This document shows, piece by piece, positions 1 to 64,000 of a stretch of 64,000 bases of DNA (position 1 is its first letter; each line of letters starts with the position of its first letter). Origin of the DNA: an uncultured Monoglobus sp. (GTDB lineage Bacteria > Bacillota > Clostridia > Monoglobales > Monoglobaceae); the NCBI GenBank assembly GCA_947628795.1, contig CANRBF010000008.1:62001-126000 (forward strand). The letters are read 5' to 3'. Position numbers and translations under genes: made by a program. The notes beneath the pieces were generated by a model. That model made no database searches and was not told where the DNA came from. It saw only the letters and a list, made by a program, of their open reading frames with translations.

Positions 1-429
1 GACGATGTTGAGAGCCTTATCGGCGAGCCCCGCTATATCGACGGACAGGACAACAGATTCTACAGCGGCATCGCGATCAAGTACGACGATGACATGAACG
101 TTGAACGCCTCGTTGTGGCCGCGGGCAACATGGAGCAAAGCGACAGCCCCGAAAGATTCGTGACGCCCCGCGGAATCAAGCTCGGCGCTTCCGTCGAAGA
201 TTTCGCCTCGGTATACGGCGACCAGTACAACGATCCGCAGGAGGGCGGCGAGGACATCTCGGCAACCAGAGCCGTGAGATATTACACCCAAAACGGTGAT
301 GATTACGAGTATGCCGGAAACGACTTCAACACTCTGACCGGCGACAAATTATCGGTTATAACCCAGTCCTTCATATTCTCGCCCGAGACCGGAGGCCTGA
401 GCGTGATCTCACTTCAAAAGGGCGCGTAA
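1..429 (+). CDS. C-terminal part of unknown protein (5' end outside window)
   Basis: The frame is open from the first base, so this is the last 142 codons of a longer gene; the internal ATG at 94 is not the start. Two similar units are visible: 'LIGEP' followed by a YDDD segment, then 'GIKLGASVEDFASVYGD' followed by a tyrosine-rich strand segment. That alternation resembles the small alpha/beta modules of secreted SmpA/OmlA-like or 'GIKLGDS' proteins of Firmicutes, where one helix and a short sheet follow each 'LG.s..dv...yG' motif. No catalytic residue is evident. The function is unknown. The gene ends 109 bases before the start of the small RNA at 538. Confidence 0.6.
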   Translation, partial: DDVESLIGEPRYIDGQDNRFYSGIAIKYDDDMNVERLVVAAGNMEQSDSPERFVTPRGIKLGASVEDFASVYGDQYNDPQEGGEDISATRAVRYYTQNGDDYEYAGNDFNTLTGDKLSVITQSFIFSPETGGLSVISLQKGA

Positions 430-500
430 AAACCACTCGATATTATTCGACAAAAATCGGTGAATTATTCATAAACAGTTAATTTTTTCTTTACAGATTA

Positions 501-531
501 TTCACCCACAAAATTTAAATCGTGATATAAT
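501..531 (+). promoter_or_regulatory. Promoter of small RNA copy 1
   Basis: TTCACC at 501-506 and TATAAT at 526-531 with a 19-base spacer. The second copy of the RNA has TTAACC and TATAAT at exactly the same distance (25443 and 25468), so the arrangement is conserved even where the spacer sequence is not. Confidence 0.6.
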
Positions 532-537
532 AATAAT

Positions 538-622
538 CGTAGCAAGTGATTGTTACAGAGTTTAAACATAACTCCCTCCCTTTTAATTTATAAGGCCGTT
601 CCCCCAAACGGCCTTATTTTTA
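538..622 (+). ncRNA. Candidate trans-acting small RNA, copy 1
   Basis: An intergenic RNA of about 85 bases that recurs at 25480-25566. It has a 7-bp hairpin (GTAGCAA 539-545 with TTGTTAC 550-556, loop GTGA), a second short hairpin (GAGTT 558-562 with AACTC 570-574), a single-stranded C-rich stretch CCTCCC (575-580) complementary to Shine-Dalgarno sequences, and a 9-bp terminator stem (592-600/607-615) with a U tail. Between the copies the upstream part is almost identical, while the terminator stems have different sequences but equal length. No reading frame is present. This organisation is typical of base-pairing sRNAs that block ribosome binding sites; the targets are unknown. Confidence 0.65.
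592..622 (+). terminator. Intrinsic terminator of small RNA copy 1
   Basis: Stem AAGGCCGTT/AACGGCCTT, loop CCCCCA, then ATTTTTAT. It also separates the RNA from the convergent gene ending at 639. Confidence 0.85.
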
Positions 623-638
623 TGCGTTTTTTAAAGAA

Positions 639-2084
639 TCAATTCTTGTCAAGATTTATATATTCCGGAATATCGGTTATCGGCTCAAGACTTCCGTTCT
701 TGTTCCACACAAACACCCTGATATGATCGGCTCTTTCGTCATTTTTCAGCGCGCCGCTTATTTCCGCGCCGTCATACACCGCGTTATATGAATCGATCAC
801 CGCTCCATTTTCATCGTACAGCGCCGCGAATACCTCGGATCTTTGTTTTTCGGTCTCGCTCAGGCCGTCAAGCGATGTTTTCAGAAAAATGCTGTCATCG
901 CTTATCTCGACTACGCTTTTTGTCAATAAAACACCGTTTTGAAATTCCGGGTCAAGAGTGTAGTCCTCATATTTGTATCCGCGCAGATCTATAGTGTAAT
1001 AATATTGATAATTGTAATAATCCGGATACGCGGCTATGCCAAAGTCATATTCGGGCGAATCCACGCGCTCAAAATATCTGTCGGCGGCTATCGCGTATTT
1101 TACAACGCCGTCCTCAAGATATTCCCCGTTTAATCTGCCTTTGCTCGTGTCATATTTTTCAAGCGTTGTGATATAAGCGACATTTTGCGGACTGTCGACA
1201 GGGGATATATAGATCCTCCTGTCTCTGGAGCGGATCAATTCCATATAAAAGTATTTATCGTATATGCACATATGCAATTCATCATAATAAAATTTTTCCG
1301 GGATCTTTATTATATTGTCGAGGCTCCCATCCGAAAAATTATAAGATAATATCCCGTGGGTATATTTATCGCCGAGCGAATAGGCGAAATACCATGCTCC
1401 GTTATAATATCGAATTGGCTCATTAACCCCCACCCAAAAATAATTGTCGTATTTGGTGTCGGTCGCCTTTATTTCCGTTTTGCCGCTTGAATCATAAACT
1501 ATCCAGTCATGGTGTTTATGGTTTTCATCCGAGATCGCCTCGTCGCTTAACAAAAAGTAATCGTGCTTTAACCGCCCGTAGCTGTCGTCCGTGCCGTCCC
1601 ATGTCGCGTCTATATGGTAGCGGTTCCCGTTAAGCGTTACCATGATCCATTCGTGTCCCATACTTTCGCTGATAACATACGCGGTTTCGATTCCCAGTTC
1701 ATTCAATATCCATACCATAGCGTCGTTGTACGCCATACATATGCCGCGCTTATTTAAAAAGAATTCTTCGGCGGTGCCTATCTCGAGCGCGCAATCATAC
1801 ATATAGTGTTGGCAAATATGATCATGCACCGCCAGCAGCTTTTCAACATCGCTCATTTCGGGCTTTACCTGCGCCAGTATCTTGCCGACAGCCCGCTGTA
1901 TTATTTCTTCTTCCGCCGCGCCCGCGACCGAAACATATTGAGACGGATAATTCCCTTCCCGCAAAAGCGACAGCTCGTATTGTCTGATATCGCCGCCCGG
2001 CGCATCTGCGTAAGCCGCGTTTATCAAAAACACCCCTGCGCATACGATCAATATAAAAAATAAATTTTTAAAGATATTTTTCAT
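639..2084 (-). CDS. Exported transglutaminase-like (cysteine protease fold) protein
   Basis: 481 residues. Residues 1-27 are a signal peptide (hydrophobic core, cleavage near AYA-D). Residues about 75-170 form a transglutaminase-like core with a complete triad: Cys116 in 'RGICMAYNDA', His144 in 'GHEWIMV' and Asp159 in 'HIDATWDG'. The middle (200-390) is rich in tyrosine and beta strand, like a propeller or sugar-binding surface domain. The last roughly 85 residues closely match the C-terminal module of the adjacent LRR protein (2650-7455), including 'DSYNAVYDGAEISG' and 'NGSLEPITD'. The start at 2084 has an AAAGGCG ribosome site. Such proteins usually act at the cell surface as peptidases or cross-linkers; the substrate is unknown. 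Confidence 0.8.
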   Translation of the reverse strand: MKNIFKNLFFILIVCAGVFLINAAYADAPGGDIRQYELSLLREGNYPSQYVSVAGAAEEEIIQRAVGKILAQVKPEMSDVEKLLAVHDHICQHYMYDCALEIGTAEEFFLNKRGICMAYNDAMVWILNELGIETAYVISESMGHEWIMVTLNGNRYHIDATWDGTDDSYGRLKHDYFLLSDEAISDENHKHHDWIVYDSSGKTEIKATDTKYDNYFWVGVNEPIRYYNGAWYFAYSLGDKYTHGILSYNFSDGSLDNIIKIPEKFYYDELHMCIYDKYFYMELIRSRDRRIYISPVDSPQNVAYITTLEKYDTSKGRLNGEYLEDGVVKYAIAADRYFERVDSPEYDFGIAAYPDYYNYQYYYTIDLRGYKYEDYTLDPEFQNGVLLTKSVVEISDDSIFLKTSLDGLSETEKQRSEVFAALYDENGAVIDSYNAVYDGAEISGALKNDERADHIRVFVWNKNGSLEPITDIPEYINLDKN

Positions 2085-2199
2085 AACGCCTTTGTCTCCC
2101 GACTCCTCCGCGGATCATACTTCTATATTATTTTATCATAACATCCCCCATTAATCAATACCCGTAAAAAAAGAGATAAAAAAGCCGCGGATTTTCAGG

Positions 2200-2620
2200 G
2201 GTTTTAGGGGACGAAGTCCCCTGATCCGTTCCGTCCGAAGGGCGGAGCACCGTTTGCCACGCCCAACGTAGGGACTAGGACGGGCGGCAGATTGCCGCCC
2301 CTACAGGTTTCATCACACCGTAGGGGCGGATATTATCCGCCCGCTTGCCTCGCCCCTTGGGGAGAGGTGGATTTTCGCCGCAGGCGGAAAGACGGAGAGG
2401 GGTTTCCCATGCGGTTTGGAAATACAAACCCCTCTCAGTCAGCTTCGCTGACAGCATTAAGGAAGCTCTTGGTCAAAATTGCAAGCAATTTTGAAAGATA
2501 GCTTTGAACCCGCAAGCAAGCTTGCTGATTACCCCCAAGGGGCGAGCCTAAAAAAGTTCCCCCTCCTATAAGGAAGGGGAGTTTTTTGATTCAATTGGGA
2601 AGAATTAATTTTTGTCGGCG
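2200..2620. repeat. Block of imperfect palindromes (REP/MITE-like intergenic repeat)
   Basis: The 565-base gap 2085-2649 holds no gene. It carries consecutive inverted repeats: GGGCGGCA/TGCCGCCC (2282-2300), GGGCGGATA/TATCCGCCC (2324-2342), a CGCCGCAGGCG core near 2375, TCAGCTTCGCTGA near 2440, GCAAGCAAGCTTGC near 2512, and a CCCCTCC/GGAGGGG-type hairpin near 2560-2585. Alternating 'tagggg' and 'cccct' boundaries suggest a composite of short mobile palindromic units. Fragments of the same style occur at 12480-12660 and 46518-46566. Confidence 0.6.
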
Positions 2621-2649
2621 GGCAAATTCTTTTATTTCCCCGTAATGCT

Positions 2650-5600
2650 CTACATAACAACCTCGTAATCATACGGACGCTGCTTGTAAACAACAACCTC
2701 GCTCTTTAAGCCTTTTTTTATTAAAACATACGCGTAATCCAGCATTTCCGGAACAGGATTGAGTCCCGAAAATGATCCGTAATTTATAATATGACCGGTT
2801 GACACGCCCATATCTCCTGCCAGATTCGGATCAATGGTTATTTCGTCAACGCTTCCTGTGCCGCATCTCTCGTTCGCCGCCTTTGCGGAATTGTAAACAT
2901 AGCATATTGTTTCTTTATTTTCTATTGAGACAGCGTGAACTTTCATAAAATCCGGCAAAGCATCAATGGGCGTCATTGGCGCGATATAGAGCGAACCGCC
3001 CTCTTTGCCGACTATCGCGCCAAAATATACCTCCTCGCCGAAAGAGGCATTACGCATTGCAGCAATCTTCGGAACTCCCGGATTATATCCGCCCGCGGTA
3101 ATATCCGATAAAATCTCTGAGCCTAAAAACGAGATATACGGCTCGGCAGACACTATCAAACCATCGGATATTTTCAGATTAACCAATGTTCCGGGCTGAG
3201 TATCACGGGTAATATCCGGATCGTTGAAATCCGGAGATGTCAGTGCGGTCTTTAAAACGCCGTCCTGATAATAATCCACTTTAAGCGAATCGTTCTCCGC
3301 TCCGATGTTTGTGATAAAAGCGATACCCAGAATTTCTGCCGGATCAGGCGGTGACGTAACGTCCGAGACATCAATAACTTCCGGCACGTCGGTAATCGGC
3401 TCAAGGCTTCCGTCCCTGTTCCACACGAACACCTTAATATGGTCGGCTTTTTCATCACTTTTCAGCGTGCCGCTTATTTCCGCCCCTTCATACACCGCGT
3501 TATATGAATCGATCACAACGTCATTTTCATCGTACAGCACCACAAATACCTCGGATTTTTCCCTTTCCTCGGCCGCCAAATTATCAAGACTTGCGCTAAC
3601 TGCTATTACGTTTTTGTTTAGATCAAAATTAACCGAACCCTCGATTTTACCGTCACTAAAATGTATTTCATTAAAATGTATTTCCGCGCCGTTCAGACAA
3701 TCATTGTTTTTCTCTACAACAATATTATACCACTGCTCTACGCTGCCCGAGTAATAAATATCTTTTAAACCGTTACAGTGTTTAAATGCGCTATCTCCGA
3801 TACTTATCACGCTGCTTGGTATTGTTACGCTTGTTAAGCCGCTGCATTGGTAAAACGCGTAATCACCGATGTTTTTTACACCGTTTGGAATAATTATGCT
3901 TTTTAGCCCGCTGCAATCGTAAAATGACGAAACACCAATGCTTGTCACACTGTTCGGGATCGTTACACATGTTAAACCTTCGCAAAACGAGAAAGCGTCA
4001 TCAGCAATGCATTTTGTTCCGCTTTTTATATTATATACGGCGCTAATTTCCTTCGAAATTGCATATATAAGATGATGTCCGATGTATAACACACCTTCCG
4101 ACCAATTATCATTTATTTGATAGTATCTTGTGTCTTCAAACGCTCCTTCCCCGATGCTTTCCAAATTGTCCGATATTGTTATATTTGCCAGCTTGGTGCA
4201 ATAGTAAAACGCGTAATCACCGATGCTTGTCACGTTGTCCGGTATATCTATGCTCGTTAAGCCTCCACAATCATAAAACGCGTAATCACCGATGCTTGTC
4301 ACGCTATCGGGAATAGTATAAGCAGTCTGAATTACATCTTTTGAGTATGCCAAAATTTGTGTTTTGTCTTTATTGAACAGCACTCCGTCAACAGATGAAT
4401 AAGTATTATTCTGTGGAGACACTACTATATTAAGACTGCCGCATCCGGAAAATGCACGATCGCTGATACTTGTCACACCGGCCGGTACATCTATGCTTAT
4501 TAGGTTGGTGCAATTCGCAAACGCTTCTTCGCCGATGCTTGTTATGCTATCCGGGATATTTATGCTTGTTAAGCTGTCATAATGATAAAACGCTTGTTCG
4601 CCGATGCTTGTCACTCCGGCTTCTATGATAACTTTTTTAATTCTTTTTTTAAGATCATACCATGATGGATAATTGTCGTATCCAAAATCTTTCATACCTC
4701 CCGTGCCGCTTATCGTCAGCGTGCCTTCACTGTCAAGCGTCCATGTTAAATTGGCGCCGCCGGCTCCGCATTCGCCCCTATCGGGAGAAATTCCATCCGA
4801 ATTGTAGTGAATGACCACATCGGTTAAAAACCAATTACCCTCACCAATTGCGTTTTGCCATTCCGTCTTGCTGCCGCCATAGTATATGTCGGCGAGACTT
4901 TCACAAGATCCAAAAGCAGTTTCACCAATGCTTGTCACGCTGTCTGGTATAATTATTTTTGTTAAGCTTTGACACCCTAAAAATGAATAATCACCAATGC
5001 TCGTCACGTTGTCCGGTATAATTACGCTTGTTAAACCGGTACAACCATCAAACGCACCATCGCCGATACTCATCACGCTGTCCGGTATAATTACGTTTGT
5101 TAAACCGGTACAACCATCAAACGCATCATCGCCGATGCTCGTCACGCCGGTTGGCACTGAGTAATCACACTGTATTTTGTCTTTAGCATATCTTAAAAGT
5201 ACCGTCTTATCTTTGTTAAACAATACGCCGTCAATACTGCTGTAATAAGGGTTGTTCGCTCCTACCGTTATATTTAAATTTCCGCACCCATCAAATACTC
5301 CATTTTTAATTACTGATACATTATCAGATATATTTATGTTCGCTAAACTGCTACAATTTTTAAACGCACCATAGTCAATGCTTGTCACACTGTCCGGGAT
5401 GGTTATGCTTGTTAAACGAGTGCAGCCGGAAAATACATGCCAACCGAGACTTGTCACTCCGTCCGGTATGATTATGTCCGGTAAACCGGTACAGTCCTCA
5501 AACGCACTCCGGCCAATGCTCGTCACGCCAATTGGTATATTTATACTTGTTAAGCCGATACATTCACTGAACGCTTCATCGCCAATACTCGTCACACTAT

Positions 5601-7455
5601 CCGGTACCGTATATTGGGGTTGTTTTTTGTCTTTAGCGTATGCTTTTAGTTCTGTCATATCTTTGTTAAACAATACGCCGTCAATACTGCTGTAATTGGG
5701 ATTGTTCGCGTCTACCGTTATGTCCAAACTTCCGCAACCGGCAAACGCGCCAAAGCCGATACTTGTAACGCTGTCCGGTACAGCCACGTTAGGCAAACTC
5801 GTGCAACCGAAAAACGCGCGTAGATCGATACTTGTCACGCTTTCGGGTATAGTGACTCTTGATAAGCTGGTACATCCTTCAAATGCTCCCAATCCAATAC
5901 TCATTATGCCATCGGGAAAGACTGTTTCCTGTAATTTGGAGCATTCATAAAACGCGTTTTCACCAATTCTCGTCACACCGCCTTCAACAATAACCTTTGT
6001 AACGCTTTCTCGGTCGTCATACCACGGCGAAACATCACCGATAACGCTATCATAATCATTCATCTCCCCGACGCCGCTTATTGTCAGCGTGCCATTATCC
6101 TCAAGCATCCATATAATATCGGCGCCGCAATTGCCCCTGTCAACTATATTAACAGTCTTATTATAATGTATAGCGGCGTTAATTAATGCCTCGTTGCTTG
6201 AGCCTATGTTAATTTTTTTCCAATCTTCCTCGCTTCCGCTGTAGTATACATCGGTCAAACCGTCGCAGTAGTTGAACGCGCCGTCACCAATACTTGTTAT
6301 GCTGCTCGGTATAGTTACGCTTTTTAAATCGGTGCAATAGAAAAATGCAGAATCGCCAATGCTCGTCACGCTGTTCGGTATAACTAAGCTTGTTAAACCG
6401 ATGCAATAGTAAAACGCATGATCACCAATGTTTCTCACGCCATTTTTTATAGTTATCCTCTTTAAATTTTCACAATAAACAAAGGCATCTGCACCGATAC
6501 TCGTCACGCCGTCAGGCACTGTGTATTTGGATTGTTTCCTATCCTTAGCGTATGCAATTAGTTCAGTCTTATCTTTGTTGAACAATACGCCGTCAACACT
6601 GCTGTAATTCGGATTATCCGCATCTACCGTTATATCTAAACGTCCACAATATGAAAACGCCCGCTCAATATTCTTCACGCCTTTCCGTATGGTTATATTT
6701 GTTAAGTAGGAACAGCCATAAAACGCGTCCATGCCGACGCTCTCTACACCGTCCGGCACCGTGTACTCGGAATGTGTTTCATCTTGAGAATATGCTATTA
6801 ACTCGGTCTTATCCTTATTAAATAAAACACCGTTAACGCTGCTATAATTCGGATTATCCGCGTCTACCACTATATACAGCCGTCCGCAGCCGCCAAACGC
6901 AAATTCGCCAATACTTGTCACGCTGCTCGGTATGTTTATATCTAATAAACGTCTGCACCCGTTAAAAGCTCCCGCTCCAATACTTGTAATGCTTTTTGGA
7001 ATGTCTATACTTGGTAATTTGGCGCAACCATCAAACACTAATTCGCCAATGCTTGTCACTCCGCTCGGTATTTTTATGTCCGTTAAGTTTTCACAGGCCG
7101 AAAACGCACTATTACCGATGTACGTCACACTATCGGGCAGCACCGCGCGCCATAAGTTGGTGCAAAAAAGGAACGCTTCTTCACCAACGCTCGTCACGCC
7201 GTCTTCTATGACAACCTTTGTAATGTTTTCCGTATTGTCACACCAAGGAGACAAATCGCCGTTAACGCCTCCGTAATTATTCATCTCGCCCGTGCCGCTT
7301 ATGGTAAGCGTGCCCCCATCGTCAAGCGTCCATGTGAGGTTGTCTCCATCAGCACCGCAAGTGCCGCTGTCAATTATTTCCGCCGCATGCGCCACGAATG
7401 GTATAATCAAAATCGCAGACAGAACCAAAAACATAATTCCCAACTTCTTTTTCAT
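2650..7455 (-). CDS. Giant secreted BspA-type leucine-rich-repeat protein
   Basis: 1601 residues. The N-terminus is a clear signal peptide ending near 'VAHAAE'. After a short 'GTCGADGDNLTWTLDDGG' module (repeated near 'RGNCGADIIWML' and 'RGECGAGGANLTW', so the protein consists of three large units) come dozens of LRR_5/BspA repeats of the form 'SVTSIGDYAFYDCGGLTSI'. Interspersed segments 'NPNYSSVDGVLFNKDKTEL' are the usual BspA inserts. Residues about 1310-1400 repeat the C-terminal module of the transglutaminase-like neighbour; the last 200 residues are unrecognised. No sortase motif or transmembrane anchor is seen. The start at 7455 follows CGGAGG. Such proteins mediate adhesion or glycan binding on the cell surface; the ligand is unknown. 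Confidence 0.85.
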   Translation of the reverse strand: MKKKLGIMFLVLSAILIIPFVAHAAEIIDSGTCGADGDNLTWTLDDGGTLTISGTGEMNNYGGVNGDLSPWCDNTENITKVVIEDGVTSVGEEAFLFCTNLWRAVLPDSVTYIGNSAFSACENLTDIKIPSGVTSIGELVFDGCAKLPSIDIPKSITSIGAGAFNGCRRLLDINIPSSVTSIGEFAFGGCGRLYIVVDADNPNYSSVNGVLFNKDKTELIAYSQDETHSEYTVPDGVESVGMDAFYGCSYLTNITIRKGVKNIERAFSYCGRLDITVDADNPNYSSVDGVLFNKDKTELIAYAKDRKQSKYTVPDGVTSIGADAFVYCENLKRITIKNGVRNIGDHAFYYCIGLTSLVIPNSVTSIGDSAFFYCTDLKSVTIPSSITSIGDGAFNYCDGLTDVYYSGSEEDWKKINIGSSNEALINAAIHYNKTVNIVDRGNCGADIIWMLEDNGTLTISGVGEMNDYDSVIGDVSPWYDDRESVTKVIVEGGVTRIGENAFYECSKLQETVFPDGIMSIGLGAFEGCTSLSRVTIPESVTSIDLRAFFGCTSLPNVAVPDSVTSIGFGAFAGCGSLDITVDANNPNYSSIDGVLFNKDMTELKAYAKDKKQPQYTVPDSVTSIGDEAFSECIGLTSINIPIGVTSIGRSAFEDCTGLPDIIIPDGVTSLGWHVFSGCTRLTSITIPDSVTSIDYGAFKNCSSLANINISDNVSVIKNGVFDGCGNLNITVGANNPYYSSIDGVLFNKDKTVLLRYAKDKIQCDYSVPTGVTSIGDDAFDGCTGLTNVIIPDSVMSIGDGAFDGCTGLTSVIIPDNVTSIGDYSFLGCQSLTKIIIPDSVTSIGETAFGSCESLADIYYGGSKTEWQNAIGEGNWFLTDVVIHYNSDGISPDRGECGAGGANLTWTLDSEGTLTISGTGGMKDFGYDNYPSWYDLKKRIKKVIIEAGVTSIGEQAFYHYDSLTSINIPDSITSIGEEAFANCTNLISIDVPAGVTSISDRAFSGCGSLNIVVSPQNNTYSSVDGVLFNKDKTQILAYSKDVIQTAYTIPDSVTSIGDYAFYDCGGLTSIDIPDNVTSIGDYAFYYCTKLANITISDNLESIGEGAFEDTRYYQINDNWSEGVLYIGHHLIYAISKEISAVYNIKSGTKCIADDAFSFCEGLTCVTIPNSVTSIGVSSFYDCSGLKSIIIPNGVKNIGDYAFYQCSGLTSVTIPSSVISIGDSAFKHCNGLKDIYYSGSVEQWYNIVVEKNNDCLNGAEIHFNEIHFSDGKIEGSVNFDLNKNVIAVSASLDNLAAEEREKSEVFVVLYDENDVVIDSYNAVYEGAEISGTLKSDEKADHIKVFVWNRDGSLEPITDVPEVIDVSDVTSPPDPAEILGIAFITNIGAENDSLKVDYYQDGVLKTALTSPDFNDPDITRDTQPGTLVNLKISDGLIVSAEPYISFLGSEILSDITAGGYNPGVPKIAAMRNASFGEEVYFGAIVGKEGGSLYIAPMTPIDALPDFMKVHAVSIENKETICYVYNSAKAANERCGTGSVDEITIDPNLAGDMGVSTGHIINYGSFSGLNPVPEMLDYAYVLIKKGLKSEVVVYKQRPYDYEVVM

Positions 7456-7507
7456 AACTCTTTAACCTCCGTTTATATTAATTTTAAAAATTTTTTCCAA
7501 CTAAAAA

Positions 7508-7538
7508 GTGCGGCGCAACGGGGCGCCGCACTAAAAAT
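7508..7538 (-). terminator. Terminator-like hairpin in the leader of the LRR gene
   Basis: A perfect 9-bp GC stem (GTGCGGCGC 7508-7516 with GCGCCGCAC 7523-7531) is followed on the minus strand by TTTTTAG. It lies only about 50 bases upstream of the LRR start codon, inside the presumed leader, so it could act as an attenuator. Confidence 0.55.
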
Positions 7539-7555
7539 GCTTTGCTCCTATTGCT

Positions 7556-7677
7556 ACCACACAAATTGATTTCGCAGGTTTTAACAACAATACGCGAAAT
7601 AGAGCCGCATTTTTAACAAGTAAAAATGCGTATATTGTTAAAACCTTAACATACAAAAAATATTCAATTTGTGTGGT
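7556..7677. repeat. Nested long inverted repeat upstream of LRR gene
   Basis: 14-bp perfect outer arms (7556-7569 and 7664-7677), middle arms of about 19 bp with one interruption (7576-7595 and 7628-7646), and an alternative inner hairpin (7607-7614/7622-7629) that competes with the middle stem. The rest of the gap 7456-7865 is very AT-rich and holds no gene. Confidence 0.75.
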
Positions 7678-7865
7678 GAGTTTAGTATACCACAATTACC
7701 CGATATTGTAAACAAAAATTTTATTGAATAATTATCGTAATATTGGGCGTAAAATCGAATAATACTCTACTATTTTAAAACAAATTGACTAATTTGTCAA
7801 TATTTTATTAAAAAATAGATTTATATTCTATAATATTCTCATAATAATATTTAGGGCGTGATGAT

Positions 7866-8177
7866 ATGATAGGCGAGAGGCTTTCGGAGCTTCGGAAGGA
7901 CGCGGGACTGACACAGGATCAGCTGGCGGAAATTCTCAGGATCAACAAACATTCGATCTCATCATATGAGAGGGACAAGAGCGAGCCGCCCGACGTGATA
8001 AAGATCGCGGCGGCGAAATATTTCGGCGTGTCGGTCGACTATCTGCTCGGCGTTACGTCGTGCACCGAGACGCTCGACCCTGCCGCGGATTATTTGAAGC
8101 TGCCCGCCGGCCTCTCCGCCGCTGACAAAGAGACCCTGAAATCATACGCCGCCTTTTTGGCTTATAAAAACAAATAA
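7866..8177 (+). CDS. XRE-family transcriptional regulator
   Basis: 103 residues. Residues 5-60 are a Cro/CI helix-turn-helix ('LSELRKDAGLTQDQLAEIL', recognition helix 'INKHSISSYERDKSEPP'), followed by 'YFGVSVDYLLGVT', the signature of small XRE repressors of Firmicutes. The short C-terminal tail has no known domain. It is monocistronic and ends in a bidirectional terminator shared with the convergent HAD gene. The target is unknown; the divergent long palindrome at 7556-7677 is a possible neighbour site but nothing links them directly. Confidence 0.85.
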   Translation: MIGERLSELRKDAGLTQDQLAEILRINKHSISSYERDKSEPPDVIKIAAAKYFGVSVDYLLGVTSCTETLDPAADYLKLPAGLSAADKETLKSYAAFLAYKNK

Positions 8178-8199
8178 AAGGCGCTGAACGGCGCCTTTT
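8176..8199. terminator. Bidirectional terminator
   Basis: Stem AAAAGGCGC/GCGCCTTTT with loop TGAACG between the convergent XRE and HAD genes; U-rich on both strands. It overlaps the last bases of the HAD gene. Confidence 0.85.
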
Positions 8200-8857
8200 A
8201 TAATGTTTTCAAAAGCTCGACAACGTCGAGGAGAGTGTCGCCTTGGTAGTCGGCGAGGGCCTTCATGCGGTCGCTTAGGACCAGGTCGGGCACCAGTATC
8301 GTCAGGGCGCCCGAGGCGGCGGCCGAAACCACCCCGTTTTCCGAATCCTCGATCACGGCGCAGTCAAACGGCGTCAGCCCCAGCCGCCCCGCTCCGAGGA
8401 TATACGGGTCGGGGTTGGGCTTGCCGTTTTTTATCATCTCGCAGGTTATTATATCATCGAAATACTTAAGCATCCCGCCCGCCTCAAGATTGAACCTCGC
8501 GCGGGCCAGTGTGGTGGAGGTAACGAGCGCGCATTTCATATTCTCTGAGCTTATATACTCAAGCAGCTCCGGGGCGCCCGTCTTGAGATCGGGCCCGCTT
8601 TGGCGCACGATGTCCTCCATTATCTCAAGCTTTCGGGCACGCAGCTTTTTATAGTCGGTTTTTTCGCCGAAGCGCGCGTAAAAATTCTTCTCTATAACGC
8701 CGGTGGGCAGGCCGATGCAGCTCATCATAAAATCCTTGTCTATTTTGAGGCCGAACTCGCGCCCCGCGGCGCCCCAGGCGAAAAGCGACGTCAGCTCGGT
8801 GTTGAACAGTGTGCCGTCCATGTCGATCAGCACGCCTTTGATTTTTCTTTGGTTCAT
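8198..8857 (-). CDS. HAD-superfamily hydrolase, beta-phosphoglucomutase-like
   Basis: 219 residues, the normal length of subfamily IA HAD phosphatases. Motif I 'DMDGTLFNTE' near residue 12, motif II Ser/Thr in 'ALVTSTT', motif III Lys in 'IKNGKPNPDPYILG', and motif IV 'CAVIEDSENGVVSA' are all present, so the enzyme should be an active phosphomonoesterase or phosphoglucomutase. The cap is the helical C1 type. The exact substrate (sugar phosphate most likely) cannot be told from sequence. It lies 18 bases after the patatin gene on the same strand, so the two are probably cotranscribed. The start at 8857 follows AAGGAG. Confidence 0.85.
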   Translation of the reverse strand: MNQRKIKGVLIDMDGTLFNTELTSLFAWGAAGREFGLKIDKDFMMSCIGLPTGVIEKNFYARFGEKTDYKKLRARKLEIMEDIVRQSGPDLKTGAPELLEYISSENMKCALVTSTTLARARFNLEAGGMLKYFDDIITCEMIKNGKPNPDPYILGAGRLGLTPFDCAVIEDSENGVVSAAASGALTILVPDLVLSDRMKALADYQGDTLLDVVELLKTL

Positions 8858-8875
8858 GTTTTTCTCCTTCTTATC

Positions 8876-9910
8876 TCACGATTTCCGCAAATATCTCAGC
8901 ACGGTCTCGGCCGCCTTCGCAGACAGAGCTGCGGACAGACGCTTTCGCAAAAACTTATCCCTATCGGCGCGGCACTCTTTAAATACCGCCGGGTATTCGG
9001 GAGCGGCGAATCCCGCCTCGCACATGGGCGAGAGCTGCGCCACCGCGTCGCAGTAGCCGCATTCGATCAGCGCGCGGGCGTAGTCCTTTTCGAAAAGCAC
9101 CAGCGACGCGGGCTTTTCCAAGAGCTTTAGCGAGGCGGCACCCGGCAGAATGTTGGTTATGTTCGCGCCCGGGAAATCGGCCGCATCGGGAAACTCCCTC
9201 ACGTCGCCGCTCTTTCCCAATGAAATATACACCACGATAAGCTCTCTGAACCCGTCGTTATAGAGCGGTTCTATCGGCACGTTGTCACCAAAAAATCTAA
9301 TGCCGCCGTCTATGTATCTCTTGCCGTCGATGCTCACCTCATCGAACAAAAACGGTATAGCGGAGCTCGCCAGCAGTATGTTCAGTATCTCCGAGTTGGT
9401 CTTTTGGGTAAGGTCAAACGCAACGGGCCCGGTTTTTAAATACTCCGCGGGCTCCAGCGGAGTGCACATGGCGTACACCGGCCCGGGGAACCTGCGCAGC
9501 GCGTCGAAATTCAGATTGTTGAGTATCAAATCGTGCAGTCCGCCCGCCTCGGGATCGTCGGGCATACTCAGATTTTTCACAAGCGATGCCGCCGCGGGCA
9601 GCATGTTCATCACCGCTCCGCCGTCCGATGACTTTGGAAGGCCGTCTATCTTATCCAGAAAATTTATGATGTTTATTATCATCCGCGAGTTTTTCTTAAA
9701 AACCTGGTCGGGAGAAATATTCTCCCATATCCGCTCGGCGGTCGCGTATTCGCCCGCGGCAAAGATCGCGCCGTTCAGCGCGCCCACCGAGGCTCCCGAA
9801 ACGCCGTTTATGTGCTCGGTCACGCAGAACTCGTTAAGCGCGCGCCACACGCCCGTCTGATAGGCGCCCCGCGCTCCGCCGCCCTGCAGTACCAGCCCGA
9901 TTTTATTCAT
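8876..9910 (-). CDS. Patatin-like phospholipase/acyl hydrolase
   Basis: 344 residues from the ATG at 9910, chosen because GAGGTGATCT lies just upstream and the patatin fold begins immediately ('IGLVLQGGGARGAYQTG'). The oxyanion-hole glycines (GGGARG), nucleophile elbow 'GASVG' and the catalytic Asp in 'YIDGGIRF' are all visible, giving a Ser-Asp dyad. No signal peptide or membrane segment, so cytosolic or peripheral. Family members hydrolyse phospholipids or acyl esters. It is the first gene of a two-gene unit with the HAD phosphatase. An upstream extension to 10024 is open but has no ribosome site and overlaps the divergent promoter. Confidence 0.85.
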   Translation of the reverse strand: MNKIGLVLQGGGARGAYQTGVWRALNEFCVTEHINGVSGASVGALNGAIFAAGEYATAERIWENISPDQVFKKNSRMIINIINFLDKIDGLPKSSDGGAVMNMLPAAASLVKNLSMPDDPEAGGLHDLILNNLNFDALRRFPGPVYAMCTPLEPAEYLKTGPVAFDLTQKTNSEILNILLASSAIPFLFDEVSIDGKRYIDGGIRFFGDNVPIEPLYNDGFRELIVVYISLGKSGDVREFPDAADFPGANITNILPGAASLKLLEKPASLVLFEKDYARALIECGYCDAVAQLSPMCEAGFAAPEYPAVFKECRADRDKFLRKRLSAALSAKAAETVLRYLRKS

Positions 9911-9990
9911 ACAGATCACCTCGCTATCATTATACACAACCGCGCGCGGTTTTGCAACAAAAAACCTCGAAAACAGACCTGCGGCGGCGC

Positions 9991-10019
9991 TTGTCAAGCG
10001 GCGCTCTTTGTGGTATAAT
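9991..10019 (+). promoter_or_regulatory. Promoter of the flavin reductase gene
   Basis: TTGTCA at 9991-9996, 17-base spacer, TATAAT at 10014-10019. A hairpin CTCGGCG/CGCCGAG (10031-10047) lies at the very start of the transcript, which may stabilise the mRNA. Confidence 0.75.
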
Positions 10020-10072
10020 AACAAAAACGGCTCGGCGCAGCGCCGAGCGGCTTAAAGAAAGGAATGATCAAA

Positions 10073-10645
10073 ATGAAAAAAGATTTGGGAGCGGTTCCCG
10101 CGGTATATCCGATGCCCGTGCTTATGGTGGCGGCGTACGACGAGAACGAAAAAGTAAACGTGATGAACGTCGCGTGGGGCCAGATCTGCGGCATGGACAA
10201 AATAATCCTGTTCATCGGCAAGGGCAAAAAAACTTGGCTCAACATAAAGGCCAGCGAGGCTTTCACCGTGGCTCTCGCGGACACAAAACACATGGACGCC
10301 GCCGACTTCTTCGGCATCGCCTCGGGCAACAAGATCGACGACAAGTTCGAGCGCACCGGCTATCACGCCTCAAAGAGCGACAAGGTCCACGCCCCGATCA
10401 TCGAGGAATTTCCCGTGGTCATGGAGTGCGAGCTGCTGGAGTTCCTCCACACCGAGCACGTGGACGGCATTGTGGGCAAGATCGTGAACGTCAAGGCCGA
10501 GGAATCGGTTCTCTCGGAAAACGGCAAGGTTGACCCGCAAAAGCTGAACGCTCTGATCTTCGACCAGTTCCAAAACGGCTATTACGTGACCGGCGAAAAA
10601 GCGGGCACCGCCTGGAACGCCGGCATGGAACTGATGAAGAAATAA
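10073..10645 (+). CDS. Flavin reductase-like FMN-binding protein
   Basis: 190 residues. It belongs to the flavin reductase-like (split-barrel FMN-binding) family: N-terminal 'PVLMVAAYDENEKVNVMNVAWG', the 'LFIGKGKKTW' strand and 'FTVALADTKHMDAADFFG' match the family pattern. Members of this anaerobic subgroup bind FMN and often act as small flavoredoxin-type electron carriers. The ATG at 10073 is preferred over that at 10064 because AGAAAGGA sits nine bases before it and directly abuts the earlier one. Single gene with its own promoter; the physiological partner is unknown. Confidence 0.85.
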   Translation: MKKDLGAVPAVYPMPVLMVAAYDENEKVNVMNVAWGQICGMDKIILFIGKGKKTWLNIKASEAFTVALADTKHMDAADFFGIASGNKIDDKFERTGYHASKSDKVHAPIIEEFPVVMECELLEFLHTEHVDGIVGKIVNVKAEESVLSENGKVDPQKLNALIFDQFQNGYYVTGEKAGTAWNAGMELMKK

Positions 10646-10735
10646 TTTTTTGACTTTATTTATTTTCGGATCGCTCAAGCAGACGCAGAGCCGCGTAGGC
10701 GTGGGCGACCGCGCCGACGCCTCTCTTTTCTTATA

Positions 10736-10764
10736 TTGACAGGGCAAAAAAACTGTTATATAAT
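10736..10764 (+). promoter_or_regulatory. Promoter of ilvD
   Basis: TTGACA at 10736-10741, 17-base spacer, TATAAT at 10759-10764. The leader is only about 30 bases, too short for a T-box or leader-peptide attenuator. Confidence 0.8.
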
Positions 10765-10802
10765 ATTAAAAGATTTTGAATTTTTACAGGAGAGTGATAA
10801 AT

Positions 10803-12464
10803 ATGAGAAGTGACAAGATCACAAAGGGCGTCAGCGCGGCGCCGCAGCGCTCGCTGCTTTACGCGCTGGGCCTTACCGACGAGGAGATAGGCAAGCCGCT
10901 GATCGGCGTTGTCAGCTCCAAGAACGACATCGTGCCCGGCCACATGAACATCGACAAGGTTGTCGAGGCGGTCAAGCAGGGCGTGGCTCTGGCGGGCGGC
11001 GTTCCGATCGTGTTCCCGGCTATCGCGGTGTGCGACGGCATAGCGATGGGCCACGAGGGCATGAAATACTCACTGGTTACCCGCGAGCTTATCGCCGATT
11101 CCACCGAGGCGATGGCGACAGCCCACCCGTTTGACGGTCTGGTTATGGTCCCCAACTGCGACAAAAACGTGCCCGGCCTTTTGATGGCCGCGGCGAGACT
11201 GAACATCCCGTCGATATTTGTCAGCGGCGGCCCCATGCTGGCGGGCTCCGACTGGAACGGCGACTCCGCCAGCTATTCCACGATGATCGAAGCCGTGAGC
11301 CGCGTGGGAGTCGGCGAGATCACCGAGGACGAGCTCAAGACCTGTGAGGAAAACTGCTGCCCGACCTGCGGCTCGTGCTCGGGCATGTTCACCGCCAACA
11401 GCATGAACTGTCTGACCGAGGCTCTCGGCATGGGACTTAAGGGCAACGGCTCGATCCCGGCCGTGTTCTCGGAGCGTCTGCGTCTCGGCAAGGCCGCCGG
11501 AATGAAGATAATGGAGCTTGTGAAAAACGACATAAAGCCCCGCGACATCATGACAAAAGAGGCGTTTATCAACGCGCTCACGGTCGATATGGCTCTGGGC
11601 TGCAGCACCAACAGCGCGCTGCACCTGCCCGCTATCGCCCACGAGTGCGGCATAGATCTGGCCTTTGACACGATAAACGTTGTTTCGGAAAAGACGCCCA
11701 ACCTGTGCCATCTGGCTCCGGCGGGCAACCACTTTATGCTCGACCTCAATAAGGCCGGCGGAGTGTACGCGGTTATGCACGAGCTCGACAAGCTGGGTCT
11801 GATCGACAAGTCGCCGATCACCGTGACAGGAAAGACGGTGGGCGAGAACATAGACGGCTGCGAGATCACGAACCCCGATGTCATCAGAACCAAGGACAAC
11901 CCATACAGCAAGACCGGCGGACTGGCGGTGCTCAAGGGCAACATAGCGGTTGACGGCTGCGTTGTCAAGCGCTCCGCGGTAGACGAGAAGATGATGAAAC
12001 ATTCGGGTCCAGCCCGCGTGTTCGACTGCGAGGAGGACGCTGTTGAGGCAATTTACGGCGGCAAGATCAACCCCGGCGACGTTATCGTTATCCGCTACGA
12101 GGGCCCCAAGGGCGGCCCCGGAATGCGCGAGATGCTCTATCCCACCGCGGCCATCGTGGGCAGCGGACTGGGCTCCGAGGTCGCGCTGATAACCGACGGC
12201 AGATTTTCGGGCGCGACCCGAGGCGCCGCGATCGGCCACGTTTCGCCCGAGGCGGCGGAAGGCGGAGTTATCGGCCTGGTACATGAGGGCGATATTATCA
12301 GCATCGACATACCGAATTACAAGATCAGCCTCGACGTTTCCGACGAAGAGCTCGAAAAACGCCGCGAGACCTTCACCCCCAAAGAGCCGAAGATCAAAAC
12401 CGGCTACCTCGCCCGCTACGCCAAAAGCGTTACGTCGGGCGCCACAGGAGCTATACTCAAGTAG
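10803..12464 (+). CDS. ilvD: Dihydroxy-acid dehydratase
   Basis: 553 residues, the typical IlvD length. It dehydrates 2,3-dihydroxy-isovalerate and 2,3-dihydroxy-3-methylvalerate to the 2-keto acids in valine and isoleucine synthesis. Visible features: '[11 protein letters not shown]' and '[19 protein letters not shown]' with the Fe-S ligand cysteines, 'GGVYAVM', and '[20 protein letters not shown]', the IlvD/Edd signature. The SGRFSG-type motif and amino-acid context favour IlvD over 6-phosphogluconate dehydratase. The start at 10803 follows AGGAGAG; an in-frame ATG at 10776 lies too close to the promoter. It stands alone, without other ilv genes in the window. Confidence 0.95.
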
Positions 12465-12527
12465 GCAAAAAGAACAGGGCTCCCGCAAAAGCTTGCTTTT
12501 GTGGGAAAAGGAGTAGCATCGTTAATA

Positions 12528-12548
12528 AACATGCCGGCGGCATGTTTT
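12528..12548 (+). terminator. Probable ilvD terminator
   Basis: Stem AACATGCC/GGCATGTT with loop GGC followed by TTTTAG, 60 bases after the ilvD stop codon. Confidence 0.55.
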
Positions 12549-12721
12549 AGATGCGATTGAGGCGCGGGAGCGCCGGACATAAAAGGCAATGAATGAAGTG
12601 AAACGGAATTATTGCTACAAATAAACGACCCGCAGCGGGCGCAGCTCCCGACGCCGCCGTTGGCATGACATAAGATAGTATAATCAATAATTTTATGACA
12701 GGCTGTCGAAACGAGATTATG

Positions 12722-12757
12722 AAAGAGCGTATCAACGATAAGGATACGCTCTTTTGC
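12722..12757 (+). terminator. Strong intrinsic terminator, possibly of a short RNA
   Basis: Perfect 12-bp stem AAAGAGCGTATC/GATACGCTCTTT with a U tail. A TATAAT hexamer at 12679-12684 would start a transcript of about 65 bases ending here; its -35 is poor, so the RNA itself is only suspected. Confidence 0.65.
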
Positions 12758-13164
12758 TTTATTTTTTGAGCTTACATAGTATAGAGTTTTGTAAACAGCG
12801 CAAAAACGTTGTTTTTAAAGCCATAATTAAGCATTGTCATATAATTATATTAAAATCCCTTAAAATTAAGTTCTATTGTTCCACTCTTGTGATATCGGAT
12901 GGACGTAGTAGCTCGAATACCGTGTGCAGTCATCGAAGAAATCGCTGCCAAAGTTTATCCGCCGCCGCGGTGAGTGATTTCGGACATATTAAATAGCTAT
13001 ATTGCGGACAAAAACGAATTTGAATAGTTTTATGAGAGTCGGACATAAAATCATCCGGCTCTCAGTTTATATGTAAACGGATATTTAGTTAGGTAAAACA
13101 TATGGATTTGTCCTAAAATCTTGAAAAAACATAAAAATAGTGTATAATTAAAATAATAAATCTT

Positions 13165-13202
13165 GTTTAGTTTAGTTTCAGTTTATAAAAAGGCTGTAAT
13201 AT
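13165..13202 (+). promoter_or_regulatory. Autoregulated promoter of the two-component system
   Basis: Tandem GTTTA-type pentamers (13165-13185, ending in GTTTCAGTTTA) sit exactly 11 bases before TAATAT (13197-13202), and there is no good -35 box. The same motif at the same distance precedes the alarmone synthetase operon at 15265. This is the layout of OmpR/PhoB-family activated promoters, where the regulator replaces the -35 contact. Confidence 0.7.
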
Positions 13203-13234
13203 ATAGGTGTATAAAAATTTTAAGGAGATTTTTT

Positions 13235-13909
13235 ATGTTTCATATACTTGTTGTTGATGATGATAAGCATACCAGACGCCTTCTGAAAGCTGTACTCGAA
13301 AATGACGGTTACAAGGTTTCGCTTGCTGAAAATGGTGAAGACGCCCTTGATGTCATGGACAGCGAAGTAATAGACTTGGTTGTTCTTGATATTATGATGC
13401 CCAAAATGGACGGCTATGAATTCACCAAGACATTACGGGATGTGAATAATAATTTACCAATACTTATGGTTTCGGCAAAACAGCTTCCCGAAGATAAACG
13501 TAAGGGCTTTCTGGTAGGTACTGACGATTATATGACAAAGCCTATTGATGAAACCGAAATGCTTCTTCGAATAAAGGCTCTTTTGCGCCGTGCAAAAATT
13601 GCAACAGAGCACAAAATAACAATTGGTGATATTGTTATTGATTATGATTCTTTAAGTGTTACAAAAGACGGGAAAACACAGGAATTGCCGCAAAAGGAAT
13701 TTATGCTTTTGTATAAGCTGTTGTCCTATCCCGGCAAAATTTTTACAAGGATTCAGCTTATGGATGAAATTTGGGGCGCTGAGAGCGATACCGGCTGGGA
13801 AACCGTGACGGTTCACATCGGACGGCTGCGCAAGAGATTTGAAGGTTGGCCTGAGTTTGAAATACAATCCGTAAGAGGATTGGGATATAAGGCGGTGAAA
13901 AAAGTATGA
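13235..13909 (+). CDS. OmpR-family response regulator
   Basis: 224 residues. The receiver domain (1-118) has acidic pocket 'VVDDD', phospho-acceptor Asp52 in 'LVVLDIMMPKMDG', and Lys102 in 'TKPID'; the winged-helix domain (130-222) ends 'VRGLGYKAVKK'. The start at 13235 follows AAGGAGA; an upstream ATG at 13163 precedes the promoter and cannot be used. The stop overlaps the kinase start (ATGA). The two shared repeats before this gene and before the operon at 15367 suggest that it activates itself and the alarmone synthetase-GT8-FtsH operon. AT-rich compared with flanking chromosome. Confidence 0.92.
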   Translation: MFHILVVDDDKHTRRLLKAVLENDGYKVSLAENGEDALDVMDSEVIDLVVLDIMMPKMDGYEFTKTLRDVNNNLPILMVSAKQLPEDKRKGFLVGTDDYMTKPIDETEMLLRIKALLRRAKIATEHKITIGDIVIDYDSLSVTKDGKTQELPQKEFMLLYKLLSYPGKIFTRIQLMDEIWGAESDTGWETVTVHIGRLRKRFEGWPEFEIQSVRGLGYKAVKKV

Positions 13910-14997
13910 ATAAACCAAAACACAAACTAAGTAAAAAACAGCGACGAGAACTGTTTTCACTTTTTTCGCTGATTACATTTTCGGCCTTTTTTGTCTCAAT
14001 ACTTCTTGTTTCGGTAATATCATATTTTGTTGTACGCAATGGAATATTTCATATAGATGAAAAAGACATCCCCGGCGCCGGAAGACTGATTATGTTTATT
14101 GCATTACTCAGCGTTTTATTTAATATTATTTTTATCTTAATCAGCGGAAAAGTTTGGTTAAAACCCGTAAAACGACTGATCGACGGGATGAAACAGCTTG
14201 CAGGCGGAGATTACTCAGCAAGAATGACTATTGGCAAACCCTTTGGAGATATGGCGGTTATGCGAGCTGTATCGGACAGCTTTAATTCTATGGCTGAAGA
14301 ACTTGAAAATACCGAAGTTCTGCGTTCTGACTTTATTAATAATTTTTCTCACGAGTTTAAAACACCAATTGTTTCGATAGCGGGGTTTGCAAAACTGTTA
14401 AAACGAGGCGATCTTTCAGATGATGAGAAAAAAGAATACGTTGATATCATCGAAGAAGAATCTATGCGTCTTTCGTATATGGCAACCAATGTTCTAAATT
14501 TGACAAAGGTTGAAAATCAAACAATACTTACAGATGTATCTGTATTTAATTTGTCAGAACAGATTCGCTCCTGTATTCTGTTGTTGGAAGAAAAATGGTC
14601 AAGAAAGAACCTTGAACTGTATATTGATTTTGATGAGTATTTAATTTCCGGCAACGAGGAAATCTTAAAGCATATATGGATAAATTTGCTTGATAATGCA
14701 ATAAAGTTCTCTCCTGATTATGGCAGTCTGAAAGTAAAAATTGAGCAGGATGACAAAAATATTTCTGTATCTATTTCAAACAATGGCACATCTATTCCGC
14801 CGGATATTCAGAATAATATATTTAATAAATTTTATCAGGCAGATGAATCTCATTCTGCTGCCGGTAATGGTATCGGTCTTGCCATTGTAAAAAAGGTGGT
14901 AGAATTGCATGATGGAACGGTTTCTGTTCAAAGCGCAAACAACCTTACCATGTTTACGGTCACATTACCGAAATCGCGGCCAAACGCAGGAGAATGA
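13906..14997 (+). CDS. Sensor histidine kinase (HAMP)
   Basis: 363 residues. Two transmembrane helices (about 20-43 and 60-81) enclose only some 16 extracellular residues, so the signal is probably sensed in the membrane or by another protein ('intramembrane-sensing' layout). Then HAMP (82-138), HisKA with His149 in 'NNFSHEFKTPI', and a HATPase domain with 'LLDNAIKFS' and 'GNGIGLAIVKK'. Its ATG overlaps the regulator's stop, so translation is coupled. Small-loop kinases of this kind often sense envelope damage or peptide antibiotics; the downstream regulon (ppGpp, a glycosyltransferase, FtsH) fits an envelope stress response, but this is inference. Confidence 0.92.
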   Translation: MNKPKHKLSKKQRRELFSLFSLITFSAFFVSILLVSVISYFVVRNGIFHIDEKDIPGAGRLIMFIALLSVLFNIIFILISGKVWLKPVKRLIDGMKQLAGGDYSARMTIGKPFGDMAVMRAVSDSFNSMAEELENTEVLRSDFINNFSHEFKTPIVSIAGFAKLLKRGDLSDDEKKEYVDIIEEESMRLSYMATNVLNLTKVENQTILTDVSVFNLSEQIRSCILLLEEKWSRKNLELYIDFDEYLISGNEEILKHIWINLLDNAIKFSPDYGSLKVKIEQDDKNISVSISNNGTSIPPDIQNNIFNKFYQADESHSAAGNGIGLAIVKKVVELHDGTVSVQSANNLTMFTVTLPKSRPNAGE

Positions 14998-15101
14998 GGT
15001 CAGTGAAACTGATTTTTGTCAGAGCGCTTCCGAACGATGCTTTTCTGTTTTGCAGCCCTTTTTCGCGACCAACATCAAGCGTTTGATTAAGTATGATAAA
15101 C

Positions 15102-15137
15102 GAAAATCGGCAGTGTGTTGTGGCACACGCCGTTTTC
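15102..15137 (+). terminator. Terminator after the two-component system
   Basis: Long stem with two single-base bulges: GAAAA, CGGC and GTGTG on the left pair with CACAC, GCCG and TTTTC on the right, loop TTGTGG. It lies in the 369-base gap between the kinase and 15367, which otherwise holds no recognisable gene. Confidence 0.7.
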
Positions 15138-15264
15138 AATGTAAGATTATGAGAACTTTCTTTGTGGCGGTTCTTTATTTAGGTTTATACTCTCAGCAAT
15201 GTGTCAACAGGCCTATCGGAACCGAGCTTGCCGAAATAATAGACCTAAAGAAAATTTTTCCAAT

Positions 15265-15298
15265 AGTTTAGTTTCAGTTTAGATTTCTCTGCTATTAT
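15265..15298 (+). promoter_or_regulatory. Promoter of the alarmone synthetase-GT8-FtsH operon
   Basis: AGTTTAGTTTCAGTTTA (15265-15281) ends 11 bases before TATTAT (15293-15298), matching motif and spacing at the promoter of the upstream two-component system. Confidence 0.7.
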
Positions 15299-15366
15299 TA
15301 TTTGGTGAGAAACGGCGAAACCGGTATCGATCCAACAAGTTTTGTTTTTGGAAAGGAAGACCCATA

Positions 15367-16104
15367 ATGTCTGAATGGAATCAAGAGGATGAAAATATAA
15401 AAACACGAATGCTCTCTATTGTGGACGATCGGGCAATCGATTGGATGCAGAGAAAGTCTGCACCGTTTATCCGACTGATGTCTTATTACAAATGTGCTAT
15501 GATGGAGATTGAAACAAAATTCAATGTGTTGAATGAAGAATATTCTTTGGAGTTTGACCGTAATCCGATCAGCAGTATCAAAACCAGACTGAAAAATCTC
15601 CGCAGTATAAAAGAAAAATTGGCGCGGCGCGGCTTTACACCCACACTCTCCTCAATAGAAGAAAATCTAAACGATATTGCCGGCGTTCGTGTAATCTGCT
15701 CTTTTCCGGAAGATGTCTATGCGCTGTCAGAGGCATTGCTCATACAGGATGACATTACCCTGATTGAAAAGAAGGATTACATAAAAGATCCGAAACCCAA
15801 CGGGTATAGAAGTCTGCATCTGATTGTAGCAATTCCGATCTTTTTGGCACATGAAAAACGAATGATGAAAGTAGAGATTCAGCTGCGCACAATAGCGATG
15901 GATTTCTGGGCCAGCCTTGAGCATCAGCTTCGTTATAAAAAGGATTCTGAATTTACCCCGGAAATGGCTGAAGAACTTTATCAGTGCGCGAACCTCAGCG
16001 CGGAACTTGATCGCAGAATGGAGGGTCTCCTGGAAAAGACCCAACAATATACCGCGAAATGCTTCGGCAGCACGATAGAAAAGGCAGAGTTTATGGGTGA
16101 ATGA
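15367..16104 (+). CDS. Small alarmone synthetase (RelA/SpoT synthetase domain only)
   Basis: 245 residues. It carries only a ppGpp synthetase domain (RelQ/YjbM type) with 'GVRVICSFPEDVYALSEAL', 'YIKDPKPNGYRSLHL' (the conserved G-loop 'NGYRSLH') and 'VEIQLRTIAMDFWASLEHQLRYK'. There is no HD hydrolase, TGS or ACT domain, so it can make but not degrade (p)ppGpp from ATP and GDP/GTP. C-terminal helices would give the usual tetramer. First gene of a four-gene coupled operon driven by a promoter with the regulator repeat, so alarmone production would rise with envelope stress. The start follows AAGGAAGA. Confidence 0.9.
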   Translation: MSEWNQEDENIKTRMLSIVDDRAIDWMQRKSAPFIRLMSYYKCAMMEIETKFNVLNEEYSLEFDRNPISSIKTRLKNLRSIKEKLARRGFTPTLSSIEENLNDIAGVRVICSFPEDVYALSEALLIQDDITLIEKKDYIKDPKPNGYRSLHLIVAIPIFLAHEKRMMKVEIQLRTIAMDFWASLEHQLRYKKDSEFTPEMAEELYQCANLSAELDRRMEGLLEKTQQYTAKCFGSTIEKAEFMGE

Positions 16105-16154
16105 AGAAAACTATATACAACATAAGAAACGAAAAAGAAACAGGAGGGAACAAG

Positions 16155-17000
16155 TTGAATTTCATACCAACCAATCCGATAAATATTCTTGTTACTTTGG
16201 ATGGAAACTACATCCCCTATTTGAATGTGATGCTTTCAACCTTGATTCGTTTCAACCCGGGCTGCGTATTCCATGTGTATCTTCTTCATTCCTCAATTTC
16301 AATACGGGCGCTTGGATCAACCGAAAAAATGCTTTCTGATGCAGGCGGATGTCTGATTCCGATAAAGGCCGATAATTTGGCGCTTGACGAGGTCCCGACT
16401 ACTTCACGCTATCCAAAAGAGATTTACTACCGTATTTTTGCCGCAAGTTATCTGCCGGAGACAGTGGACCGTGTACTTTATCTTGACCCTGATCTTGTTC
16501 TCAATGGCTCGATCCTTCCGCTGTACCGGCTCCCGATGGAAGAATATTATTACGCGGCAGCGTCCCATATTGACAGTTTGGGGTTGCTCCACAAATTAAA
16601 TGAACTGCGTCTGGACATGGATGATGACAGCCCGTATATCAATTCCGGCGTACTGCTCATGAATCTCTCGCTTTTGCGGAAAGAACAGGACTTTGCGGAT
16701 GTGTTTCGTTTCATAGAAAAGCGAAGATCCCTGCTTGTCCTTCCGGACCAGGACATTATCAGCAGTCTTTACGGGAGTAAGATCTACACGCTGGATCCCT
16801 TCCGATACAATATGACGGAGCGACTTTATCGAATGCACAGTCCGTTTGAAAAGGGCCTTGATCTGAATTGGGTGCGTGCTCATTCCATCGTAATCCATTA
16901 CTGCGGACGCAACAAGCCTTGGAAGGAAAATTATATTGGAGATCTGGATGTGTTCTATAAAGAGGCTGTTGCCGGAATGCACGCAGGCAAAGAGACATAA
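16155..17000 (+). CDS. Glycosyltransferase family 8 protein
   Basis: 281 residues from a TTG codon at 16155, preferred because AGGAGGG lies six bases upstream and family similarity begins at once ('INILVTLDGNYIPYLNVML'). An ATG at 16101 overlapping the previous stop (ATGA) is an alternative that adds 18 residues. The GT-A fold has the DxD metal motif in 'RVLYLDPDLVLNGSI', 'YINSGVLLMNLSLLR' and the GT8 C-terminal signature 'HYCGRNKPWKENY'. Retaining sugar transfer from a nucleotide sugar is expected. Acceptor unknown; GT8 enzymes of Firmicutes commonly decorate cell-wall polymers or proteins. Its stop TAA shares a base with the next ATG. Confidence 0.88.
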   Translation: MNFIPTNPINILVTLDGNYIPYLNVMLSTLIRFNPGCVFHVYLLHSSISIRALGSTEKMLSDAGGCLIPIKADNLALDEVPTTSRYPKEIYYRIFAASYLPETVDRVLYLDPDLVLNGSILPLYRLPMEEYYYAAASHIDSLGLLHKLNELRLDMDDDSPYINSGVLLMNLSLLRKEQDFADVFRFIEKRRSLLVLPDQDIISSLYGSKIYTLDPFRYNMTERLYRMHSPFEKGLDLNWVRAHSIVIHYCGRNKPWKENYIGDLDVFYKEAVAGMHAGKET

Positions 17001-17176
17001 TGTGTTACGCCGTGAGGTCACCTAAAAACCGGCTGATTGCTGCCTGCGATAAGCTGCTTGACCCCAACCGGCAGCAAACAATGAAGGAAAACCAGCATAA
17101 GGTTATTTCGGCGGACGCAGCAACTGCGATTTGCCGTCTGATAGAACAATCACAAAAGAGAGGAGAAACCACATGA
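17000..17176 (+). CDS. Small coupled ORF between GT8 and FtsH, 58 residues
   Basis: A 58-codon frame starts within the stop codon of the glycosyltransferase (TAATG) and ends overlapping the FtsH start (ATGA), so it fills the gap exactly. The sequence begins 'MCYAVRSPKNRLIAACDKLL', continues with a polar middle and ends '[16 protein letters not shown]'. It is basic, helical by composition, has three cysteines (residues 2, 16 and 45), no signal peptide and no membrane segment. No family is recognised. Perfect coupling on both sides and the ribosome site for FtsH lying within it argue for a real translated gene, perhaps an adaptor or inhibitor of the protease. Confidence 0.65.
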   Translation: MCYAVRSPKNRLIAACDKLLDPNRQQTMKENQHKVISADAATAICRLIEQSQKRGETT

Positions 17177-18987
17177 AAGAAGTAAAGCGTCCTAAGAAAC
17201 CATTACTATATTATTACGGCATTGTCATGCTTGTACTTGTTCTTATTAATCTGATTGCCATGCCATGGATCGAGCAGCGTCAGATCCAAGAGGTCGATTA
17301 CGGCACGTTTATGACAATGACGGAAGAAAAGAATATCGGTCGGGTTGAAATTCAGAGTAATCAGATTCTATTTACAGACAAAGCAGAAACTGCCATCTAC
17401 AAGACAGGTATAATATCTGATTTGGATCTCGTAAACCGCCTCCACGAGTCCGGAGCGCAATTTTCGGGTAAAATTGTAGAACAAGCCTCACCGCTGCTCA
17501 GCTTTCTTTTGTCTTGGATACTCCCAATTGCATTATTCTTTATCATTGGTCAGATTATTTCCAAGAGAATGGCAAATAAAGCCGGTGGGCCGAACTCTCT
17601 CATGTTCAATATTGGGAAAAGTAATGCTAAGATCTATGTAAAATCCTCGGACGGCATCAGATTCTCCGATGTGGAAGGTGTGGATGAGGCTGAAGAAAGC
17701 CTGCGGGAGATTGTGGACTATCTGCATAATCCAAACAAATATAAGGAAATCGGTGCATCCATGCCGAAAGGAATTCTGTTGGTCGGCCCTCCCGGCACCG
17801 GAAAAACGATGCTTGCAAAGGCGGTCGCGGGCGAGGCTAATGTACCGTTTTTCTCCATGTCCGGTTCCGAGTTTGTAGAAATGTTTGTAGGTATGGGTGC
17901 TTCCAAAGTCCGGGATCTGTTCAAACAGGCCAAGGAAAAATCTCCTTGTATCGTCTTTATTGATGAGATCGATGCCATAGGGCAAAAGCGCAACAGCGGA
18001 AATCTGGGCGGCAACGATGAACGGGAGCAAACGCTGAACCAGCTGCTCACGGAAATGGACGGATTTGAGGATAACAGCGGCGTTATGATTTTGGCGGCAA
18101 CCAACCGCCCTGAAGCGCTCGATCCCGCTCTGACAAGACCCGGCCGTTTTGACCGCCGTGTTCCTGTGGAACTTCCCGATTTGAAAGGCAGGGAAGCAAT
18201 TCTGAAGGTTCATGCAAAAAAAGTAAAAATCGCTTCCGATGTTGATTTCTTAAAGGTGGCGCGCATGGCCTCCGGCGCTTCCGGCGCAGAGCTTGCCAAT
18301 ATCATAAACGAGGCTGCCCTGCGTGCTGTCCGGGCAGGCAGAAAAGCTGCGGCTCAAAGCGATCTTGAAGAAAGTATTGAAGTCGTGATCGCCGGTTATC
18401 AGAGAAAGAACGCGATTTTGACCGACAAGGAAAAGATGATCGTCTCCTATCATGAGATCGGTCATGCACTGGTAGCCGCTAAGCAGACAAATTCCGCACC
18501 TGTGCAGAAAATTACTATCATTCCTCGCACTTCGGGCGCTTTGGGATATACCATGCAGGTGGATGAGGGCAATCACTATCTGATGAGCAAGGAAGAAATT
18601 GAAAACAAGATCGCCACTCTTACCGGTGGACGGGCTGCAGAGGAACTTGTTTTCAGCAATCCGACCACAGGCGCTTCCAATGATATCGAGCAGGCCACCA
18701 AGCTGGCTCGTTCGATGATCACGCGATTCGGTATGAGCAAAGATTTTGATATGGTGGCTATGGAAAACGTGACCGGACAATATCTTGGTGAAGATACCAC
18801 TCTTGCCTGTGCCGCCGAAACGCAGGCTCAAATTGACCGGAAGGTCGTAGAACTTGTGAAAAAACAGCACGAGAAAGCAGCGGGGATCCTGATGGAAAAT
18901 CGCGAGAAGCTGGACGAACTTGCAAAATACCTTTATGAGCACGAAACGATCACGGGAGAAGAGTTTATGAGAATTCTAAATAACTGA
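17173..18987 (+). CDS. ftsH: ATP-dependent zinc metalloprotease, FtsH paralogue
   Basis: 604 residues from the ATG at 17173 (GAGGAG upstream; overlaps the previous stop). Transmembrane helices at about 11-30 and 108-128 flank an extracytoplasmic FtsH_ext domain. The AAA domain has Walker A 205-212 (GPPGTGKT), Walker B '[11 protein letters not shown]' and second region of homology 'RPGRFDRR'. The M41 protease has zinc motif HEIGH at 427-431 (the usual form is HEAGH) and third ligand Asp504 in 'NDIEQAT'. It degrades membrane and short-lived proteins. Being in a stress-regulated island with alarmone synthetase and GT8, it is probably an accessory copy distinct from the housekeeping FtsH. Confidence 0.95.
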
Positions 18988-19056
18988 GCTTTGGCTCGGT
19001 TTAGGATTTCACAAATCGGTTCGCGATGTTTTTTAAGTAAATACTGTCGATTAAAA

Positions 19057-19098
19057 GACGCACAAGCGGCAAATTATGCTTGCCTGTGCGTCCTTTGC
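19057..19098. terminator. Hairpin after ftsH
   Basis: Stem GACGCACA/TGTGCGTC (19057-19064/19085-19092) with a second inner pairing. The U run is better on the minus strand (TTTTAA), so it may serve the decayed minus-strand frame as well as ftsH. Confidence 0.5.
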
Positions 19099-19392
19099 CA
19101 TATCTGCAGCGTATCATAGGCATATTTATCCGGAAAACTTTTCTTTATAACGGTAATCCACGACTTATACATCAAGCAAATCCACCGCCGGAACAATGTT
19201 TCTTTTTATCGCATTATCCTGCGTTTCGCCCGACTGTTCCGTCACCGTCAATCTTGAATAATATGCAAGCGTCTTGTCTTTCCAGTCCGCGTACTGCTCT
19301 GTTGAGTAATTCTCTCTTGTGTCCGCCCAATCCTCAAGGAACAGGCACATATCGGCGTTAAGATCTGTCTTTGCCTTTCCGTCAAACTTTTA
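19074..19392 (-). pseudogene. Remnant of an unrecognised gene, probably frameshifted
   Basis: On the minus strand a protein-like frame ('DLNADMCLFLEDWADTREN' to 'NIVPAVDLLDV', stop at 19165) continues in another frame from 19172 to 19074 as 'MYKSWITVIKKSFPDKYAYD', overlapping by a few bases. Together they read like the C-terminus of one protein broken by a frameshift. There is no ATG with a ribosome site at the upstream end. I do not recognise the family. It lies at the right edge of the AT-rich island and may be debris of the element that brought it in. Confidence 0.35.
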
Positions 19393-19500
19393 GGAAACTT
19401 TTTAGCAAACAGAAGTGAGGAATTACGCAGCCTAAGCTGCGCCATTCCCCGAAAACATACTTTACTGTTTTATCTCTCAACATCGCGAGCGTCGGATTTT

Positions 19501-19818
19501 TTACTTCTTTTTCGCTTTGGGCTTTGGCAGCTCATCATACATGGCATTAAACAAGCCCGACAAATATTCTTTATCTTCTATATCGCTCACCAAAAGCATT
19601 TCCTTTGCTCCCTCATATGGCGATTCATAAACGGCGGACGGCATATATTCTTTCGCCGATTTTACCGGCTTTACGAGCAATCTGTCGTCATATATTCCTC
19701 CGACGATCCTGCCTCGGTAATAAATAATAAACTCACCCATCATCGGTCTGTAAGTGATCTCTTCCAAACCGTCCAGCTGTTCCAAGACATAATTTAAATA
19801 TTCTTTACTCGACGCCAT
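19501..19818 (-). CDS. TfoX/Sxy N-terminal domain protein
   Basis: 105 residues, a single TfoX_N domain: 'YLNYVLEQLDGLEEITYRPMMGEFIIYYRGRIVGGIYDDRLLVK' is the characteristic strand pattern. In gamma-proteobacteria the domain is part of the competence activator; stand-alone copies in clostridia are common and their role is not established. A lysine-rich tail follows the domain. The start at 19818 follows GGAGGAGG. Single gene between the island and the ABC exporter. Confidence 0.85.
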   Translation of the reverse strand: MASSKEYLNYVLEQLDGLEEITYRPMMGEFIIYYRGRIVGGIYDDRLLVKPVKSAKEYMPSAVYESPYEGAKEMLLVSDIEDKEYLSGLFNAMYDELPKPKAKKK

Positions 19819-19931
19819 GATCTTCCACCTCCTCCCGCAGCTTGATCTTAGGCTGTTTTCCGTCTCAGATTATATCATTTTGAACTGCTTATTGCAATAC
19901 AATATTCAAAAAACAAAAAAGTTGTTTAAAT

Positions 19932-20660
19932 TTAAACATCGCGGCGCGACGCGATAACGGCTCCGATGATTGCGAAGATCGCGATATACGCGGCGCATAT
20001 GACCGTAAACTGCGCGTATCCGCCGCTCTCGGCGATTTTTTGCGGCGCGTTGGCGTTCATGCCGTAAGCCATCAGCGAGTAGGGCCACAGGTGCCCGAAG
20101 CCTTTAGCCAGAAACCCAAGCCCCGAGAGCCCGCCCGCGAATGATATTCCCACGGGCAGCGCGAAACTTTTTATATTCATCGAGATCAGGATCTGTATCG
20201 AGACGGTTACCATGCCTCCGAGCGCGCCGAACAGGCACCACTGCGCGACAGTGAGCCACGGCGGATCTTTGAGCCCCGCGATATATCCGCATATCACAAA
20301 CAGCGCGCATATCCATATCATGCTGAAAAGCAGCATCACAGCGGCGGTTATCAATTTCGCGAAAAACACCGACGAGCGGCGGGCGGGCACGGTGAACACC
20401 TTATTCAGGTTGTTGTTCGCGTGCTCGAGCCGCATTATGTACGCGCAGTAAATTCCCAGCATAAGCGGCAGAAAAAAGTAGTCGGTAAACAGCGTGTGCT
20501 GCGTCCACAGACTCAGCCACTCCTTTGACAGTATGCCTTGGTTGTAAACATAATTCGCCGTGCCCAAAGCCGCCGGAACTATCGGCATCAGCAAAAACGC
20601 GAGCCACACGGGCGAGCGTTTGAGTTTCATTCGCTCGGCTTTCAATAATTTTATTATCAT
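19932..20660 (-). CDS. ABC-2 type transporter permease (immunity/antibiotic exporter type)
   Basis: 242 residues with six hydrophobic segments. It resembles the MutE/EpiE/SpaE and BcrB class of permeases that work in lantibiotic immunity or bacitracin resistance: 'LLKAERMKLKRSPVWLAFLLMPIVPA' at the N-terminus, then 'LEHANNNLNKVFTVPARRSSVF' before the third helix. It is the third gene of an exporter operon (ATPase, permease, permease) separated from the middle gene by three bases. The start at 20660 follows AAAGGAG. No structural bacteriocin gene or cognate two-component system is adjacent, so it probably gives resistance rather than self-immunity. Confidence 0.82.
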   Translation of the reverse strand: MIIKLLKAERMKLKRSPVWLAFLLMPIVPAALGTANYVYNQGILSKEWLSLWTQHTLFTDYFFLPLMLGIYCAYIMRLEHANNNLNKVFTVPARRSSVFFAKLITAAVMLLFSMIWICALFVICGYIAGLKDPPWLTVAQWCLFGALGGMVTVSIQILISMNIKSFALPVGISFAGGLSGLGFLAKGFGHLWPYSLMAYGMNANAPQKIAESGGYAQFTVICAAYIAIFAIIGAVIASRRDV

Positions 20661-20663
20661 AAC

Positions 20664-21425
20664 TCACAGCTCCTTTCTTTTAAACATTTCGCGCCCGATA
20701 ACATACATCGCGGCGCAGAAAAATATCAGCGCGATAAAGTATTTCCAATCAACGCCCATGACGTCGAAATGCGCGAATTTGTAGCGGTCATCCTTTGTCC
20801 AGTCAAACAGCCCCACAAAGCTCAGCGCGCCGTAGCCGCCCCAGATAAGCGCCCTGCGGAGCCAAGGGAGCTGCGGCAGAAACATCGAAAACGTCCCGAA
20901 AAACGTGCATATCGCTCCCGAAAAGAACGTGACCGCCTGATTTTTAAAACAGAACGACAGCGCGTGCTGAAAAATATACACCGCGACAGTCGGCGCGGCC
21001 GTAAGCAGCAGATACAAAAGATACAGCCTTATCGGCACATCGCCCTCAAAGCCCGCGATATAGCCGAACGCGATCGTAGCGCCCCAACTCAAAATCACGC
21101 AGAACAGCATAATCGCGAGGCCGTATAAAAATTTCGCGTCGTAGATCTTTCCGCGCCTTTCCGCTGTCGCCAGCTGCTTGAGCATATATCCCTTATGCTC
21201 GATGTCGCACAGACGCGACGACACGATTATCGAGAGCGGCGGCATAAAGATCGAATTGATTAGCGGAAGCTCGTACAGATTCGCCATCCAGCCGAGGCGC
21301 AGCATATCTTCGCTATAATGTCTCGGATAAATCCACAAGAGCATCGCCGCGGTTATGACGAGCGCCGTCAAAAACACGTATCGACGGCGGGTCTTCATAT
21401 ATTCGCACTTTAAAAGCTTTGTCAT
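20664..21425 (-). CDS. ABC-2 type transporter permease, second subunit
   Basis: 253 residues with about six membrane helices and the same N-terminal pattern as its neighbour ('LLKCEYMKTRRRYVFLTALVI', 'DIEHKGYMLKQLATAERRGKIYDAK'), so the two permeases are paralogues forming a heterodimer. It starts inside the end of the ATPase gene (4-base overlap, AAAGGAG upstream), which couples translation. With the ATPase and the other permease it forms an exporter of the lantibiotic-protection class. Confidence 0.82.
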   Translation of the reverse strand: MTKLLKCEYMKTRRRYVFLTALVITAAMLLWIYPRHYSEDMLRLGWMANLYELPLINSIFMPPLSIIVSSRLCDIEHKGYMLKQLATAERRGKIYDAKFLYGLAIMLFCVILSWGATIAFGYIAGFEGDVPIRLYLLYLLLTAAPTVAVYIFQHALSFCFKNQAVTFFSGAICTFFGTFSMFLPQLPWLRRALIWGGYGALSFVGLFDWTKDDRYKFAHFDVMGVDWKYFIALIFFCAAMYVIGREMFKRKEL

Positions 21426-22153
21426 AAGCTCCGCTCCTTTCCCGTGAGATCGAGAAATATTTCCTCGAGAGACTTCGTTTCGTCCACGCGGTGCAGATCG
21501 TCAAGGGCGCCCTGGTACATCATTCTGCCGTTCGCGATAATACCCACGTCCTCGACCATCTGGTCGATCTCCGAGAGCAGATGGCTCGACACTATCACCG
21601 TCATGCCGTACTGCCGCGGCAGCGATCTTATCAGCTCGCGCATTTCCTGTATGCCCGACGGGTCAAGCCCGTTTGTGGGCTCGTCGAGTATTAAAAGTTT
21701 CGGGAACGCCAGCAGCGCGCCCGCGAGCCCGAGCCTCTGTTTCATGCCCAGCGAGTATGCCGAGGCTTTTTTGCCCCGCTGACCGTCGAGCCGCACGATT
21801 TGCAGAACTCTGTCGATATTGCGCCTCGGGACGTCCAAAAGCGTTTGCATTATCCTGAGATTTTCCTCGCCTGTGAGGTGCCCGTAAAACGACGGCGACT
21901 CGATAAGCGAGCCGATATCGCGGAGAATTTCGATCCTGTTTTTGGCGCATGCGCGCCGACCCATTATCTCGATCTCTCCCGCCGTCGGGCGGACAAGACC
22001 GAGCAGCATTTTCAGCGTGGTGGTTTTGCCCGCTCCGTTCGGGCCGAGAAAGCCGTATATCCGCCCTTCCTTAACGCTCATATTAAGATTGTTTACAGCC
22101 GCCGCGTCTCTGTAGCGCTTGGTGAGCCCGGTTGTTCTTACGATCTCGTTCAT
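21422..22153 (-). CDS. ABC transporter ATP-binding protein (BcrA/lantibiotic-protection type)
   Basis: 243 residues from the ATG at 22153, preceded by AAAGGGG; the open frame upstream to 22318 lacks a ribosome site. Walker A 'GFLGPNGAGKTTTLKMLLG', Q-loop, signature 'YSLGMKQRLGLAGAL', Walker B 'LLILDEPTNGLDPSGIQEMR' and switch histidine 'VSSHLL' are intact. The family pumps peptide antibiotics out of the membrane. First gene of the three-gene exporter operon. Confidence 0.9.
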   Translation of the reverse strand: MNEIVRTTGLTKRYRDAAAVNNLNMSVKEGRIYGFLGPNGAGKTTTLKMLLGLVRPTAGEIEIMGRRACAKNRIEILRDIGSLIESPSFYGHLTGEENLRIMQTLLDVPRRNIDRVLQIVRLDGQRGKKASAYSLGMKQRLGLAGALLAFPKLLILDEPTNGLDPSGIQEMRELIRSLPRQYGMTVIVSSHLLSEIDQMVEDVGIIANGRMMYQGALDDLHRVDETKSLEEIFLDLTGKERSL

Positions 22154-22258
22154 AAATATATCCCCTTTCGGTCTTGAAATAATTCGATAATAGCGCACAA
22201 ACCTAAAATAAAAATAAATATTATCTAAAATTTTTATAAATTCGCCTATCCTTAGGAC

Positions 22259-22300
22259 GCAAAAAAGAGCAGCTTTTCGACTGCCCTCGATCGCGGTATT
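22259..22300 (-). terminator. Terminator repeat, copy 1
   Basis: GAGCAG/CTGCCCTC hairpin with a minus-strand U run, ending the gene at 22332-23015. Near-identical hairpins occur at 23069-23100 and 23841-23880, each ending a different small transcription unit. Confidence 0.7.
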
Positions 22301-22331
22301 CAAATTTTTGCTTGTCAAATGAATATCTGAA

Positions 22332-23015
22332 TTATTGTTTTAAGAACTTATCAACGAAGTCTTTTAAGTCAATGAAATCCAATATGAAACCGCGATTATT
22401 ATATTGCGCGATCTCCGTTTGATGGTCTTTATAATAGTTTTTCACTTTTTCCTGTATTCGTCTTGTTGCTTCTGAAAAATCGGGTGAGTTTTTATAGCTT
22501 GCCCCATAGTATTTTATCTGCTCGGGCTTAGTTTTCACCATCATGTATTTAATTATCTCAAATCTTGAGAATATGATCGAATTATCATGTTCGTTTCGCA
22601 GGACGCATACGCTTAATTTTTCGGGCATGATCGTCATATCGGTACAGCCGTTTTCAAAATTTCTTTCATTCCTGATACCTGTTCCGTCAAACCGCAAATA
22701 AACTCCATCGCCCAAAAAACCGGAAAGATCATTCGATTTCAGAACCTTCTTTTTTACGGACTCATCTGCCGCATTCATTTGCTCTTTTCGTATTTTACGG
22801 AATACAATATCAAAATCCGCATATAGAGCGATCGCGCCCTCAAATCCCTCGGAGAAAAATACCTTAGTTTTTTCTTCTCCGATCAGCTTGCCGTTAGTTT
22901 CATTTTTAGGTATCAATCCCTGCGCCGCAATAGAATAAAGATTATTTAACGCTGTCATATGATAATAATACATATAATGTTTTCTCTGCACCCCTTGTAA
23001 ATTTTCAATTTTCAC
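22332..23015 (-). CDS. Unknown protein with an ADP-ribosyltransferase-like N-terminus
   Basis: 227 residues. The N-terminal segment 'YYYHMTALNNLYSIAAQGLIPKNE' followed by 'KVFFSEGFEGAIALYADFD' resembles the start of DarT/DUF4433 and RNA 2'-phosphotransferase-like ART folds (H-x-T, then 'NL..I...GL.P.N'), but I cannot place the remaining catalytic residues with confidence. The C-terminal third is charged and helical. No signal or membrane segment. It has its own leader (repeat copy C) and terminator (repeat copy 1) and sits in a run of toxin-antitoxin-like genes. The function is unknown; an ART-fold enzyme or toxin is a guess. Confidence 0.6.
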   Translation of the reverse strand: MKIENLQGVQRKHYMYYYHMTALNNLYSIAAQGLIPKNETNGKLIGEEKTKVFFSEGFEGAIALYADFDIVFRKIRKEQMNAADESVKKKVLKSNDLSGFLGDGVYLRFDGTGIRNERNFENGCTDMTIMPEKLSVCVLRNEHDNSIIFSRFEIIKYMMVKTKPEQIKYYGASYKNSPDFSEATRRIQEKVKNYYKDHQTEIAQYNNRGFILDFIDLKDFVDKFLKQ

Positions 23016-23040
23016 TCTGTTTGATTATGGAATAATCATA
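23011..23040 (-). repeat. Leader repeat, copy C
   Basis: Upstream of the 227-residue gene; minus-strand ATTATTCCATAATCAAACAGA matches copies A and B (24172-24211, 25322-25361) with several changes. Confidence 0.5.
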
Positions 23041-23068
23041 CCATACCCGCCGCAAAAAAGCAATACTT

Positions 23069-23100
23069 CGCAAAAAAGAGCAGCCTTTCGACTGCTCTCA
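23069..23100 (-). terminator. Terminator repeat, copy 2
   Basis: GAGAGCAGTC/GGCTGCTCTC hairpin with U run on the minus strand, after the HigA-type antitoxin gene. Same family as the hairpins at 22259 and 23841. Confidence 0.75.
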
Positions 23101-23117
23101 AATATCGTCTTGGTGTT

Positions 23118-23405
23118 TTACTCTTTCGCATTGATCGGAACGATCGAAATAGTGTAGCCCAACGGATTTAAAACTTTGAATAATGTGTCAATTTGAGGGG
23201 TCGTTTTCATGCTTTCAAGCCTCGCAATCGCGGGCTGTTTTACTCCGCTGAGCTCGGCAAGCTCCCGCTGTGATAATCCTTTTTGCTCCCGGGCTTCTAC
23301 CATTTTTCCGATTAGTTCAATTTCAAAATTTATCTTTTCTCTCTCGGCGGGCGATACCCGTTCTTCATCATTCATATATTCGGAAAATGTTTTTACCTGT
23401 TTCAT
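23118..23405 (-). CDS. HigA-family antitoxin (XRE)
   Basis: 95 residues. An N-terminal toxin-binding segment precedes an XRE helix-turn-helix ('KGLSQRELAELSGVKQPAIARLESMKTTPQIDTLFKVL'), ending 'PLGYTISIVPI', which is typical of HigA antitoxins. It follows the toxin gene with a 4-base overlap, the reverse order usual for HigBA systems. It should bind and neutralise the HigB-type toxin and repress the shared promoter, where a perfect inverted repeat lies between the -35 and -10 boxes. Confidence 0.88.
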   Translation of the reverse strand: MKQVKTFSEYMNDEERVSPAEREKINFEIELIGKMVEAREQKGLSQRELAELSGVKQPAIARLESMKTTPQIDTLFKVLNPLGYTISIVPINAKE

Positions 23406-23767
23406 ATATTACCATTCCTTTCCAAAAAATCTTTGAGATTATTTTTTGCCTTTGCAATTTCTTTCGGCGGTATCTTTTGCGATTTCTTTATAAAATGATG
23501 TAAAAGGACGAATTTATTATCTTTCCAATAAAAGAAAAATATTCTGTTTCCCAGCGGTCTTAGTTCCCACAATTCATTTTCGATGTGTTTCACATAGGGC
23601 TTTCCGATTCTCGTTCCGTATCGGGCAAGCGCTCCGATGTAGGCAAGGATTTTTTCTCTGTTTATTCTATCCGTTTTACTCGTTTTTGATTTTGCTTTCA
23701 GCGCATCAAGAAAATCGACGATTTCAGATTTTCCGTTTTTGTCATAGTAAAACTCTACCTCGTACAA
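23402..23767 (-). CDS. HigB-type toxin (RelE/ParE superfamily, Gp49-like)
   Basis: About 121 residues from a TTG codon at 23767. Upstream in-frame ATGs at 23812 and 23800 lie inside the promoter, and homologues begin at 'YEVEFYYDKNGKSEIVDFLDAL'. The rest matches phage-derived Gp49-like HigB toxins: 'ARYGTRIGKPYVKHIENELWELRP' and 'NRIFFFYWKDNKFVLLHHFIKKSQKIPPKEIAKAKNNLKDFL'. Members cleave mRNA on the ribosome. First gene of the HigBA pair; low GC compared with core genes. Confidence 0.85.
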   Translation of the reverse strand: MYEVEFYYDKNGKSEIVDFLDALKAKSKTSKTDRINREKILAYIGALARYGTRIGKPYVKHIENELWELRPLGNRIFFFYWKDNKFVLLHHFIKKSQKIPPKEIAKAKNNLKDFLERNGNI

Positions 23768-23790
23768 CCTATGCACTTTCTTTCTGTTAT

Positions 23791-23819
23791 ATGATAACAT
23801 ATTTGTTATCATTAGTCAA
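23791..23819 (-). promoter_or_regulatory. HigBA promoter with operator
   Basis: On the minus strand TTGACT (23814-23819), 17-base spacer and TATCAT (23791-23796). The palindrome TGATAAC-N6-GTTATCA (23792-23811) covers the spacer and the -10, the expected position for antitoxin autorepression. Confidence 0.75.
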
Positions 23820-23840
23820 TATGATAATTAAAAATTTTCA

Positions 23841-23880
23841 AGCAAAAGAGCAACCTTTCGGTTGCTCTCGATTGTGGTAT
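23841..23880 (-). terminator. Terminator repeat, copy 3
   Basis: GAGAGCAACC/GGTTGCTCTTTT on the minus strand, after the DUF3781 gene. The flank CGATTGTGGTAT also matches copy 1, so similarity extends beyond the stem. Confidence 0.75.
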
Positions 23881-23910
23881 CTAGTTTTTATCCGTTCGGC
23901 AAAAGGGAAT

Positions 23911-24159
23911 TTACTTAACAATATGTGCTGTTATAATTGTATAACTATATGAATTGATAGTAATTTTGATATTTTCAACTTCGCAATACCAATTTTTACC
24001 CTGTTTGTATATATTGCAATTTTTATCCAACACCTTATTTTTGCAATACTCAACAACATCTACTGTATCTATTTTTAGGTTTCTTCTAATTCTATCAACT
24101 CTCATTTCAGTTGTATGAATTTTGTCAATATTATCAAGTAATGTCTTTTTATCTTCCAT
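23911..24159 (-). CDS. DUF3781 family protein
   Basis: 82 residues. The pattern 'KIHTTEMRVDRIRRNLKI', 'VVEYCKNKVL', 'YKQGKNWYCEVENIKITINSYSYTIITAH' fits the DUF3781 family of small Firmicutes proteins. No function is known to me; the compact alpha/beta composition suggests a single small domain. It is preceded by leader repeat copy A and followed by terminator repeat copy 3, so it is an independent unit within the accessory run. Confidence 0.8.
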   Translation of the reverse strand: MEDKKTLLDNIDKIHTTEMRVDRIRRNLKIDTVDVVEYCKNKVLDKNCNIYKQGKNWYCEVENIKITINSYSYTIITAHIVK

Positions 24160-24171
24160 TCTTTCTTTTCC

Positions 24172-24211
24172 TCAAATCCCGATTTATCATTCTGTTTGGT
24201 TATAAAATAAT
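24172..24211 (-). repeat. Leader repeat, copy A
   Basis: Minus-strand ATTATTTTATAACCAAAC followed by GAATGATAAATCGGGATTTGA. Copy B (25322-25361) differs at only about four positions. It includes the likely -10 region and 5' leader of the DUF3781 gene. Confidence 0.7.
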
Positions 24212-24220
24212 AACATCATT

Positions 24221-24532
24221 TTATTTTGCAACTATGTTGAATCTTTGCGGTAACGCCGGGTCAACCTTCAGCATTGCGAGGATCCGCCTTGCCGGGCCGT
24301 CAGGCATATTACGTCCGGCTTCCCACGCCTCAACCGTTTTTGGAGATACTCCCATAAATCCGGCAAACAAAACCTGTGTCATACCGAGCTCGTTTCGTAT
24401 GCTTTTAATTTCAGCCGCCGCAAAATCGGGGACGGGTTCAACGGACATCGTGTTCGTTCTTGCTTTGATTTTTCCCTCGTTATATGCGATCGCTTCTTCC
24501 AAGCCCTGCATAATTCCGTCATAAACTTTCAC
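24221..24532 (-). CDS. NadS-type XRE antitoxin without visible toxin
   Basis: 103 residues from a GTG codon at 24532, placed eight bases after GGGAGG. 'YDGIMQGLEEAIAYNEGK' plus the C-terminal helix-turn-helix 'IKSIRNELGMTQVLFAGFMGVSPKTVEAWEAGRNMPDGPARRIL' is the NadS/HigA-2 antitoxin pattern. Normally a RelE-type toxin gene precedes it; the 183 bases upstream (24542-24724) contain no intact frame, only a possible toxin tail. It therefore looks like an orphan antitoxin, perhaps protecting against related toxins. Confidence 0.85.
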   Translation of the reverse strand: MKVYDGIMQGLEEAIAYNEGKIKARTNTMSVEPVPDFAAAEIKSIRNELGMTQVLFAGFMGVSPKTVEAWEAGRNMPDGPARRILAMLKVDPALPQRFNIVAK

Positions 24533-24724
24533 AAAAAACACCTCCCGTTATAAGCTTTGCTCCAATTTGTCGATCATCTTTTTTCAAAATTATTTGCCCG
24601 CCCAATTACGCTCGGGGAATGCCAAGCTGCTTTTTTCGGAATGTAATCAGCTCTCGACATTTGGGAGAGAAATACACCCCTCGCACAAACTTATAGTTTG
24701 TACTCGGAACATCCGCTATTTGAA

Positions 24725-25276
24725 TCAAAGATCAAATTGATTTTTTATCATCCGCGCAACAACATCAGGCGCAAGGTTTGTGTTGTCAATCTTCATGTAA
24801 TTTTCAAACGGAATTTCCCCGTCCATACTCTCAAGGCGATATTTTTTATCATCATCTATCAGTCTTTGGTTGGACACCGGAACATTTCTTTTTGACGCTT
24901 TATTCAGAAGGCGATTATCCGTTGCGTTTCTCTTTAAGCGAACTTCACGGGAGGCAACAAGCTCTACATAGTAGAACTCCGTATCGTATGGCATAAAAAT
25001 ATTCTTTACATACTCCACATAATCCCAGTCAGACTGCTGGTCAAAAGCCCACATATAGGTGAAAATCATCCCATAATTATCCGTCTTGGCAAACTCCTCA
25101 AACACAACCTGACGAAGCCTGCTTATCGCTGCGCCGTTATACTGTCCAAAAATTTTAATGACCGGTTCAATGGTCATATGATTGTGAAACAATCTCAGCC
25201 CGGTTATTTTCGCCAACTCCTGGCCAACAGTCATTTTGCCCACAGCGGCATTTCCAATCATAAATAATAATTTCAT
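24725..25276 (-). CDS. P-loop kinase-like protein
   Basis: 183 residues. Walker A 'MIGNAAVGKMTVGQELAKITG' at the N-terminus and 'LRLFHNHMTIEPVIKIFG' are seen in small shikimate kinase/AAA_33-like P-loop proteins. 'VELVASREVRLKRN' is the usual lid region, with an arginine pair. The substrate is unknown; homologues are annotated only as AAA or shikimate-kinase-like proteins. It has its own leader (copy B of the repeat) and lies at the end of the accessory run. Confidence 0.75.
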   Translation of the reverse strand: MKLLFMIGNAAVGKMTVGQELAKITGLRLFHNHMTIEPVIKIFGQYNGAAISRLRQVVFEEFAKTDNYGMIFTYMWAFDQQSDWDYVEYVKNIFMPYDTEFYYVELVASREVRLKRNATDNRLLNKASKRNVPVSNQRLIDDDKKYRLESMDGEIPFENYMKIDNTNLAPDVVARMIKNQFDL

Positions 25277-25321
25277 TTTCTTTTCTGCCCTTTCTGCAAT
25301 TTTCCCTTGTATTTGACGAAT

Positions 25322-25361
25322 TCAAATCCCGATCTATCGTTCAGTTTGGTTATAAAATAAT
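25322..25361 (-). repeat. Leader repeat, copy B
   Basis: Same element as copy A (24172-24211), here in the 5' region of the P-loop kinase-like gene. Confidence 0.7.
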
Positions 25362-25442
25362 CTCTAACGGCGCCCAAGTTGGACTGATATTTAAAGAAAA
25401 ACGACAATGTTAACAATTTGTTCAACACTTTTTCACATTTTC

Positions 25443-25473
25443 TTAACCCATTTTCGAAAAAAGGGGGTATAAT
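25443..25473 (+). promoter_or_regulatory. Promoter of small RNA copy 2
   Basis: TTAACC at 25443-25448 and TATAAT at 25468-25473, the same 19-base spacing as copy 1. Confidence 0.6.
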
Positions 25474-25479
25474 AAATAT

Positions 25480-25566
25480 CGTAGCAAGTCATTGTTACAG
25501 AGTTAAAACATAACTCCCTCCCTTTTAATTTTTTGGACCGCTTTCCCCAAAGCGGTCATTTTTTTG
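25480..25566 (+). ncRNA. Candidate trans-acting small RNA, copy 2
   Basis: Paralogue of the RNA at 538-622: GTAGCAA/TTGTTAC hairpin (25481-25487/25492-25498), GAGTT/AACTC hairpin (25500-25504/25512-25516), the anti-Shine-Dalgarno CCTCCC (25517-25522) and a 9-bp terminator stem (25536-25544/25549-25557) with U7. The hairpin loops differ (GTCA against GTGA) while stems are conserved, and the terminator stem has a different sequence. This supports selection on structure and on the C-rich seed. Confidence 0.65.
25536..25566 (+). terminator. Intrinsic terminator of small RNA copy 2
   Basis: GACCGCTTT/AAAGCGGTC with a CCCC loop, then ATTTTTTTG. It abuts the convergent acetyltransferase gene. Confidence 0.85.
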
Positions 25567-26088
25567 CTATAAATTCAGCTCGTACAGGCAAAACTCTGGT
25601 ATTTCGGGGATGCTGCGCTTTAAATCCTTGGTACCCGCGTATTTAAAGCCCATCGACTCATACAGCCTCATCGCGGGCGTGTTCGTGGGCACCACATCGA
25701 GGCGCAGCGCCTTTTTGCCGCTCTCCCTCGCGATATTTACACACTCCTCTACCATGGTCCTGCCGATGCCTTTGCGGTAGAGCCGCGGATCGGAGGCGAG
25801 GGCGTGCACGGTCAGAACCTGATCGGGCCTAAAGTCCTCGCTCCATTCGCCGACCGAGTAGTCGCCCTGCGGGTCCTCGCAGATCACGAACAGGCCGAGG
25901 ATATTCCCGTCCTCGACGCAGGCGTGCAGACTGCCCTCGGCTATAGCCGCCTCCGCGCTGGCGCGGCCCGGATAATCGCCGGGCGTCCACTTGGGATAGT
26001 TTATATGCTCGGCGAGATACGCGGTCACCATGTCATAAAATTCCGCCGCCGCGTCGAGGTGCTTTGATTCGCATTTAATTATTTTCAT
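25567..26088 (-). CDS. GNAT-family N-acetyltransferase
   Basis: 173 residues from the ATG at 26088 (GGAGAT upstream). The GNAT fold is clear: strand 4 'VLTVHALASDPRLYRKGIGRTMVEECVNIARESG' with the acetyl-CoA pyrophosphate loop R-x-x-G-I-G, then 'ALRLDVVPTNTPAMRLYESMGFKYAG'. The acceptor is unknown. Last gene of a probable operon GH3-rhodanese, aldo/keto reductase, acetyltransferase with gaps of about 20 bases. Confidence 0.88.
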   Translation of the reverse strand: MKIIKCESKHLDAAAEFYDMVTAYLAEHINYPKWTPGDYPGRASAEAAIAEGSLHACVEDGNILGLFVICEDPQGDYSVGEWSEDFRPDQVLTVHALASDPRLYRKGIGRTMVEECVNIARESGKKALRLDVVPTNTPAMRLYESMGFKYAGTKDLKRSIPEIPEFCLYELNL

Positions 26089-26107
26089 ATGTATCTCCGA
26101 TCCCGGT

Positions 26108-27139
26108 TTAAACTTTGACCTCTCCGGCGAGGACTTTTTTGTAGTCCTCGTAGTTTTTCTTAAGAAGCTTGGGCGTGTTGAGCTCATACGGACATTTTGA
26201 CCTGCATTGTCCGCAATTTACGCAGTTCTCAATCTTTTTCATCTCGGCCTGCATCGCGTCGGTCAGCCACGCCTTGGAGGGCGCGCGCCGCAGCATCAGC
26301 GACATTCTGGCGCAGTTGTTTATCAAGATACCCGCGGGGCAGGGCATGCAGTAGCCGCAGCCTCGGCAAAATTCGCCGCTGAGCTCGTTTTTTTCGCTCT
26401 CGATATATTCCCTTATCTCGTCGGTCATTTTTGGCGTGTTTTCAAAATAGGCGAGCCACTCGTCAAGTTCGCCCTCGCGCTGGATGCCCCAAATGGGGAG
26501 CACGTTGTTAAACTGCGAGATAAACGCCATAGCCGCCTCGGAGCGCGTTATCAGTCCGCCCGACAGCCCTTTCATGGCGATAAATCCCACGCCGTTTTTC
26601 TCGCACAGCTTTACCAGCTCGATCTCGCGCTCGGACGAAAGATAGCTGAACGGGTACTGGAGCGTTTCGTATAGTCCCGATTCGGCTATGTCAAAAGCCA
26701 CACGGATCTTGTGCGCCGTTATGCCGATATGCCTGATCTTGCCCTGCTCCTTTGCCTTGAGCATACACTCATACATGCCCGTGCCGTCTCCGGGCGCGTA
26801 GCATCTGTCGGCGCAGTGCAGCTGGTATATGTCGATATAGTCGGTCTTGAGCAGTTTAAGCGAGGTGTCGAGCCGTTCCCAAAACTCCTCGGGCGTGTGA
26901 GCCATGGTTTTGGTGGCGATATACATCTTATCGCGCACGCCCATGCCTCCGAATGCCAGGCCCAGCTTTTCCTCGCTGTCGCTGTAGGCTCGGGCGGTGT
27001 CGAAAAAGTTCATGCCGCCCTCGTATGCCCTGCGCAGAATTTTCACCGCCGTATCCTTGTCGGCCCTCTGTATCGGCAGCGCGCCGAACGCGTTTTGAGG
27101 GACGGTTATGCCCGTTTTTCCCAATGTCACATTTTTCAT
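26108..27139 (-). CDS. Aldo/keto reductase with C-terminal ferredoxin domain
   Basis: 343 residues. An AKR TIM barrel (residues 1-255) has the tetrad pieces 'FDTARAYSDSEEKLG', 'IATKTMA' and 'YQLHC'. Then come two cysteine clusters, 'CRGCGYCMPCPAGI' and 'CVNCGQCRSKCPYEL', which would bind 4Fe-4S clusters. Such AKR-ferredoxin fusions are abundant in anaerobes and presumably pass electrons between NAD(P)H chemistry and ferredoxin. It lies 20 bases downstream of the GH3-rhodanese gene, which suggests conversion of a sugar released by the glycosidase. The start follows GGAGAT. Confidence 0.9.
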   Translation of the reverse strand: MKNVTLGKTGITVPQNAFGALPIQRADKDTAVKILRRAYEGGMNFFDTARAYSDSEEKLGLAFGGMGVRDKMYIATKTMAHTPEEFWERLDTSLKLLKTDYIDIYQLHCADRCYAPGDGTGMYECMLKAKEQGKIRHIGITAHKIRVAFDIAESGLYETLQYPFSYLSSEREIELVKLCEKNGVGFIAMKGLSGGLITRSEAAMAFISQFNNVLPIWGIQREGELDEWLAYFENTPKMTDEIREYIESEKNELSGEFCRGCGYCMPCPAGILINNCARMSLMLRRAPSKAWLTDAMQAEMKKIENCVNCGQCRSKCPYELNTPKLLKKNYEDYKKVLAGEVKV

Positions 27140-27159
27140 TTTATCATCTCCAATTTTTA

Positions 27160-30100
27160 TTAAACCAAATAATAAACGTTTTCAAATCCCATTTCCTTGG
27201 CGCGCAGCACCGCCTCGGCGGACCAAATTCCTCTGTTGCAGCAGAACACGATCTTGGTTCCGCGACCGTAGGTCGATATCTTTTGGAGCTCATTAAGGGG
27301 CACATTGACCGCGCCCTCTATCCTCGCGGGCTCGGCTTTGAACACCTCGCGCTCGCGCACGTCTATCGCGGCGGCGCCTCCCGCGATCAGAGCCATCGCC
27401 TCGTCGAGGCTTATTTGATCGGCGCCCATGGCGGTCATCGAGATCTCTTTTCTCTCGTCCGCACCGTCTCCGCGCAGGGTCATAACTCCGTCCGTAATAT
27501 CTATGCACTTTATGTCAAAATCGCAGACCTTTTTGCGCTTTCGGCATTTTGGGCAGTCGGTGATTATTATCACCTCTCCGCCGTAGCAGCCCGCGTACAG
27601 CCTGTCTTTGTATGCCGCTATGCCGCAAATCTTCGGCGGCTCGTCAAAGCCGAGAACGCTCAGATCGACCTCGCTCCACTGTCTGCCCGTGTCGCTGAGA
27701 TATATTTTATCATCGCCGTTTTCGCTTCTGTCAAGCCTCGCGAATCCTATATCCGCACCGAGACTTTGGATAGTCTTTTGCTTCGGCTCCGCTCCGCCGC
27801 GATAGTCGACGATCACGGCGTACAGGCTCTTGTTCGCGCCTCCGCCGTAGGTGTAGACCGGAGCCGTCGTGTCGGCAATCTCGGCGGATACGACCGTTTT
27901 ATGCCCGGGACGCGAGAGCCCCGACGCCATACGCACGCCGTTTTGGACTATGTACTGCTCTCTGTCCTCGCCGCCGTCGAATATGACCGTCACGCGGCAG
28001 GGGGCCTCGGGAGTGAAAAACAGACACGCCCTGTCCTCGCCGCCTTCTCCGCCCTGCCAGTCGCGGGTAAACTTCAGCTTTTCTCCGACGCTCTCAAAGT
28101 CATACTCGGTGCAGGTGTGGTATTTCAGCGGCCCGTAGCCCGTGAGACCGTTGATCTCGGGCAGCTTGACCGCGCCGCTCTTGTCAAACAGCGCCGCGTA
28201 GGCCGGGTCACTCGCGGAATATATCATGCGGCGCGTAGCTTTAGGCGCGGAATACCTGAGCCTTGTCTCGGCTCCGCAAAGATTGAGAGTGATCTCCTCC
28301 CCCTCTTTCGCGCCGGTCTCGATCTCGTATATACCGCCGCCACAAACCGCCGCAGTCTTTTCTCCGCAGCGCAGCGTGTCGGGCTTCGGCTCTCCGACGC
28401 CGACATAATTCACATAAGCGTCAGCTTTGCCGCCGGTGCCGCACTCGACTGCGGCGATCTTATAAGGAGCATCGGCATCCGTCTTTTCGTATATCATTTT
28501 AAATTTGTCAATATCGGCGCCGCCCGACGCGAGCCCGATATCGGCAAGGCCGCCAAAGCCGCGACATTTGAAAATCGCCGCGGGGTCCGCCTTGAGCGTG
28601 ATCTCGCTCCAGTCATCGGTCGGCTCCGCTATTCCCTCGGCGATCACCGCGCCGCCCGATATGAGCCGAACCGCGGCCGCAGGGCCGCCGAGACGGTACC
28701 TCAGACAAACCTCTTTCAAATTCTCGATTTTCAGGCCGCAGTATTCCAAAACGTGCGCTCCGGTATTCGCGGCGCAGCCTCCGCTTTCCGTTCCGCAGTC
28801 TCTCGCGGTCAGGTCGGCGCCGCCTCCGTTATCGGCGGTCTCGGCCTCGATCGGCAGATTTATGTATATAAGACTTTCACCGCGGCGCAGATTTTCAATA
28901 TCGACCGCGCGGATTCTCACAAGACCGCAGCCCGACGCGGTCAGCTTTTTATCTTTAAGCTCGGCGATTTTTCGGTTCGAGCCGCTAAGATCCTCCACGC
29001 TCCACGCGGCGCCGATCTCAGCTCCCGTTCCGTCTTTGGCGATAAGCGCATATTCTCCGAGCTTTTCTATAACGCCGTTTTTTGCGCCGACAGCCTCGAC
29101 CGCAAGGCTCATTTCAAGTTTGTCGGGCTCAACGTTTTCAAGACTGCGAAGCGTTTCATCAAGCGCTGTTTTCAACTCGTCAAGCTTGACCGCGCCTTTA
29201 ATTCGGGCCGCGCCCTTTGCGTATATTTCATCAAGCAGCTTTATGTTGTTTTCCGAATAAGCCTCGGCGCGCAGGCCGCTCCGAGCGGCTCTGAGCTTTG
29301 CCTCGGCCTCGGCTTTGCTTTTTTCGTCGGCCTTAAGTTCGGGGATATTCACGATCGGGAACCGGGCGCTCTTTGTCTCGCCGCCGAATGTGACAGACGC
29401 TATGATAGTTGTGACGCCGCCGCAAGGCCCGGGCAGGACTGTTCCGTCCGCCTCCGTCCGCGCGATCTCCTCGTTATCGCTTTTGTATTTTGTATTGGTT
29501 TCGTTCAGCTTGAGAAAGCTCTCGTCGGTCAGCGCCGCGGAGAGTTCCGCGCGAACGCTTGTGACCGTCTCGACTATATCTCCGCTTACCAGTCCGCGAA
29601 CTATCACGCCGCTCGGCAGCACCGCAACGGTTTTGAGCGCGGGAGTTATGCCGCGCATGATCTCAAATTCCGCCGAAAGGCTCTGATCGGCCGAGTTTTT
29701 CGCCGCGTATATTTTGTATTTTCCCGGATGGACCATCATTTTTTGCACCGCCTCGTCAAAAAATCCCAAATCGCGCACGCTTATCTTCGCCGCGGCGGTC
29801 TTGGTCTCCCCAGGCTTTAGACCGAGCTTTTCAAAGCCCACAAGGCATATCTTCGGCAGCCCCTCGATATTCGGGATGCCCGCGTAGAACTGCACGGTCT
29901 CCATACCGAAAACGCCGCCGATATTCGTGACGTCGACAAGAGCCTCGATCTCGCCGTCGGCGTCAGCCGCGGAGCTTGAGAGCCTCAGGTTTTTATATTC
30001 AAATTTTGTATAGCTCAGTCCGAACCCGAACGGGTAGACCGGTGTATTTTTATAATATCTGTATGTCCTGCCGGGAAAGTCTTTTTTGCCGTCCGACTTT

Positions 30101-32178
30101 ATTTCGTAGTTGTTATAGTATCGGGTAATGCCGTCGGCGCCCACGGTTCCCTTGACGCCAACGGGCATTTTTTCAAGGTCTGAGTTTTTGTACCATGTGG
30201 TCGTCAGCTTGCCCGAGGGATCGACCGCGCCGCACAGCACTCTACCGATAGCCGAGCCCTGGGTCTGGCCGTTGTACGACGTCCAAAGTATCGCCCTCGC
30301 GCCTTTTTCAAAAGGTTCGACGTCTATCTGACCCACCGTTTGCAGCGCGACGACCGTCTTTTCGGGGTACGTTTCTGTGAGCGCGCGGACGTGGGCCTGG
30401 CTCTCGGGCAGCGCGATACTGCCCCGGTCGTTGAACTCCGCCGAGTCGGAAAGGGTCGTGCCCGCGTAGGCAATTATGACATCCGCCTCGTCGAGCTCTT
30501 TTCTGTATTTGTCAACCGAGAACATGCCCGCCTCGGCCTCAAACTCGATATAAAGGTCTGCGGTCTCGCAGTAGCCGCCCGCCTCTCCGGTATAGCCGCC
30601 CTTTGGGTCGGAGGCTTTAAGCTCCGCCACCTGAGGACCGCCGAAGCCGTAGTACAGCTTGGCTTTGCCTCCCGCAAGCGGCTCGATATCGGCCTCGACC
30701 GAAACGACGTCTCTGAAATCAACGCTCGGGATCAGCGCCGCTCCCTTTCGGGTCACTCCGAAAAATCCGGCCTCCGCGCTCTTCATGCCCTCGGCTCGCG
30801 CCGCGCCGAGATCGATTTCTCTCGTTCCGCCGTTTTTCAGCAAAAGCCTCATGCCTCGTATGTTCATCAGCGGTGTGTCGTCGGTGGCGCCGCCCAAATA
30901 TTTGAGCTCGGCGCCCGGGCAGGTTTTTTTAAGCTCCGCCGATATTCCCTCAAGGGGCGTGACGGTATGCTCGGGCGAGCCCGAGTAGTCGCCCAGAACG
31001 ATCTCGTCCGCCAAAGCGCCGACCAACGCCGCGCTCTTTATGCTTTTGTCAAGCGGCAGTATGCCGTCGTTTTTCAGCAGCACCCACGACTGCTCGGCTA
31101 CCTCCTCGGCAACCGCAATATGCTCGGGCGTCTCCAGCACGTCCGCGGTTATTTCTCCGTAGGGCGGGTTTTTGTCAAACTCGCCTGTGCGCATCCTTTG
31201 AAGAAACAAATTGTATATGTTTATATTCAGCTCGTCCTCGGTTATGCTGCCGTTTTTCACCGCCTCAAGCACGCTGCCGGCCGAGGCCGAGTATCCGCAG
31301 TCGGTGTCGGCTCCGCTCAGAAAGCCTTTAACCGTCGCCGCCGACTGCGGCACGTTTTTTATATCTTCATTCGGAAACAGCACGGCCTTGTAGGCCGCGG
31401 TATTGTTAAGGTCGCCGAACGCGCCGCAGTCGCCCGTGACATAGCCTTTAAAGCCCCAGGTGCGGCGCAGCAGGTCTTTTAAAATATACGGATTCGCCGT
31501 GGCGGGAACGTAGTCATAGAGCAGCTCGCCGCCGCGGTATATCGTGGTCGCGTTGTACGAACTCATGGCCGAGGCGGGGGCCGCGTTTTCAACTATGTTT
31601 TGAAACACGCGGGCGTAGTAGTCGCGCAGGGTCCGCTCGCTCATGACCGAGGTTCCCACGCGGCGCTCCTTTTCCACGTTGTTGGCGACAAAATGCTTGA
31701 CCGTCGCGATGGTCTTTATATACTTTTTGTCATCGCCCTGCATTCCCTTGACGAACTCGCTTCCGAGCCTGCCGCTGAGAAACGGGTCCTCGCCGTAGGT
31801 CTCCTCGTTTCTGCCCCAGCGCGGGTCCCGCGCCATATTGACGGTCGGACTCCAGTACGAGAGATCGGTGCGCGGATTTTTTCCTCGCGCCTCGGTCGAG
31901 GTTATCTCGGCCGCTCGGCGCACCAGATCAAGGTTCCAGGTGTTTGACATGGATAGGCTTGTGGGGAAGCTGGTCGCCTTGCCCTGCCGCGCCACGCCGT
32001 GCAGCGCCTCGCGCCAGTAGTTATAGGCCGAAACCCCCAGACGCGGGATCGCCGCCGCCTCGTTTTTAAGCTGCGCCGCCTTTTCCTCGAGCGTCATGCG
32101 CGAGACTAAGTCAGCAGCGCGCTCCTCAAATGAGAGGTTCTCGTCAAGATACGCGGGTATTTTTTTGCTGTTTGCCAT
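27160..32178 (-). CDS. Giant GH3 glycosidase with C-terminal rhodanese domain
   Basis: 1672 residues from the ATG at 32178. The N-terminal GH3 barrel (about 20-330) includes 'YWREALHGVARQGKATSFPTS', 'KHFVANN' and the nucleophile region 'YVTGDCGAFGDL' (GDC in place of SDW). The GH3 C domain ('SWVLLKNDGILPLDKS') carries a PA14-like insert and is followed by an Fn3-like domain. Then come beta-rich carbohydrate-binding-like segments, a coiled region, a CxxC pair ('CPKCRKRKKVC') and finally a rhodanese domain with active-site loop 'CCNRGIWSAEAV'. There is no signal peptide, so it appears cytoplasmic. Likely a beta-glucosidase or beta-xylosidase; the sulfurtransferase tail is very unusual. Operon with AKR and GNAT genes, divergent from an AraC regulator. 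Confidence 0.88.
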   Translation of the reverse strand: MANSKKIPAYLDENLSFEERAADLVSRMTLEEKAAQLKNEAAAIPRLGVSAYNYWREALHGVARQGKATSFPTSLSMSNTWNLDLVRRAAEITSTEARGKNPRTDLSYWSPTVNMARDPRWGRNEETYGEDPFLSGRLGSEFVKGMQGDDKKYIKTIATVKHFVANNVEKERRVGTSVMSERTLRDYYARVFQNIVENAAPASAMSSYNATTIYRGGELLYDYVPATANPYILKDLLRRTWGFKGYVTGDCGAFGDLNNTAAYKAVLFPNEDIKNVPQSAATVKGFLSGADTDCGYSASAGSVLEAVKNGSITEDELNINIYNLFLQRMRTGEFDKNPPYGEITADVLETPEHIAVAEEVAEQSWVLLKNDGILPLDKSIKSAALVGALADEIVLGDYSGSPEHTVTPLEGISAELKKTCPGAELKYLGGATDDTPLMNIRGMRLLLKNGGTREIDLGAARAEGMKSAEAGFFGVTRKGAALIPSVDFRDVVSVEADIEPLAGGKAKLYYGFGGPQVAELKASDPKGGYTGEAGGYCETADLYIEFEAEAGMFSVDKYRKELDEADVIIAYAGTTLSDSAEFNDRGSIALPESQAHVRALTETYPEKTVVALQTVGQIDVEPFEKGARAILWTSYNGQTQGSAIGRVLCGAVDPSGKLTTTWYKNSDLEKMPVGVKGTVGADGITRYYNNYEIKSDGKKDFPGRTYRYYKNTPVYPFGFGLSYTKFEYKNLRLSSSAADADGEIEALVDVTNIGGVFGMETVQFYAGIPNIEGLPKICLVGFEKLGLKPGETKTAAAKISVRDLGFFDEAVQKMMVHPGKYKIYAAKNSADQSLSAEFEIMRGITPALKTVAVLPSGVIVRGLVSGDIVETVTSVRAELSAALTDESFLKLNETNTKYKSDNEEIARTEADGTVLPGPCGGVTTIIASVTFGGETKSARFPIVNIPELKADEKSKAEAEAKLRAARSGLRAEAYSENNIKLLDEIYAKGAARIKGAVKLDELKTALDETLRSLENVEPDKLEMSLAVEAVGAKNGVIEKLGEYALIAKDGTGAEIGAAWSVEDLSGSNRKIAELKDKKLTASGCGLVRIRAVDIENLRRGESLIYINLPIEAETADNGGGADLTARDCGTESGGCAANTGAHVLEYCGLKIENLKEVCLRYRLGGPAAAVRLISGGAVIAEGIAEPTDDWSEITLKADPAAIFKCRGFGGLADIGLASGGADIDKFKMIYEKTDADAPYKIAAVECGTGGKADAYVNYVGVGEPKPDTLRCGEKTAAVCGGGIYEIETGAKEGEEITLNLCGAETRLRYSAPKATRRMIYSASDPAYAALFDKSGAVKLPEINGLTGYGPLKYHTCTEYDFESVGEKLKFTRDWQGGEGGEDRACLFFTPEAPCRVTVIFDGGEDREQYIVQNGVRMASGLSRPGHKTVVSAEIADTTAPVYTYGGGANKSLYAVIVDYRGGAEPKQKTIQSLGADIGFARLDRSENGDDKIYLSDTGRQWSEVDLSVLGFDEPPKICGIAAYKDRLYAGCYGGEVIIITDCPKCRKRKKVCDFDIKCIDITDGVMTLRGDGADERKEISMTAMGADQISLDEAMALIAGGAAAIDVREREVFKAEPARIEGAVNVPLNELQKISTYGRGTKIVFCCNRGIWSAEAVLRAKEMGFENVYYLV

Positions 32179-32228
32179 ATTCTTTCCGCCTTTCGATATT
32201 GTAACGGTCATTGCTCAAATTAATATAT

Positions 32229-32273
32229 GTTAAAATTTTTATTCTTGTATTTTAACTTATAATGCGCTATAAT
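32229..32273 (+). promoter_or_regulatory. AraC-gene promoter and divergent operator
   Basis: TTGTAT (32245-32250), 17-base spacer, TATAAT (32268-32273). An inverted repeat GTTAAAAT-N12-ATTTTAAC (32229-32256) overlaps the -35 and lies in the shared region with the GH3 gene, a plausible site for the AraC protein. Confidence 0.55.
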
Positions 32274-32331
32274 AATAGTCGGTAAAATCAAAATACAAGC
32301 CAAAATTTGCTGTTTTCGGGAGGTAATTTTT

Positions 32332-33123
32332 ATGGTGCCTTTTTATGAGATCCAGCCGTCGGACCTTAACGTGATCCACAACTACCGCGAGATCAGGTTC
32401 CACGCCCATCTGCACAAGCATATCGAGATCGTGTATGTTTTCGAGGGCGGCCAGCACGTGAATATCGACGGCAAAAAATACGAGGTCAAGGCCGGACAGG
32501 CCGCGATAATCTTTCCGGACATCGTGCACCACTACTACCGCGATAATCTGCGCCCCGCCGACGGGGTGCTTGTGATCTGCCACCCGAGGATATTCGGAAA
32601 CATTTTTCCCGATATTTCCAACTCGCGGCCCGAGTCTCCTCTTATAACGGAAGTGGACAAGGAAACGGCCTGCGCCTTCACGGGGATCGCGGACTGCACC
32701 TCGTTTTCCGAAAAACTCGGTTGGTCTTTGGTAATTATATCAAAGCTTCTGAAAAAAATCAAGATAAATAAGGATAAACATATACCCGTTGAGAGCCTCG
32801 CGGAAAAAATGATAGAATACATCTCGCTCAATTTCAAGCAGGACATTTCTCTCGATACTCTGGCCGAGGAATTCAGCGTCAGCAAATATTATATTTCGCA
32901 TATATTTTCAAACAGGATACGTATCAATTTCCGCAGCTATCTGGCTCTGCTCCGCACCGAGTACGCCGCGGGACTTATACGCTCGACGAACGACAGCATA
33001 ACAAACATCTGCCTGAACGCGGGATTTTCCAGTCAGCGGACCTTCAACCGCGCGTTCAAGCAGATATACGGCGTGACGCCGAGAGAGTATAAAAACAATA
33101 TCAGCGAGTTCTATAAAAATTAA
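32332..33123 (+). CDS. AraC-family transcriptional regulator with cupin sensor
   Basis: 263 residues. The N-terminal cupin-type ligand domain (about 15-100; 'FHAHLHKHIEIVYVFEGGQHVNIDGKKYEV', 'IIFPDIVHHYY') is followed by two AraC helix-turn-helix motifs ('ISLDTLAEEFSVSKYYISHIFSN' and 'SITNICLNAGFSSQRTFNRAFKQIYGVTPREYK'). Regulators of this form sense mono- or oligosaccharides. Its position back to back with the GH3 operon makes that operon the likely target. The start follows GGGAGG. Confidence 0.9.
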   Translation: MVPFYEIQPSDLNVIHNYREIRFHAHLHKHIEIVYVFEGGQHVNIDGKKYEVKAGQAAIIFPDIVHHYYRDNLRPADGVLVICHPRIFGNIFPDISNSRPESPLITEVDKETACAFTGIADCTSFSEKLGWSLVIISKLLKKIKINKDKHIPVESLAEKMIEYISLNFKQDISLDTLAEEFSVSKYYISHIFSNRIRINFRSYLALLRTEYAAGLIRSTNDSITNICLNAGFSSQRTFNRAFKQIYGVTPREYKNNISEFYKN

Positions 33124-33125
33124 AG

Positions 33126-34373
33126 CTAAACTGTCATCGTGTTGGGCATCACGGGATTTATTTCCTTTTCGCCGGGGAGCTTCAGATCGCCCATCAGGCC
33201 CGCGTACGAGACGGCGTATTTGCCGTACATTCCGCGGATATTCTCCATCGCGGTCTCTATGCGGTCGCGCTTGAGCTCGCGGTTTATATTGTCGAACATG
33301 CTCACCTGGGCGGGCTCGTTCTCGTCCGTCAGATATATGGCGCGGACGGAGACCGCCCGAACCTGGAGCCTTCGGTCATAATTTTCGGAAAACAGCTCAA
33401 AGCCCCTCTCGGTCAGCTCGCGCGAGCCGCGGACGGGCTTTTTGAATATCCGCTGATACTCGCGGCTTTTGAGCTCGGTGTCCTTTATCGAGACCGACAC
33501 GCCTCGCGCCATGAACCCATGCTTGCGCAGCCTGTGAGAGATGTCGCGGCACAGGGCGAACATGACCTTGCGCACCTCCGCGTCGCTGCCGAGATCGGCG
33601 GTGCAGGTTATTCCGTGCCCTATCGACTTTATCGGCGGCGCACAGCCGCTCGGCGACACGCTCACTCCGCCTTGGCCGCGAGCGAAGGCGCTCAGCCTGA
33701 CACCGTTTACGCCAAGCCAGCCGCGCAGATGCTCCGGGTCGGCCTCAGCCAGCTGACCGATGGTGTATATGCCGTGCCGCGCCAGCTTTCTCGCGGTGGC
33801 GCGGCCCACGCCCAGCAGTTCGGACGCGGGAAGACCCCATATCTTTTCGCGGAAATTTTCGCGGTCTATGCAGGTCACCGCGTCGGGCTTTTTCATATCG
33901 GAACCCAGCTTGGCGAAAATTTTGTTGAACGACACGCCCACCGAGACCGTGAGCCCCAGTTCGCGCTTTATGTCGCGCCTGATACTGTCGGCGATCTCGC
34001 GGCCCGAGCCGAACAGCAGCGTGCTGCCGCTGACGTCCAGCCAGCACTCGTCGAGGCCGAAAGGCTCGATAAGATCGGTGTATCTGTAATATATCTCCCG
34101 CGCCAGCTTTGAATATTTCATATAAATATCAAAATGCGGGTCGACCGTGACAAGCATCGGGCACTTTCTCAAAGCCTGCCACACAGGCTCGCCGGTGGCG
34201 ACGCCCAGCGCCTTCGCCTTTTCGTTTTTCGCCAGCACGATGCCGTGTCGGTCCTTCTGCCTGCCGCAGACCGCCACATACTTATCCCGAAGCTCGGGGT
34301 TTAACATGCACTCCACCGAGGCATAAAAGTTATTCATATCGCTGTGGAGTATTATTTTTTCTTTGCTTTTCAT
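33126..34373 (-). CDS. dinB: DNA polymerase IV (Y family)
   Basis: 415 residues from the ATG at 34373 (GGAG upstream). Y-family polymerase motifs: 'HSDMNNFYASVECML' (first metal Asp), 'YYRYTDLIEPFGLDECWLDVSG' (catalytic Asp-Glu), 'SVGVSFNKIFAKLGSDMKKP', helix-hairpin-helix 'LLGVGRATARKLARHGIYTIGQL', and the little-finger domain after about 240. It copies past DNA lesions. Its stop is 2 bases from the convergent AraC gene. The promoter region carries several TTTCGTA-type palindromes. Confidence 0.93.
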   Translation of the reverse strand: MKSKEKIILHSDMNNFYASVECMLNPELRDKYVAVCGRQKDRHGIVLAKNEKAKALGVATGEPVWQALRKCPMLVTVDPHFDIYMKYSKLAREIYYRYTDLIEPFGLDECWLDVSGSTLLFGSGREIADSIRRDIKRELGLTVSVGVSFNKIFAKLGSDMKKPDAVTCIDRENFREKIWGLPASELLGVGRATARKLARHGIYTIGQLAEADPEHLRGWLGVNGVRLSAFARGQGGVSVSPSGCAPPIKSIGHGITCTADLGSDAEVRKVMFALCRDISHRLRKHGFMARGVSVSIKDTELKSREYQRIFKKPVRGSRELTERGFELFSENYDRRLQVRAVSVRAIYLTDENEPAQVSMFDNINRELKRDRIETAMENIRGMYGKYAVSYAGLMGDLKLPGEKEINPVMPNTMTV

Positions 34374-34422
34374 AAGATCGGCTCCAATATAGTTATCGGC
34401 TAAAATCATAATGTGAAAATTA

Positions 34423-34491
34423 TTTTCGTATCACGCTTTTATTATACGAAATTATTTTGCGTTTGTCAAGGTGTACACGCAAATAACTTTC
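34423..34491 (-). promoter_or_regulatory. dinB promoter with two flanking inverted repeats
   Basis: Minus-strand TTGACA (34464-34469), 17-base spacer, TATAAT (34441-34446). One inverted repeat, TTTCGTAT-N12-ATACGAAA (34424-34451), covers the -10 and start site; a second, TTTGCGT-N14-ACGCAAA (34456-34483), covers the -35. Neither is a canonical Bacillus LexA box. Confidence 0.65.
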
Positions 34492-34528
34492 GTAAAATTT
34501 TTACTTTAAAACGGGAACAAAACCGCTG

Positions 34529-34557
34529 TTGAAATCGTCTAAATAATATGGTATAAT
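34529..34557 (+). promoter_or_regulatory. Promoter of the stalk-domain protein gene
   Basis: TTGAAA (34529-34534), 17-base spacer, TATAAT (34552-34557). Confidence 0.7.
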
Positions 34558-34590
34558 TTTCTCAGTTCATATATTAGGAGAGTGTGGATT

Positions 34591-35967
34591 ATGAAACTTA
34601 AAAAAACGATAAGAAATATATTGTGCTCAGCGATGCTCTGCGCCGTCTTTTCGGCATGCACCGCGCACGCTGCGGTGGGCGACATCGTTGATACGATATA
34701 CACCACCGATATACTGACCCGCGTCAACGGCGCCGACATCGCCTCGTTCAGCATTGAGGGCAGGACGCTGATCGCGATGGAGGACCTTCGCGACTACGGA
34801 TTTACCGCGGCTTATGACGACAGCATACGCACCCTGTTTGTGAACCAAACCGAAGAAACGCCCAAGAACATGCCCTCGATAATCCGCGGCACGGTCGGCG
34901 GTGCCGCCGGATATGTATATGAGACAGATATAAAAGTTATATTCAACGACAATCCGGTCAACGCCTACGCCATAGACGGCAGAATGGCTGTCATAGTCGA
35001 GGACTTGGGCGTGCCCGAAAAATACGGAATGATATGCGGCTACGATGATAGCAAGCGCCTTTTGACGCTTGACAGCGCGGCGCCAACGGCCACGATAACG
35101 TCTGTGCCCACCGCTGCGCCGTCGGAATCCGCGGCACTCTCGCCATCGCCGTCTCCCGAGGCAACAGCAAAAAGATCCGATTCAAGCGGTTCCGGCACCG
35201 GCGGAGGCTCCCATTCAGCCGGCTCAAACGGAATGCCCGCTCCGGGAGCCGCGCCCGACCCGAGCGCCGAAAGCGCTCTCAATGTTATTGTTGACGGAAC
35301 CGAAGTCGGCGCCTACGCCTCGGACGAGAAAGTATATCTCGGCATCGACACACTGAAAGCGTTCGGCTTTGACGAGACCTATCGGGACGAAAATATAATA
35401 ATGCTTGTCAAAAAGCGGGGCGGAGACAGAAAGCCTCCGATCGCTGACACCTCGATTGAACTCACATACAAAAGCGAAGAGCCGAAGGTCTACGTGAACG
35501 GCGTGCCCTGCGACGCGATGTACGCGGGAGATTCTCCGACGATACGCGTCGATAACCTGAAGACCTCGCCCTTTAACGAAAACGCGCCCTGCTGCGGAAT
35601 ATCGTCGGAAAAGACCGCGAACGGCTCGCTGATCATAGACACAACGGGCAGCGGCTACCCGACGTTTGAAGAACAGTCGTCGGCGGTACTCGGCGGCGGG
35701 GAAGCCATAATCAGCATGAGCTCCGAGTTTTGGCTGGCTCAGCGCGGCGGCAAGCTGTATAAGATAATGAGAAACGGACACGTGGTCCCGATCACAGATC
35801 TCATTATCGACTACGGCATAGATATGTCGGCCGCCACGGATTTCTCCGTGAGCGCCGACGGTCACTCCCTCACTTGGATAAACCACAACGACAACAAATA
35901 CTATCAGTTCGACCTGACCGACCTTATTCCCGTGCCGGTGCTTAGCTCGACCACGCATAATTTATAA
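34591..35967 (+). CDS. Secreted protein with copper-amine-oxidase-N-like stalk domains
   Basis: 458 residues from the ATG at 34591 (AGGAGAG upstream). The signal peptide contains 'VFSAC', which could be a lipobox, and also 'AHA-A', a signal peptidase I site, so the anchoring is uncertain. Two 'stalk' modules ('TRVNGADIASFSIEGRTLI', 'MEDLRDYGFTAAYDD'; and 'GTEVGAYASDEKVYLGIDTL') flank a Ser/Pro/Thr/Gly-rich linker (about residues 165-230). The C-terminal 100 residues hold a strand-rich segment 'FWLAQRGGKLYKIMRNG'. Probably a wall-associated structural or binding protein; no enzyme motif. Confidence 0.75.
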   Translation: MKLKKTIRNILCSAMLCAVFSACTAHAAVGDIVDTIYTTDILTRVNGADIASFSIEGRTLIAMEDLRDYGFTAAYDDSIRTLFVNQTEETPKNMPSIIRGTVGGAAGYVYETDIKVIFNDNPVNAYAIDGRMAVIVEDLGVPEKYGMICGYDDSKRLLTLDSAAPTATITSVPTAAPSESAALSPSPSPEATAKRSDSSGSGTGGGSHSAGSNGMPAPGAAPDPSAESALNVIVDGTEVGAYASDEKVYLGIDTLKAFGFDETYRDENIIMLVKKRGGDRKPPIADTSIELTYKSEEPKVYVNGVPCDAMYAGDSPTIRVDNLKTSPFNENAPCCGISSEKTANGSLIIDTTGSGYPTFEEQSSAVLGGGEAIISMSSEFWLAQRGGKLYKIMRNGHVVPITDLIIDYGIDMSAATDFSVSADGHSLTWINHNDNKYYQFDLTDLIPVPVLSSTTHNL

Positions 35968-35982
35968 AATTTGGCGCAAACT

Positions 35983-36000
35983 GTATATATCAATATATAC
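35983..36000. promoter_or_regulatory. AT palindrome before the manganese catalase gene
   Basis: Perfect inverted repeat GTATATAT-CA-ATATATAC directly upstream of the AAAGGAG ribosome site; it may be an operator or an mRNA 5' hairpin. Confidence 0.4.
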
Positions 36001-36015
36001 AAAGGAGTGTCAAAT

Positions 36016-36684
36016 ATGTTCAAACACGAAAAACAGCTTTTTCAGACGGTGAGCGTCGAGAAACCCAATCCGCAGTACGCGGCTCTGATGCAGGAACAGC
36101 TGGGCGGAGCCAACGGCGAGCTCAAGGCGGCAATGCAGTATATGTCGCAGAGCTTCAGGATCAAAAACCAGGAGATCAAGGACCTGTTTCTCGACATTGC
36201 GGCCGAGGAACTCAGCCATATGGAAATGGTGGCGCAGACGATCAACCTTTTAAACGGGCACGACGTTGATTATAACCAAACGGGCGTCGGCGAGATCGAG
36301 ACGCACGTGCTGCTGGGGCTCAACCCGGGACTTATCAACGCGTCGGGCTATTCATGGACGGGCGACTATGTGAGCGTGACCGGAGACCTGTGCGCCGACC
36401 TTTTGTCAAACATCGCGTCGGAGCAGCGCGCCAAAGTGGTCTACGAATACCTCTACCGCCAGATCGACGACAAAAAGGTAAAAGAGACCATCGACTTTCT
36501 GCTGAACCGCGAGGAGGCGCACAACGCCATGTTCCGCGAGGCTTTCAACAAGGTGCAGCACAGCGGGTCGAACCGCGACTTCGGCACCACCGAGGCGGCG
36601 AGAATGTATTTCAGCCTTTCTGAGCCCTCCCCCGAGGACAATCCTTTCAAAGATTCCAACTTCAAACAACCCGCGTTTCAATAA
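36016..36684 (+). CDS. Manganese catalase family protein (CotJC-like)
   Basis: 222 residues from the ATG at 36016 (AAAGGAG upstream). A ferritin-like four-helix bundle with di-manganese ligands: Glu in 'GANGELKAAMQYM', 'AAEELSHMEMVAQ' (ExxH) and a later 'NREEAHNAMFREAF' (ExxH). This matches the non-haem manganese catalases, including CotJC of spore-formers. It would dismutate hydrogen peroxide, a useful defence for an anaerobe. Single gene with its own terminator. Confidence 0.9.
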   Translation: MFKHEKQLFQTVSVEKPNPQYAALMQEQLGGANGELKAAMQYMSQSFRIKNQEIKDLFLDIAAEELSHMEMVAQTINLLNGHDVDYNQTGVGEIETHVLLGLNPGLINASGYSWTGDYVSVTGDLCADLLSNIASEQRAKVVYEYLYRQIDDKKVKETIDFLLNREEAHNAMFREAFNKVQHSGSNRDFGTTEAARMYFSLSEPSPEDNPFKDSNFKQPAFQ

Positions 36685-36694
36685 CGGCGTTTCG

Positions 36695-36726
36695 GCCCGT
36701 TCCGTATTTCGGAGACGGGCTTTTTA
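36695..36726 (+). terminator. Terminator of the manganese catalase gene
   Basis: GCCCGT/ACGGGC stem extended by CCG/CGG, followed by TTTTT. Confidence 0.8.
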
Positions 36727-36744
36727 AATATGCACAAAAATTCA

Positions 36745-36773
36745 TTGACATAAATTCTTTTATTTGGTATAAT
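36745..36773 (+). promoter_or_regulatory. Promoter of the GH105 gene
   Basis: TTGACA (36745-36750), 17-base spacer, TATAAT (36768-36773). Confidence 0.8.
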
Positions 36774-36812
36774 TTAATCAGCCGAAAAAATTTTGAAACG
36801 GAGGAGTATATC

Positions 36813-37913
36813 ATGAACGAATTAATGGTTAACGGTCACAGCGCGCTCGAGTACGCAGAGATGGCGTGCGACGCGCTTATGCACAAGTTCGCGGCGGAGG
36901 ACCTGCCCCCAAAGGGCCGCTTCCACTATCATCAGGGCGTGTTCCTTTCGGGAGTTCAGCATACATACCTGCTTGACAAGGACGAAAAATATTACGAATA
37001 TAGCAAGGCGTGGGTTGACTCGATAATCGACAAGGACGGAAATATCACCAAGTTCGACACCACCCAGCTTGACGACATGCAGCCCGGAGTGCTTCTGTAT
37101 CTGCTCTACAAAAAAACGCAGGACCCCAGATACAAAAAGGCCCTCGACACGCTTATCCCGCTTATCAAGGACTTCCCCAAGAATCCCGAGGGCGGATTCT
37201 GGCACAAGGGCAGATATCCCGAGCAGATGTGGCTCGACGGCCTTTATATGGCGGGCCCCATTTGCGCCGAGTACGCAAAGACATTTGACGCGCCCGAGCT
37301 GTTTGATCTCTGCGCGTTCCAGGCTCTGATGATGCAGGAAAAGACCAAAGACGAAAAAACGGGTCTTTGGTACCACGCGTGGGATTACGCCAAGGTTCAG
37401 CCCTGGGCCGACCCCGAGACGGGCAGATCCCCCGAGTTCTGGGGACGCTCGGTAGGCTGGGTTCCGGTCGCCATTCTGGAGGAGCTGGACAGCTTCCCCG
37501 AGGACCACAAGGACAGAGACGCGATGATCAAAGCGGCCTGCGACCTGCTCAAAGCCGTGGTTAAATATCAGGATCCCGAAACGGGTCTTTGGTACCAGGT
37601 TCTCGACAAGGGCGACGACCCGAACAACTGGCTTGAGTCGTCCTGCACCTGCCTGTTTGTGGGCTCGATCTGCAAGGCGGTCAAGAACGGATTTTTGGAT
37701 AAGTCGTATCTCGAGTACGCCAAGAAAGGCTACACCGGCATCATCAACCGTCTGCGCTATGACGACAAGGGCGACATCATTATCGACAACATCTGCGTCG
37801 GCACCGGCGTCGGCGACTACGCCCACTACTGCGCCAGAGGCACAGGCGAGAACGACCTGCACGGAGCGGGCGCGTTCCTGATCATGTGCACCGAGGCGGC
37901 GGGCGCCCTGTAA
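36813..37913 (+). CDS. Unsaturated glucuronyl/rhamnogalacturonyl hydrolase (GH105/GH88)
   Basis: 366 residues forming an (alpha/alpha)6 barrel. Conserved stretches include 'YHQGVFLSGVQHTY', 'MWLDGLYMAGPICAEYA' (catalytic Asp in MWxDG), 'HAWDYAKVQPWADPETGRSPEFWGRSVGWV' and 'GLWYQVLDKGDDPNNWLESSCTCLF', the pattern of YteR-type GH105. It removes the unsaturated uronic acid from products of pectin lyases by hydration. No signal peptide, so it works on imported disaccharides. Together with the GH3 enzyme it suggests growth on plant cell-wall glycans. The start follows CGGAGG. Confidence 0.9.
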   Translation: MNELMVNGHSALEYAEMACDALMHKFAAEDLPPKGRFHYHQGVFLSGVQHTYLLDKDEKYYEYSKAWVDSIIDKDGNITKFDTTQLDDMQPGVLLYLLYKKTQDPRYKKALDTLIPLIKDFPKNPEGGFWHKGRYPEQMWLDGLYMAGPICAEYAKTFDAPELFDLCAFQALMMQEKTKDEKTGLWYHAWDYAKVQPWADPETGRSPEFWGRSVGWVPVAILEELDSFPEDHKDRDAMIKAACDLLKAVVKYQDPETGLWYQVLDKGDDPNNWLESSCTCLFVGSICKAVKNGFLDKSYLEYAKKGYTGIINRLRYDDKGDIIIDNICVGTGVGDYAHYCARGTGENDLHGAGAFLIMCTEAAGAL

Positions 37914-37937
37914 AACAAGCCGAATAATTAAAACGCG

Positions 37938-37966
37938 AAAGGCGGCCTTTAATCGGCCGCCTTTTT
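37938..37966. terminator. Bidirectional terminator
   Basis: Stem AAAGGCGGCC/GGCCGCCTTT between the convergent GH105 and ImmA genes. Confidence 0.85.
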
Positions 37967-38515
37967 GAATATCGCGTTTTCGGGAACGATCACCGCGGGT
38001 ATCTTCATTCCCCTGAGCTGCATCGAATGCAGCTTTATCATAACAAGATTCGGCGAAAGCCCAAGTCTCGCCGCGGTCTGCTCGGCGCTGTAGCCGTAGC
38101 CGCGCATAAGCTCAAAAATATCGTCGTCCCCGATCAAAAGCTCGGCGGCGAACATGTTCGCCTCGTACTCGGGGCGCGCCGTCATGTCGTACAGCGCGGT
38201 ATCGAGCACTGCGCGGTTTTCCGCCAGCTCTCTGTGCAGCCGGTCGTGGCCCAGCTCGTGAGCCAGAACGACGCGCTCGGCCTCGGGCTCCAGATTTCCG
38301 TTTATTATTATAACGCGCCTGCGCTTTATCACCGTGTACAGTCCGTACAGTTTTTTGAATTCGTAATTCTTGATTATTTTTATTCCCAGATCCTCGGCGA
38401 TCTCGGCGGGATCATCTCCGTGCGCCTTTTTGAGTTCCTCCGCCATGCCGTGAATATCGTCCGCCGACACTTTGTCATCCGCCCCTTCCGAATATATTGC
38501 CGAAAAATAACTCAA
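37949..38515 (-). CDS. ImmA/IrrE-family metallo-endopeptidase
   Basis: 188 residues. The zinc motif HELGH in 'VVLAHELGHDRLHREL' and the downstream 'EYEANMFAAELLIGDDDI' are the COG2856 signature. Such proteases cut a cognate XRE repressor to relieve repression (ImmA of ICEBs1, IrrE of Deinococcus). The gene directly follows an XRE regulator with a 3-base gap, so the two form the classic pair. The C-terminal helix-turn-helix-like 'SAEQTAARLGLSPNLVMIKLHSM' is usual. No phage or ICE genes surround it, so the pair is probably a stand-alone stress switch. Confidence 0.9.
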   Translation of the reverse strand: MSYFSAIYSEGADDKVSADDIHGMAEELKKAHGDDPAEIAEDLGIKIIKNYEFKKLYGLYTVIKRRRVIIINGNLEPEAERVVLAHELGHDRLHRELAENRAVLDTALYDMTARPEYEANMFAAELLIGDDDIFELMRGYGYSAEQTAARLGLSPNLVMIKLHSMQLRGMKIPAVIVPENAIFKKAAD

Positions 38516-38518
38516 AAA

Positions 38519-38923
38519 TCAGCTTATGTACTTTTTGGGCGTGTATTTTTTGTTTTCCTCCTTGACCGCGAAGTAGGCGTCGGATATGGCTTTCATCGCC
38601 GCGTCCATGTCCTCCTCGGGCAGCTCGCCTCCGGCGAACAGGCCGCAGATGCCCTCGATCAGCTCTTCCACGTCAGCCGCCGATTTCCTGCCGCCCCTTT
38701 CATAGGCGGCTCTGATAAGCTCCTCGTCCTCGGTCATGAAATAATTTTTATCGACCCCGAACATCTCCGCCAGACGATAGTATATATCGCGGCTCTTTGG
38801 GTGAACGGAGCCCGCCTCGTAGTTCTGCACGGTGCGCAGAGTTATGCCGAGGCTGTCCGCCAGCTCGGTCTGCGTCATACCCTTTTCTTTTCTGAGCTTC
38901 CTGACCTTTTCTCCAAATTTCAT
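38519..38923 (-). CDS. XRE-family repressor, partner of ImmA-like protease
   Basis: 134 residues. N-terminal helix-turn-helix 'RKLRKEKGMTQTELADSLGITLRTVQNYEAGSVHPKSRDIYYRLAEMFGVDKNYFM' and an acidic C-terminal half with 'EELIEGICGLFAGGELPEEDMDAAM'. Cotranscribed with the metallopeptidase that likely cleaves it. No operator is evident to me in the short region shared with the pst promoter. Confidence 0.88.
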   Translation of the reverse strand: MKFGEKVRKLRKEKGMTQTELADSLGITLRTVQNYEAGSVHPKSRDIYYRLAEMFGVDKNYFMTEDEELIRAAYERGGRKSAADVEELIEGICGLFAGGELPEEDMDAAMKAISDAYFAVKEENKKYTPKKYIS

Positions 38924-39010
38924 ACGCTCCGTCCTTTCCGAAATAATTATATTATAATAATACTATTTCTCGACTCCGCTGTCAAGCGCCTCTCCCGAGG
39001 CTAGTTCGGT

Positions 39011-39065
39011 TTTACATAAATTTAACGCATACGCGATTACCGATTTTACATTGCCGCGATATTAT
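39011..39065 (+). promoter_or_regulatory. Pho-box promoter of the pst operon
   Basis: TTTACA (39011-39016) and TTAACG (39022-39027) are spaced 11 bases apart as in PhoP direct repeats, with a further TTTTAC at 39044 in the same phase. A weak TTACCG (39037-39042), 17-base spacer and TATTAT (39060-39065) complete an activator-dependent promoter. Confidence 0.6.
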
Positions 39066-39101
39066 AGAGCCGAAATCAAAAAAGATAAGGAGAGAAAAAC
39101 C

Positions 39102-39995
39102 ATGAACATTTTTAAAAATCATCCGCGAATTGCTGACGGGATCGCAGCGGCGTGCGCGCTGCTGGTGATCGGCTCGTCGCTGACGGGCTGCGGAGGCGGC
39201 GCGGAGCAAGCAAAAGAAATAACGGTCATATCCCGCGAGGACGGCTCAGGCACCAGAGGAGCCTTCACCGAACTGTTCGGCATCGAGGAAGAGCAAAACG
39301 GCGAAAAGGTCGATATGACGACCGACGCGTCAAGCGTGACAAACAGCACCTCGGTAATGATGACGAGCGTGGCGGGCAACGAGAACGCCATAGGCTATAT
39401 CTCAATGGGCTCGCTGAACTCGAGCGTCAAGGCGCTGCGGGTCGACGGTGCCGCAGCGAGCGCCGACGGCGTGAAGGACGGCAGCTACAAGGTGTCGAGG
39501 CCGTTTAACATCGTTACAAAAGACAGCATATCCGAAACGGCGCGGGATTTTATTGATTTCATAATGAGCGCCGAGGGACAGGCGGTCGTGGAAGAAAACG
39601 GCTATATCTCAGAGGGAAATTTCGGAGCTTATGCCGGAGCAAAGCCCGCGGGCAAGATAGTGGTCTCGGGCTCGTCGTCTGTAACGCCGGTCATGGAAAA
39701 GCTCAAAGAGGCGTATCTTCAGGTTAACCCGGCCGCCGAGATCGAGGTGCAGCAGAGCGACTCGACCACGGGCATAAACAACGCGATCGACGGCGTTTGC
39801 GACATAGGCATGGCAAGCCGAGAGCTTAAAGACAGCGAAACGCAAAAGGGCGTAAAAGCCGCGGTCATAGCCCTTGACGGGATCGCGGTCATTGTCAACA
39901 ACTCAAACCCGATAAACGAGATCACCTCGGAGCAGGTGAGAAAAATATACACGGGTGAGATCACCGACTGGGACGAGATCGGGGAACAGTTATGA
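39102..39995 (+). CDS. pstS: Phosphate-binding lipoprotein PstS, circularly permuted
   Basis: 297 residues from the ATG at 39102 (AAGGAG upstream). Lipobox 'SSLTGC' with Cys30. The two halves are in reversed order: residues about 38-172 ('ITVISREDGSGTRGAF' to 'GQAVVEENGYIS') correspond to the C-terminal half of ordinary PstS, and 184-297 ('KIVVSGSSSVTPVMEKL' to 'YTGEITDWDEIG') correspond to the N-terminal half. Phosphate-contacting motifs (SREDGSGTR; SGSSSVTP; QSDSTTG) are all kept, so binding should be intact. First gene of pstSCAB-phoU-phoP-phoR; its stop overlaps pstC. Confidence 0.93.
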   Translation: MNIFKNHPRIADGIAAACALLVIGSSLTGCGGGAEQAKEITVISREDGSGTRGAFTELFGIEEEQNGEKVDMTTDASSVTNSTSVMMTSVAGNENAIGYISMGSLNSSVKALRVDGAAASADGVKDGSYKVSRPFNIVTKDSISETARDFIDFIMSAEGQAVVEENGYISEGNFGAYAGAKPAGKIVVSGSSSVTPVMEKLKEAYLQVNPAAEIEVQQSDSTTGINNAIDGVCDIGMASRELKDSETQKGVKAAVIALDGIAVIVNNSNPINEITSEQVRKIYTGEITDWDEIGEQL

Positions 39996-40849
39996 AAAAC
40001 AAACTTAAAGAAAACATTATGAGCGGCGTGTTCCTGTTCTGCGCCTGCGTGTCGATATTGGCGGTGGCGCTGATATGCGTGTTTCTGTTCGCGAACGGGA
40101 TCCCCGCCATGAAAAAAATAGGACTGTTTGACTTCCTGCTCGGCAAAAAATGGAAGCCCGGCAACGATATCTACGGGATTTTGCCGATGATATTGGGCAG
40201 CTTGTATGTCACGGCGGGAGCGATCGTGATAGGTGTGCCGATCGGCATTTTGGCGGCGGTGTTTATGACCCGTTTCTGCCCCGATAGGCTGCGCAAAGTG
40301 CTGAAACCGGCGGTCGATCTGCTGGCGGGCATACCCTCGGTCGTGTACGGCTTTTTCGGGCTTATGGTGATCGTGCCCGCCGTGAGGCAGATATTCGGCG
40401 GCAGCGGTACGAGCATGCTGGCTGCGTCGATAGTGCTTGGTATTATGATACTTCCGACGATAATATCTGTCAGCGAGTCGTCACTCAGAGCTGTGCCCGA
40501 AAGCTATTACGAGGGCGCCCGCGCGCTTGGCGCGACGCACGAGCGGTCGGTGTTTATGACGGTGCTGCCCGCCGCGAAATCGGGAGTTACGGCAGGCGTT
40601 ATACTGGGAATAGGCCGCGCCATAGGCGAGACAATGGCGGTCATTATGGTGGCGGGAAACCAAGCCGCCATGCCGGGCGGACTGACGCGCGGCGTCAGGA
40701 CCATGACGGCCAACATAGTTCTGGAAATGGGCTACGCCGCCGACCTGCACCGCGAGGCTCTGATCGCCACGGCGGTAGTGCTGTTCGTTTTCATTCTGAT
40801 AATCAATCTCAGCTTTTCGCTGCTGAAAAGGAGGTCCGAGAGCAAATGA
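39992..40849 (+). CDS. pstC: Phosphate ABC transporter permease PstC
   Basis: 285 residues, six membrane helices. MetI-like permease with the EAA loop 'SYYEGARALGATHERSVFMTVLPAAKSGV' and the PstC signature 'GKKWKPGNDIYGILPMILGSLYVT'. Starts on an ATGA overlap with pstS and ends with one into pstA, so all three are translationally coupled. Confidence 0.95.
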   Translation: MKNKLKENIMSGVFLFCACVSILAVALICVFLFANGIPAMKKIGLFDFLLGKKWKPGNDIYGILPMILGSLYVTAGAIVIGVPIGILAAVFMTRFCPDRLRKVLKPAVDLLAGIPSVVYGFFGLMVIVPAVRQIFGGSGTSMLAASIVLGIMILPTIISVSESSLRAVPESYYEGARALGATHERSVFMTVLPAAKSGVTAGVILGIGRAIGETMAVIMVAGNQAAMPGGLTRGVRTMTANIVLEMGYAADLHREALIATAVVLFVFILIINLSFSLLKRRSESK

Positions 40850-41727
40850 CCAAAGCAACGGCTATAGCAAAAACGGCTGCCGCTCCTCAAAAAAGCGGCG
40901 GCGTTTCGAGAGCGAAAGCGCAGGCGGCTGTGCTTCGTGCGCTTGTGTATACAGCGGCATGCCTCACGTTCGGCGCGCTTCTGTGCCTGATAATTTATAT
41001 ATTCTTAAAGGGCATCCCGAATCTTTCCCTCGATCTGTTCAGCCCCACATACAACTCCGAAAACGTGTCGCTGTTTCCGGCGCTCATAAACACCGTGATC
41101 ATAACGCTGCTGTCGCTGCTTATCGCGGTGCCGCTGGGAGTGTTCTCCGCGATCTATCTTGTGGAATACGCGAAGCGCGGCAACAAGCTCGTCGGCCTTG
41201 TCAGGATAACGACCGAGACACTCCAAGGCATACCCTCGATCGTGTACGGCCTGTTCGGGTTCCTGCTGTTTGTCACAACGTTTTCGTGGGGCTACTCGCT
41301 GCTTGCGGGCGCGCTGACGCTGGTTATAATGATACTTCCGGTGATCATGCGCACCACCGAGGAAGCGCTGAAGTCGGTGCCCGACTCGTACCGCGAGGGC
41401 AGTTTCGGTCTGGGCGCGGGACGGCTGCGGACCGTATTCAAAATAGTGCTGCCCTCGGCGGTGCCGGGGATCCTGTCGGGCGTTGTGCTGTCAACGGGCA
41501 GGATCGTGGGCGAGACCGCGGCGCTGATATACACCGCCGGAACGGTGGCGCAGGTGCCGCCTAACCTTTTGGGCTCGGGCCGTACGATGGCGATCCATCT
41601 GTACGCGCTGTGGAGCGAGGGCCTGAACACCGAACAGTCATACGCCACGGCGGTCGTGCTGCTGCTTATTGTGGTGCTGCTCAACGCGGCTTCGGGAGCG
41701 CTGGCGAAAAAAATCACACTAAAATAA
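40846..41727 (+). CDS. pstA: Phosphate ABC transporter permease PstA
   Basis: 293 residues, six membrane helices after a 35-residue cytoplasmic N-terminus. EAA loop 'SYREGSFGLGAGRLRTVFKIVLPSAVPGILSG', 'GIPSIVYGLFGFLLF' and 'TLQGIPSIVYG' are typical of PstA. It pairs with PstC to form the membrane channel. It precedes pstB by 17 bases. Confidence 0.95.
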   Translation: MTKATAIAKTAAAPQKSGGVSRAKAQAAVLRALVYTAACLTFGALLCLIIYIFLKGIPNLSLDLFSPTYNSENVSLFPALINTVIITLLSLLIAVPLGVFSAIYLVEYAKRGNKLVGLVRITTETLQGIPSIVYGLFGFLLFVTTFSWGYSLLAGALTLVIMILPVIMRTTEEALKSVPDSYREGSFGLGAGRLRTVFKIVLPSAVPGILSGVVLSTGRIVGETAALIYTAGTVAQVPPNLLGSGRTMAIHLYALWSEGLNTEQSYATAVVLLLIVVLLNAASGALAKKITLK

Positions 41728-41744
41728 TTTAAGAGGATAAAAAC

Positions 41745-42497
41745 ATGGAAAATATTATAAGCATAAAAAATTTAAATCTGCACTACGGCGATTTCCACGC
41801 TCTGAAAAACGTGAGCATGGATATTCCGAAAAATCAAATCACCGCGTTTATAGGCCCCTCGGGCTGCGGAAAATCGACCCTGCTCAAAACGCTCAACCGC
41901 ATGAACGATCTTGTGGAGGGCTGCCGCGCTAAAGGCGAAGTAACGCTTTGCGGCGCGGACATTTACAAGGAGATCGACCCCAACGACCTGCGCAAACGGG
42001 TGGGCATGGTGTTCCAAAAGCCCAATCCGTTCCCTATGAGCATATACGACAACATAGCCTACGGTCCAAGGACCCACGGCATTCGCTCAAAGTCAAAGCT
42101 TGACGAGATCGTTGAAAAGTCTCTGCGGGACGCGGCGATCTGGGACGAGGTGAAGGACAGACTGAAAAAAAGCGCCCTCGGAATGTCGGGCGGACAGCAG
42201 CAAAGGCTGTGCATTGCCCGCGCTCTGGCGGTCAGGCCCGAGGTGCTTCTGATGGATGAGCCGACCTCGGCCCTCGACCCGATCTCAACCTCCAAGATAG
42301 AGGACCTTGCGCTTGAGCTGAAAAAGAGTTATACTATAGTTATAGTCACTCACAGCATGCAGCAGGCCGTCCGCATCTCGGACAGGACCGCGTTCTTCCT
42401 TTTGGGAGAGGTCGTAGAGCAGGGCGGCACCGAGCAAATATTCTCGATGCCCAAAGATAAGAGGACCGAAGATTATATTACGGGAAGGTTTGGATAA
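41745..42497 (+). CDS. pstB: Phosphate ABC transporter ATPase PstB
   Basis: 250 residues, the normal PstB length. Walker A '[21 protein letters not shown]' (PstB-specific 'LNRMND'), '[24 protein letters not shown]', signature '[17 protein letters not shown]', Walker B '[15 protein letters not shown]' and '[10 protein letters not shown]' are all present. It powers phosphate import by the PstCA channel. Confidence 0.97.
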
Positions 42498-42501
42498 TGC
42501 T

Positions 42502-43140
42502 ATGAGAGATAATTTTAACAGACAGCTCGACGAGCTGAACAGAGAAATGACAGACATGGGCGCTCTGTGCGAGAGCGCCATCGAGAGCGCGGTAAAGGCG
42601 CTGCTTTGCCGCGACAAAAACGCGGCGAAAAGCGTTGCCGCGATCGAAGAAGAGATAAACCGAGCCGAGCGCGACATTGAGAGCCTATGCCTCAAGCTGC
42701 TGCTCAGACAGCAGCCTGTGGCGGCGGACCTGCGCGCGGTGTCCTCGGCGCTCAAAATGATAACCGACATGGAGAGGATCGGCGACCAGGCGGCGGACAT
42801 CGCCGAAATAGTGCGCCACGCGGACTTTGACGACAGCTTTGACAATGAGCACATCAAAAAAATGGCGGACGGAGTTTCGAAAATGGTGACCGAAAGCGTG
42901 GACGCGTTCGTTGAGAGGGATCTCGACGCGGCAAAAGACGTCATGCGGCGCGACGACGATATCGACCTTTGGTTCAAAGAATCCTGCGCCGAGCTGGCGG
43001 AATATATAGGCGCGAACCCGAAAAAGGCCGCTTCGGCTCTCGATTTGATGATGACCGCGAAATACCTTGAGCGCATAGGCGACCACGCGGTGAACATTGC
43101 CGAATGGGTAGAATTTTCCATGACCGGCGAGCACCGATGA
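42502..43140 (+). CDS. phoU: Phosphate signalling regulator PhoU
   Basis: 212 residues from the ATG at 42502, which follows GGAAGG; an in-frame codon at 42490 overlaps pstB. Two PhoU three-helix bundles with the metal-binding 'ERIGDQAADIAE' and 'ERIGDHAVNIAEWV' motifs. It couples the Pst transporter to the PhoR kinase and damps the Pho response when phosphate is plentiful. Confidence 0.95.
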   Translation: MRDNFNRQLDELNREMTDMGALCESAIESAVKALLCRDKNAAKSVAAIEEEINRAERDIESLCLKLLLRQQPVAADLRAVSSALKMITDMERIGDQAADIAEIVRHADFDDSFDNEHIKKMADGVSKMVTESVDAFVERDLDAAKDVMRRDDDIDLWFKESCAELAEYIGANPKKAASALDLMMTAKYLERIGDHAVNIAEWVEFSMTGEHR

Positions 43141-43179
43141 TAAATTCGCAAAGATTTAAAAGACAGGAGAAAGGATATT

Positions 43180-43860
43180 ATGATTTATTGCGTTGAGGAC
43201 GACGGAGGCATCCGCGAGCTTGTTGTGTACAGCCTCAGGAACACGGGCTTTGAGGCAAAAGGCTTTGAGAGCGGCGAACCGCTGTTTGAAGCTCTCAAAA
43301 ACGGCGGCAGGCCCGAGCTTATACTGCTCGACATAATGCTGCCCGGCGAGGACGGACTGAGTATTTTAAAAAAGCTGCGCGCCGCTCCCGACACCCGCGA
43401 TATTCCGGTGATACTTCTCACAGCCAAAAACGCCGAGTTCGACAAGGTGAGCGGTCTTGACGGCGGCGCTGACGACTATGTGACAAAGCCGTTCGGGATC
43501 ATGGAGCTTATATCGAGGATCAAGGCTGTGCTGCGGCGCAGCGGAGGCGCGGCGGAAAGCAAAGCCGACGAGGAATATTCCGCCTTCGGCGTATGCCTCA
43601 ACGCGAAAAAGCATATCGTGACCTCGGGCGGCAATGAAGTTGAGCTGACTTTAAAAGAATTTGAAGTCCTGCGTCTGCTGCTCAAGAACCGCGGCTCGGT
43701 CATGACCCGAGACACGCTGCTCGACCGCGTGTGGGGCTATGACTTTGACGGCGAGACCCGAACGGTCGACGTTCACATCAGGACCCTGCGCCGCAAGCTG
43801 GGCGATCGAGGAAGCATAATCAAAACCGTGCGCGGCGTGGGCTACAGAATCGAGGATTGA
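43180..43860 (+). CDS. phoP: PhoP/PhoB-type response regulator
   Basis: 226 residues. Receiver domain with 'CVEDDGG', phospho-acceptor Asp in 'LILLDIMLPGEDGLS', and 'TKPFG'; winged-helix domain with 'LTLKEFEVLRLLLKNRGSVMTRDTLLDRVWGYDFDGETRTVDVHI'. It lies in the pst operon with its kinase, so it should bind the direct repeats at 39011 and activate the operon under phosphate starvation. AGGAGAAAGG precedes the ATG. Confidence 0.93.
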   Translation: MIYCVEDDGGIRELVVYSLRNTGFEAKGFESGEPLFEALKNGGRPELILLDIMLPGEDGLSILKKLRAAPDTRDIPVILLTAKNAEFDKVSGLDGGADDYVTKPFGIMELISRIKAVLRRSGGAAESKADEEYSAFGVCLNAKKHIVTSGGNEVELTLKEFEVLRLLLKNRGSVMTRDTLLDRVWGYDFDGETRTVDVHIRTLRRKLGDRGSIIKTVRGVGYRIED

Positions 43861-43866
43861 CGGCAA

Positions 43867-45246
43867 GTGGCAAAAAATATTTTTAAAAACGGCTCGGCAA
43901 AGCTGAGCTCAAAAATATTCCGCGGGATCACGGCTGTTGTGATAGCGGGCGTTGTGATAACCGCGATCATTTCATCGGCTTTGTTTTACGCCGAATTTTC
44001 CCGCGAGATCAAATCCGAGATCAAAACCGAAACGAGATATCTGGCAGAGCTCGCCGATACCGTCGGGGTCTCGGAATTAAAATCGGCTGTTCCCGACGGG
44101 CGCGTGACGATGATCGCCGCTGACGGCTCGGTGATTTTTGACAGCCGCGCGGACGGTGAGGCGGCCGAGAATCACTCAAGCCGCCCCGAGATCAAACAAG
44201 CGCTCGAAAGCGGCGAGGGTGAGAGCACGCGCGTTTCAAAAACCTTTGGCAAGAAAAACTATTACTACGCGCTGCGCCTGAGTGACGGCGGAGTTATCCG
44301 CGTCTCCCGCGAGACCTCAAGCATGTTCGGCGCGGTGTTCGGCGCGGCGCCCGGAATACTGCTGGCTGTGCTGCTTCTTATCGGGCTGGCGATGGCCGCC
44401 GCGGGCGCGCTGACCCGCTCGATAATAAGGCCGATAAACGATCTCGACCTTGACTCTCCCCTCGAATACGAGGCGTACGAGGAGCTGGATCCGCTGCTGG
44501 AGCGGGTCGACGAGCAGAACAAAAAAATGCTTACTCAAATCAACGAGGCGCGGAAGGCCGAAAAGATGCGCCGCGAGTTTTCGGCCAACGTTTCCCACGA
44601 GCTCAAAACACCGCTGACTACCATTATGGGGTGCAGCGAAATTTTAAAAGAGGGCATAGTCGACCCGAAAGACGTAAACGGATTTTTGGAGCGCATTAAT
44701 TCCGAGTCAAAACGCCTGCTGGCGCTGATAGACGACATAATCAGCCTGTCGGGGCTTGACGAGGGCGGCGGAAACATAGAGATGACCGACGCGGACCTTT
44801 TGGAGATCGCGCGCGAGGCTGCCGAAAGCCTTGAATTTAAGGCGGAAAAGCGCGGCATAAGCATATCCGTGTCGGGAAATGAACAAACCGTTCGCGGCAG
44901 CCGCGGACTGCTGCACGAGATGATATACAACCTCTGCGACAACGCCGTGCGATACAACCGCGAGGGCGGATACGTTAATATCACGGTCGGCGGTGAGGGC
45001 GGCAGACCGTTTGTGTCGGTCAGGGACAACGGGATCGGCATTCCCGAGGCCGACCGGGAGCGTGTGTTCGAGCGGTTCTACCGCGTGGACAAAAGCCACT
45101 CAAAAGAGACCGGCGGCACAGGCCTCGGGCTCTCGATAGTAAAGCACGCGGCGCAAATACACGGCGCCGAGATAAGCTTAAAAAGCGAGCCCGGCAAGGG
45201 CACAGAAATAAAAATCATATTTCCGAAATTTAAGTTTCAAGCGTAA
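43867..45246 (+). CDS. phoR: PhoR-type sensor histidine kinase
   Basis: 459 residues from a GTG codon, six bases after the regulator's stop. Transmembrane helix near 20-42, extracytoplasmic sensor domain (about 45-155) with 'VSRETSSMFG', second helix about 158-182, then HisKA with 'ANVSHELKTPLTTIMGCSEIL' and HATPase with 'LCDNAVRYNREGG', 'DNGIGIPEADRERVFERFYRVDKSHSKETGGTGLGLSIV'. No PAS domain is evident, unlike many PhoR proteins. Last gene of the phosphate operon, followed by a strong terminator. Confidence 0.92.
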   Translation: MAKNIFKNGSAKLSSKIFRGITAVVIAGVVITAIISSALFYAEFSREIKSEIKTETRYLAELADTVGVSELKSAVPDGRVTMIAADGSVIFDSRADGEAAENHSSRPEIKQALESGEGESTRVSKTFGKKNYYYALRLSDGGVIRVSRETSSMFGAVFGAAPGILLAVLLLIGLAMAAAGALTRSIIRPINDLDLDSPLEYEAYEELDPLLERVDEQNKKMLTQINEARKAEKMRREFSANVSHELKTPLTTIMGCSEILKEGIVDPKDVNGFLERINSESKRLLALIDDIISLSGLDEGGGNIEMTDADLLEIAREAAESLEFKAEKRGISISVSGNEQTVRGSRGLLHEMIYNLCDNAVRYNREGGYVNITVGGEGGRPFVSVRDNGIGIPEADRERVFERFYRVDKSHSKETGGTGLGLSIVKHAAQIHGAEISLKSEPGKGTEIKIIFPKFKFQA

Positions 45247-45247
45247 T

Positions 45248-45288
45248 ATCACCGCCGAGGCTTTCCCCGGCGGTGATCGTTTTTTTAG
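45248..45288 (+). terminator. Terminator of the pst operon
   Basis: Perfect stem ATCACCGCCG/CGGCGGTGAT, then a run of seven T. It also separates the convergent AKR gene. Confidence 0.9.
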
Positions 45289-45296
45289 TTTTCTGC

Positions 45297-46415
45297 TTAC
45301 GCCAATGCGGCGGTCACTTTTTCGAGCTCGTCTCTGATCTTTATGTGCTGCGGGCAAGCTTCCTCACACTTTCCGCATTTTATACACTCCTCCGCTCCGG
45401 CCGAGCCGTGGCCGTTCACAAGCCATCCCAACTGGTGCCGCGCGGCGGCCTTGTCGCCGTAGAGCGTCATTATGTTCATCGCGGTAAAGGTGCCCGATAT
45501 GCCGATGTTCTTGGGGCAGACCTTGGCGCAGTAGTTGCAGACCGTGCAGGGAATGATCGGTATTTTCGCCATTTCCTCACGCGCCTTGTCGAGAGTTGAT
45601 CTCTGCGCGTCGGTCAGTCCTGTAAAGCCTTTCATATACGACAGATTGTCCTCGGTCTGCTCAATGCTGCTCATGCCCGACAGCACGGTTATAACGCCGT
45701 CAAGGTCAGCCGCGAAACGTATCGCCCACGACGCGCAGGACATATCGGGCTCCGCCTCTTTCAGAATATTTTTTACGGACTCGGGCGGGTTCGCGAGCAT
45801 GCCGCCCTTGACCGGCTCCATTATTATGATCGGAATATTGTGCTTCCTCGCTACCTCATAGCAGCCGCGGGACTGTATCGCATAGTTGTCCCAGTCGGCA
45901 TAGTTGATCTGGAGCTGCACGAATTCCATCTCGGGATGCTTGTTCAAAATATCCTCAAGCTCCTGCGGGGTCGAGTGGAACGAAAAGCCGACATGCTTTA
46001 TAAGGCCCTCGGCCTTTTTTTGCATAACAAAGTCCCACATATTAAAATCGTCAAAAAATTTGGTGCGCCCCTCGCCCAGGTTATGGAGCAGATAAAAATC
46101 AAAATATCCCGCGCCCGTCACCTTCAGCGAGTTCTCAAACTGCGCGATCGCGTCCTCGCGCGTCTTGCAGTTTATCCACGCGGCCATCTTGGTCGCAAGC
46201 TTGTAGCTCTCTCTCGGATAACGGTCGACCAGCGCCTTTCGTATCGCGCTCTCGCTCTCGCCGTATGCCCAGGCGGTATCGAAATAATTAAATCCCGCTT
46301 CCATGAACTTGTCGACCATCACTTTGGTCTGCTCGACGTCGATCTTTTTGTCGATCATCGGCAGCCTCATAAGCCCGAAGCCCAGCTTGCCGATACCTTC
46401 ATATAAATCCGACAT
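45297..46415 (-). CDS. Aldo/keto reductase with C-terminal 4Fe-4S ferredoxin domain
   Basis: 372 residues from the ATG at 46415 (AAAGGGG upstream); an earlier in-frame start has no ribosome site. AKR barrel with 'FDTAWAYGESESAIRKAL', 'LATKMAAW' and 'FYLLHNLG', then 'CTVCNYCAKVCPKNI' and 'CIKCGKCEEACPQHI', giving two 4Fe-4S clusters. Second AKR of this ferredoxin-fused class in the window (the other is at 26108-27139); the two are only distantly similar. Substrate unknown. Single gene. Confidence 0.9.
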   Translation of the reverse strand: MSDLYEGIGKLGFGLMRLPMIDKKIDVEQTKVMVDKFMEAGFNYFDTAWAYGESESAIRKALVDRYPRESYKLATKMAAWINCKTREDAIAQFENSLKVTGAGYFDFYLLHNLGEGRTKFFDDFNMWDFVMQKKAEGLIKHVGFSFHSTPQELEDILNKHPEMEFVQLQINYADWDNYAIQSRGCYEVARKHNIPIIIMEPVKGGMLANPPESVKNILKEAEPDMSCASWAIRFAADLDGVITVLSGMSSIEQTEDNLSYMKGFTGLTDAQRSTLDKAREEMAKIPIIPCTVCNYCAKVCPKNIGISGTFTAMNIMTLYGDKAAARHQLGWLVNGHGSAGAEECIKCGKCEEACPQHIKIRDELEKVTAALA

Positions 46416-46517
46416 ATGTATTCCCCTTTCTCTGTAAAATAAACCGAATATTGATGTATATATTATAATATACACAGGCGCTAAAGTCAAATTAAAAAAA
46501 CTGATAACAAGATCATT

Positions 46518-46566
46518 TACCCACCTCCGTCAGGCTGCGCCTGACACCTCCTCCCGGGAGAAGGCA
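46518..46566. repeat. Fragment of palindromic intergenic repeat
   Basis: CCTCCGTCAGGC-TGC-GCCTGAC followed by CTCCTCCCGGGAGAAGG, two adjoining palindromes in the style of the repeat block at 2.3 kb; it lies in the otherwise empty 157-base gap 46416-46572. Confidence 0.5.
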
Positions 46567-46572
46567 AAAAAT

Positions 46573-47487
46573 TTATTTTACGCTTTCGGCTACTTTCAGG
46601 AGCTCGTCTCCTATAACGCTGCTGTTTCCCGAGAGGACCGCGACCGAGACGCCGCCTTGCTCCCACTCCGCCGAGCTGTTGGTCACGGCGGCGGCGCAGC
46701 CGTGGATCTCACATTCGGAAACCGGCCCGTCATAGCTCGTCGTATACTTTGTCTTATCGTTGATGATCCTCTCATGCACCGTGAAAACATCAGCTCCGTT
46801 TGAGTAGCCGACCACCGCGTAGTCGCCGGAAACAACGCCGCCGTTCGCGAATCCCTCGGCGTACAGGAATGAATATCCCTCGGGCAGGTACTCGGGCTCC
46901 AGAAGGTCAAAATTCAGTCCGCTCTTAAACCTTTCGAACTCATCAAGCGTCGTGCAGACCTTGTTATTCTCATTTTCGTCCGGAATCAGCTTACCTTTGC
47001 TTGCGGCGCTGACCGAAACACTCACTTTGTCTTTATCTATCAAGCCGGTTTCGCACATAAGATCGATCCATCTCTGAGCGTCATATTTTACGCCGTTTTC
47101 GTCATAAAGCTCGATATCGTTCTCGTCGAGGCCGCCCTCAAGTTCGGTGACCGGTTTGCCGTCTTTGTCGAACACCCTGCCGCTCAATGCCTCGGGCAGC
47201 GTGAACACCATCCCACTGTCGTCGGTCTCTATTATCGTGTTGTGACCCGTTGATATTGTTTTTACTATTCTCTCGACTATACCGCCGGCGAAGGCGAGCT
47301 GCGTCACGCCGACAACTACCGCAACCGCCGCTGCGACGGCTATGACCCTCTTTGCGCGGGACCTCTTTTTGGTTTTGTTAAGCACTTCTTTTTTCATGAT
47401 CATTCGCTCCTCTTTTGTCAGTTCGGCGGGCTCGTATCCGCTCAGGTCGATGTCCGCGCCGTTTAGATAATCATACTCATTTTTCAT
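46573..47487 (-). CDS. Probable membrane anti-sigma factor (DUF4367-like)
   Basis: 304 residues from the ATG at 47487 (GAGGAG upstream). About 45 cytoplasmic residues ('MNEYDYLNGADIDLSG'-like start, then a basic 'KKRSRAKR') precede one transmembrane helix (about 47-67). The rest is extracytoplasmic, with 'LNFDLLEPEYLPEGYSFLYAEGF' and 'VSVAVLSGNSSVIGDELLKVAESVK', the usual pattern of DUF4367 domains in anti-sigma proteins. It overlaps the end of the sigma-factor gene by 11 bases, so the two form a sigma/anti-sigma pair. The zinc-finger type of anti-sigma domain is absent. Confidence 0.8.
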   Translation of the reverse strand: MKNEYDYLNGADIDLSGYEPAELTKEERMIMKKEVLNKTKKRSRAKRVIAVAAAVAVVVGVTQLAFAGGIVERIVKTISTGHNTIIETDDSGMVFTLPEALSGRVFDKDGKPVTELEGGLDENDIELYDENGVKYDAQRWIDLMCETGLIDKDKVSVSVSAASKGKLIPDENENNKVCTTLDEFERFKSGLNFDLLEPEYLPEGYSFLYAEGFANGGVVSGDYAVVGYSNGADVFTVHERIINDKTKYTTSYDGPVSECEIHGCAAAVTNSSAEWEQGGVSVAVLSGNSSVIGDELLKVAESVK

Positions 47488-48028
47488 AAAAATCACTCCT
47501 CAGAAGATGACGTCTCAGTCTTTTTCTGCCTCTTGACAGGCGGGTGTACAGGACAGACGGTTCCTCGCCGCAGCTTTCGGCTATCTCCCGCACCGATTCG
47601 GAAAGGATATATCTTCGGTAAAACAGCTTTCGGTCGCGCGGGTCCAAAGAATTCAGCAGATCAAATATCTCTTTCATCGTCTCTTTTCTGATCAGCTCCG
47701 CGTCCGCTCCGTTCTCGCCCTCGGCGTCCTCGCTCAAGGCCTCGCCGCTAAGCTCTTTGCAGTACTTGCGCTTATAGTCTATGCACTTGTATTTGCATAC
47801 TGCGCCTATCCAGTTTTTCAGGGAGTTTTTTTTCGGGTCGAATCTTTCGATATTCCTCCAGACCGAAAACAAAACGTCGTTGACGCACTCGCCGATATGG
47901 TCGGGCAGCATGCTAAGGTGCCTTGCGGCTATCGTCTTGATTAGCCCGCCGTATTTTTCGATGAGGCTCTCAAGCGCGGTCTCGTTCCCCGCTTTGAGCC
48001 CCTTCGTCAGCCGCTCGTCGGTTTCCAT
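47477..48028 (-). CDS. ECF-type RNA polymerase sigma factor
   Basis: 183 residues with sigma region 2 ('GECVNDVLFSVWRNIERFDPKKNSLKNWIGAVCKYKCIDYKRK') and region 4 ('LDPRDRKLFYRRYILSESVREIAESCGEEPSVLYTRLSRGRKRLRRHL'). No region 1.1 or 3. It is followed directly by its membrane anti-sigma partner, so it should be released by an extracellular signal. Its regulon is unknown; no clear ECF promoter was recognised in the window. Confidence 0.92.
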   Translation of the reverse strand: METDERLTKGLKAGNETALESLIEKYGGLIKTIAARHLSMLPDHIGECVNDVLFSVWRNIERFDPKKNSLKNWIGAVCKYKCIDYKRKYCKELSGEALSEDAEGENGADAELIRKETMKEIFDLLNSLDPRDRKLFYRRYILSESVREIAESCGEEPSVLYTRLSRGRKRLRRHLLRSDFYEK

Positions 48029-48118
48029 ACTATCACCTTCTTTTTAAGAATTTAAAGAAGCGCTTCTACTTATTAATACGAATCAAAAATCAAAATCTGT
48101 CAAAAAAATAAGATCCCC

Positions 48119-48967
48119 TTAATTTCGGGGGATCTGTTGAATATTCTCAAGACGCGCGTCAAACTCGTTCCGCAGCGCGTTATCGCCGTTTATATACGCA
48201 TTTCTCAAGTCGAGCAGCGTTCCGTCGGCTCGGAACTCGTCGAGAATGTCGTTTATTTCGCGCAGCAGCTTCGCGCTGCCGTTCGCCGCCGCGATCGAAT
48301 ATCTTCGGCGATCGATATCATCCTCTTTTATCACAAACAGCGGATACTCGGCGACGAATTCTTCCGCCTCGCGGCCGTCGCAGAACATGATGTCGATATC
48401 GCCTCGGAGCATCGCGCCCTCAAGCTCGTCACGGCTCGGATATACGGACATGTTCGAAAGCCCGAGTTCGTCCGCCAGATACTTCTGCGGCAGACTTCCC
48501 GAGACCGCGCCCACGTTCCGCGCCAGTTTAAGGTCGCCCGCGCCGTTTATCTCCGTATTGCCGCCGTTTGCCACGATCGACGACGACAGCGTTATATAGT
48601 TGTCGGAAAAATCGACCTTGCGCCTCAAAACGTCGGTCGCCGCGATCGCGGAAACCGCTATATCCGCAAGCCCGCAATTCAGCGAATCTGCCAAGTCCTC
48701 CTCGTCCATCGGATAAAACGCGGGCGTCATTCCCAGCCTATCGGCAAGCAGCGCCCCGAGCGAAGGGTCGAAACCAAGCAGTCTGCCGCTTGGGTCTGTG
48801 TAAACAAACGGCTCGTTTTCGGGAGCGCAGGCGATCCTGAGCACACCGGGATCGGGTTCGGCCAACGATTTGCTGTCGCTGTCAAAAAGCCTTGCCGGCT
48901 CCGAGCAGGAGACCGCAAGCATGGCGGCAAGTATTAACATAACAGCCGATAAAAATCCGCGCCTCAT
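48119..48967 (-). CDS. Family 3 extracellular solute-binding lipoprotein
   Basis: 282 residues. Signal peptide with lipobox 'LAVSC' (Cys near 21). Bacterial SBP family 3 fold: 'LRIACAPENEPFVYTDPSGRLLGFDPSLGALLADRLG', 'CGLADIAVSAIAATDVLRRKVDFSDNY' and 'LRGDIDIMFCDGREAEEF'. Family members bind amino acids or similar small ligands. No permease or ATPase gene is adjacent; instead it lies 55 bases after a histidine kinase gene on the same strand, so it may present a ligand to that kinase. Confidence 0.85.
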   Translation of the reverse strand: MRRGFLSAVMLILAAMLAVSCSEPARLFDSDSKSLAEPDPGVLRIACAPENEPFVYTDPSGRLLGFDPSLGALLADRLGMTPAFYPMDEEDLADSLNCGLADIAVSAIAATDVLRRKVDFSDNYITLSSSIVANGGNTEINGAGDLKLARNVGAVSGSLPQKYLADELGLSNMSVYPSRDELEGAMLRGDIDIMFCDGREAEEFVAEYPLFVIKEDDIDRRRYSIAAANGSAKLLREINDILDEFRADGTLLDLRNAYINGDNALRNEFDARLENIQQIPRN

Positions 48968-49022
48968 GATATCGCCCCTCGGTTAAACATAGTACCGTCG
49001 TTTTGCTCCGTTTCTGTTTTTT

Positions 49023-50813
49023 CTATTTCGTTGTAGCGGTCGGCAGGTTTATAATAACATTCGTAAACTTTCCGTATTCGCTCTCAATCGTTATGGTGCC
49101 GCCGTGGCTTTCGATGATCTCTTTCGCGATCGAAAGCCCCAATCCCGTACCGCCCTTTTCGCGCGTTCTGGCTCGGTCTACCCTGAAAAATCTGTCAAAC
49201 ACATGCTCAAGGTCGGATTTCGGTATTCCGTAGCCGTTGTCCTTGACCTTTATATAAACCTCGTTGTACATGCTTCCGGCGGCTATATTAACATACCCGC
49301 CCTTTCTGCCGTATTTCACCGCATTTGAAACTATATTGACGATCGCGCGCTCTATCTGAACGGGATCGGCGTACATCTGCGGCAGCTCGCTGACCGCCAC
49401 CAGCTCAAGCTTGATGTCGTTCTGCTGCGCCTCGAGCGCGAAACGGCTCACGATACCGCGCAGCATTTCCTCGATCGAGAACACCTGTTTTTTCATGCTG
49501 AACTTTTGCACGTCAAACTTTGACAGGTCCAAAAGATTGCGCACGAGTTCGGTCATTTTGTCGGCCTCGCTCTCTATCGTGGTCAGGAACTTTTTGAGTA
49601 TCGCCTTGTCGTCAAGATAGCCGTTGAGAAGCGTTTCGGTGTGGGTCTTGATGATAAACAGCGGAGTCTTGAGCTCGTGGGAAACCTCGGCCACAAACTC
49701 GCGGCGCGCCACCTCGAGGTTGAACTGTTCTGTGAAATCCTCAAACACGCAGACGATTCCCGCCGTGCGGTCGTTGTCCATTTTAAACGGCACGAAGTAT
49801 ATCCTGATATGCTTTCCGTTATAGATAACGTCTCGTATCTCGGACGAGTATTTGTCAAGATATGTAAATTCCGCCATGCAGACGCCCGCGTCCAGTTTGT
49901 CAAAAAATTCGTCAAACAGCGGTATCTCTTCCTCGGTGATATCCAGCAGCTCAGCCGCCGCGGGATTTATGTGTATCAGCTTCTGGTCAGTGTCAAAGGC
50001 CATGATTCCGTTGGTTATATGCTCCAATATAACGTCGACCTTGTGCTTGTCGGCGCCCATCTGGCTGATGGTCTTGCTCATGACCCTGCCCATGTGGTTA
50101 AACGCCTGAGACAGCGAGCCGATCTCGTCGGTCCTGTTCAAATCGGAGGGCATGTCGTAAACGCCTCGCGCGAAGCTGTCGGCTCTGCGGGACAGCTTGC
50201 GCAGCGGCTGAGTTACCGAGCGCGAAACATACACTGCGGCGCCCGCGGAAAGCAGACACGCCAAAAGCAGCATCCACAGCATAATGATCAGCAAAGTATT
50301 GACCACTCCGTGGAGCTCGTTTTTGTTGTCGGTCACGTATATAACATACTCGCCCGATGTGTCGCTGAGCGGCGCAAGATACGCGGCGTAGTCCAGCACA
50401 TCGCCGCCCGAACCAGCATTGCCGCCCTTTGTGTGCCGCTCCAGAGCATCGACCATATTAGGCGTTCTGGTTATGCGGTCCTGCATCAGATATGTGGGCG
50501 CGACGATCTCGCCGCCGGGCGCCGCAAGAATATAGCATTTGCGGTTTTGGTCAAGGCCCAGCTGCGCCGCGTGATCACGGATCAGATTTTCGATTTCATA
50601 TTGCTTGACGAACTCTCTGTCCGTCGAACTCATCACGCTTTGCACCGCCGCGCCGAGCCCTCCGTCCACGGCGGCGTCCGCCTGCTCCTCAAACTCGTTT
50701 TCAAAACGCGAGGTCACGCAGTAGACCGAAATGATCCCAAACGCCGCTGTAAGCAGCACCGCCACCGCCATGAAAACAGCGACCGTCTTGTAGATAAGTT
50801 TATTTTTCAGCAT
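49023..50813 (-). CDS. Sensor histidine kinase (HAMP-PAS-HisKA), no adjacent regulator
   Basis: 596 residues. Transmembrane helix 8-30, a large extracellular sensor (about 31-170), second helix about 172-195, HAMP ('RSVTQPLRKLSRRADSFARG'), PAS ('HITNGIMAFDTDQKLIHINPAAAELLDI'), HisKA with 'AEVSHELKTPLFIIKTHTETLL' and HATPase with 'NIVSNAVKYGRKGG' and 'GGTGLGLSIAKEIIESHGG'. The architecture is WalK/ResE-like, but there is no response regulator on either side. The solute-binding lipoprotein gene follows. It must signal to a regulator encoded elsewhere. Confidence 0.88.
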   Translation of the reverse strand: MLKNKLIYKTVAVFMAVAVLLTAAFGIISVYCVTSRFENEFEEQADAAVDGGLGAAVQSVMSSTDREFVKQYEIENLIRDHAAQLGLDQNRKCYILAAPGGEIVAPTYLMQDRITRTPNMVDALERHTKGGNAGSGGDVLDYAAYLAPLSDTSGEYVIYVTDNKNELHGVVNTLLIIMLWMLLLACLLSAGAAVYVSRSVTQPLRKLSRRADSFARGVYDMPSDLNRTDEIGSLSQAFNHMGRVMSKTISQMGADKHKVDVILEHITNGIMAFDTDQKLIHINPAAAELLDITEEEIPLFDEFFDKLDAGVCMAEFTYLDKYSSEIRDVIYNGKHIRIYFVPFKMDNDRTAGIVCVFEDFTEQFNLEVARREFVAEVSHELKTPLFIIKTHTETLLNGYLDDKAILKKFLTTIESEADKMTELVRNLLDLSKFDVQKFSMKKQVFSIEEMLRGIVSRFALEAQQNDIKLELVAVSELPQMYADPVQIERAIVNIVSNAVKYGRKGGYVNIAAGSMYNEVYIKVKDNGYGIPKSDLEHVFDRFFRVDRARTREKGGTGLGLSIAKEIIESHGGTITIESEYGKFTNVIINLPTATTK

Positions 50814-50899
50814 TTTTAATTCTCCGAAACAAAATATATATTAATTATAACATTAAAAAAAGATATATACAAGAAATTTTTTTAACCCCGATAAATATC

Positions 50900-50935
50900 T
50901 TGCAATTTGATGTAAAAAGTTGTATAATTATACAA
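50900..50935 (+). promoter_or_regulatory. Promoter with palindrome before DUF2752 gene
   Basis: TTGCAA (50900-50905), 17-base spacer, TATAAT (50923-50928). The perfect 16-bp palindrome TTGTATAATTATACAA (50920-50935) covers the -10, a likely repressor site. Confidence 0.65.
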
Positions 50936-50958
50936 GATATTGATTTGGGGGTAGAAGT

Positions 50959-51330
50959 ATGAACAAGCGGGCCGCGCGTGTCGCAGCGCTGTACGGAATA
51001 TTGATTTTTTCGGGTTTGACGCTGCTGCTCCTCCTGAGCCGCGGAGCCTTTCATTTCATCTGCCCGTTCCGCGAGATAACGGGTCTGCGCTGTCCCGGCT
51101 GCGGCAACACAAATGCGCTGTTGGCGGCCGCGCATGGTAAATTTTATGACGCGTTTATGTGCAACCCGATGTTTTTCCCCGAGGTCGCGCTGGCTGCGGC
51201 CGGCGTAATTCGCATTTCGGTGTTGTATATCAAAAAGTCGCGGCTCTCTAAGGCGGTCTCAGCGGTTTTCGCCGCGGGCGCCGCTCTCATACTGATATGG
51301 GGAATCGTCAGAAATATAATCAATATATAA
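50959..51330 (+). CDS. DUF2752 membrane protein
   Basis: 123 residues with three predicted membrane helices (about 10-30, 75-92 and 100-118). Between the first two lies 'CPFREITGLRCPGCGNTNALLAAAHGKFYDAFMCNPMFF', the DUF2752 signature CPGCG-T-A, whose cysteines might bind metal. The function is unknown. It is cotranscribed with a zinc-ribbon/TM2 protein 22 bases downstream, a frequent pairing in Firmicutes. GGGGG serves as ribosome site. Confidence 0.88.
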   Translation: MNKRAARVAALYGILIFSGLTLLLLLSRGAFHFICPFREITGLRCPGCGNTNALLAAAHGKFYDAFMCNPMFFPEVALAAAGVIRISVLYIKKSRLSKAVSAVFAAGAALILIWGIVRNIINI

Positions 51331-51352
51331 TATTATGAAAGAAGGTTTTTAA

Positions 51353-51748
51353 ATGAATTGTCAAAACTGCGGAAGCGAGATCTCAAATGACGCCAAGTTC
51401 TGTCCCGTGTGCGGCAGTCCCGTGTCTGCTCAAAACAGCGGTGCCGAAAACGCCGCGCCGAACTATCAAAATCCCACGCCGAATTATCAAAACGCGGCAA
51501 ATCAGTACGCCGCGCCGAACGCCGCACCCAAGTCGCGGCTCCTCGCCGGACTTCTGGGCCTTTTATTCGGAGGTATCGGCGTGCATAATTTCTACTTAGG
51601 CAACACCACCCGCGCGGTAATACAGATCGTTGTTTCCTGCGTGACCTGCGGCATCGGCGCGATATGGGGCTTTGTCGAGGGAATTTTGATCCTGTGCAGG
51701 CAGATAAACGTCGACGGCTACGGCATGCCCCTTAAAGACGACTGCTAA
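51353..51748 (+). CDS. Zinc-ribbon and TM2 domain protein
   Basis: 131 residues. N-terminal zinc ribbon 'CQNCGSEISNDAKFCPVCG' (two CxxC), a low-complexity Asn/Gln/Pro/Ala linker with repeated 'PNYQN', then a TM2 domain 'LLGLLFGGIGVHNFYLGNTTRAVIQIVVSCVTCGIGAIWGFVEGILIL' with two membrane helices. No enzymatic function is known for such proteins. Ends with a terminator at 51790. Confidence 0.9.
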   Translation: MNCQNCGSEISNDAKFCPVCGSPVSAQNSGAENAAPNYQNPTPNYQNAANQYAAPNAAPKSRLLAGLLGLLFGGIGVHNFYLGNTTRAVIQIVVSCVTCGIGAIWGFVEGILILCRQINVDGYGMPLKDDC

Positions 51749-51789
51749 AACTTTTTGCAATATTTTAAGCCGCCGCGCGGAATGTCTAT

Positions 51790-51816
51790 AACGCCGTTTC
51801 GTGCGGCGTTTTTATT
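51790..51816 (+). terminator. Terminator after TM2 gene
   Basis: AACGCCG/CGGCGTT stem followed by TTTTTATT. Confidence 0.85.
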
Positions 51817-51916
51817 CTGCGCCGTAAATTTTTAGGAAAACCATTGACAAATTTGTCGAAATATAGTATTATTTTATTAGCGCTAAATATATAATGCAAA
51901 ATTTTTATTTTAAGTC

Positions 51917-52040
51917 CGCAGTCCTTCTTTTTCTTTAGCAGCTTCGTACCGTCGTTTTCGTAGTGCATGGTCGGAAAAAACAGTCTGTTAAGAAACGCGA
52001 TCGTTTCTCCCGTCAGGTTTCCGTAGTATATCGGCGAGCC
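51917..52040 (-). pseudogene. Remnant of NADPH-dependent FMN reductase/iron-sulfur flavoprotein
   Basis: The minus-strand frame 'GSPIYYGNLTGETIAFLNRLFFPTMHYENDGTKLL' is the conserved central segment of flavodoxin-fold NAD(P)H-dependent FMN reductases (GSPIY-x-G-x-x-TG; FLxRLxFP). It has no start, is preceded by an in-frame stop, and fades into AT-rich sequence, so only an internal fragment remains. Its upstream end is fused out of frame to the HD-domain gene, whose last codons read the same DNA in another frame. Confidence 0.7.
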
Positions 52041-52600
52041 GATTCAAGCTGCTGCGCAACTTCGTTCTCACAGCTCCGCATGGCGAGAATTGTATCCCAA
52101 AGCAGCTTGTCCAATTCCCAACCGAGCATCTTCGCGCCGTATTCGATCACATCTCTTGAACATCCCGCGGCGAAATTTTTGCTTTTGTATTTCTTTTTCA
52201 GACTTTTTAATTCCATATCCTGTGTGCTCTTTGACGGCCGCATCTCGGCCGCCGCCCATATAAGACCTGTCAGCTCGTCCGTCGCGTACAAAACCTTTTC
52301 CATTATATGCTCCGGCTTTACATCCACTGTCAGGTTATAACCGTGCGAGCATACCGCGTGAATTATGTCATCACCAAATCCGCCTTCCCGCAGCAATTCC
52401 GGAGCTTTTATACAATGCTCGTCCGGATACTGCTCAAAATCTATGTCGTGCAGGAGTCCGACAATGCCCCAATACTCCTCGTCATAGCCGAGCGTGCGCG
52501 CAAAATATTTCATAACGCCCTCAACGGTGAGCGCGTGACGCAGATGAAACGCGTCCTTATTATATTTTCTCAAAAGCTTCCATGCTGTATCTCTGTTCAT
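52013..52600 (-). CDS. HD-domain hydrolase
   Basis: 195 residues. HD motif: 'AFHLRHALTVEGVMKYFARTLG' and 'WGIVGLLHDIDFEQYPDEHC', then 'AVCSHGYN', the metal ligands of the HD phosphohydrolase superfamily. The last ten or so residues ('SARRYTTET') are read out of frame from the fragment of an FMN reductase gene, so the natural C-terminus has been replaced. It starts immediately after the LysR-family gene (1-base gap), suggesting cotranscription. Substrate unknown; single-domain HD proteins often hydrolyse nucleotides. Confidence 0.85.
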   Translation of the reverse strand: MNRDTAWKLLRKYNKDAFHLRHALTVEGVMKYFARTLGYDEEYWGIVGLLHDIDFEQYPDEHCIKAPELLREGGFGDDIIHAVCSHGYNLTVDVKPEHIMEKVLYATDELTGLIWAAAEMRPSKSTQDMELKSLKKKYKSKNFAAGCSRDVIEYGAKMLGWELDKLLWDTILAMRSCENEVAQQLESARRYTTET

Positions 52601-52601
52601 T

Positions 52602-53534
52602 TTAAACCTCCGTTTTCGTGTTATTCAAATATCTTTTTACCTCGTCGATATATATCATGCCTATCTCGCTCAGCGCGCTGCCCTTTTTAACAATGTAGCC
52701 GATTTCCATAACGCTGTTGCGGTTTGCGCCGTCGTCCTCAAACGGCACGGCGATATAGTCCGCTCCGTTAAGCTCCTCGCAGATTATGCCCGAGCAGAGG
52801 GTATAACCGTTCAGACCGACCATCAAATTAAGCATGGTCGCTCTGTCGCATGCTTTGATCGTGCGCGGATATTCATTATCCGTAAGGATCTCCTCCGCGA
52901 GATATGATGATTCCTGTTCGCCCTGCTCGAATGACAGACACGGATAATCACGCAGCTCATCTAAAGTGATCGACTTTTTATTCGCGAGAGGATGTTTTTT
53001 CCACATATATACATACGCCTTGCACTCGACAAGCCGATGAAATTCCAAAAATCTGTCCCGAAGCATTTTTTCAATAATTCTGCGGTTATAATCACTCATA
53101 TAAATTATACCTATCTCACTCTTAAATCCGCTCACATCATCTATGACATTATAGGTTTTCTCTTCCCGAACCGCAAATTCATACTTCGTCGTGTCAAACC
53201 GCTTTACGGTTTCCACAAACGCTTTTACGGCAAACGAATAATGCTGAGTTGAAACACAGAATTTTCTCTTTATATTTTTTGCGTCCGAATACTTACCCGC
53301 GAGAAGCTCGTATTGCTGATATACCTGACGCGCGTACATTAAAAACTCTTCGCCCTCGTTGGTTTTTATTACGCCTTTGTTCGTTCGTTTGAAAATCGCA
53401 ATTCCGGTTTCCTTTTCAAGCTCCTTTATCGCGTTCGTCAGCGACGGCTGTGATATAAACAGCTGCTCCGCCGCCTTGTTCATTGATTTTGTCTGCGCTA
53501 TCGTGAGCGCGTAATATATTTGCTGCAGCGTCAT
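52602..53534 (-). CDS. LysR-family transcriptional regulator
   Basis: 310 residues from the ATG at 53534 ('MTLQQIYYALTIAQTKSMNKAAEQLFISQPSLTNAIKELEKE', the LTTR helix-turn-helix); an ATG at 53567 overlapping the previous stop would add 11 residues. The effector domain spans about 90-300. It follows an AraC-type regulator and a cysteine synthase gene, and several LTTRs (CysB, CysL, YtlI) control sulfur assimilation, so it is a candidate regulator of the sulfur genes. That role is inference. Confidence 0.88.
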   Translation of the reverse strand: MTLQQIYYALTIAQTKSMNKAAEQLFISQPSLTNAIKELEKETGIAIFKRTNKGVIKTNEGEEFLMYARQVYQQYELLAGKYSDAKNIKRKFCVSTQHYSFAVKAFVETVKRFDTTKYEFAVREEKTYNVIDDVSGFKSEIGIIYMSDYNRRIIEKMLRDRFLEFHRLVECKAYVYMWKKHPLANKKSITLDELRDYPCLSFEQGEQESSYLAEEILTDNEYPRTIKACDRATMLNLMVGLNGYTLCSGIICEELNGADYIAVPFEDDGANRNSVMEIGYIVKKGSALSEIGMIYIDEVKRYLNNTKTEV

Positions 53535-53544
53535 TCCGGGCACC

Positions 53545-54585
53545 TTAAATCTGATATGTGTAATCATCGGGGATCCTGTATTCAGTGGGCGTTACCCCGT
53601 ACTGTTTTTTAAATACTCTCGAAAAATAACCTATGTCCTTATAGTCCAGCCGCGCGGCAATTTCCGTGACCTTCATCGACGTATTCTGCAAAAGCCAGCC
53701 CGCTCTCTTGAGCTTTACCGCGGTAAGATAGTCAATAAACCGAAGCTTTGTCTGCACCGAAAATATCGTGCTTAAATATGTACTGTTTATATTAAGCGCG
53801 GACGCTATGGTTTTTTGCTTCAAATCGCTTTCCGGATTATTTAAAATATACAGCATCACCGTCTTGATCTGCTGATTGTCCACTTTTGGAAAAAGCTCGC
53901 AGAATTCCTCGAATAATTCCGTAATTCTGTTTTTGAACAGCTTATCGTATGTAATATATCCGAACAGCTCCGTTCTCTCGTAGAAGCTTTGGACAGACTT
54001 ATACAGATCAAGCCAGTCATACCGCTCAAATACTTCGTTGATAACCGTTTTGTAAATTTTGCTCAGAGCATTTTCCGCCGATGCCATATTGTGTGAGCTT
54101 TCATAAATTTCATTCAGTGCATCCGAAAGATACGCGTATATTCCGGCGTCCCGAGCTTCAAACAATTCAATAATTTCCCCGGCATAATCCGTCTTTATTG
54201 TTATGTTCTCATTAGCTTTATCTTGTATTCTGTTAAACGCGGCAAGAAACTGTTCCTCACGAAACGGGGATATAAAATAGTCAAAGGCGCCGAGTATTAT
54301 CCCTTGTCTGGCATACTCAAAATCCGCGTATTTGCCGCAAAAAGCAAGGCGGCCGCCTAATTTTTCTTCTTCTATACGTCTGAGCAGTTCCGTGCTTCCC
54401 ATACCGTTAATATGCGTGTCACAGATTATCAAGTCATACTTTTCGCGGCATAATTCCCTATACGCGCTGTCGCCGTTATCTGTCACCATAGAGATCTCAA
54501 AGCCCGAGGTCTCTCCCCAAACATTCATGGCTTCCAATTCGTCCGCCATTTCATTGTCCGGAGAAATGATCATAACCTTGTACAT
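53545..54585 (-). CDS. YesN/AraC-type response regulator with degenerate receiver
   Basis: 346 residues from the ATG at 54585 (GAGGAGGG upstream). An N-terminal receiver-like domain (1-115) keeps the phospho-acceptor Asp in 'DLIICDTHINGMGSTELL' but lacks the double-acid pocket ('IISPDNEMA') and the invariant Lys ('FDYFISPFREE' instead of KP), so phosphorylation is doubtful. The C-terminal AraC domain has 'KQKTIASALNINSTYLSTIFSVQTK' and 'KVTEIAARLDYKDIGYFSRVFKKQYGVTPTEY'. No kinase gene is nearby. It lies between cysteine synthase and LysR genes and may control the sulfur/nitrogenase-like genes. Confidence 0.85.
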   Translation of the reverse strand: MYKVMIISPDNEMADELEAMNVWGETSGFEISMVTDNGDSAYRELCREKYDLIICDTHINGMGSTELLRRIEEEKLGGRLAFCGKYADFEYARQGIILGAFDYFISPFREEQFLAAFNRIQDKANENITIKTDYAGEIIELFEARDAGIYAYLSDALNEIYESSHNMASAENALSKIYKTVINEVFERYDWLDLYKSVQSFYERTELFGYITYDKLFKNRITELFEEFCELFPKVDNQQIKTVMLYILNNPESDLKQKTIASALNINSTYLSTIFSVQTKLRFIDYLTAVKLKRAGWLLQNTSMKVTEIAARLDYKDIGYFSRVFKKQYGVTPTEYRIPDDYTYQI

Positions 54586-54625
54586 ATCGTACCCTCCTCG
54601 GTTTTTGAAATCAAACATATTTTTT

Positions 54626-54658
54626 GCGAGTGCCGCTGCGCTGCACAGCGGCACTCGC
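54626..54658. terminator. Long hairpin between cysteine synthase and regulator genes
   Basis: Perfect 13-bp stem GCGAGTGCCGCTG/CAGCGGCACTCGC with a 7-base loop. The U run follows it on the plus strand (CTTTTAT); on the minus strand A residues follow, so it may act more as a processing or stability element than as a terminator for the cysK transcript. Confidence 0.5.
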
Positions 54659-54666
54659 TTTTATCA

Positions 54667-55596
54667 TCAGCCAAACAGCGGCGTGGATAAGTACCTTTCA
54701 CCCGTGTCCGGAAGGATAGCGACAATATTCTTACCCTTATTTTCCTCCCGTTTTGCAAGCTCTGTTGCGGCCCATACCGCCGCGCCCGAGGAAATTCCGA
54801 CAAGAACACCGTCCGAGTGCGCGATAGCTCTGCCGGTCCTGAACGCGTCTTCATTTTTAACTTTGATAATTTCGTCATAAATATTTGTGTTTAACGTATC
54901 GGGAACAAATCCCGCGCCTATGCCCTGTATCTTATGGGGCCCCGGTTTGCCTTCCGAAAGCACGGGCGAATCCGCCGGTTCCACAGCTATGATCTTGATA
55001 TCGGGATTTTTTGATTTTAAAAATTCACCCACACCGGAAATTGTTCCTCCGGTTCCGACTCCCGCGACAAATATATCGACCTTTCCGTCTGTATCTTCCC
55101 AGATTTCGGGGCCTGTAGTTTCTCTGTGATAAGCGGGATTTGCCGGATTTGTAAACTGGCTCGGAATAAAGCTGTTTTCGATTTCCTCGGACAGCTTCTG
55201 CGCCTTCGCGATCGCGCCCTTCATGCCCTTTGCTCCGTCGGTCAGCACCAGTTCCGCGCCATACGCCTTTAACAGATTTCTGCGCTCTACACTCATCGTT
55301 TCCGGCATCGTTATAATAAGCCGATATCCTCGCGCCGCCGCAACAGAAGCGAGACCTATGCCTGTATTACCCGAAGTCGGCTCAATTATGACCGTTCCCT
55401 GTTTCAGCTTGCCCTGCTGTTCCGCTTCGTCGATCATAGCCTTTGCGATTCTGTCCTTTACCGAGCCAGCCGGATTGAAATACTCAAGCTTTGCTATAAT
55501 TTTTGCTTGCAGATCGTTTTTCTTTTCATAATTTGTAAGCTCAAGCAGCGGAGTTTTTCCTATAAGATCCGTGATTTGCTTATTGATTTTTGACAT
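54667..55596 (-). CDS. cysK: Cysteine synthase (O-acetylserine sulfhydrylase)
   Basis: 309 residues from the ATG at 55596 (AAAGGAG upstream), the CysK length. PLP-lysine region '[18 protein letters not shown]', substrate loop '[19 protein letters not shown]', '[23 protein letters not shown]', '[22 protein letters not shown]' and '[11 protein letters not shown]' are intact. It makes cysteine from O-acetylserine and sulfide. Has its own strong promoter. A second, shorter paralogue lies at 57037-57954 in the nitrogenase-like operon, so sulfide fixation is represented twice. Confidence 0.95.
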
Positions 55597-55632
55597 TTTG
55601 CAGCATCTCCTTTTTGAAATTTTCATGTTTGT

Positions 55633-55661
55633 ATTATATGACGGGCGAAACAACGTGTCAA
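55633..55661 (-). promoter_or_regulatory. Promoter of cysK
   Basis: Minus-strand TTGACA (55656-55661), 17-base spacer, TATAAT (55633-55638); leader of about 30 bases with no riboswitch. Confidence 0.8.
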
Positions 55662-55752
55662 TCGCGCTTTATATGAATAATTTTTAATTTTTTTATATGC
55701 GAAAATTTTTAAAAATTTTTATATATCAACATTCATGCTTCCCGTTCTGTAT

Positions 55753-56934
55753 TTATTTACCGCCCCTTTCATAGTAATCATCAAGAAAATTATATTCCCT
55801 CTCACCATCGTGATAGCCTATAATCGTCGACAGATTGACGTTATGCACGCTGTTAAAAATATTCGTTTCGATATACGGACTGACGCCTCGGAACCGCTTT
55901 ATAAGTTCTTTCATTTCCTGCCGCTTGGAACTTACATCACCGTTACACTCGGTACAGCTATCCGTAAAGCGGCAGGCGCATTGAATAAACTGTAAATCGT
56001 TGCGCTCTGCCCACGCAATTATATCCTTTTCTTTAACCATATACAAAGGGCGTATAAGCTCCATTCCCGGATGATTGGTACTGTGAAGCTTAGGCATCAT
56101 TGTCTGGATCTGCGCACCATAGAGCATACCCATTAAAATCGTTTCGATAACATCGTCAAAATGATGTCCGAGAGCAATTTTGTTACAGCCGAGTTTTTGC
56201 GCTTCCTCATAAAGATATCCGCGCCTCATTCTCGCGCATAAATAACACGGATTTTTTTCAACATGAGCGACGGAGTCAAAAATGTTTGTTTCAAATATGT
56301 GTATCGGAATATTTAACAGCCGCGCATTATCCTCAATTTTTTTGCGGTTTGCGTAATTGTAGCCCGGGTCCATAACGAGAAATTCCACATCGAATTCAAC
56401 TGCGCCGTGCTTGTGGATTTCCTGCATACATTTCGCCATAAGCATCGAATCCTTGCCGCCGGAAATGCATACAGCAATTTTATCGCCTTCCTTTATCAAC
56501 TCATACTTATTGATACCTTTTATAAATTTCCGCCATATTGTTTTTCTGTAAGTTTTAATAATGCTTCGCTCAATTTCGGCGCAGCGCTCCGCGTCAAATT
56601 CATCGTTTGCATTTTTATCCATCTCACACAGCACATTTTTGAGATATCCGAGATACCCGACCGGCAAATGATACGCGTCGTGTCCCGCGTCACACAGCAG
56701 CTTTGTAATATCTCCGCTTATTTCACCCGACTGACAAAAAATATATACCGCCTTATCAGTAGGCAAATCGTACATATCCTGCATACACCGGGCCGGAATA
56801 TTAACCGCTCCCGGAATTGTACCGAGCCGATATACTTCTTTCGGCCTTATATCCACAAGCGATATTTTATTAAAATCTATATTTTTTAATTCATCAAGAG
56901 TTATAGTTCTATCGTCCATCAAGCACAATCCCAT
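55753..56934 (-). CDS. Rhodanese-TtcA/PP-loop fusion, putative sulfurtransferase
   Basis: 393 residues (an ATG at 56919 is an alternative). The N-terminal rhodanese domain (about 8-105) has active-site Cys67 in 'YIFCQSGEISG'. The C-terminal TtcA-like domain has P-loop 'SGGKDS' (158-163), 'CYLCARMRRG' with Cys230/Cys233 and Cys321 in 'CACRFTDSC', the three cysteines that hold a 4Fe-4S cluster in TtcA/TtuA enzymes. TtcA thiolates cytidine-32 of tRNA; the fused rhodanese would deliver persulfide sulfur directly. Own promoter, between two cysteine synthase genes. It could be a tRNA thiolase or a sulfur carrier for the neighbouring system. Confidence 0.88.
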   Translation of the reverse strand: MGLCLMDDRTITLDELKNIDFNKISLVDIRPKEVYRLGTIPGAVNIPARCMQDMYDLPTDKAVYIFCQSGEISGDITKLLCDAGHDAYHLPVGYLGYLKNVLCEMDKNANDEFDAERCAEIERSIIKTYRKTIWRKFIKGINKYELIKEGDKIAVCISGGKDSMLMAKCMQEIHKHGAVEFDVEFLVMDPGYNYANRKKIEDNARLLNIPIHIFETNIFDSVAHVEKNPCYLCARMRRGYLYEEAQKLGCNKIALGHHFDDVIETILMGMLYGAQIQTMMPKLHSTNHPGMELIRPLYMVKEKDIIAWAERNDLQFIQCACRFTDSCTECNGDVSSKRQEMKELIKRFRGVSPYIETNIFNSVHNVNLSTIIGYHDGEREYNFLDDYYERGGK

Positions 56935-56962
56935 TCATATTAAACCTATGTATTTGATATGA

Positions 56963-56991
56963 ATTATACCACTGTTATTTAACAATGTCAA
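56963..56991 (-). promoter_or_regulatory. Promoter of the rhodanese-TtcA gene
   Basis: Minus-strand TTGACA (56986-56991), 17-base spacer, TATAAT (56963-56968), directly after the terminator of the upstream operon. Confidence 0.8.
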
Positions 56992-56994
56992 TAG

Positions 56995-57026
56995 AAAAAC
57001 GGCAAAAAATGCTTTTGCCGTTTTTT
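56995..57026. terminator. Terminator of the nitrogenase-like/sulfur operon
   Basis: AACGGCAAAA/TTTTGCCGTT stem with loop AATGC, U-rich on both strands, 11 bases after the cysteine synthase stop. Confidence 0.85.
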
Positions 57027-57036
57027 CACGTAATTG

Positions 57037-57954
57037 TCAAAATCCATATATTCCGGAGCTGAAATACCTGTCTCCGCGATCCGGAAAAATCACGACTATG
57101 TTCGAGCCGTCCGATACGGTTTCCGACAGCTTTACCGCCGCCGACATAGCCGCTCCGGACGATGTTCCGGCAAAGATGCCCTCATTGCGCGCGAGCATTT
57201 TTACCTGCTTTGCCGCTTCGGCGTCGTTTACCTTGATGACCTCGTCTACCAATGACATATCCATCGTGTCGGCAATAAAATCATTGCCTATTCCCTCAAT
57301 GTTATAATCCTTATGCTCTCCGCCTCCTATTACCGAACCGACGGGATCGGCAAGTACGCCGCGGATATTCGGATCCTGCTCTTTCAAATATTTTAACACT
57401 CCGCTGTATGTTCCTCCGCTGCCCGCGCCGGCAACAAGATAATCGATCCTTCCGTCCAGATCCTCATATATCTCCCTGCCCGTTGTTCTGTAATGCGCGT
57501 CGGGGTTACTTTTATCCGTAAACTGATCAAGGGTTACGGCTCCCGTTATACTTTCCTTAATTTCCTCCGCCTTTTCAGCCGCTCCCATCATGCCCAGCTC
57601 GCGCGGAGTATTTATTATCTGCGCGCCCAAGGCGCGCATGAGGGTCTGTTTTTCCTGTGAAAATTTGGTAGGCACAACAAAAATCAGCTTATATCCGCGC
57701 CCCAAAGCCGCAAACGCAATTCCGAGGCCCGTGTTTCCCGCTGTTCCCAGCACAACGGTTCCGCCCTTTTTCAGCCTTCCGCTTGCTTCCGCCGCGTCAA
57801 GCATTGCCTGACCCACACGGTCTTTTACGCTGCCGGCGGGATTATACAGTTCAAGCTTGGCAAACAAATTTATTTCGGGTCTTATGCCGCTGTTGTTAAG
57901 CTTTACAAGCGGGGTATTGCCTATCAAATCATGCATTGAATTATAGTAATGCAT
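57037..57954 (-). CDS. Cysteine synthase-family PLP enzyme, second copy
   Basis: 305 residues from the ATG at 57954 (GGTGGAG upstream), one base after the previous stop. Family motifs: '[19 protein letters not shown]', 'VVLGTAGNTGLGIAFAALGRGY', 'AGAGSGGTYSGVLKYLKEQDP' and 'AGTSSGAAMSAAVKL'. The substrate loop has GTAGNTG where CysK has PTSGNTG, which recalls CBS-like and O-phosphoserine- or O-acetylhomoserine-using relatives, so the acceptor may not be O-acetylserine. Together with the gamma-lyase/synthase immediately upstream it resembles the mccA-mccB reverse transsulfuration pair. Last gene of the operon. Confidence 0.88.
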   Translation of the reverse strand: MHYYNSMHDLIGNTPLVKLNNSGIRPEINLFAKLELYNPAGSVKDRVGQAMLDAAEASGRLKKGGTVVLGTAGNTGLGIAFAALGRGYKLIFVVPTKFSQEKQTLMRALGAQIINTPRELGMMGAAEKAEEIKESITGAVTLDQFTDKSNPDAHYRTTGREIYEDLDGRIDYLVAGAGSGGTYSGVLKYLKEQDPNIRGVLADPVGSVIGGGEHKDYNIEGIGNDFIADTMDMSLVDEVIKVNDAEAAKQVKMLARNEGIFAGTSSGAAMSAAVKLSETVSDGSNIVVIFPDRGDRYFSSGIYGF

Positions 57955-57955
57955 A

Positions 57956-59116
57956 TCACTCCACCCTGCTTTCCCGTATCGCGCCGTCCAGATCGGCAAT
58001 AATATCCTCCCAATGCTCGATACCGGGGGATATTCTTATGAGTCCTTCGGTAATACCCACCTTTTGACGTATTTCATACGGAATAGACGCGTGAGTCATG
58101 CTCGACGGATGGCATATGAGCGATTCCGCGCCGCCCAGACTTTCGGCGAGGGCGATCAGCTTCAAGGATCTGAAAAACTTTTTAATATCATAATTCTCAT
58201 GAAGCTCGAACGAGATCATCGCGCCTCCGTTTTTCGCCTGCTTTTTGTTGGTTTCGTAGCCGTCATCGGACGGAAGTCCCGGATAATATACCCTTTTCAC
58301 CGCGTCGCTTTCCGTAAGGTACCGCGCGATCTTTTCCGCGTTTTCAACATGTCTGTCCATGCGCACGCCAAGTGTTTTTATTCCCCGTATGAGCAGGAAC
58401 GAATCAAACGGCTGCAAAACTCCGCCGGTGGAATTTTGTATAAACGCAAGACGTTCGGCAAGCGAAACGTCATTCACTACGGCAAGTCCCGCGACAAGGT
58501 CGCCGTGTCCGCCCAGATATTTTGTTGCGCTGTGAATTACAATATCCGCGCCGAATTTGATCGGACGCTGCAAATACGGCGTCATAAACGTATTGTCCGC
58601 TATTGAAAGTATACCGTGTTTATGCGCAAGATCGGACACAGCTTTCAGATCCGTAACTGTCATAAGCGGATTTGCCGGCGTTTCTATGTATATCGCCTTT
58701 ACGTCCGGCGTGATTTTCTTGTCAAGCGACAGCAAATCGGTTGTGTCCTCTATCGAATAGCCTATGCCGAAATGATCAAACACTTTATCAAGCACGCGGA
58801 AAGTTCCGCCGTAAACATTCGACGAAATTATGAGCTTATCTCCGCTTTCAAACAAGCTTAAAACAGCCGTGATCGCCGCCATGCCGGACGCGAAAGCAAA
58901 GCCCGCGATGCCGCCCTCCAATTCGGCGATAAGTTTTTCAAGCACGGCGCGGGTGGGATTGCCCGTTCTCGAATACTCCCATCCCTTGTGCTTGCCAAGC
59001 TCCTCCTGCTCGTATGTGGAGGTTTGGTATATGGGTACGTTTACGGCGCCCGTAAGCGGTTCGCTGTCAAAACCGCCGTGTATCAGAGCCGATTCAATAT
59101 AATTATATTTTTTCAT
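57956..59116 (-). CDS. Cystathionine gamma-lyase/gamma-synthase family PLP enzyme
   Basis: 386 residues, the usual length of the Cys/Met metabolism PLP family. Conserved segments: 'VPIYQTSTYEQEELGKHKGWEYSRTGNPTRAVLEKLIAELEGG', PLP lysine in 'IHSATKYLGGHGDLVAGL' and 'GGAMISFELHENYD', 'ALAESLGGAESLICHPSSMTHAS'. Members act as cystathionine gamma-synthase, gamma-lyase, or methionine gamma-lyase; sequence alone does not separate them. The pairing with the following cysteine synthase-like gene favours reverse transsulfuration (MccB-like). It lies 61 bases after the cysteine desulfurase gene in the nif-like operon. Confidence 0.9.
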   Translation of the reverse strand: MKKYNYIESALIHGGFDSEPLTGAVNVPIYQTSTYEQEELGKHKGWEYSRTGNPTRAVLEKLIAELEGGIAGFAFASGMAAITAVLSLFESGDKLIISSNVYGGTFRVLDKVFDHFGIGYSIEDTTDLLSLDKKITPDVKAIYIETPANPLMTVTDLKAVSDLAHKHGILSIADNTFMTPYLQRPIKFGADIVIHSATKYLGGHGDLVAGLAVVNDVSLAERLAFIQNSTGGVLQPFDSFLLIRGIKTLGVRMDRHVENAEKIARYLTESDAVKRVYYPGLPSDDGYETNKKQAKNGGAMISFELHENYDIKKFFRSLKLIALAESLGGAESLICHPSSMTHASIPYEIRQKVGITEGLIRISPGIEHWEDIIADLDGAIRESRVE

Positions 59117-59177
59117 TTTACACCTCTTTCAAATTTCATATTCTCTCCGCATCCCGCGGCATGTCAAGCCGCCCGGC

Positions 59178-60335
59178 TCAAGCCCACACCGGAGAAGTAT
59201 TACGCAGATTTTCCACAGCCTCTTTCACCGATTTTATGATATATTCGGCTTCTTCATCGGTATTATACTCGCTCAAAGATATTCTGAGCGAACCGCGGGC
59301 CGCCTCCTCGGGAACGCCTATGGCGAGCAGGACATGGCTCGGCAAAGGCGACGCCGAGGTACAGGCCGAGCCCGACGATGCGGCTATTCCCTTATCATCA
59401 AGCATCAGCAGCAAGCTTTCGCCTTCTATGCCTTCAAAGCTGACATTTATATTTCCCGCAAGTCTTTTTTCTCTGTCTCCGTTCAGTATGGTATTCGGAA
59501 TGTCGAGAAGACCGCCGATCACTTTATCTCGGAGCCTGCTTAAATATTCATTGTTTTTATCTATGTTGTCCGCCGCCTCTTTTAAAGCCGCGGCAAGACC
59601 GACTATTCCCGGAATATTCTCTGTTCCCGCGCGTCTGCCCTTTTCCTGTCCGCCTCCTTCTATGAGTTTCACAAGAGGGATACCGCGCCTTGCGTACAGC
59701 GCTCCCGCTCCTTTCGGTCCGTGAAACTTATGAGCCGAAACAGAAAGCATATCTATATTTTGCTTCGCGGCGTCGATATGAAGATGTCCCGCCGCCTGCA
59801 CAGCGTCAGTATGAAAGATAACGCCTCTTTCGCGGCAGACCGCTCCTATTTCGGAAACAGGCTGAATTGTGCCTATTTCGTTATTGGCGTACATGACCGT
59901 CACCAGCGCGGTATCGCTTCGTATTTCGCTTTCCACATCCCGGACGTTTATAATTCCGTTTCTGTCCGGTTCAAGCAGGGTTATTTCAAACCCCTTTTTT
60001 TCAAGTTTTTCTAACGTGCGCAATACCGCGTGGTGTTCAAATTTCGTTGAAATTATATGTTTTTTGCCTTTTTTTGATCCGATTTCTGCCGCTGATACAA
60101 TGGCCTGATTATCCGATTCACTGCCGCCGGAGGTGAAGGTTATTTCGGATGAAAATTCGGCTCCTATTACCCGAGCAACTTCCTCGCGGGCATTATCCAG
60201 CGCGTCTTTCGCGCGCTGTCCAAAGCTGTGCAAGCTTGACGGATTGCCGTATATCTCATCCAAATACGGAAGCATCGCTTTTTTTTCGGTTTCGCTAAGC
60301 CGTGTGGCAGCGGCGTTATCCGCGTAAATATACAT
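59178..60335 (-). CDS. nifS: Cysteine desulfurase (NifS/IscS family)
   Basis: 385 residues. 'MYIYADNAAATRLSETE' start, PLP lysine in 'SAHKFHGPKGAGAL', catalytic cysteine loop 'SSGSACTSASPLPSHVLLAIG' (short-loop group II-free type with SACTS, as in NifS/IscS) and 'RISLSEYNTDEE'. It takes sulfur from cysteine for Fe-S cluster assembly. Only 11 bases downstream of the NifH-like gene, so it probably supplies the many clusters that this nitrogenase-like system needs. Note 'GGGQEKGRRAGTEN', the substrate-binding arginine region. Confidence 0.93.
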   Translation of the reverse strand: MYIYADNAAATRLSETEKKAMLPYLDEIYGNPSSLHSFGQRAKDALDNAREEVARVIGAEFSSEITFTSGGSESDNQAIVSAAEIGSKKGKKHIISTKFEHHAVLRTLEKLEKKGFEITLLEPDRNGIINVRDVESEIRSDTALVTVMYANNEIGTIQPVSEIGAVCRERGVIFHTDAVQAAGHLHIDAAKQNIDMLSVSAHKFHGPKGAGALYARRGIPLVKLIEGGGQEKGRRAGTENIPGIVGLAAALKEAADNIDKNNEYLSRLRDKVIGGLLDIPNTILNGDREKRLAGNINVSFEGIEGESLLLMLDDKGIAASSGSACTSASPLPSHVLLAIGVPEEAARGSLRISLSEYNTDEEAEYIIKSVKEAVENLRNTSPVWA

Positions 60336-60346
60336 TTTAAATTCCT

Positions 60347-61216
<870 letters not shown>

Positions 61217-61254
61217 TTATCTTCTTTTTTTAAGATCAATATTTCGGACAACAA

Positions 61255-62130
61255 TTATCCGTGTGAGAATGTATCCTTATGCGCAATTCTCTTTAAATAT
61301 ATTTGGTCGCCGTAATCCTTTTCACCCGGCACGCCCACGGCGTCGGCGCGGCAGCGCTGACAGTGGCGGAACACGTCTATATACTTTTCCGCTTTTTGTC
61401 TTGCGCCGTCTACCTCAACGCAGGAAGGCGCGCGGCAGTCCGACAGTTCGTGCTGCGGGATAAGCGGGATTATGTTATATATCGACGCGCCCGCCTCGCT
61501 TACCGTTTTTGCTGTTTCCTCTATGTGACCGTCGTTTATTCCCGGAACAAGCACCGTGTTTACTTTAACGGTAATGCCCGCCGCGCTAACCAGCCGTATG
61601 CCTTCGAGCTGATTTTTAATAAGTATCTCAGCGGCCTCGACGCCTGTATAATGTACGCCGTGATAAAGGATGCCGCCGTTTAATTTCGCTTCGATTTCCG
61701 GGTCTACCGCGTTCACCGTGACCGTCAGTGAGTCTATTCCCGTTTCTATTATTTCCTCCGCCTTTTCCGGCAGGAGCAGTCCGTTTGTGCTCATACATTT
61801 AATGATTTTCGGAAACTTCGATTTAATTAATCCGAAAGTCCTGAGCGCGCAGTCCGTGGCGAGAGTGTCGCCGGGGCCCGCTATTCCCGCAACGGTAATA
61901 TCGGGACACAGCTCCAGTGATCTCGCGATCACGTCTACCGCCTCCTCCGGTTTTATCACCGTTGAGGCTACACCCGGACGTTTTTCGTGATCGTTTATTT
62001 TTCTGTCGCAGAACTTACATTCAATATTACATGTCGGACTTATCGGGAGATGTATTCTGCCCGTCTGTCCCTTTTTACCCAAAGCGAAACAGGGATGCTT
62101 TGTCGTAAGCTCTTCATAGCTTATTGCCAT
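61255..62130 (-). CDS. nifB: NifB-like radical SAM protein
   Basis: 291 residues, NifB core without the C-terminal NifX domain. Radical SAM cysteines 34/38/41 in 'SPTCNIECKFCDRKIN', N-terminal 'TKHPCF' with Cys14, 'GIAGPGDTLA' SAM-binding loop, and the C-terminal cluster-binding 'LSDCRAPSCVEVDGARQK' and 'HCQRCRADAVGVPG', typical of short NifB enzymes of anaerobes. NifB builds the carbide-centred Fe8S9C core used by nitrogenases. Its start overlaps the end of the NifX-like gene by 10 bases. Presence of NifB implies that the component-1-like protein uses an FeMo-co-type core rather than a tetrapyrrole. Confidence 0.93.
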   Translation of the reverse strand: MAISYEELTTKHPCFALGKKGQTGRIHLPISPTCNIECKFCDRKINDHEKRPGVASTVIKPEEAVDVIARSLELCPDITVAGIAGPGDTLATDCALRTFGLIKSKFPKIIKCMSTNGLLLPEKAEEIIETGIDSLTVTVNAVDPEIEAKLNGGILYHGVHYTGVEAAEILIKNQLEGIRLVSAAGITVKVNTVLVPGINDGHIEETAKTVSEAGASIYNIIPLIPQHELSDCRAPSCVEVDGARQKAEKYIDVFRHCQRCRADAVGVPGEKDYGDQIYLKRIAHKDTFSHG

Positions 62131-62462
62131 TCGTCACCGCTCTCCTTAACTAATTTATTTAATACCGCGCTTATGGGAAAGGGCGCTTCGTAAACCTCAA
62201 AGCCGCGGCTTTCCATAAAGCCCGCCGCGCCTTGACCTATACGGCTTACTAATATCACAGAGCAGTCGGATAAAGCCTTTGCCGTATTTTCAAAGCCGCT
62301 TTCCTCGTGCGTCCCCATATTACAGCAAGGCGCTATATTTCGCTTTTCTATATATTGAAATTCTCCGTCACGAAGCTCAAATATCAGAAAAGAATCCGCT
62401 TTCCCAAAGTGCTTGTTGATGATCTTGCCGTCGCTGCTCGCAACGGCGGCTCTTATTGTCAT
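62121..62462 (-). CDS. NifX/NafY-like iron-molybdenum cofactor-binding protein
   Basis: 113 residues, a single dinitrogenase iron-molybdenum cofactor-binding domain: 'RAAVASSDGKIINKHFGKADSFLIFEL', 'YIEKRNIAPCCNMGTHEESGFENTAKALSDCSVILVSRIGQGAAGFMESRGFEVYEA'. Such proteins carry NifB-co or the finished cofactor; the fused NifX domain of long NifB proteins is here a separate gene, overlapping nifB by 10 bases. His-Phe-Gly-Lys at 'NKHFGKAD' and the 'CC' pair are the likely cluster contacts. It follows an attenuator-like terminator at 62492-62542. GAGGAAGG precedes the ATG. Confidence 0.88.
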   Translation of the reverse strand: MTIRAAVASSDGKIINKHFGKADSFLIFELRDGEFQYIEKRNIAPCCNMGTHEESGFENTAKALSDCSVILVSRIGQGAAGFMESRGFEVYEAPFPISAVLNKLVKESGDEWQ

Positions 62463-62491
62463 ATACCTTCCTCGCGATCATATATTCCAAA

Positions 62492-62542
62492 AAAACAAAA
62501 AACCGTCTTGCGTACCGCTTCATATTAAAGCCGCAAAACAGT
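62492..62542 (-). terminator. Attenuator terminator between DUF2292 gene and nifX-like gene
   Basis: Minus-strand stem ACTGTTTTGCG (62542-62532) with CGCAAGACGGT (62512-62502), an inner GCTT/AAGC hairpin, then TTTTTTG followed by T7. It overlaps the 3' arm of the small hairpin at 62540-62563, so the two are mutually exclusive. Confidence 0.7.
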
Positions 62543-62563
62543 CTCTGATTTTTTCAGTCAACT
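62540..62563 (-). promoter_or_regulatory. Antiterminator-like hairpin, copy 2 (before nifX-like gene)
   Basis: Minus strand: AGTT pairs with GACT, bulge GA against A, CTGA pairs with TCAG, loop of five A. Copy 1 at 62943-62968 has the same geometry with CTAA/TTAG, a compensating A-T to G-C change. The 3' arm is shared with the terminator at 62492-62542. Confidence 0.65.
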
Positions 62564-62714
62564 ATTTTATTCGTATTTTTTCCTGCCGTTCGATCTGAAC
62601 GACCACTCCGTCCTGTATCACCAGTGTTACGGAGCCGTAACCTGTTTCATTAATTATCTTTTTTGTTTTATCAAAAACATCATCCAAGCTGTTTTTTCTT
62701 TTTTCACCGCTCAT
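62562..62714 (-). CDS. DUF2292 (YezD-like) small protein, 50 residues
   Basis: A 50-codon gene: GAGG eight bases before the ATG at 62714, product 'MSGEKRKNSLDDVFDKTKKI' continuing with 'GYGSVTLVIQDGVVVQIERQE'. The core 'YGSV-LVIQDG-VVQIE' is the DUF2292 signature; in B. subtilis and others members (YezD) are linked to sulfur assimilation genes. It is the first gene of the nitrogenase-like operon and its stop codon TAG overlaps the start of the antiterminator-like hairpin. Role unknown; possibly a small regulator or sulfur carrier. Confidence 0.8.
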   Translation of the reverse strand: MSGEKRKNSLDDVFDKTKKIINETGYGSVTLVIQDGVVVQIERQEKIRIK

Positions 62715-62804
62715 TTTAAAAACCTCGCCATCTTAATTATTTGTTCAACATAATACACATTCGTTTCATCGCGCTCATCTCCGTTCCCGATAAAATTGTA
62801 TTCA

Positions 62805-62833
62805 ATTTTAAAAGCTTCTCCCGCTTTTGTCAA
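62805..62833 (-). promoter_or_regulatory. Promoter of the minus-strand nitrogenase-like operon
   Basis: TTGACA (62828-62833), 17-base spacer, TAAAAT (62805-62810) on the minus strand; transcript begins near 62798, about 85 bases before the DUF2292 gene. Confidence 0.7.
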
Positions 62834-62905
62834 TAGAGCGGATACTGAATAAATTTTAAAGTTTTTATATATTAAAATTTTTAAAAATTATTCCCTTTGC
62901 CGATG

Positions 62906-62934
62906 TTGACAATTTTTTTCGCGTGGTGTATTAT
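62906..62934 (+). promoter_or_regulatory. Promoter of the nitrogenase component-1-like gene
   Basis: TTGACA (62906-62911), 17-base spacer, TATTAT (62929-62934). The transcript would begin near 62941, so the antiterminator-like hairpin is at its very 5' end. Confidence 0.8.
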
Positions 62935-62942
62935 ATGCGTTA

Positions 62943-62968
62943 AAGTCGACTAAACATATTAGAGACTT
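62943..62968 (+). promoter_or_regulatory. Antiterminator-like hairpin, copy 1
   Basis: AAGTC pairs with GACTT, bulge GA against A, CTAA pairs with TTAG, loop ACATA. The 3' arm is also part of the terminator stem at 62962-62995, so only one structure can form. Same design as copy 2 in the divergent operon. Confidence 0.65.
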
Positions 62969-63004
62969 GTCCGCGTATTTTACCGGACGGGTCTCTTTTA
63001 TTTT
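62962..63004 (+). terminator. Leader terminator before the component-1-like gene
   Basis: 12-bp stem GAGACTTGTCCG (62962-62973) with CGGACGGGTCTC (62984-62995), including two G-U pairs, then TTTTATTTTATT. It lies between promoter and start codon, hence an attenuator. Confidence 0.8.
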
Positions 63005-63039
63005 ATTCGAATTATATCAGAAAGGAAAGGATCAAGCTA

Positions 63040-64000
63040 ATGAGTACAGTTAATTTGAAAACGCCCGAAGTGTCGGTACGCGAAATTCGTCTCGGCTCAA
63101 TTACGGGATTTCAGGGAAGCGCATCCGAGCTTTTGGACTGCGTCGGATGCGGAAAACTAAAAGATAAGAAACGTTCTTTTTCACAGTGTCTCGGCTGCTC
63201 GACGTCAAACGCCGCCTGCACCACGATCCTTATTCAGGACGCGGTAACTATCAGCCACGGACCTGTCGGCTGCTCGACATGCCTGCATGAGTTTGCTTTT
63301 ACATACCGCGTAAACGCGCCGCTGCGCGGCGTGGACAGACCGACGCAGCGCAGGGTTTATTCAACCAATCTTGAGGAAAAGGACACGATTTACGGCGGAG
63401 CCCTAAAGCTTGAAAATACAATTCGGGAAGCGTATAAGCGTTCAAAGCCGAGCGTAATTTTTGTGCTGACCACCTGCGCCGCGGGCATTATAGGCGACGA
63501 TGTGGAGAGCGTTACTAACTCATTGGAGGATGAACTGGGCATTCCGATCGTGGCGATCTTCTGCGAGGGATTTCGTTCCAAAATGTGGACGTCCGGTTTT
63601 GACGCGGGCTATCACGGTATCGCGAGAAAACTGATAAAGCCCGCCGAAAAAAAGCGTAATATAATAAATGTAATAAATTTCTGGGGCAGCGACGTATTCA
63701 ACAAATGGTTCAACCGATTCGGCTATGAGGCAAATTATCTCACGCCGTATTCGACATACGAGACCATACAGCATTCCTCCGAGGCGGCGTGCACCGTTCA
63801 GGCGTGCGCGACATTAGGCTCGTATCTCGCGACCGCGCTCGATCAGGAATTCGGTGTTCCGGAGCTTAAAAACTCACCGCCCTACGGTATAGCGCAGACC
63901 GAAAGATGGTTCAGAGAGCTGGGCCGGCTTATCGGCAAGGAAGATGAAATAGAGGAATTCCTGAAAGAGGAAAGAGAAAAATATATGCCCCAAATTGAGG
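63040..64000 (+). CDS. Nitrogenase component-1-like subunit (NifD/NifE family), 3' end outside window
   Basis: 320 residues visible from the ATG at 63040 (AGGAAAGG upstream). P-cluster ligand positions are kept: Cys50 or Cys53 in 'SQCLGCS', Cys78 in 'HGPVGCSTC' and Cys146 in 'VLTTCAAGIIGDD'. The cofactor cysteine of NifD (275) corresponds to Cys256 in 'QACATLGSYLATALDQEFGVP'. An extra 'CVGCGK' (34-37) precedes these. It should therefore hold a P-cluster and a NifB-type cofactor. It diverges from the NifH/NifB operon, both leaders sharing the same attenuator element. Sulfur-metabolism context favours a methylthio-alkane-reductase-like role over N2 fixation; the partner subunit would lie beyond the window. 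Confidence 0.88.
   Translation, partial: MSTVNLKTPEVSVREIRLGSITGFQGSASELLDCVGCGKLKDKKRSFSQCLGCSTSNAACTTILIQDAVTISHGPVGCSTCLHEFAFTYRVNAPLRGVDRPTQRRVYSTNLEEKDTIYGGALKLENTIREAYKRSKPSVIFVLTTCAAGIIGDDVESVTNSLEDELGIPIVAIFCEGFRSKMWTSGFDAGYHGIARKLIKPAEKKRNIINVINFWGSDVFNKWFNRFGYEANYLTPYSTYETIQHSSEAACTVQACATLGSYLATALDQEFGVPELKNSPPYGIAQTERWFRELGRLIGKEDEIEEFLKEEREKYMPQIE

Follow-up and report, generated by a model that had tools for sequence, protein, structure and literature searches.

RAT sites, the targets of the BglG-SacY-LicT antiterminators, are small hairpins with asymmetric internal loops in which the 3' arm overlaps a terminator, and they are bound by CAT domains. In these systems the regulator gene often lies beside a target site, and one regulator serves several sites. 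The sites of the ANTAR proteins (NasR-EutV) consist of two hairpins with hexaloops. Control of sulfur genes in Bacillota is usually ascribed to SAM-I riboswitches, Met and Cys T-boxes, and CymR.

We analysed a 64,000-nucleotide stretch (the window) of a contig from an uncultured Monoglobus sp., which carries two copies of a small hairpin, one on each strand, near nitrogenase-like genes (Table 1). Both copies consist of AGUY/GACU and CURA/UYAG stems separated by a GA / A internal loop. They have the geometry (AGTY, GA, CTRA, five-base loop, TYAG, A, GACT) that a sequence-only reading had described. Its span for the minus-strand copy was exact, whereas that for the plus-strand copy, 62943-62968, extended one base too far on either side. 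A search with the pattern AGTYGACTRA-N5-TYAGAGACT returned only these two copies from the window, and the number remained two when up to three mismatches were allowed, against 0.01 expected from shuffling. A third exact copy lies elsewhere in the same genome (G000:C8:131005-130982, minus strand), about 6 kb away and about 5 kb past the end of the window. It precedes genes for a methionine ABC transporter of the MetNIQ type (MetN-MetI-MetQ-like), and an open frame ends there as well. Chance as the origin of the window hairpins is ruled out by the shuffles and by this third copy.

Copy 1 begins 9 nucleotides after the end of a -10 box and so appears to lie at the 5' end of its RNA; the NifD homologue behind it is followed, beyond the window, by NifK-like and NifX-like genes. 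Copy 2 begins more than 200 nucleotides behind its sigma-70-like promoter, and its 5' end falls within the stop codon of a DUF2292 (YezD) gene that the first reading had overlooked. The 50-residue product scores 53.7 bits against Pfam PF10055, for which the curated cut-off is 22. Both hairpins had been placed in leaders between promoter and target gene; for copy 2 a simple leader does not hold, as the DUF2292 gene precedes it and the NifX-like gene comes after. In both copies the 3' arm of the hairpin is also the 5' arm of an intrinsic terminator, as had been proposed.

Table 1. Features of the window around the two hairpin copies
Feature	Position	Strand	Details
Hairpin copy 1, antiterminator-like	62944..62967	+	AGUC GA CUAA ACAUA UUAG A GACU; model R1, 33.3 bits, E 1.7e-7
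Hairpin copy 2	62540..62563	-	AGUU GA CUGA AAAAA UCAG A GACU; model R1, 35.8 bits, E 2.8e-8
Intrinsic terminator overlapping copy 1	62961..63003	+	5' arm is the hairpin 3' arm, then U tract; MFE -29.4 kcal/mol, z -7.2
Intrinsic terminator with U tract overlapping copy 2	62492..62546	-	MFE -23.6 kcal/mol, z -4.4
Sigma-70-like promoter, TTGACA-17-TATTAT	62906..62934	+	11/12 matches; consensus match only
Sigma-70-like promoter upstream of DUF2292, TTGACA-17-TAAAAT	62805..62833	-	11/12 matches; consensus match only
Nitrogenase-like NifD homologue, 490 aa, extends past the window	63040..64000	+	Oxidored_nitro 9e-85
DUF2292 / YezD-family gene, 50 aa	62562..62714	-	PF10055 E 1.5e-14
NifX/NafY-like protein, first gene after copy 2	62121..62462	-	PF02579 6e-20
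NifB-like radical SAM protein	61255..62130	-	PF04055 1e-20
NifH-like protein	60347..61201	-	PF00142 1e-128
Sulfur genes in the same direction as NifX-NifB-NifH: class-V aminotransferase (NifS-like), Cys/Met PLP enzyme, two cysteine-synthase-like PALP enzymes, rhodanese/PP-loop protein	54667..60335	-	Pfam matches

Within the genus and family of this organism, the element and a NifD-like or NifH-like gene are mostly absent and are held only by this genome and that of another species of the genus (G009). The latter has a near-identical NifH/NifB/NifX/DUF2292 part (contig C104), which ends within DUF2292 near the contig end, and no NifD-like gene was found in that assembly. Because of this patchy distribution, the island that carries the element was probably acquired.

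The element corresponds to none of the classes collected in Rfam, in agreement with the initial impression that its geometry matched no familiar one. An Rfam scan of the window gave no match at gathering score, and a scan of 15 element loci at E up to 1 gave no known bacterial cis-regulator at the element; a sub-threshold match to the plastid psbJ 3'UTR in one locus (L034) was taken as chance. The element resembles RAT/LicT systems in being an asymmetric-loop hairpin with a terminator-overlapping 3' arm, an adjoining candidate regulator gene, and many sites per regulator. However, it differs in hairpin length, loop and sequence, in serving a sulfur regulon rather than sugars, and in that DUF2292 lacks a PTS regulation domain and matches no known domain in sequence or fold; the neighbouring candidate at the window locus matches PF10055 only. 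Attenuation would thus work in the manner of RAT/LicT, an analogy of mechanism and not of family membership. Protein-dependent antitermination at terminator-overlapping hairpins, as proposed here, is also shared with ANTAR (NasR-EutV) sites, but those are tandem hexaloop hairpins whereas the present element is a single hairpin with an A-rich loop of four to six nucleotides. The SAM-I riboswitch (S box, RF00162) likewise controls premature termination, in the same pathways and often in the same leader; it has no similarity to the hairpin in sequence or structure, and the hairpin is a separate, second control point.

Two published annotations are close to the element in their targets. The PyrR binding site (RF00515), also a bulged attenuator hairpin, was considered because the ssu and met operons of Bacillus methanolicus carry the label (SAM)-(PyrR) (PMC4342826). 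It was rejected, as the 15 loci gave no Rfam match to it at E up to 1 and the targets are sulfur and not pyrimidine genes; compared by description only, the B. methanolicus label might denote the present element. Naville and Gautheret (2010, PMC2965389) describe an 'ABC-leader', an unnamed attenuator that precedes an alkanesulfonate transporter in bacilli, as well as another common element located ahead of an unknown gene and of a sulfonate transporter. By description, the 'ABC-leader' is similar in being a predicted antiterminator/terminator before a sulfonate transporter, although neither a protein partner nor a wider regulon was suggested for it; it possibly comprises a few members of the present element. 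In the open literature we found no description of the function of DUF2292/YezD or of the hairpin. In B. subtilis, yezD is classed as unknown, is up in deep starvation, and can be deleted with retention of viability (PMC6385201).

The hairpin is a structured RNA of Bacillota, Clostridia and Bacilli included, with a conserved part of 23-25 nucleotides. In an alignment of 59 unique hairpins, 98.3% of cells are paired, compared with 84.6% in shuffles, and 96 cells have changed on both sides, compared with 26.6 in shuffles (0/500). These two-sided changes fall in six of the eight pairs, and when the partner is slid along, pairing drops to 27-54%. Further matches, in an alignment of 89 distinct sequences that was itself fitted to the model, are 97.5% paired with 130 two-sided cells. 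The covariation first noticed between the two window copies thus extends over 59 and then 89 distinct sequences, and further copies before homologous operons are present in other families of Clostridia. Around the internal loop A, C and G-A-G are invariant in the 59 hairpins. Pair 4-22 is U-G in 55/59 copies and other pairs use G-U too; the prevalence of U-G at pair 4-22 shows that pairing takes place at the level of RNA.

Near DUF2292 genes, scans that required pairing yielded the same core with varied outer stems (AACU/GGUU, AGCC/GGCU, UGCU/GGCA, UACU/GGUA, UAUU/GAUA and GGCU/GGCC) and inner stems (CAG/CUG, CGG/CCG, UAG/CUA, UGG/CCA, UAA/UUA and UGA/UCA). Loops are four, five or six nucleotides long, so the five-base loop, which is correct for the window copies, is not a fixed part of the geometry as had been supposed. 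A strict form of the element with a U tract occurs in 9/391 genomes of the class, eight of which also have a NifD-like homologue. We also scanned 84,980 species genomes with the pattern GTTGAC-N(9-13)-GAGACT-N(18-48)-AGTCTTTTT, which puts no constraint on the inner stem. Of the 31 stretches recovered, the ones whose inner stem is complementary come almost entirely from Bacillota (Formimonas, Ruminiclostridium, Clostridium, Paenibacillus and MAGs). Strict-pattern matches outside Bacillota (Bacteroidetes, archaea and others) mostly lack complementary stems and were taken as chance; one from Paraprevotella (L045) pairs in 3/3 and was left out of further use, and another match (L006) looks like chance. 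At six loci from C. luticellarii and other Clostridia (L046, L036, L037, L051, L192, L196), several hairpins occur serially before one gene or in a short stretch, and the attenuators can evidently be stacked.

Competition with a terminator is a general feature of the element. Of 87 model matches in further loci, 78 have a 3' arm that overlaps the stem of a U-tract-bearing terminator on the same strand, whereas random positions overlap a terminator in 8.9% of cases. The terminator is the stabler fold in 144/146 instances, with a mean of -22.6 versus -6.5 kcal/mol for the hairpin. The mutual exclusivity of hairpin and terminator suggested for the window therefore recurs in these further matches, and the element is very probably a structured RNA that competes with a terminator. 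Because the terminator is almost always the stabler fold, the hairpin needs help to win, which favours antitermination by a bound factor.

We propose a transcription attenuator with the hairpin as its antiterminator half. Without further input, the emerging transcript would form the more stable terminator and RNA polymerase would halt before the sulfur genes. A factor that holds the small hairpin would make its 3' arm unavailable to the terminator, and transcription would proceed. This factor would most likely be the DUF2292 (YezD) protein, often encoded directly 5' of a hairpin; its gene would remain outside the control of the attenuator, and the protein would act in trans on all genomic copies. 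The sequence-only reading had suggested that one signal, perhaps a sulfur metabolite or an RNA-binding protein, could control both transcripts of the window, and DUF2292 is the best candidate for such a protein. DUF2292 would read the constant parts of the hairpin: the Y-GA-C / G-A-G elements that make up the 2x1 internal loop and the pairs on either side of it, and the A-rich loop. Its binding would be governed by the sulfur state of the cell. Should it bind, antitermination is a considerably more probable outcome than termination.

The genes downstream of the element mostly serve sulfur acquisition and include those for nitrogenase-like NifDK/B/H/X, SsuABC, MetNIQ and CysK, as well as the cystathionine synthase family, ATP sulfurylase, PAPS reductase and MetK. 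Among the genes directly behind 104 elements, the Nif-type group comprises nitrogenase-like component 1 (13), radical SAM proteins of the NifB-like type (8), NifH (4) and NifX (3). Transport is represented by nine permeases, seven of them of the sulfonate/taurine type, and six ABC ATPases of the MetN or SaoA type, and enzymes by Cys/Met PLP proteins (4), cysteine-synthase-like proteins (4), ATP sulfurylases (3), MetK (3) and PAPS reductases (2). A nitrogenase-specific element is ruled out, as the hairpin follows DUF2292 and many sulfur genes other than those of nitrogenases; judged by its neighbours, it is general to sulfur genes. tRNA genes were seen at three of about 58 element loci scanned, all of them Met or Cys and in the same orientation as the hairpin: a tRNA-Met in the metNIQ leader of the Monoglobus genome itself (L004, 11191-11117, minus strand), a tRNA-Cys before a DUF2292-hairpin-metK arrangement (L090, 1748-1677, minus strand) and a tRNA-Met behind a hairpin and OAH sulfhydrylase gene (L052, 343-269, minus strand).

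In five SAM-I-rich genomes, a SAM-I riboswitch is located within 450 nucleotides upstream on the same strand of 16/49 hairpins, and downstream of one, with 50-380 nucleotides between riboswitch and hairpin. Cytobacillus spongiae, which was outside the training set, provides an example: a SAM-I riboswitch, yezD, and the hairpin AGCTGACTAGACAAACTAGAGGCG at the yezD stop codon are followed by a terminator ending in CGCCTCTTTTT and then by cysH, an inorganic phosphate transporter family gene (pit), sat and cysC. Such arrangements appear to be two attenuators in series, one responding to SAM and one to a different signal. Since the riboswitch in front already reads SAM in several genomes, our best guess for the signal is a sulfur status other than SAM. 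No SAM-I riboswitch was found in the genome of the window or in the seven congeners tested.

The distribution of the hairpin among genomes follows that of DUF2292. Counting matches to model R1 at E<=0.1, it is present in 60/80 DUF2292-positive and 5/80 DUF2292-negative genomes (p 3e-20). Only one of these five (G053) is convincing; matches in the other four look like chance, several apparently lying in coding sequence. Because some model sequences came from DUF2292-positive genomes, 40 such genomes outside the training set were counted apart, and 15 have matches at E<=1e-3 compared with 1/80 DUF2292-negative genomes (p 1e-7). Model R1 detected no hairpin in five genomes that have nitrogenase-like genes and lack DUF2292 (G107, G237, G281, G329, G330). 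Within a single genus (g44), the DUF2292-positive members G074, G243, G282, G331 and G399 have two to four hairpins each and the DUF2292-negative G107 and G181 have none. In twenty of the 80 positive genomes, no hairpin was detected at E<=0.1; their DUF2292 matches are weak in many cases and strong in some, such as G105, G159 and G444. G053 has a good hairpin and terminator with no DUF2292 match in the 3-kb locus or in a genome scan, as if carried by a mobile element. At three loci (L111, L112 and L187, from G236, G169 and G053), TGCTGACCGGAAAACCGGAGGCA hairpins (AGCT... in L187) are found before small phage-like genes. The richest genomes hold 22 (G371), 19 (G354), 17 (G471) and 14 (G510) hairpins for one to four DUF2292 genes or domains, an excess that fits a trans-acting regulator. 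As the hairpin is found almost only in genomes that carry DUF2292, this protein is its likely reader.

Since the earlier scans near DUF2292 had required pairing, we also searched 57 loci for the core YGAC-N(10-12)-GAG within 200 nucleotides 3' of the DUF2292 stop codon with no pairing imposed. The core was present in 27/57 loci, compared with three upstream and none antisense, and of these 27 loci, 26 have all three inner pairs and 23 have all four outer pairs. The distance from stop codon to hairpin ranges from -3 to 128 nucleotides.

The DUF2292 protein itself has no solved relatives detectable by sequence. An AlphaFold2 model built from only three sequences (pLDDT 77, pTM 0.45) consists of a helix and three strands and matches no known fold, RNA-binding or other. 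In several genomes (G509, G592, G640, G686, G730, G737 and others), two DUF2292 domains occur in one frame of 115-146 codons, which suggests fused dimers and would fit a dimeric protein. A search of viral contigs and phage records found no DUF2292, and plasmid records contained one, from Cytobacillus, which is the source of the annotated example described above. A divergent DUF2292 ending in ...PIRIEExKKSIKL accompanies the same hairpin at L114, L115, L116, L118 and L238-L241 (G102, G267, G397, G080), where the genes behind the hairpin are secreted or cell-surface-like and some resemble DUF4430 by eye; the system may in these genomes be used beyond sulfur.

We place the probability of protein-dependent antitermination with DUF2292 as the RNA-binding regulator at about two in three, and its part as binding partner is likely. 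The switch could instead be real and read by another protein, in which case DUF2292 would be sulfur-related and simply accompany the regulon. No RNA-binding fold is recognised in DUF2292, genomes with a strong DUF2292 match and no detected hairpin exist, as does the converse in G053, and co-occurrence and adjacency are no proof of binding by what may be a sulfur protein of the same set. However, hairpin presence tracks DUF2292 and not the target genes, and DUF2292 is mainly 5' of the hairpin (27 versus 3 loci), outside its control, whichever of nifB, cysH, sat, cysK or metK comes next; we consider a different binder unlikely. Direct binding of a sulfur metabolite by the hairpin is much less probable still. 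Its small size and the position of copy 1, apparently within a few bases of the transcript 5' end with no space for a larger aptamer, disfavour a riboswitch, as do the lack of conserved flanks by eye, the lack of any Rfam family match even at E up to 1, and the tie to one protein family, which would be unexpected for a riboswitch. The sulfur regulon and the strictly conserved internal loop and A-rich loop are the features that such a riboswitch would account for.

In Cytobacillus, as for copy 2 in the window, the DUF2292 stop codon marks the start of the hairpin, and the third Monoglobus copy also has an open frame ending at it, as would be expected if DUF2292 or another short ORF were a leader whose translation controls hairpin folding. 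Such coupling is disfavoured by the variable spacing from stop codon to hairpin; moreover, copy 1 is too near its promoter for an upstream ORF, and DUF2292, as a conserved family of proteins, differs from a variable Cys- or Met-rich peptide, which together make this explanation very improbable. The least credible possibility is that the site is a palindromic DNA operator bound by a transcription factor, or that it reflects chance or a decoration of the terminator. The site does resemble an imperfect inverted repeat near a promoter, but the U-G at pair 4-22 and the other G-U pairs would not pair in palindromic DNA, the two sides of the internal loop are unequal, the same-strand terminator overlap is 90% versus 9%, and some copies lie far downstream of promoters.

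Antitermination through DUF2292 would add a new RNA element to the sulfur control of bacteria. It is reasonably likely, judging from sequence comparison, that the DUF2292 (YezD) proteins form a new family of antiterminators, very small and RNA-binding, which, with the 24-nucleotide hairpin, provides sulfur-responsive attenuation across Bacillota and has spread with nitrogenase-like, sulfate, sulfonate and methionine genes, often behind SAM-I riboswitches as a second input. This would give the uncharacterised family PF10055, present in the model organism Bacillus subtilis as YezD, both a function and a target to bind. It would also name a regulon for the poorly understood nitrogenase-like enzymes of Clostridia, and since that regulon is shared with sulfate, sulfonate, methionine and cysteine genes, it supports a role of these enzymes in sulfur metabolism.
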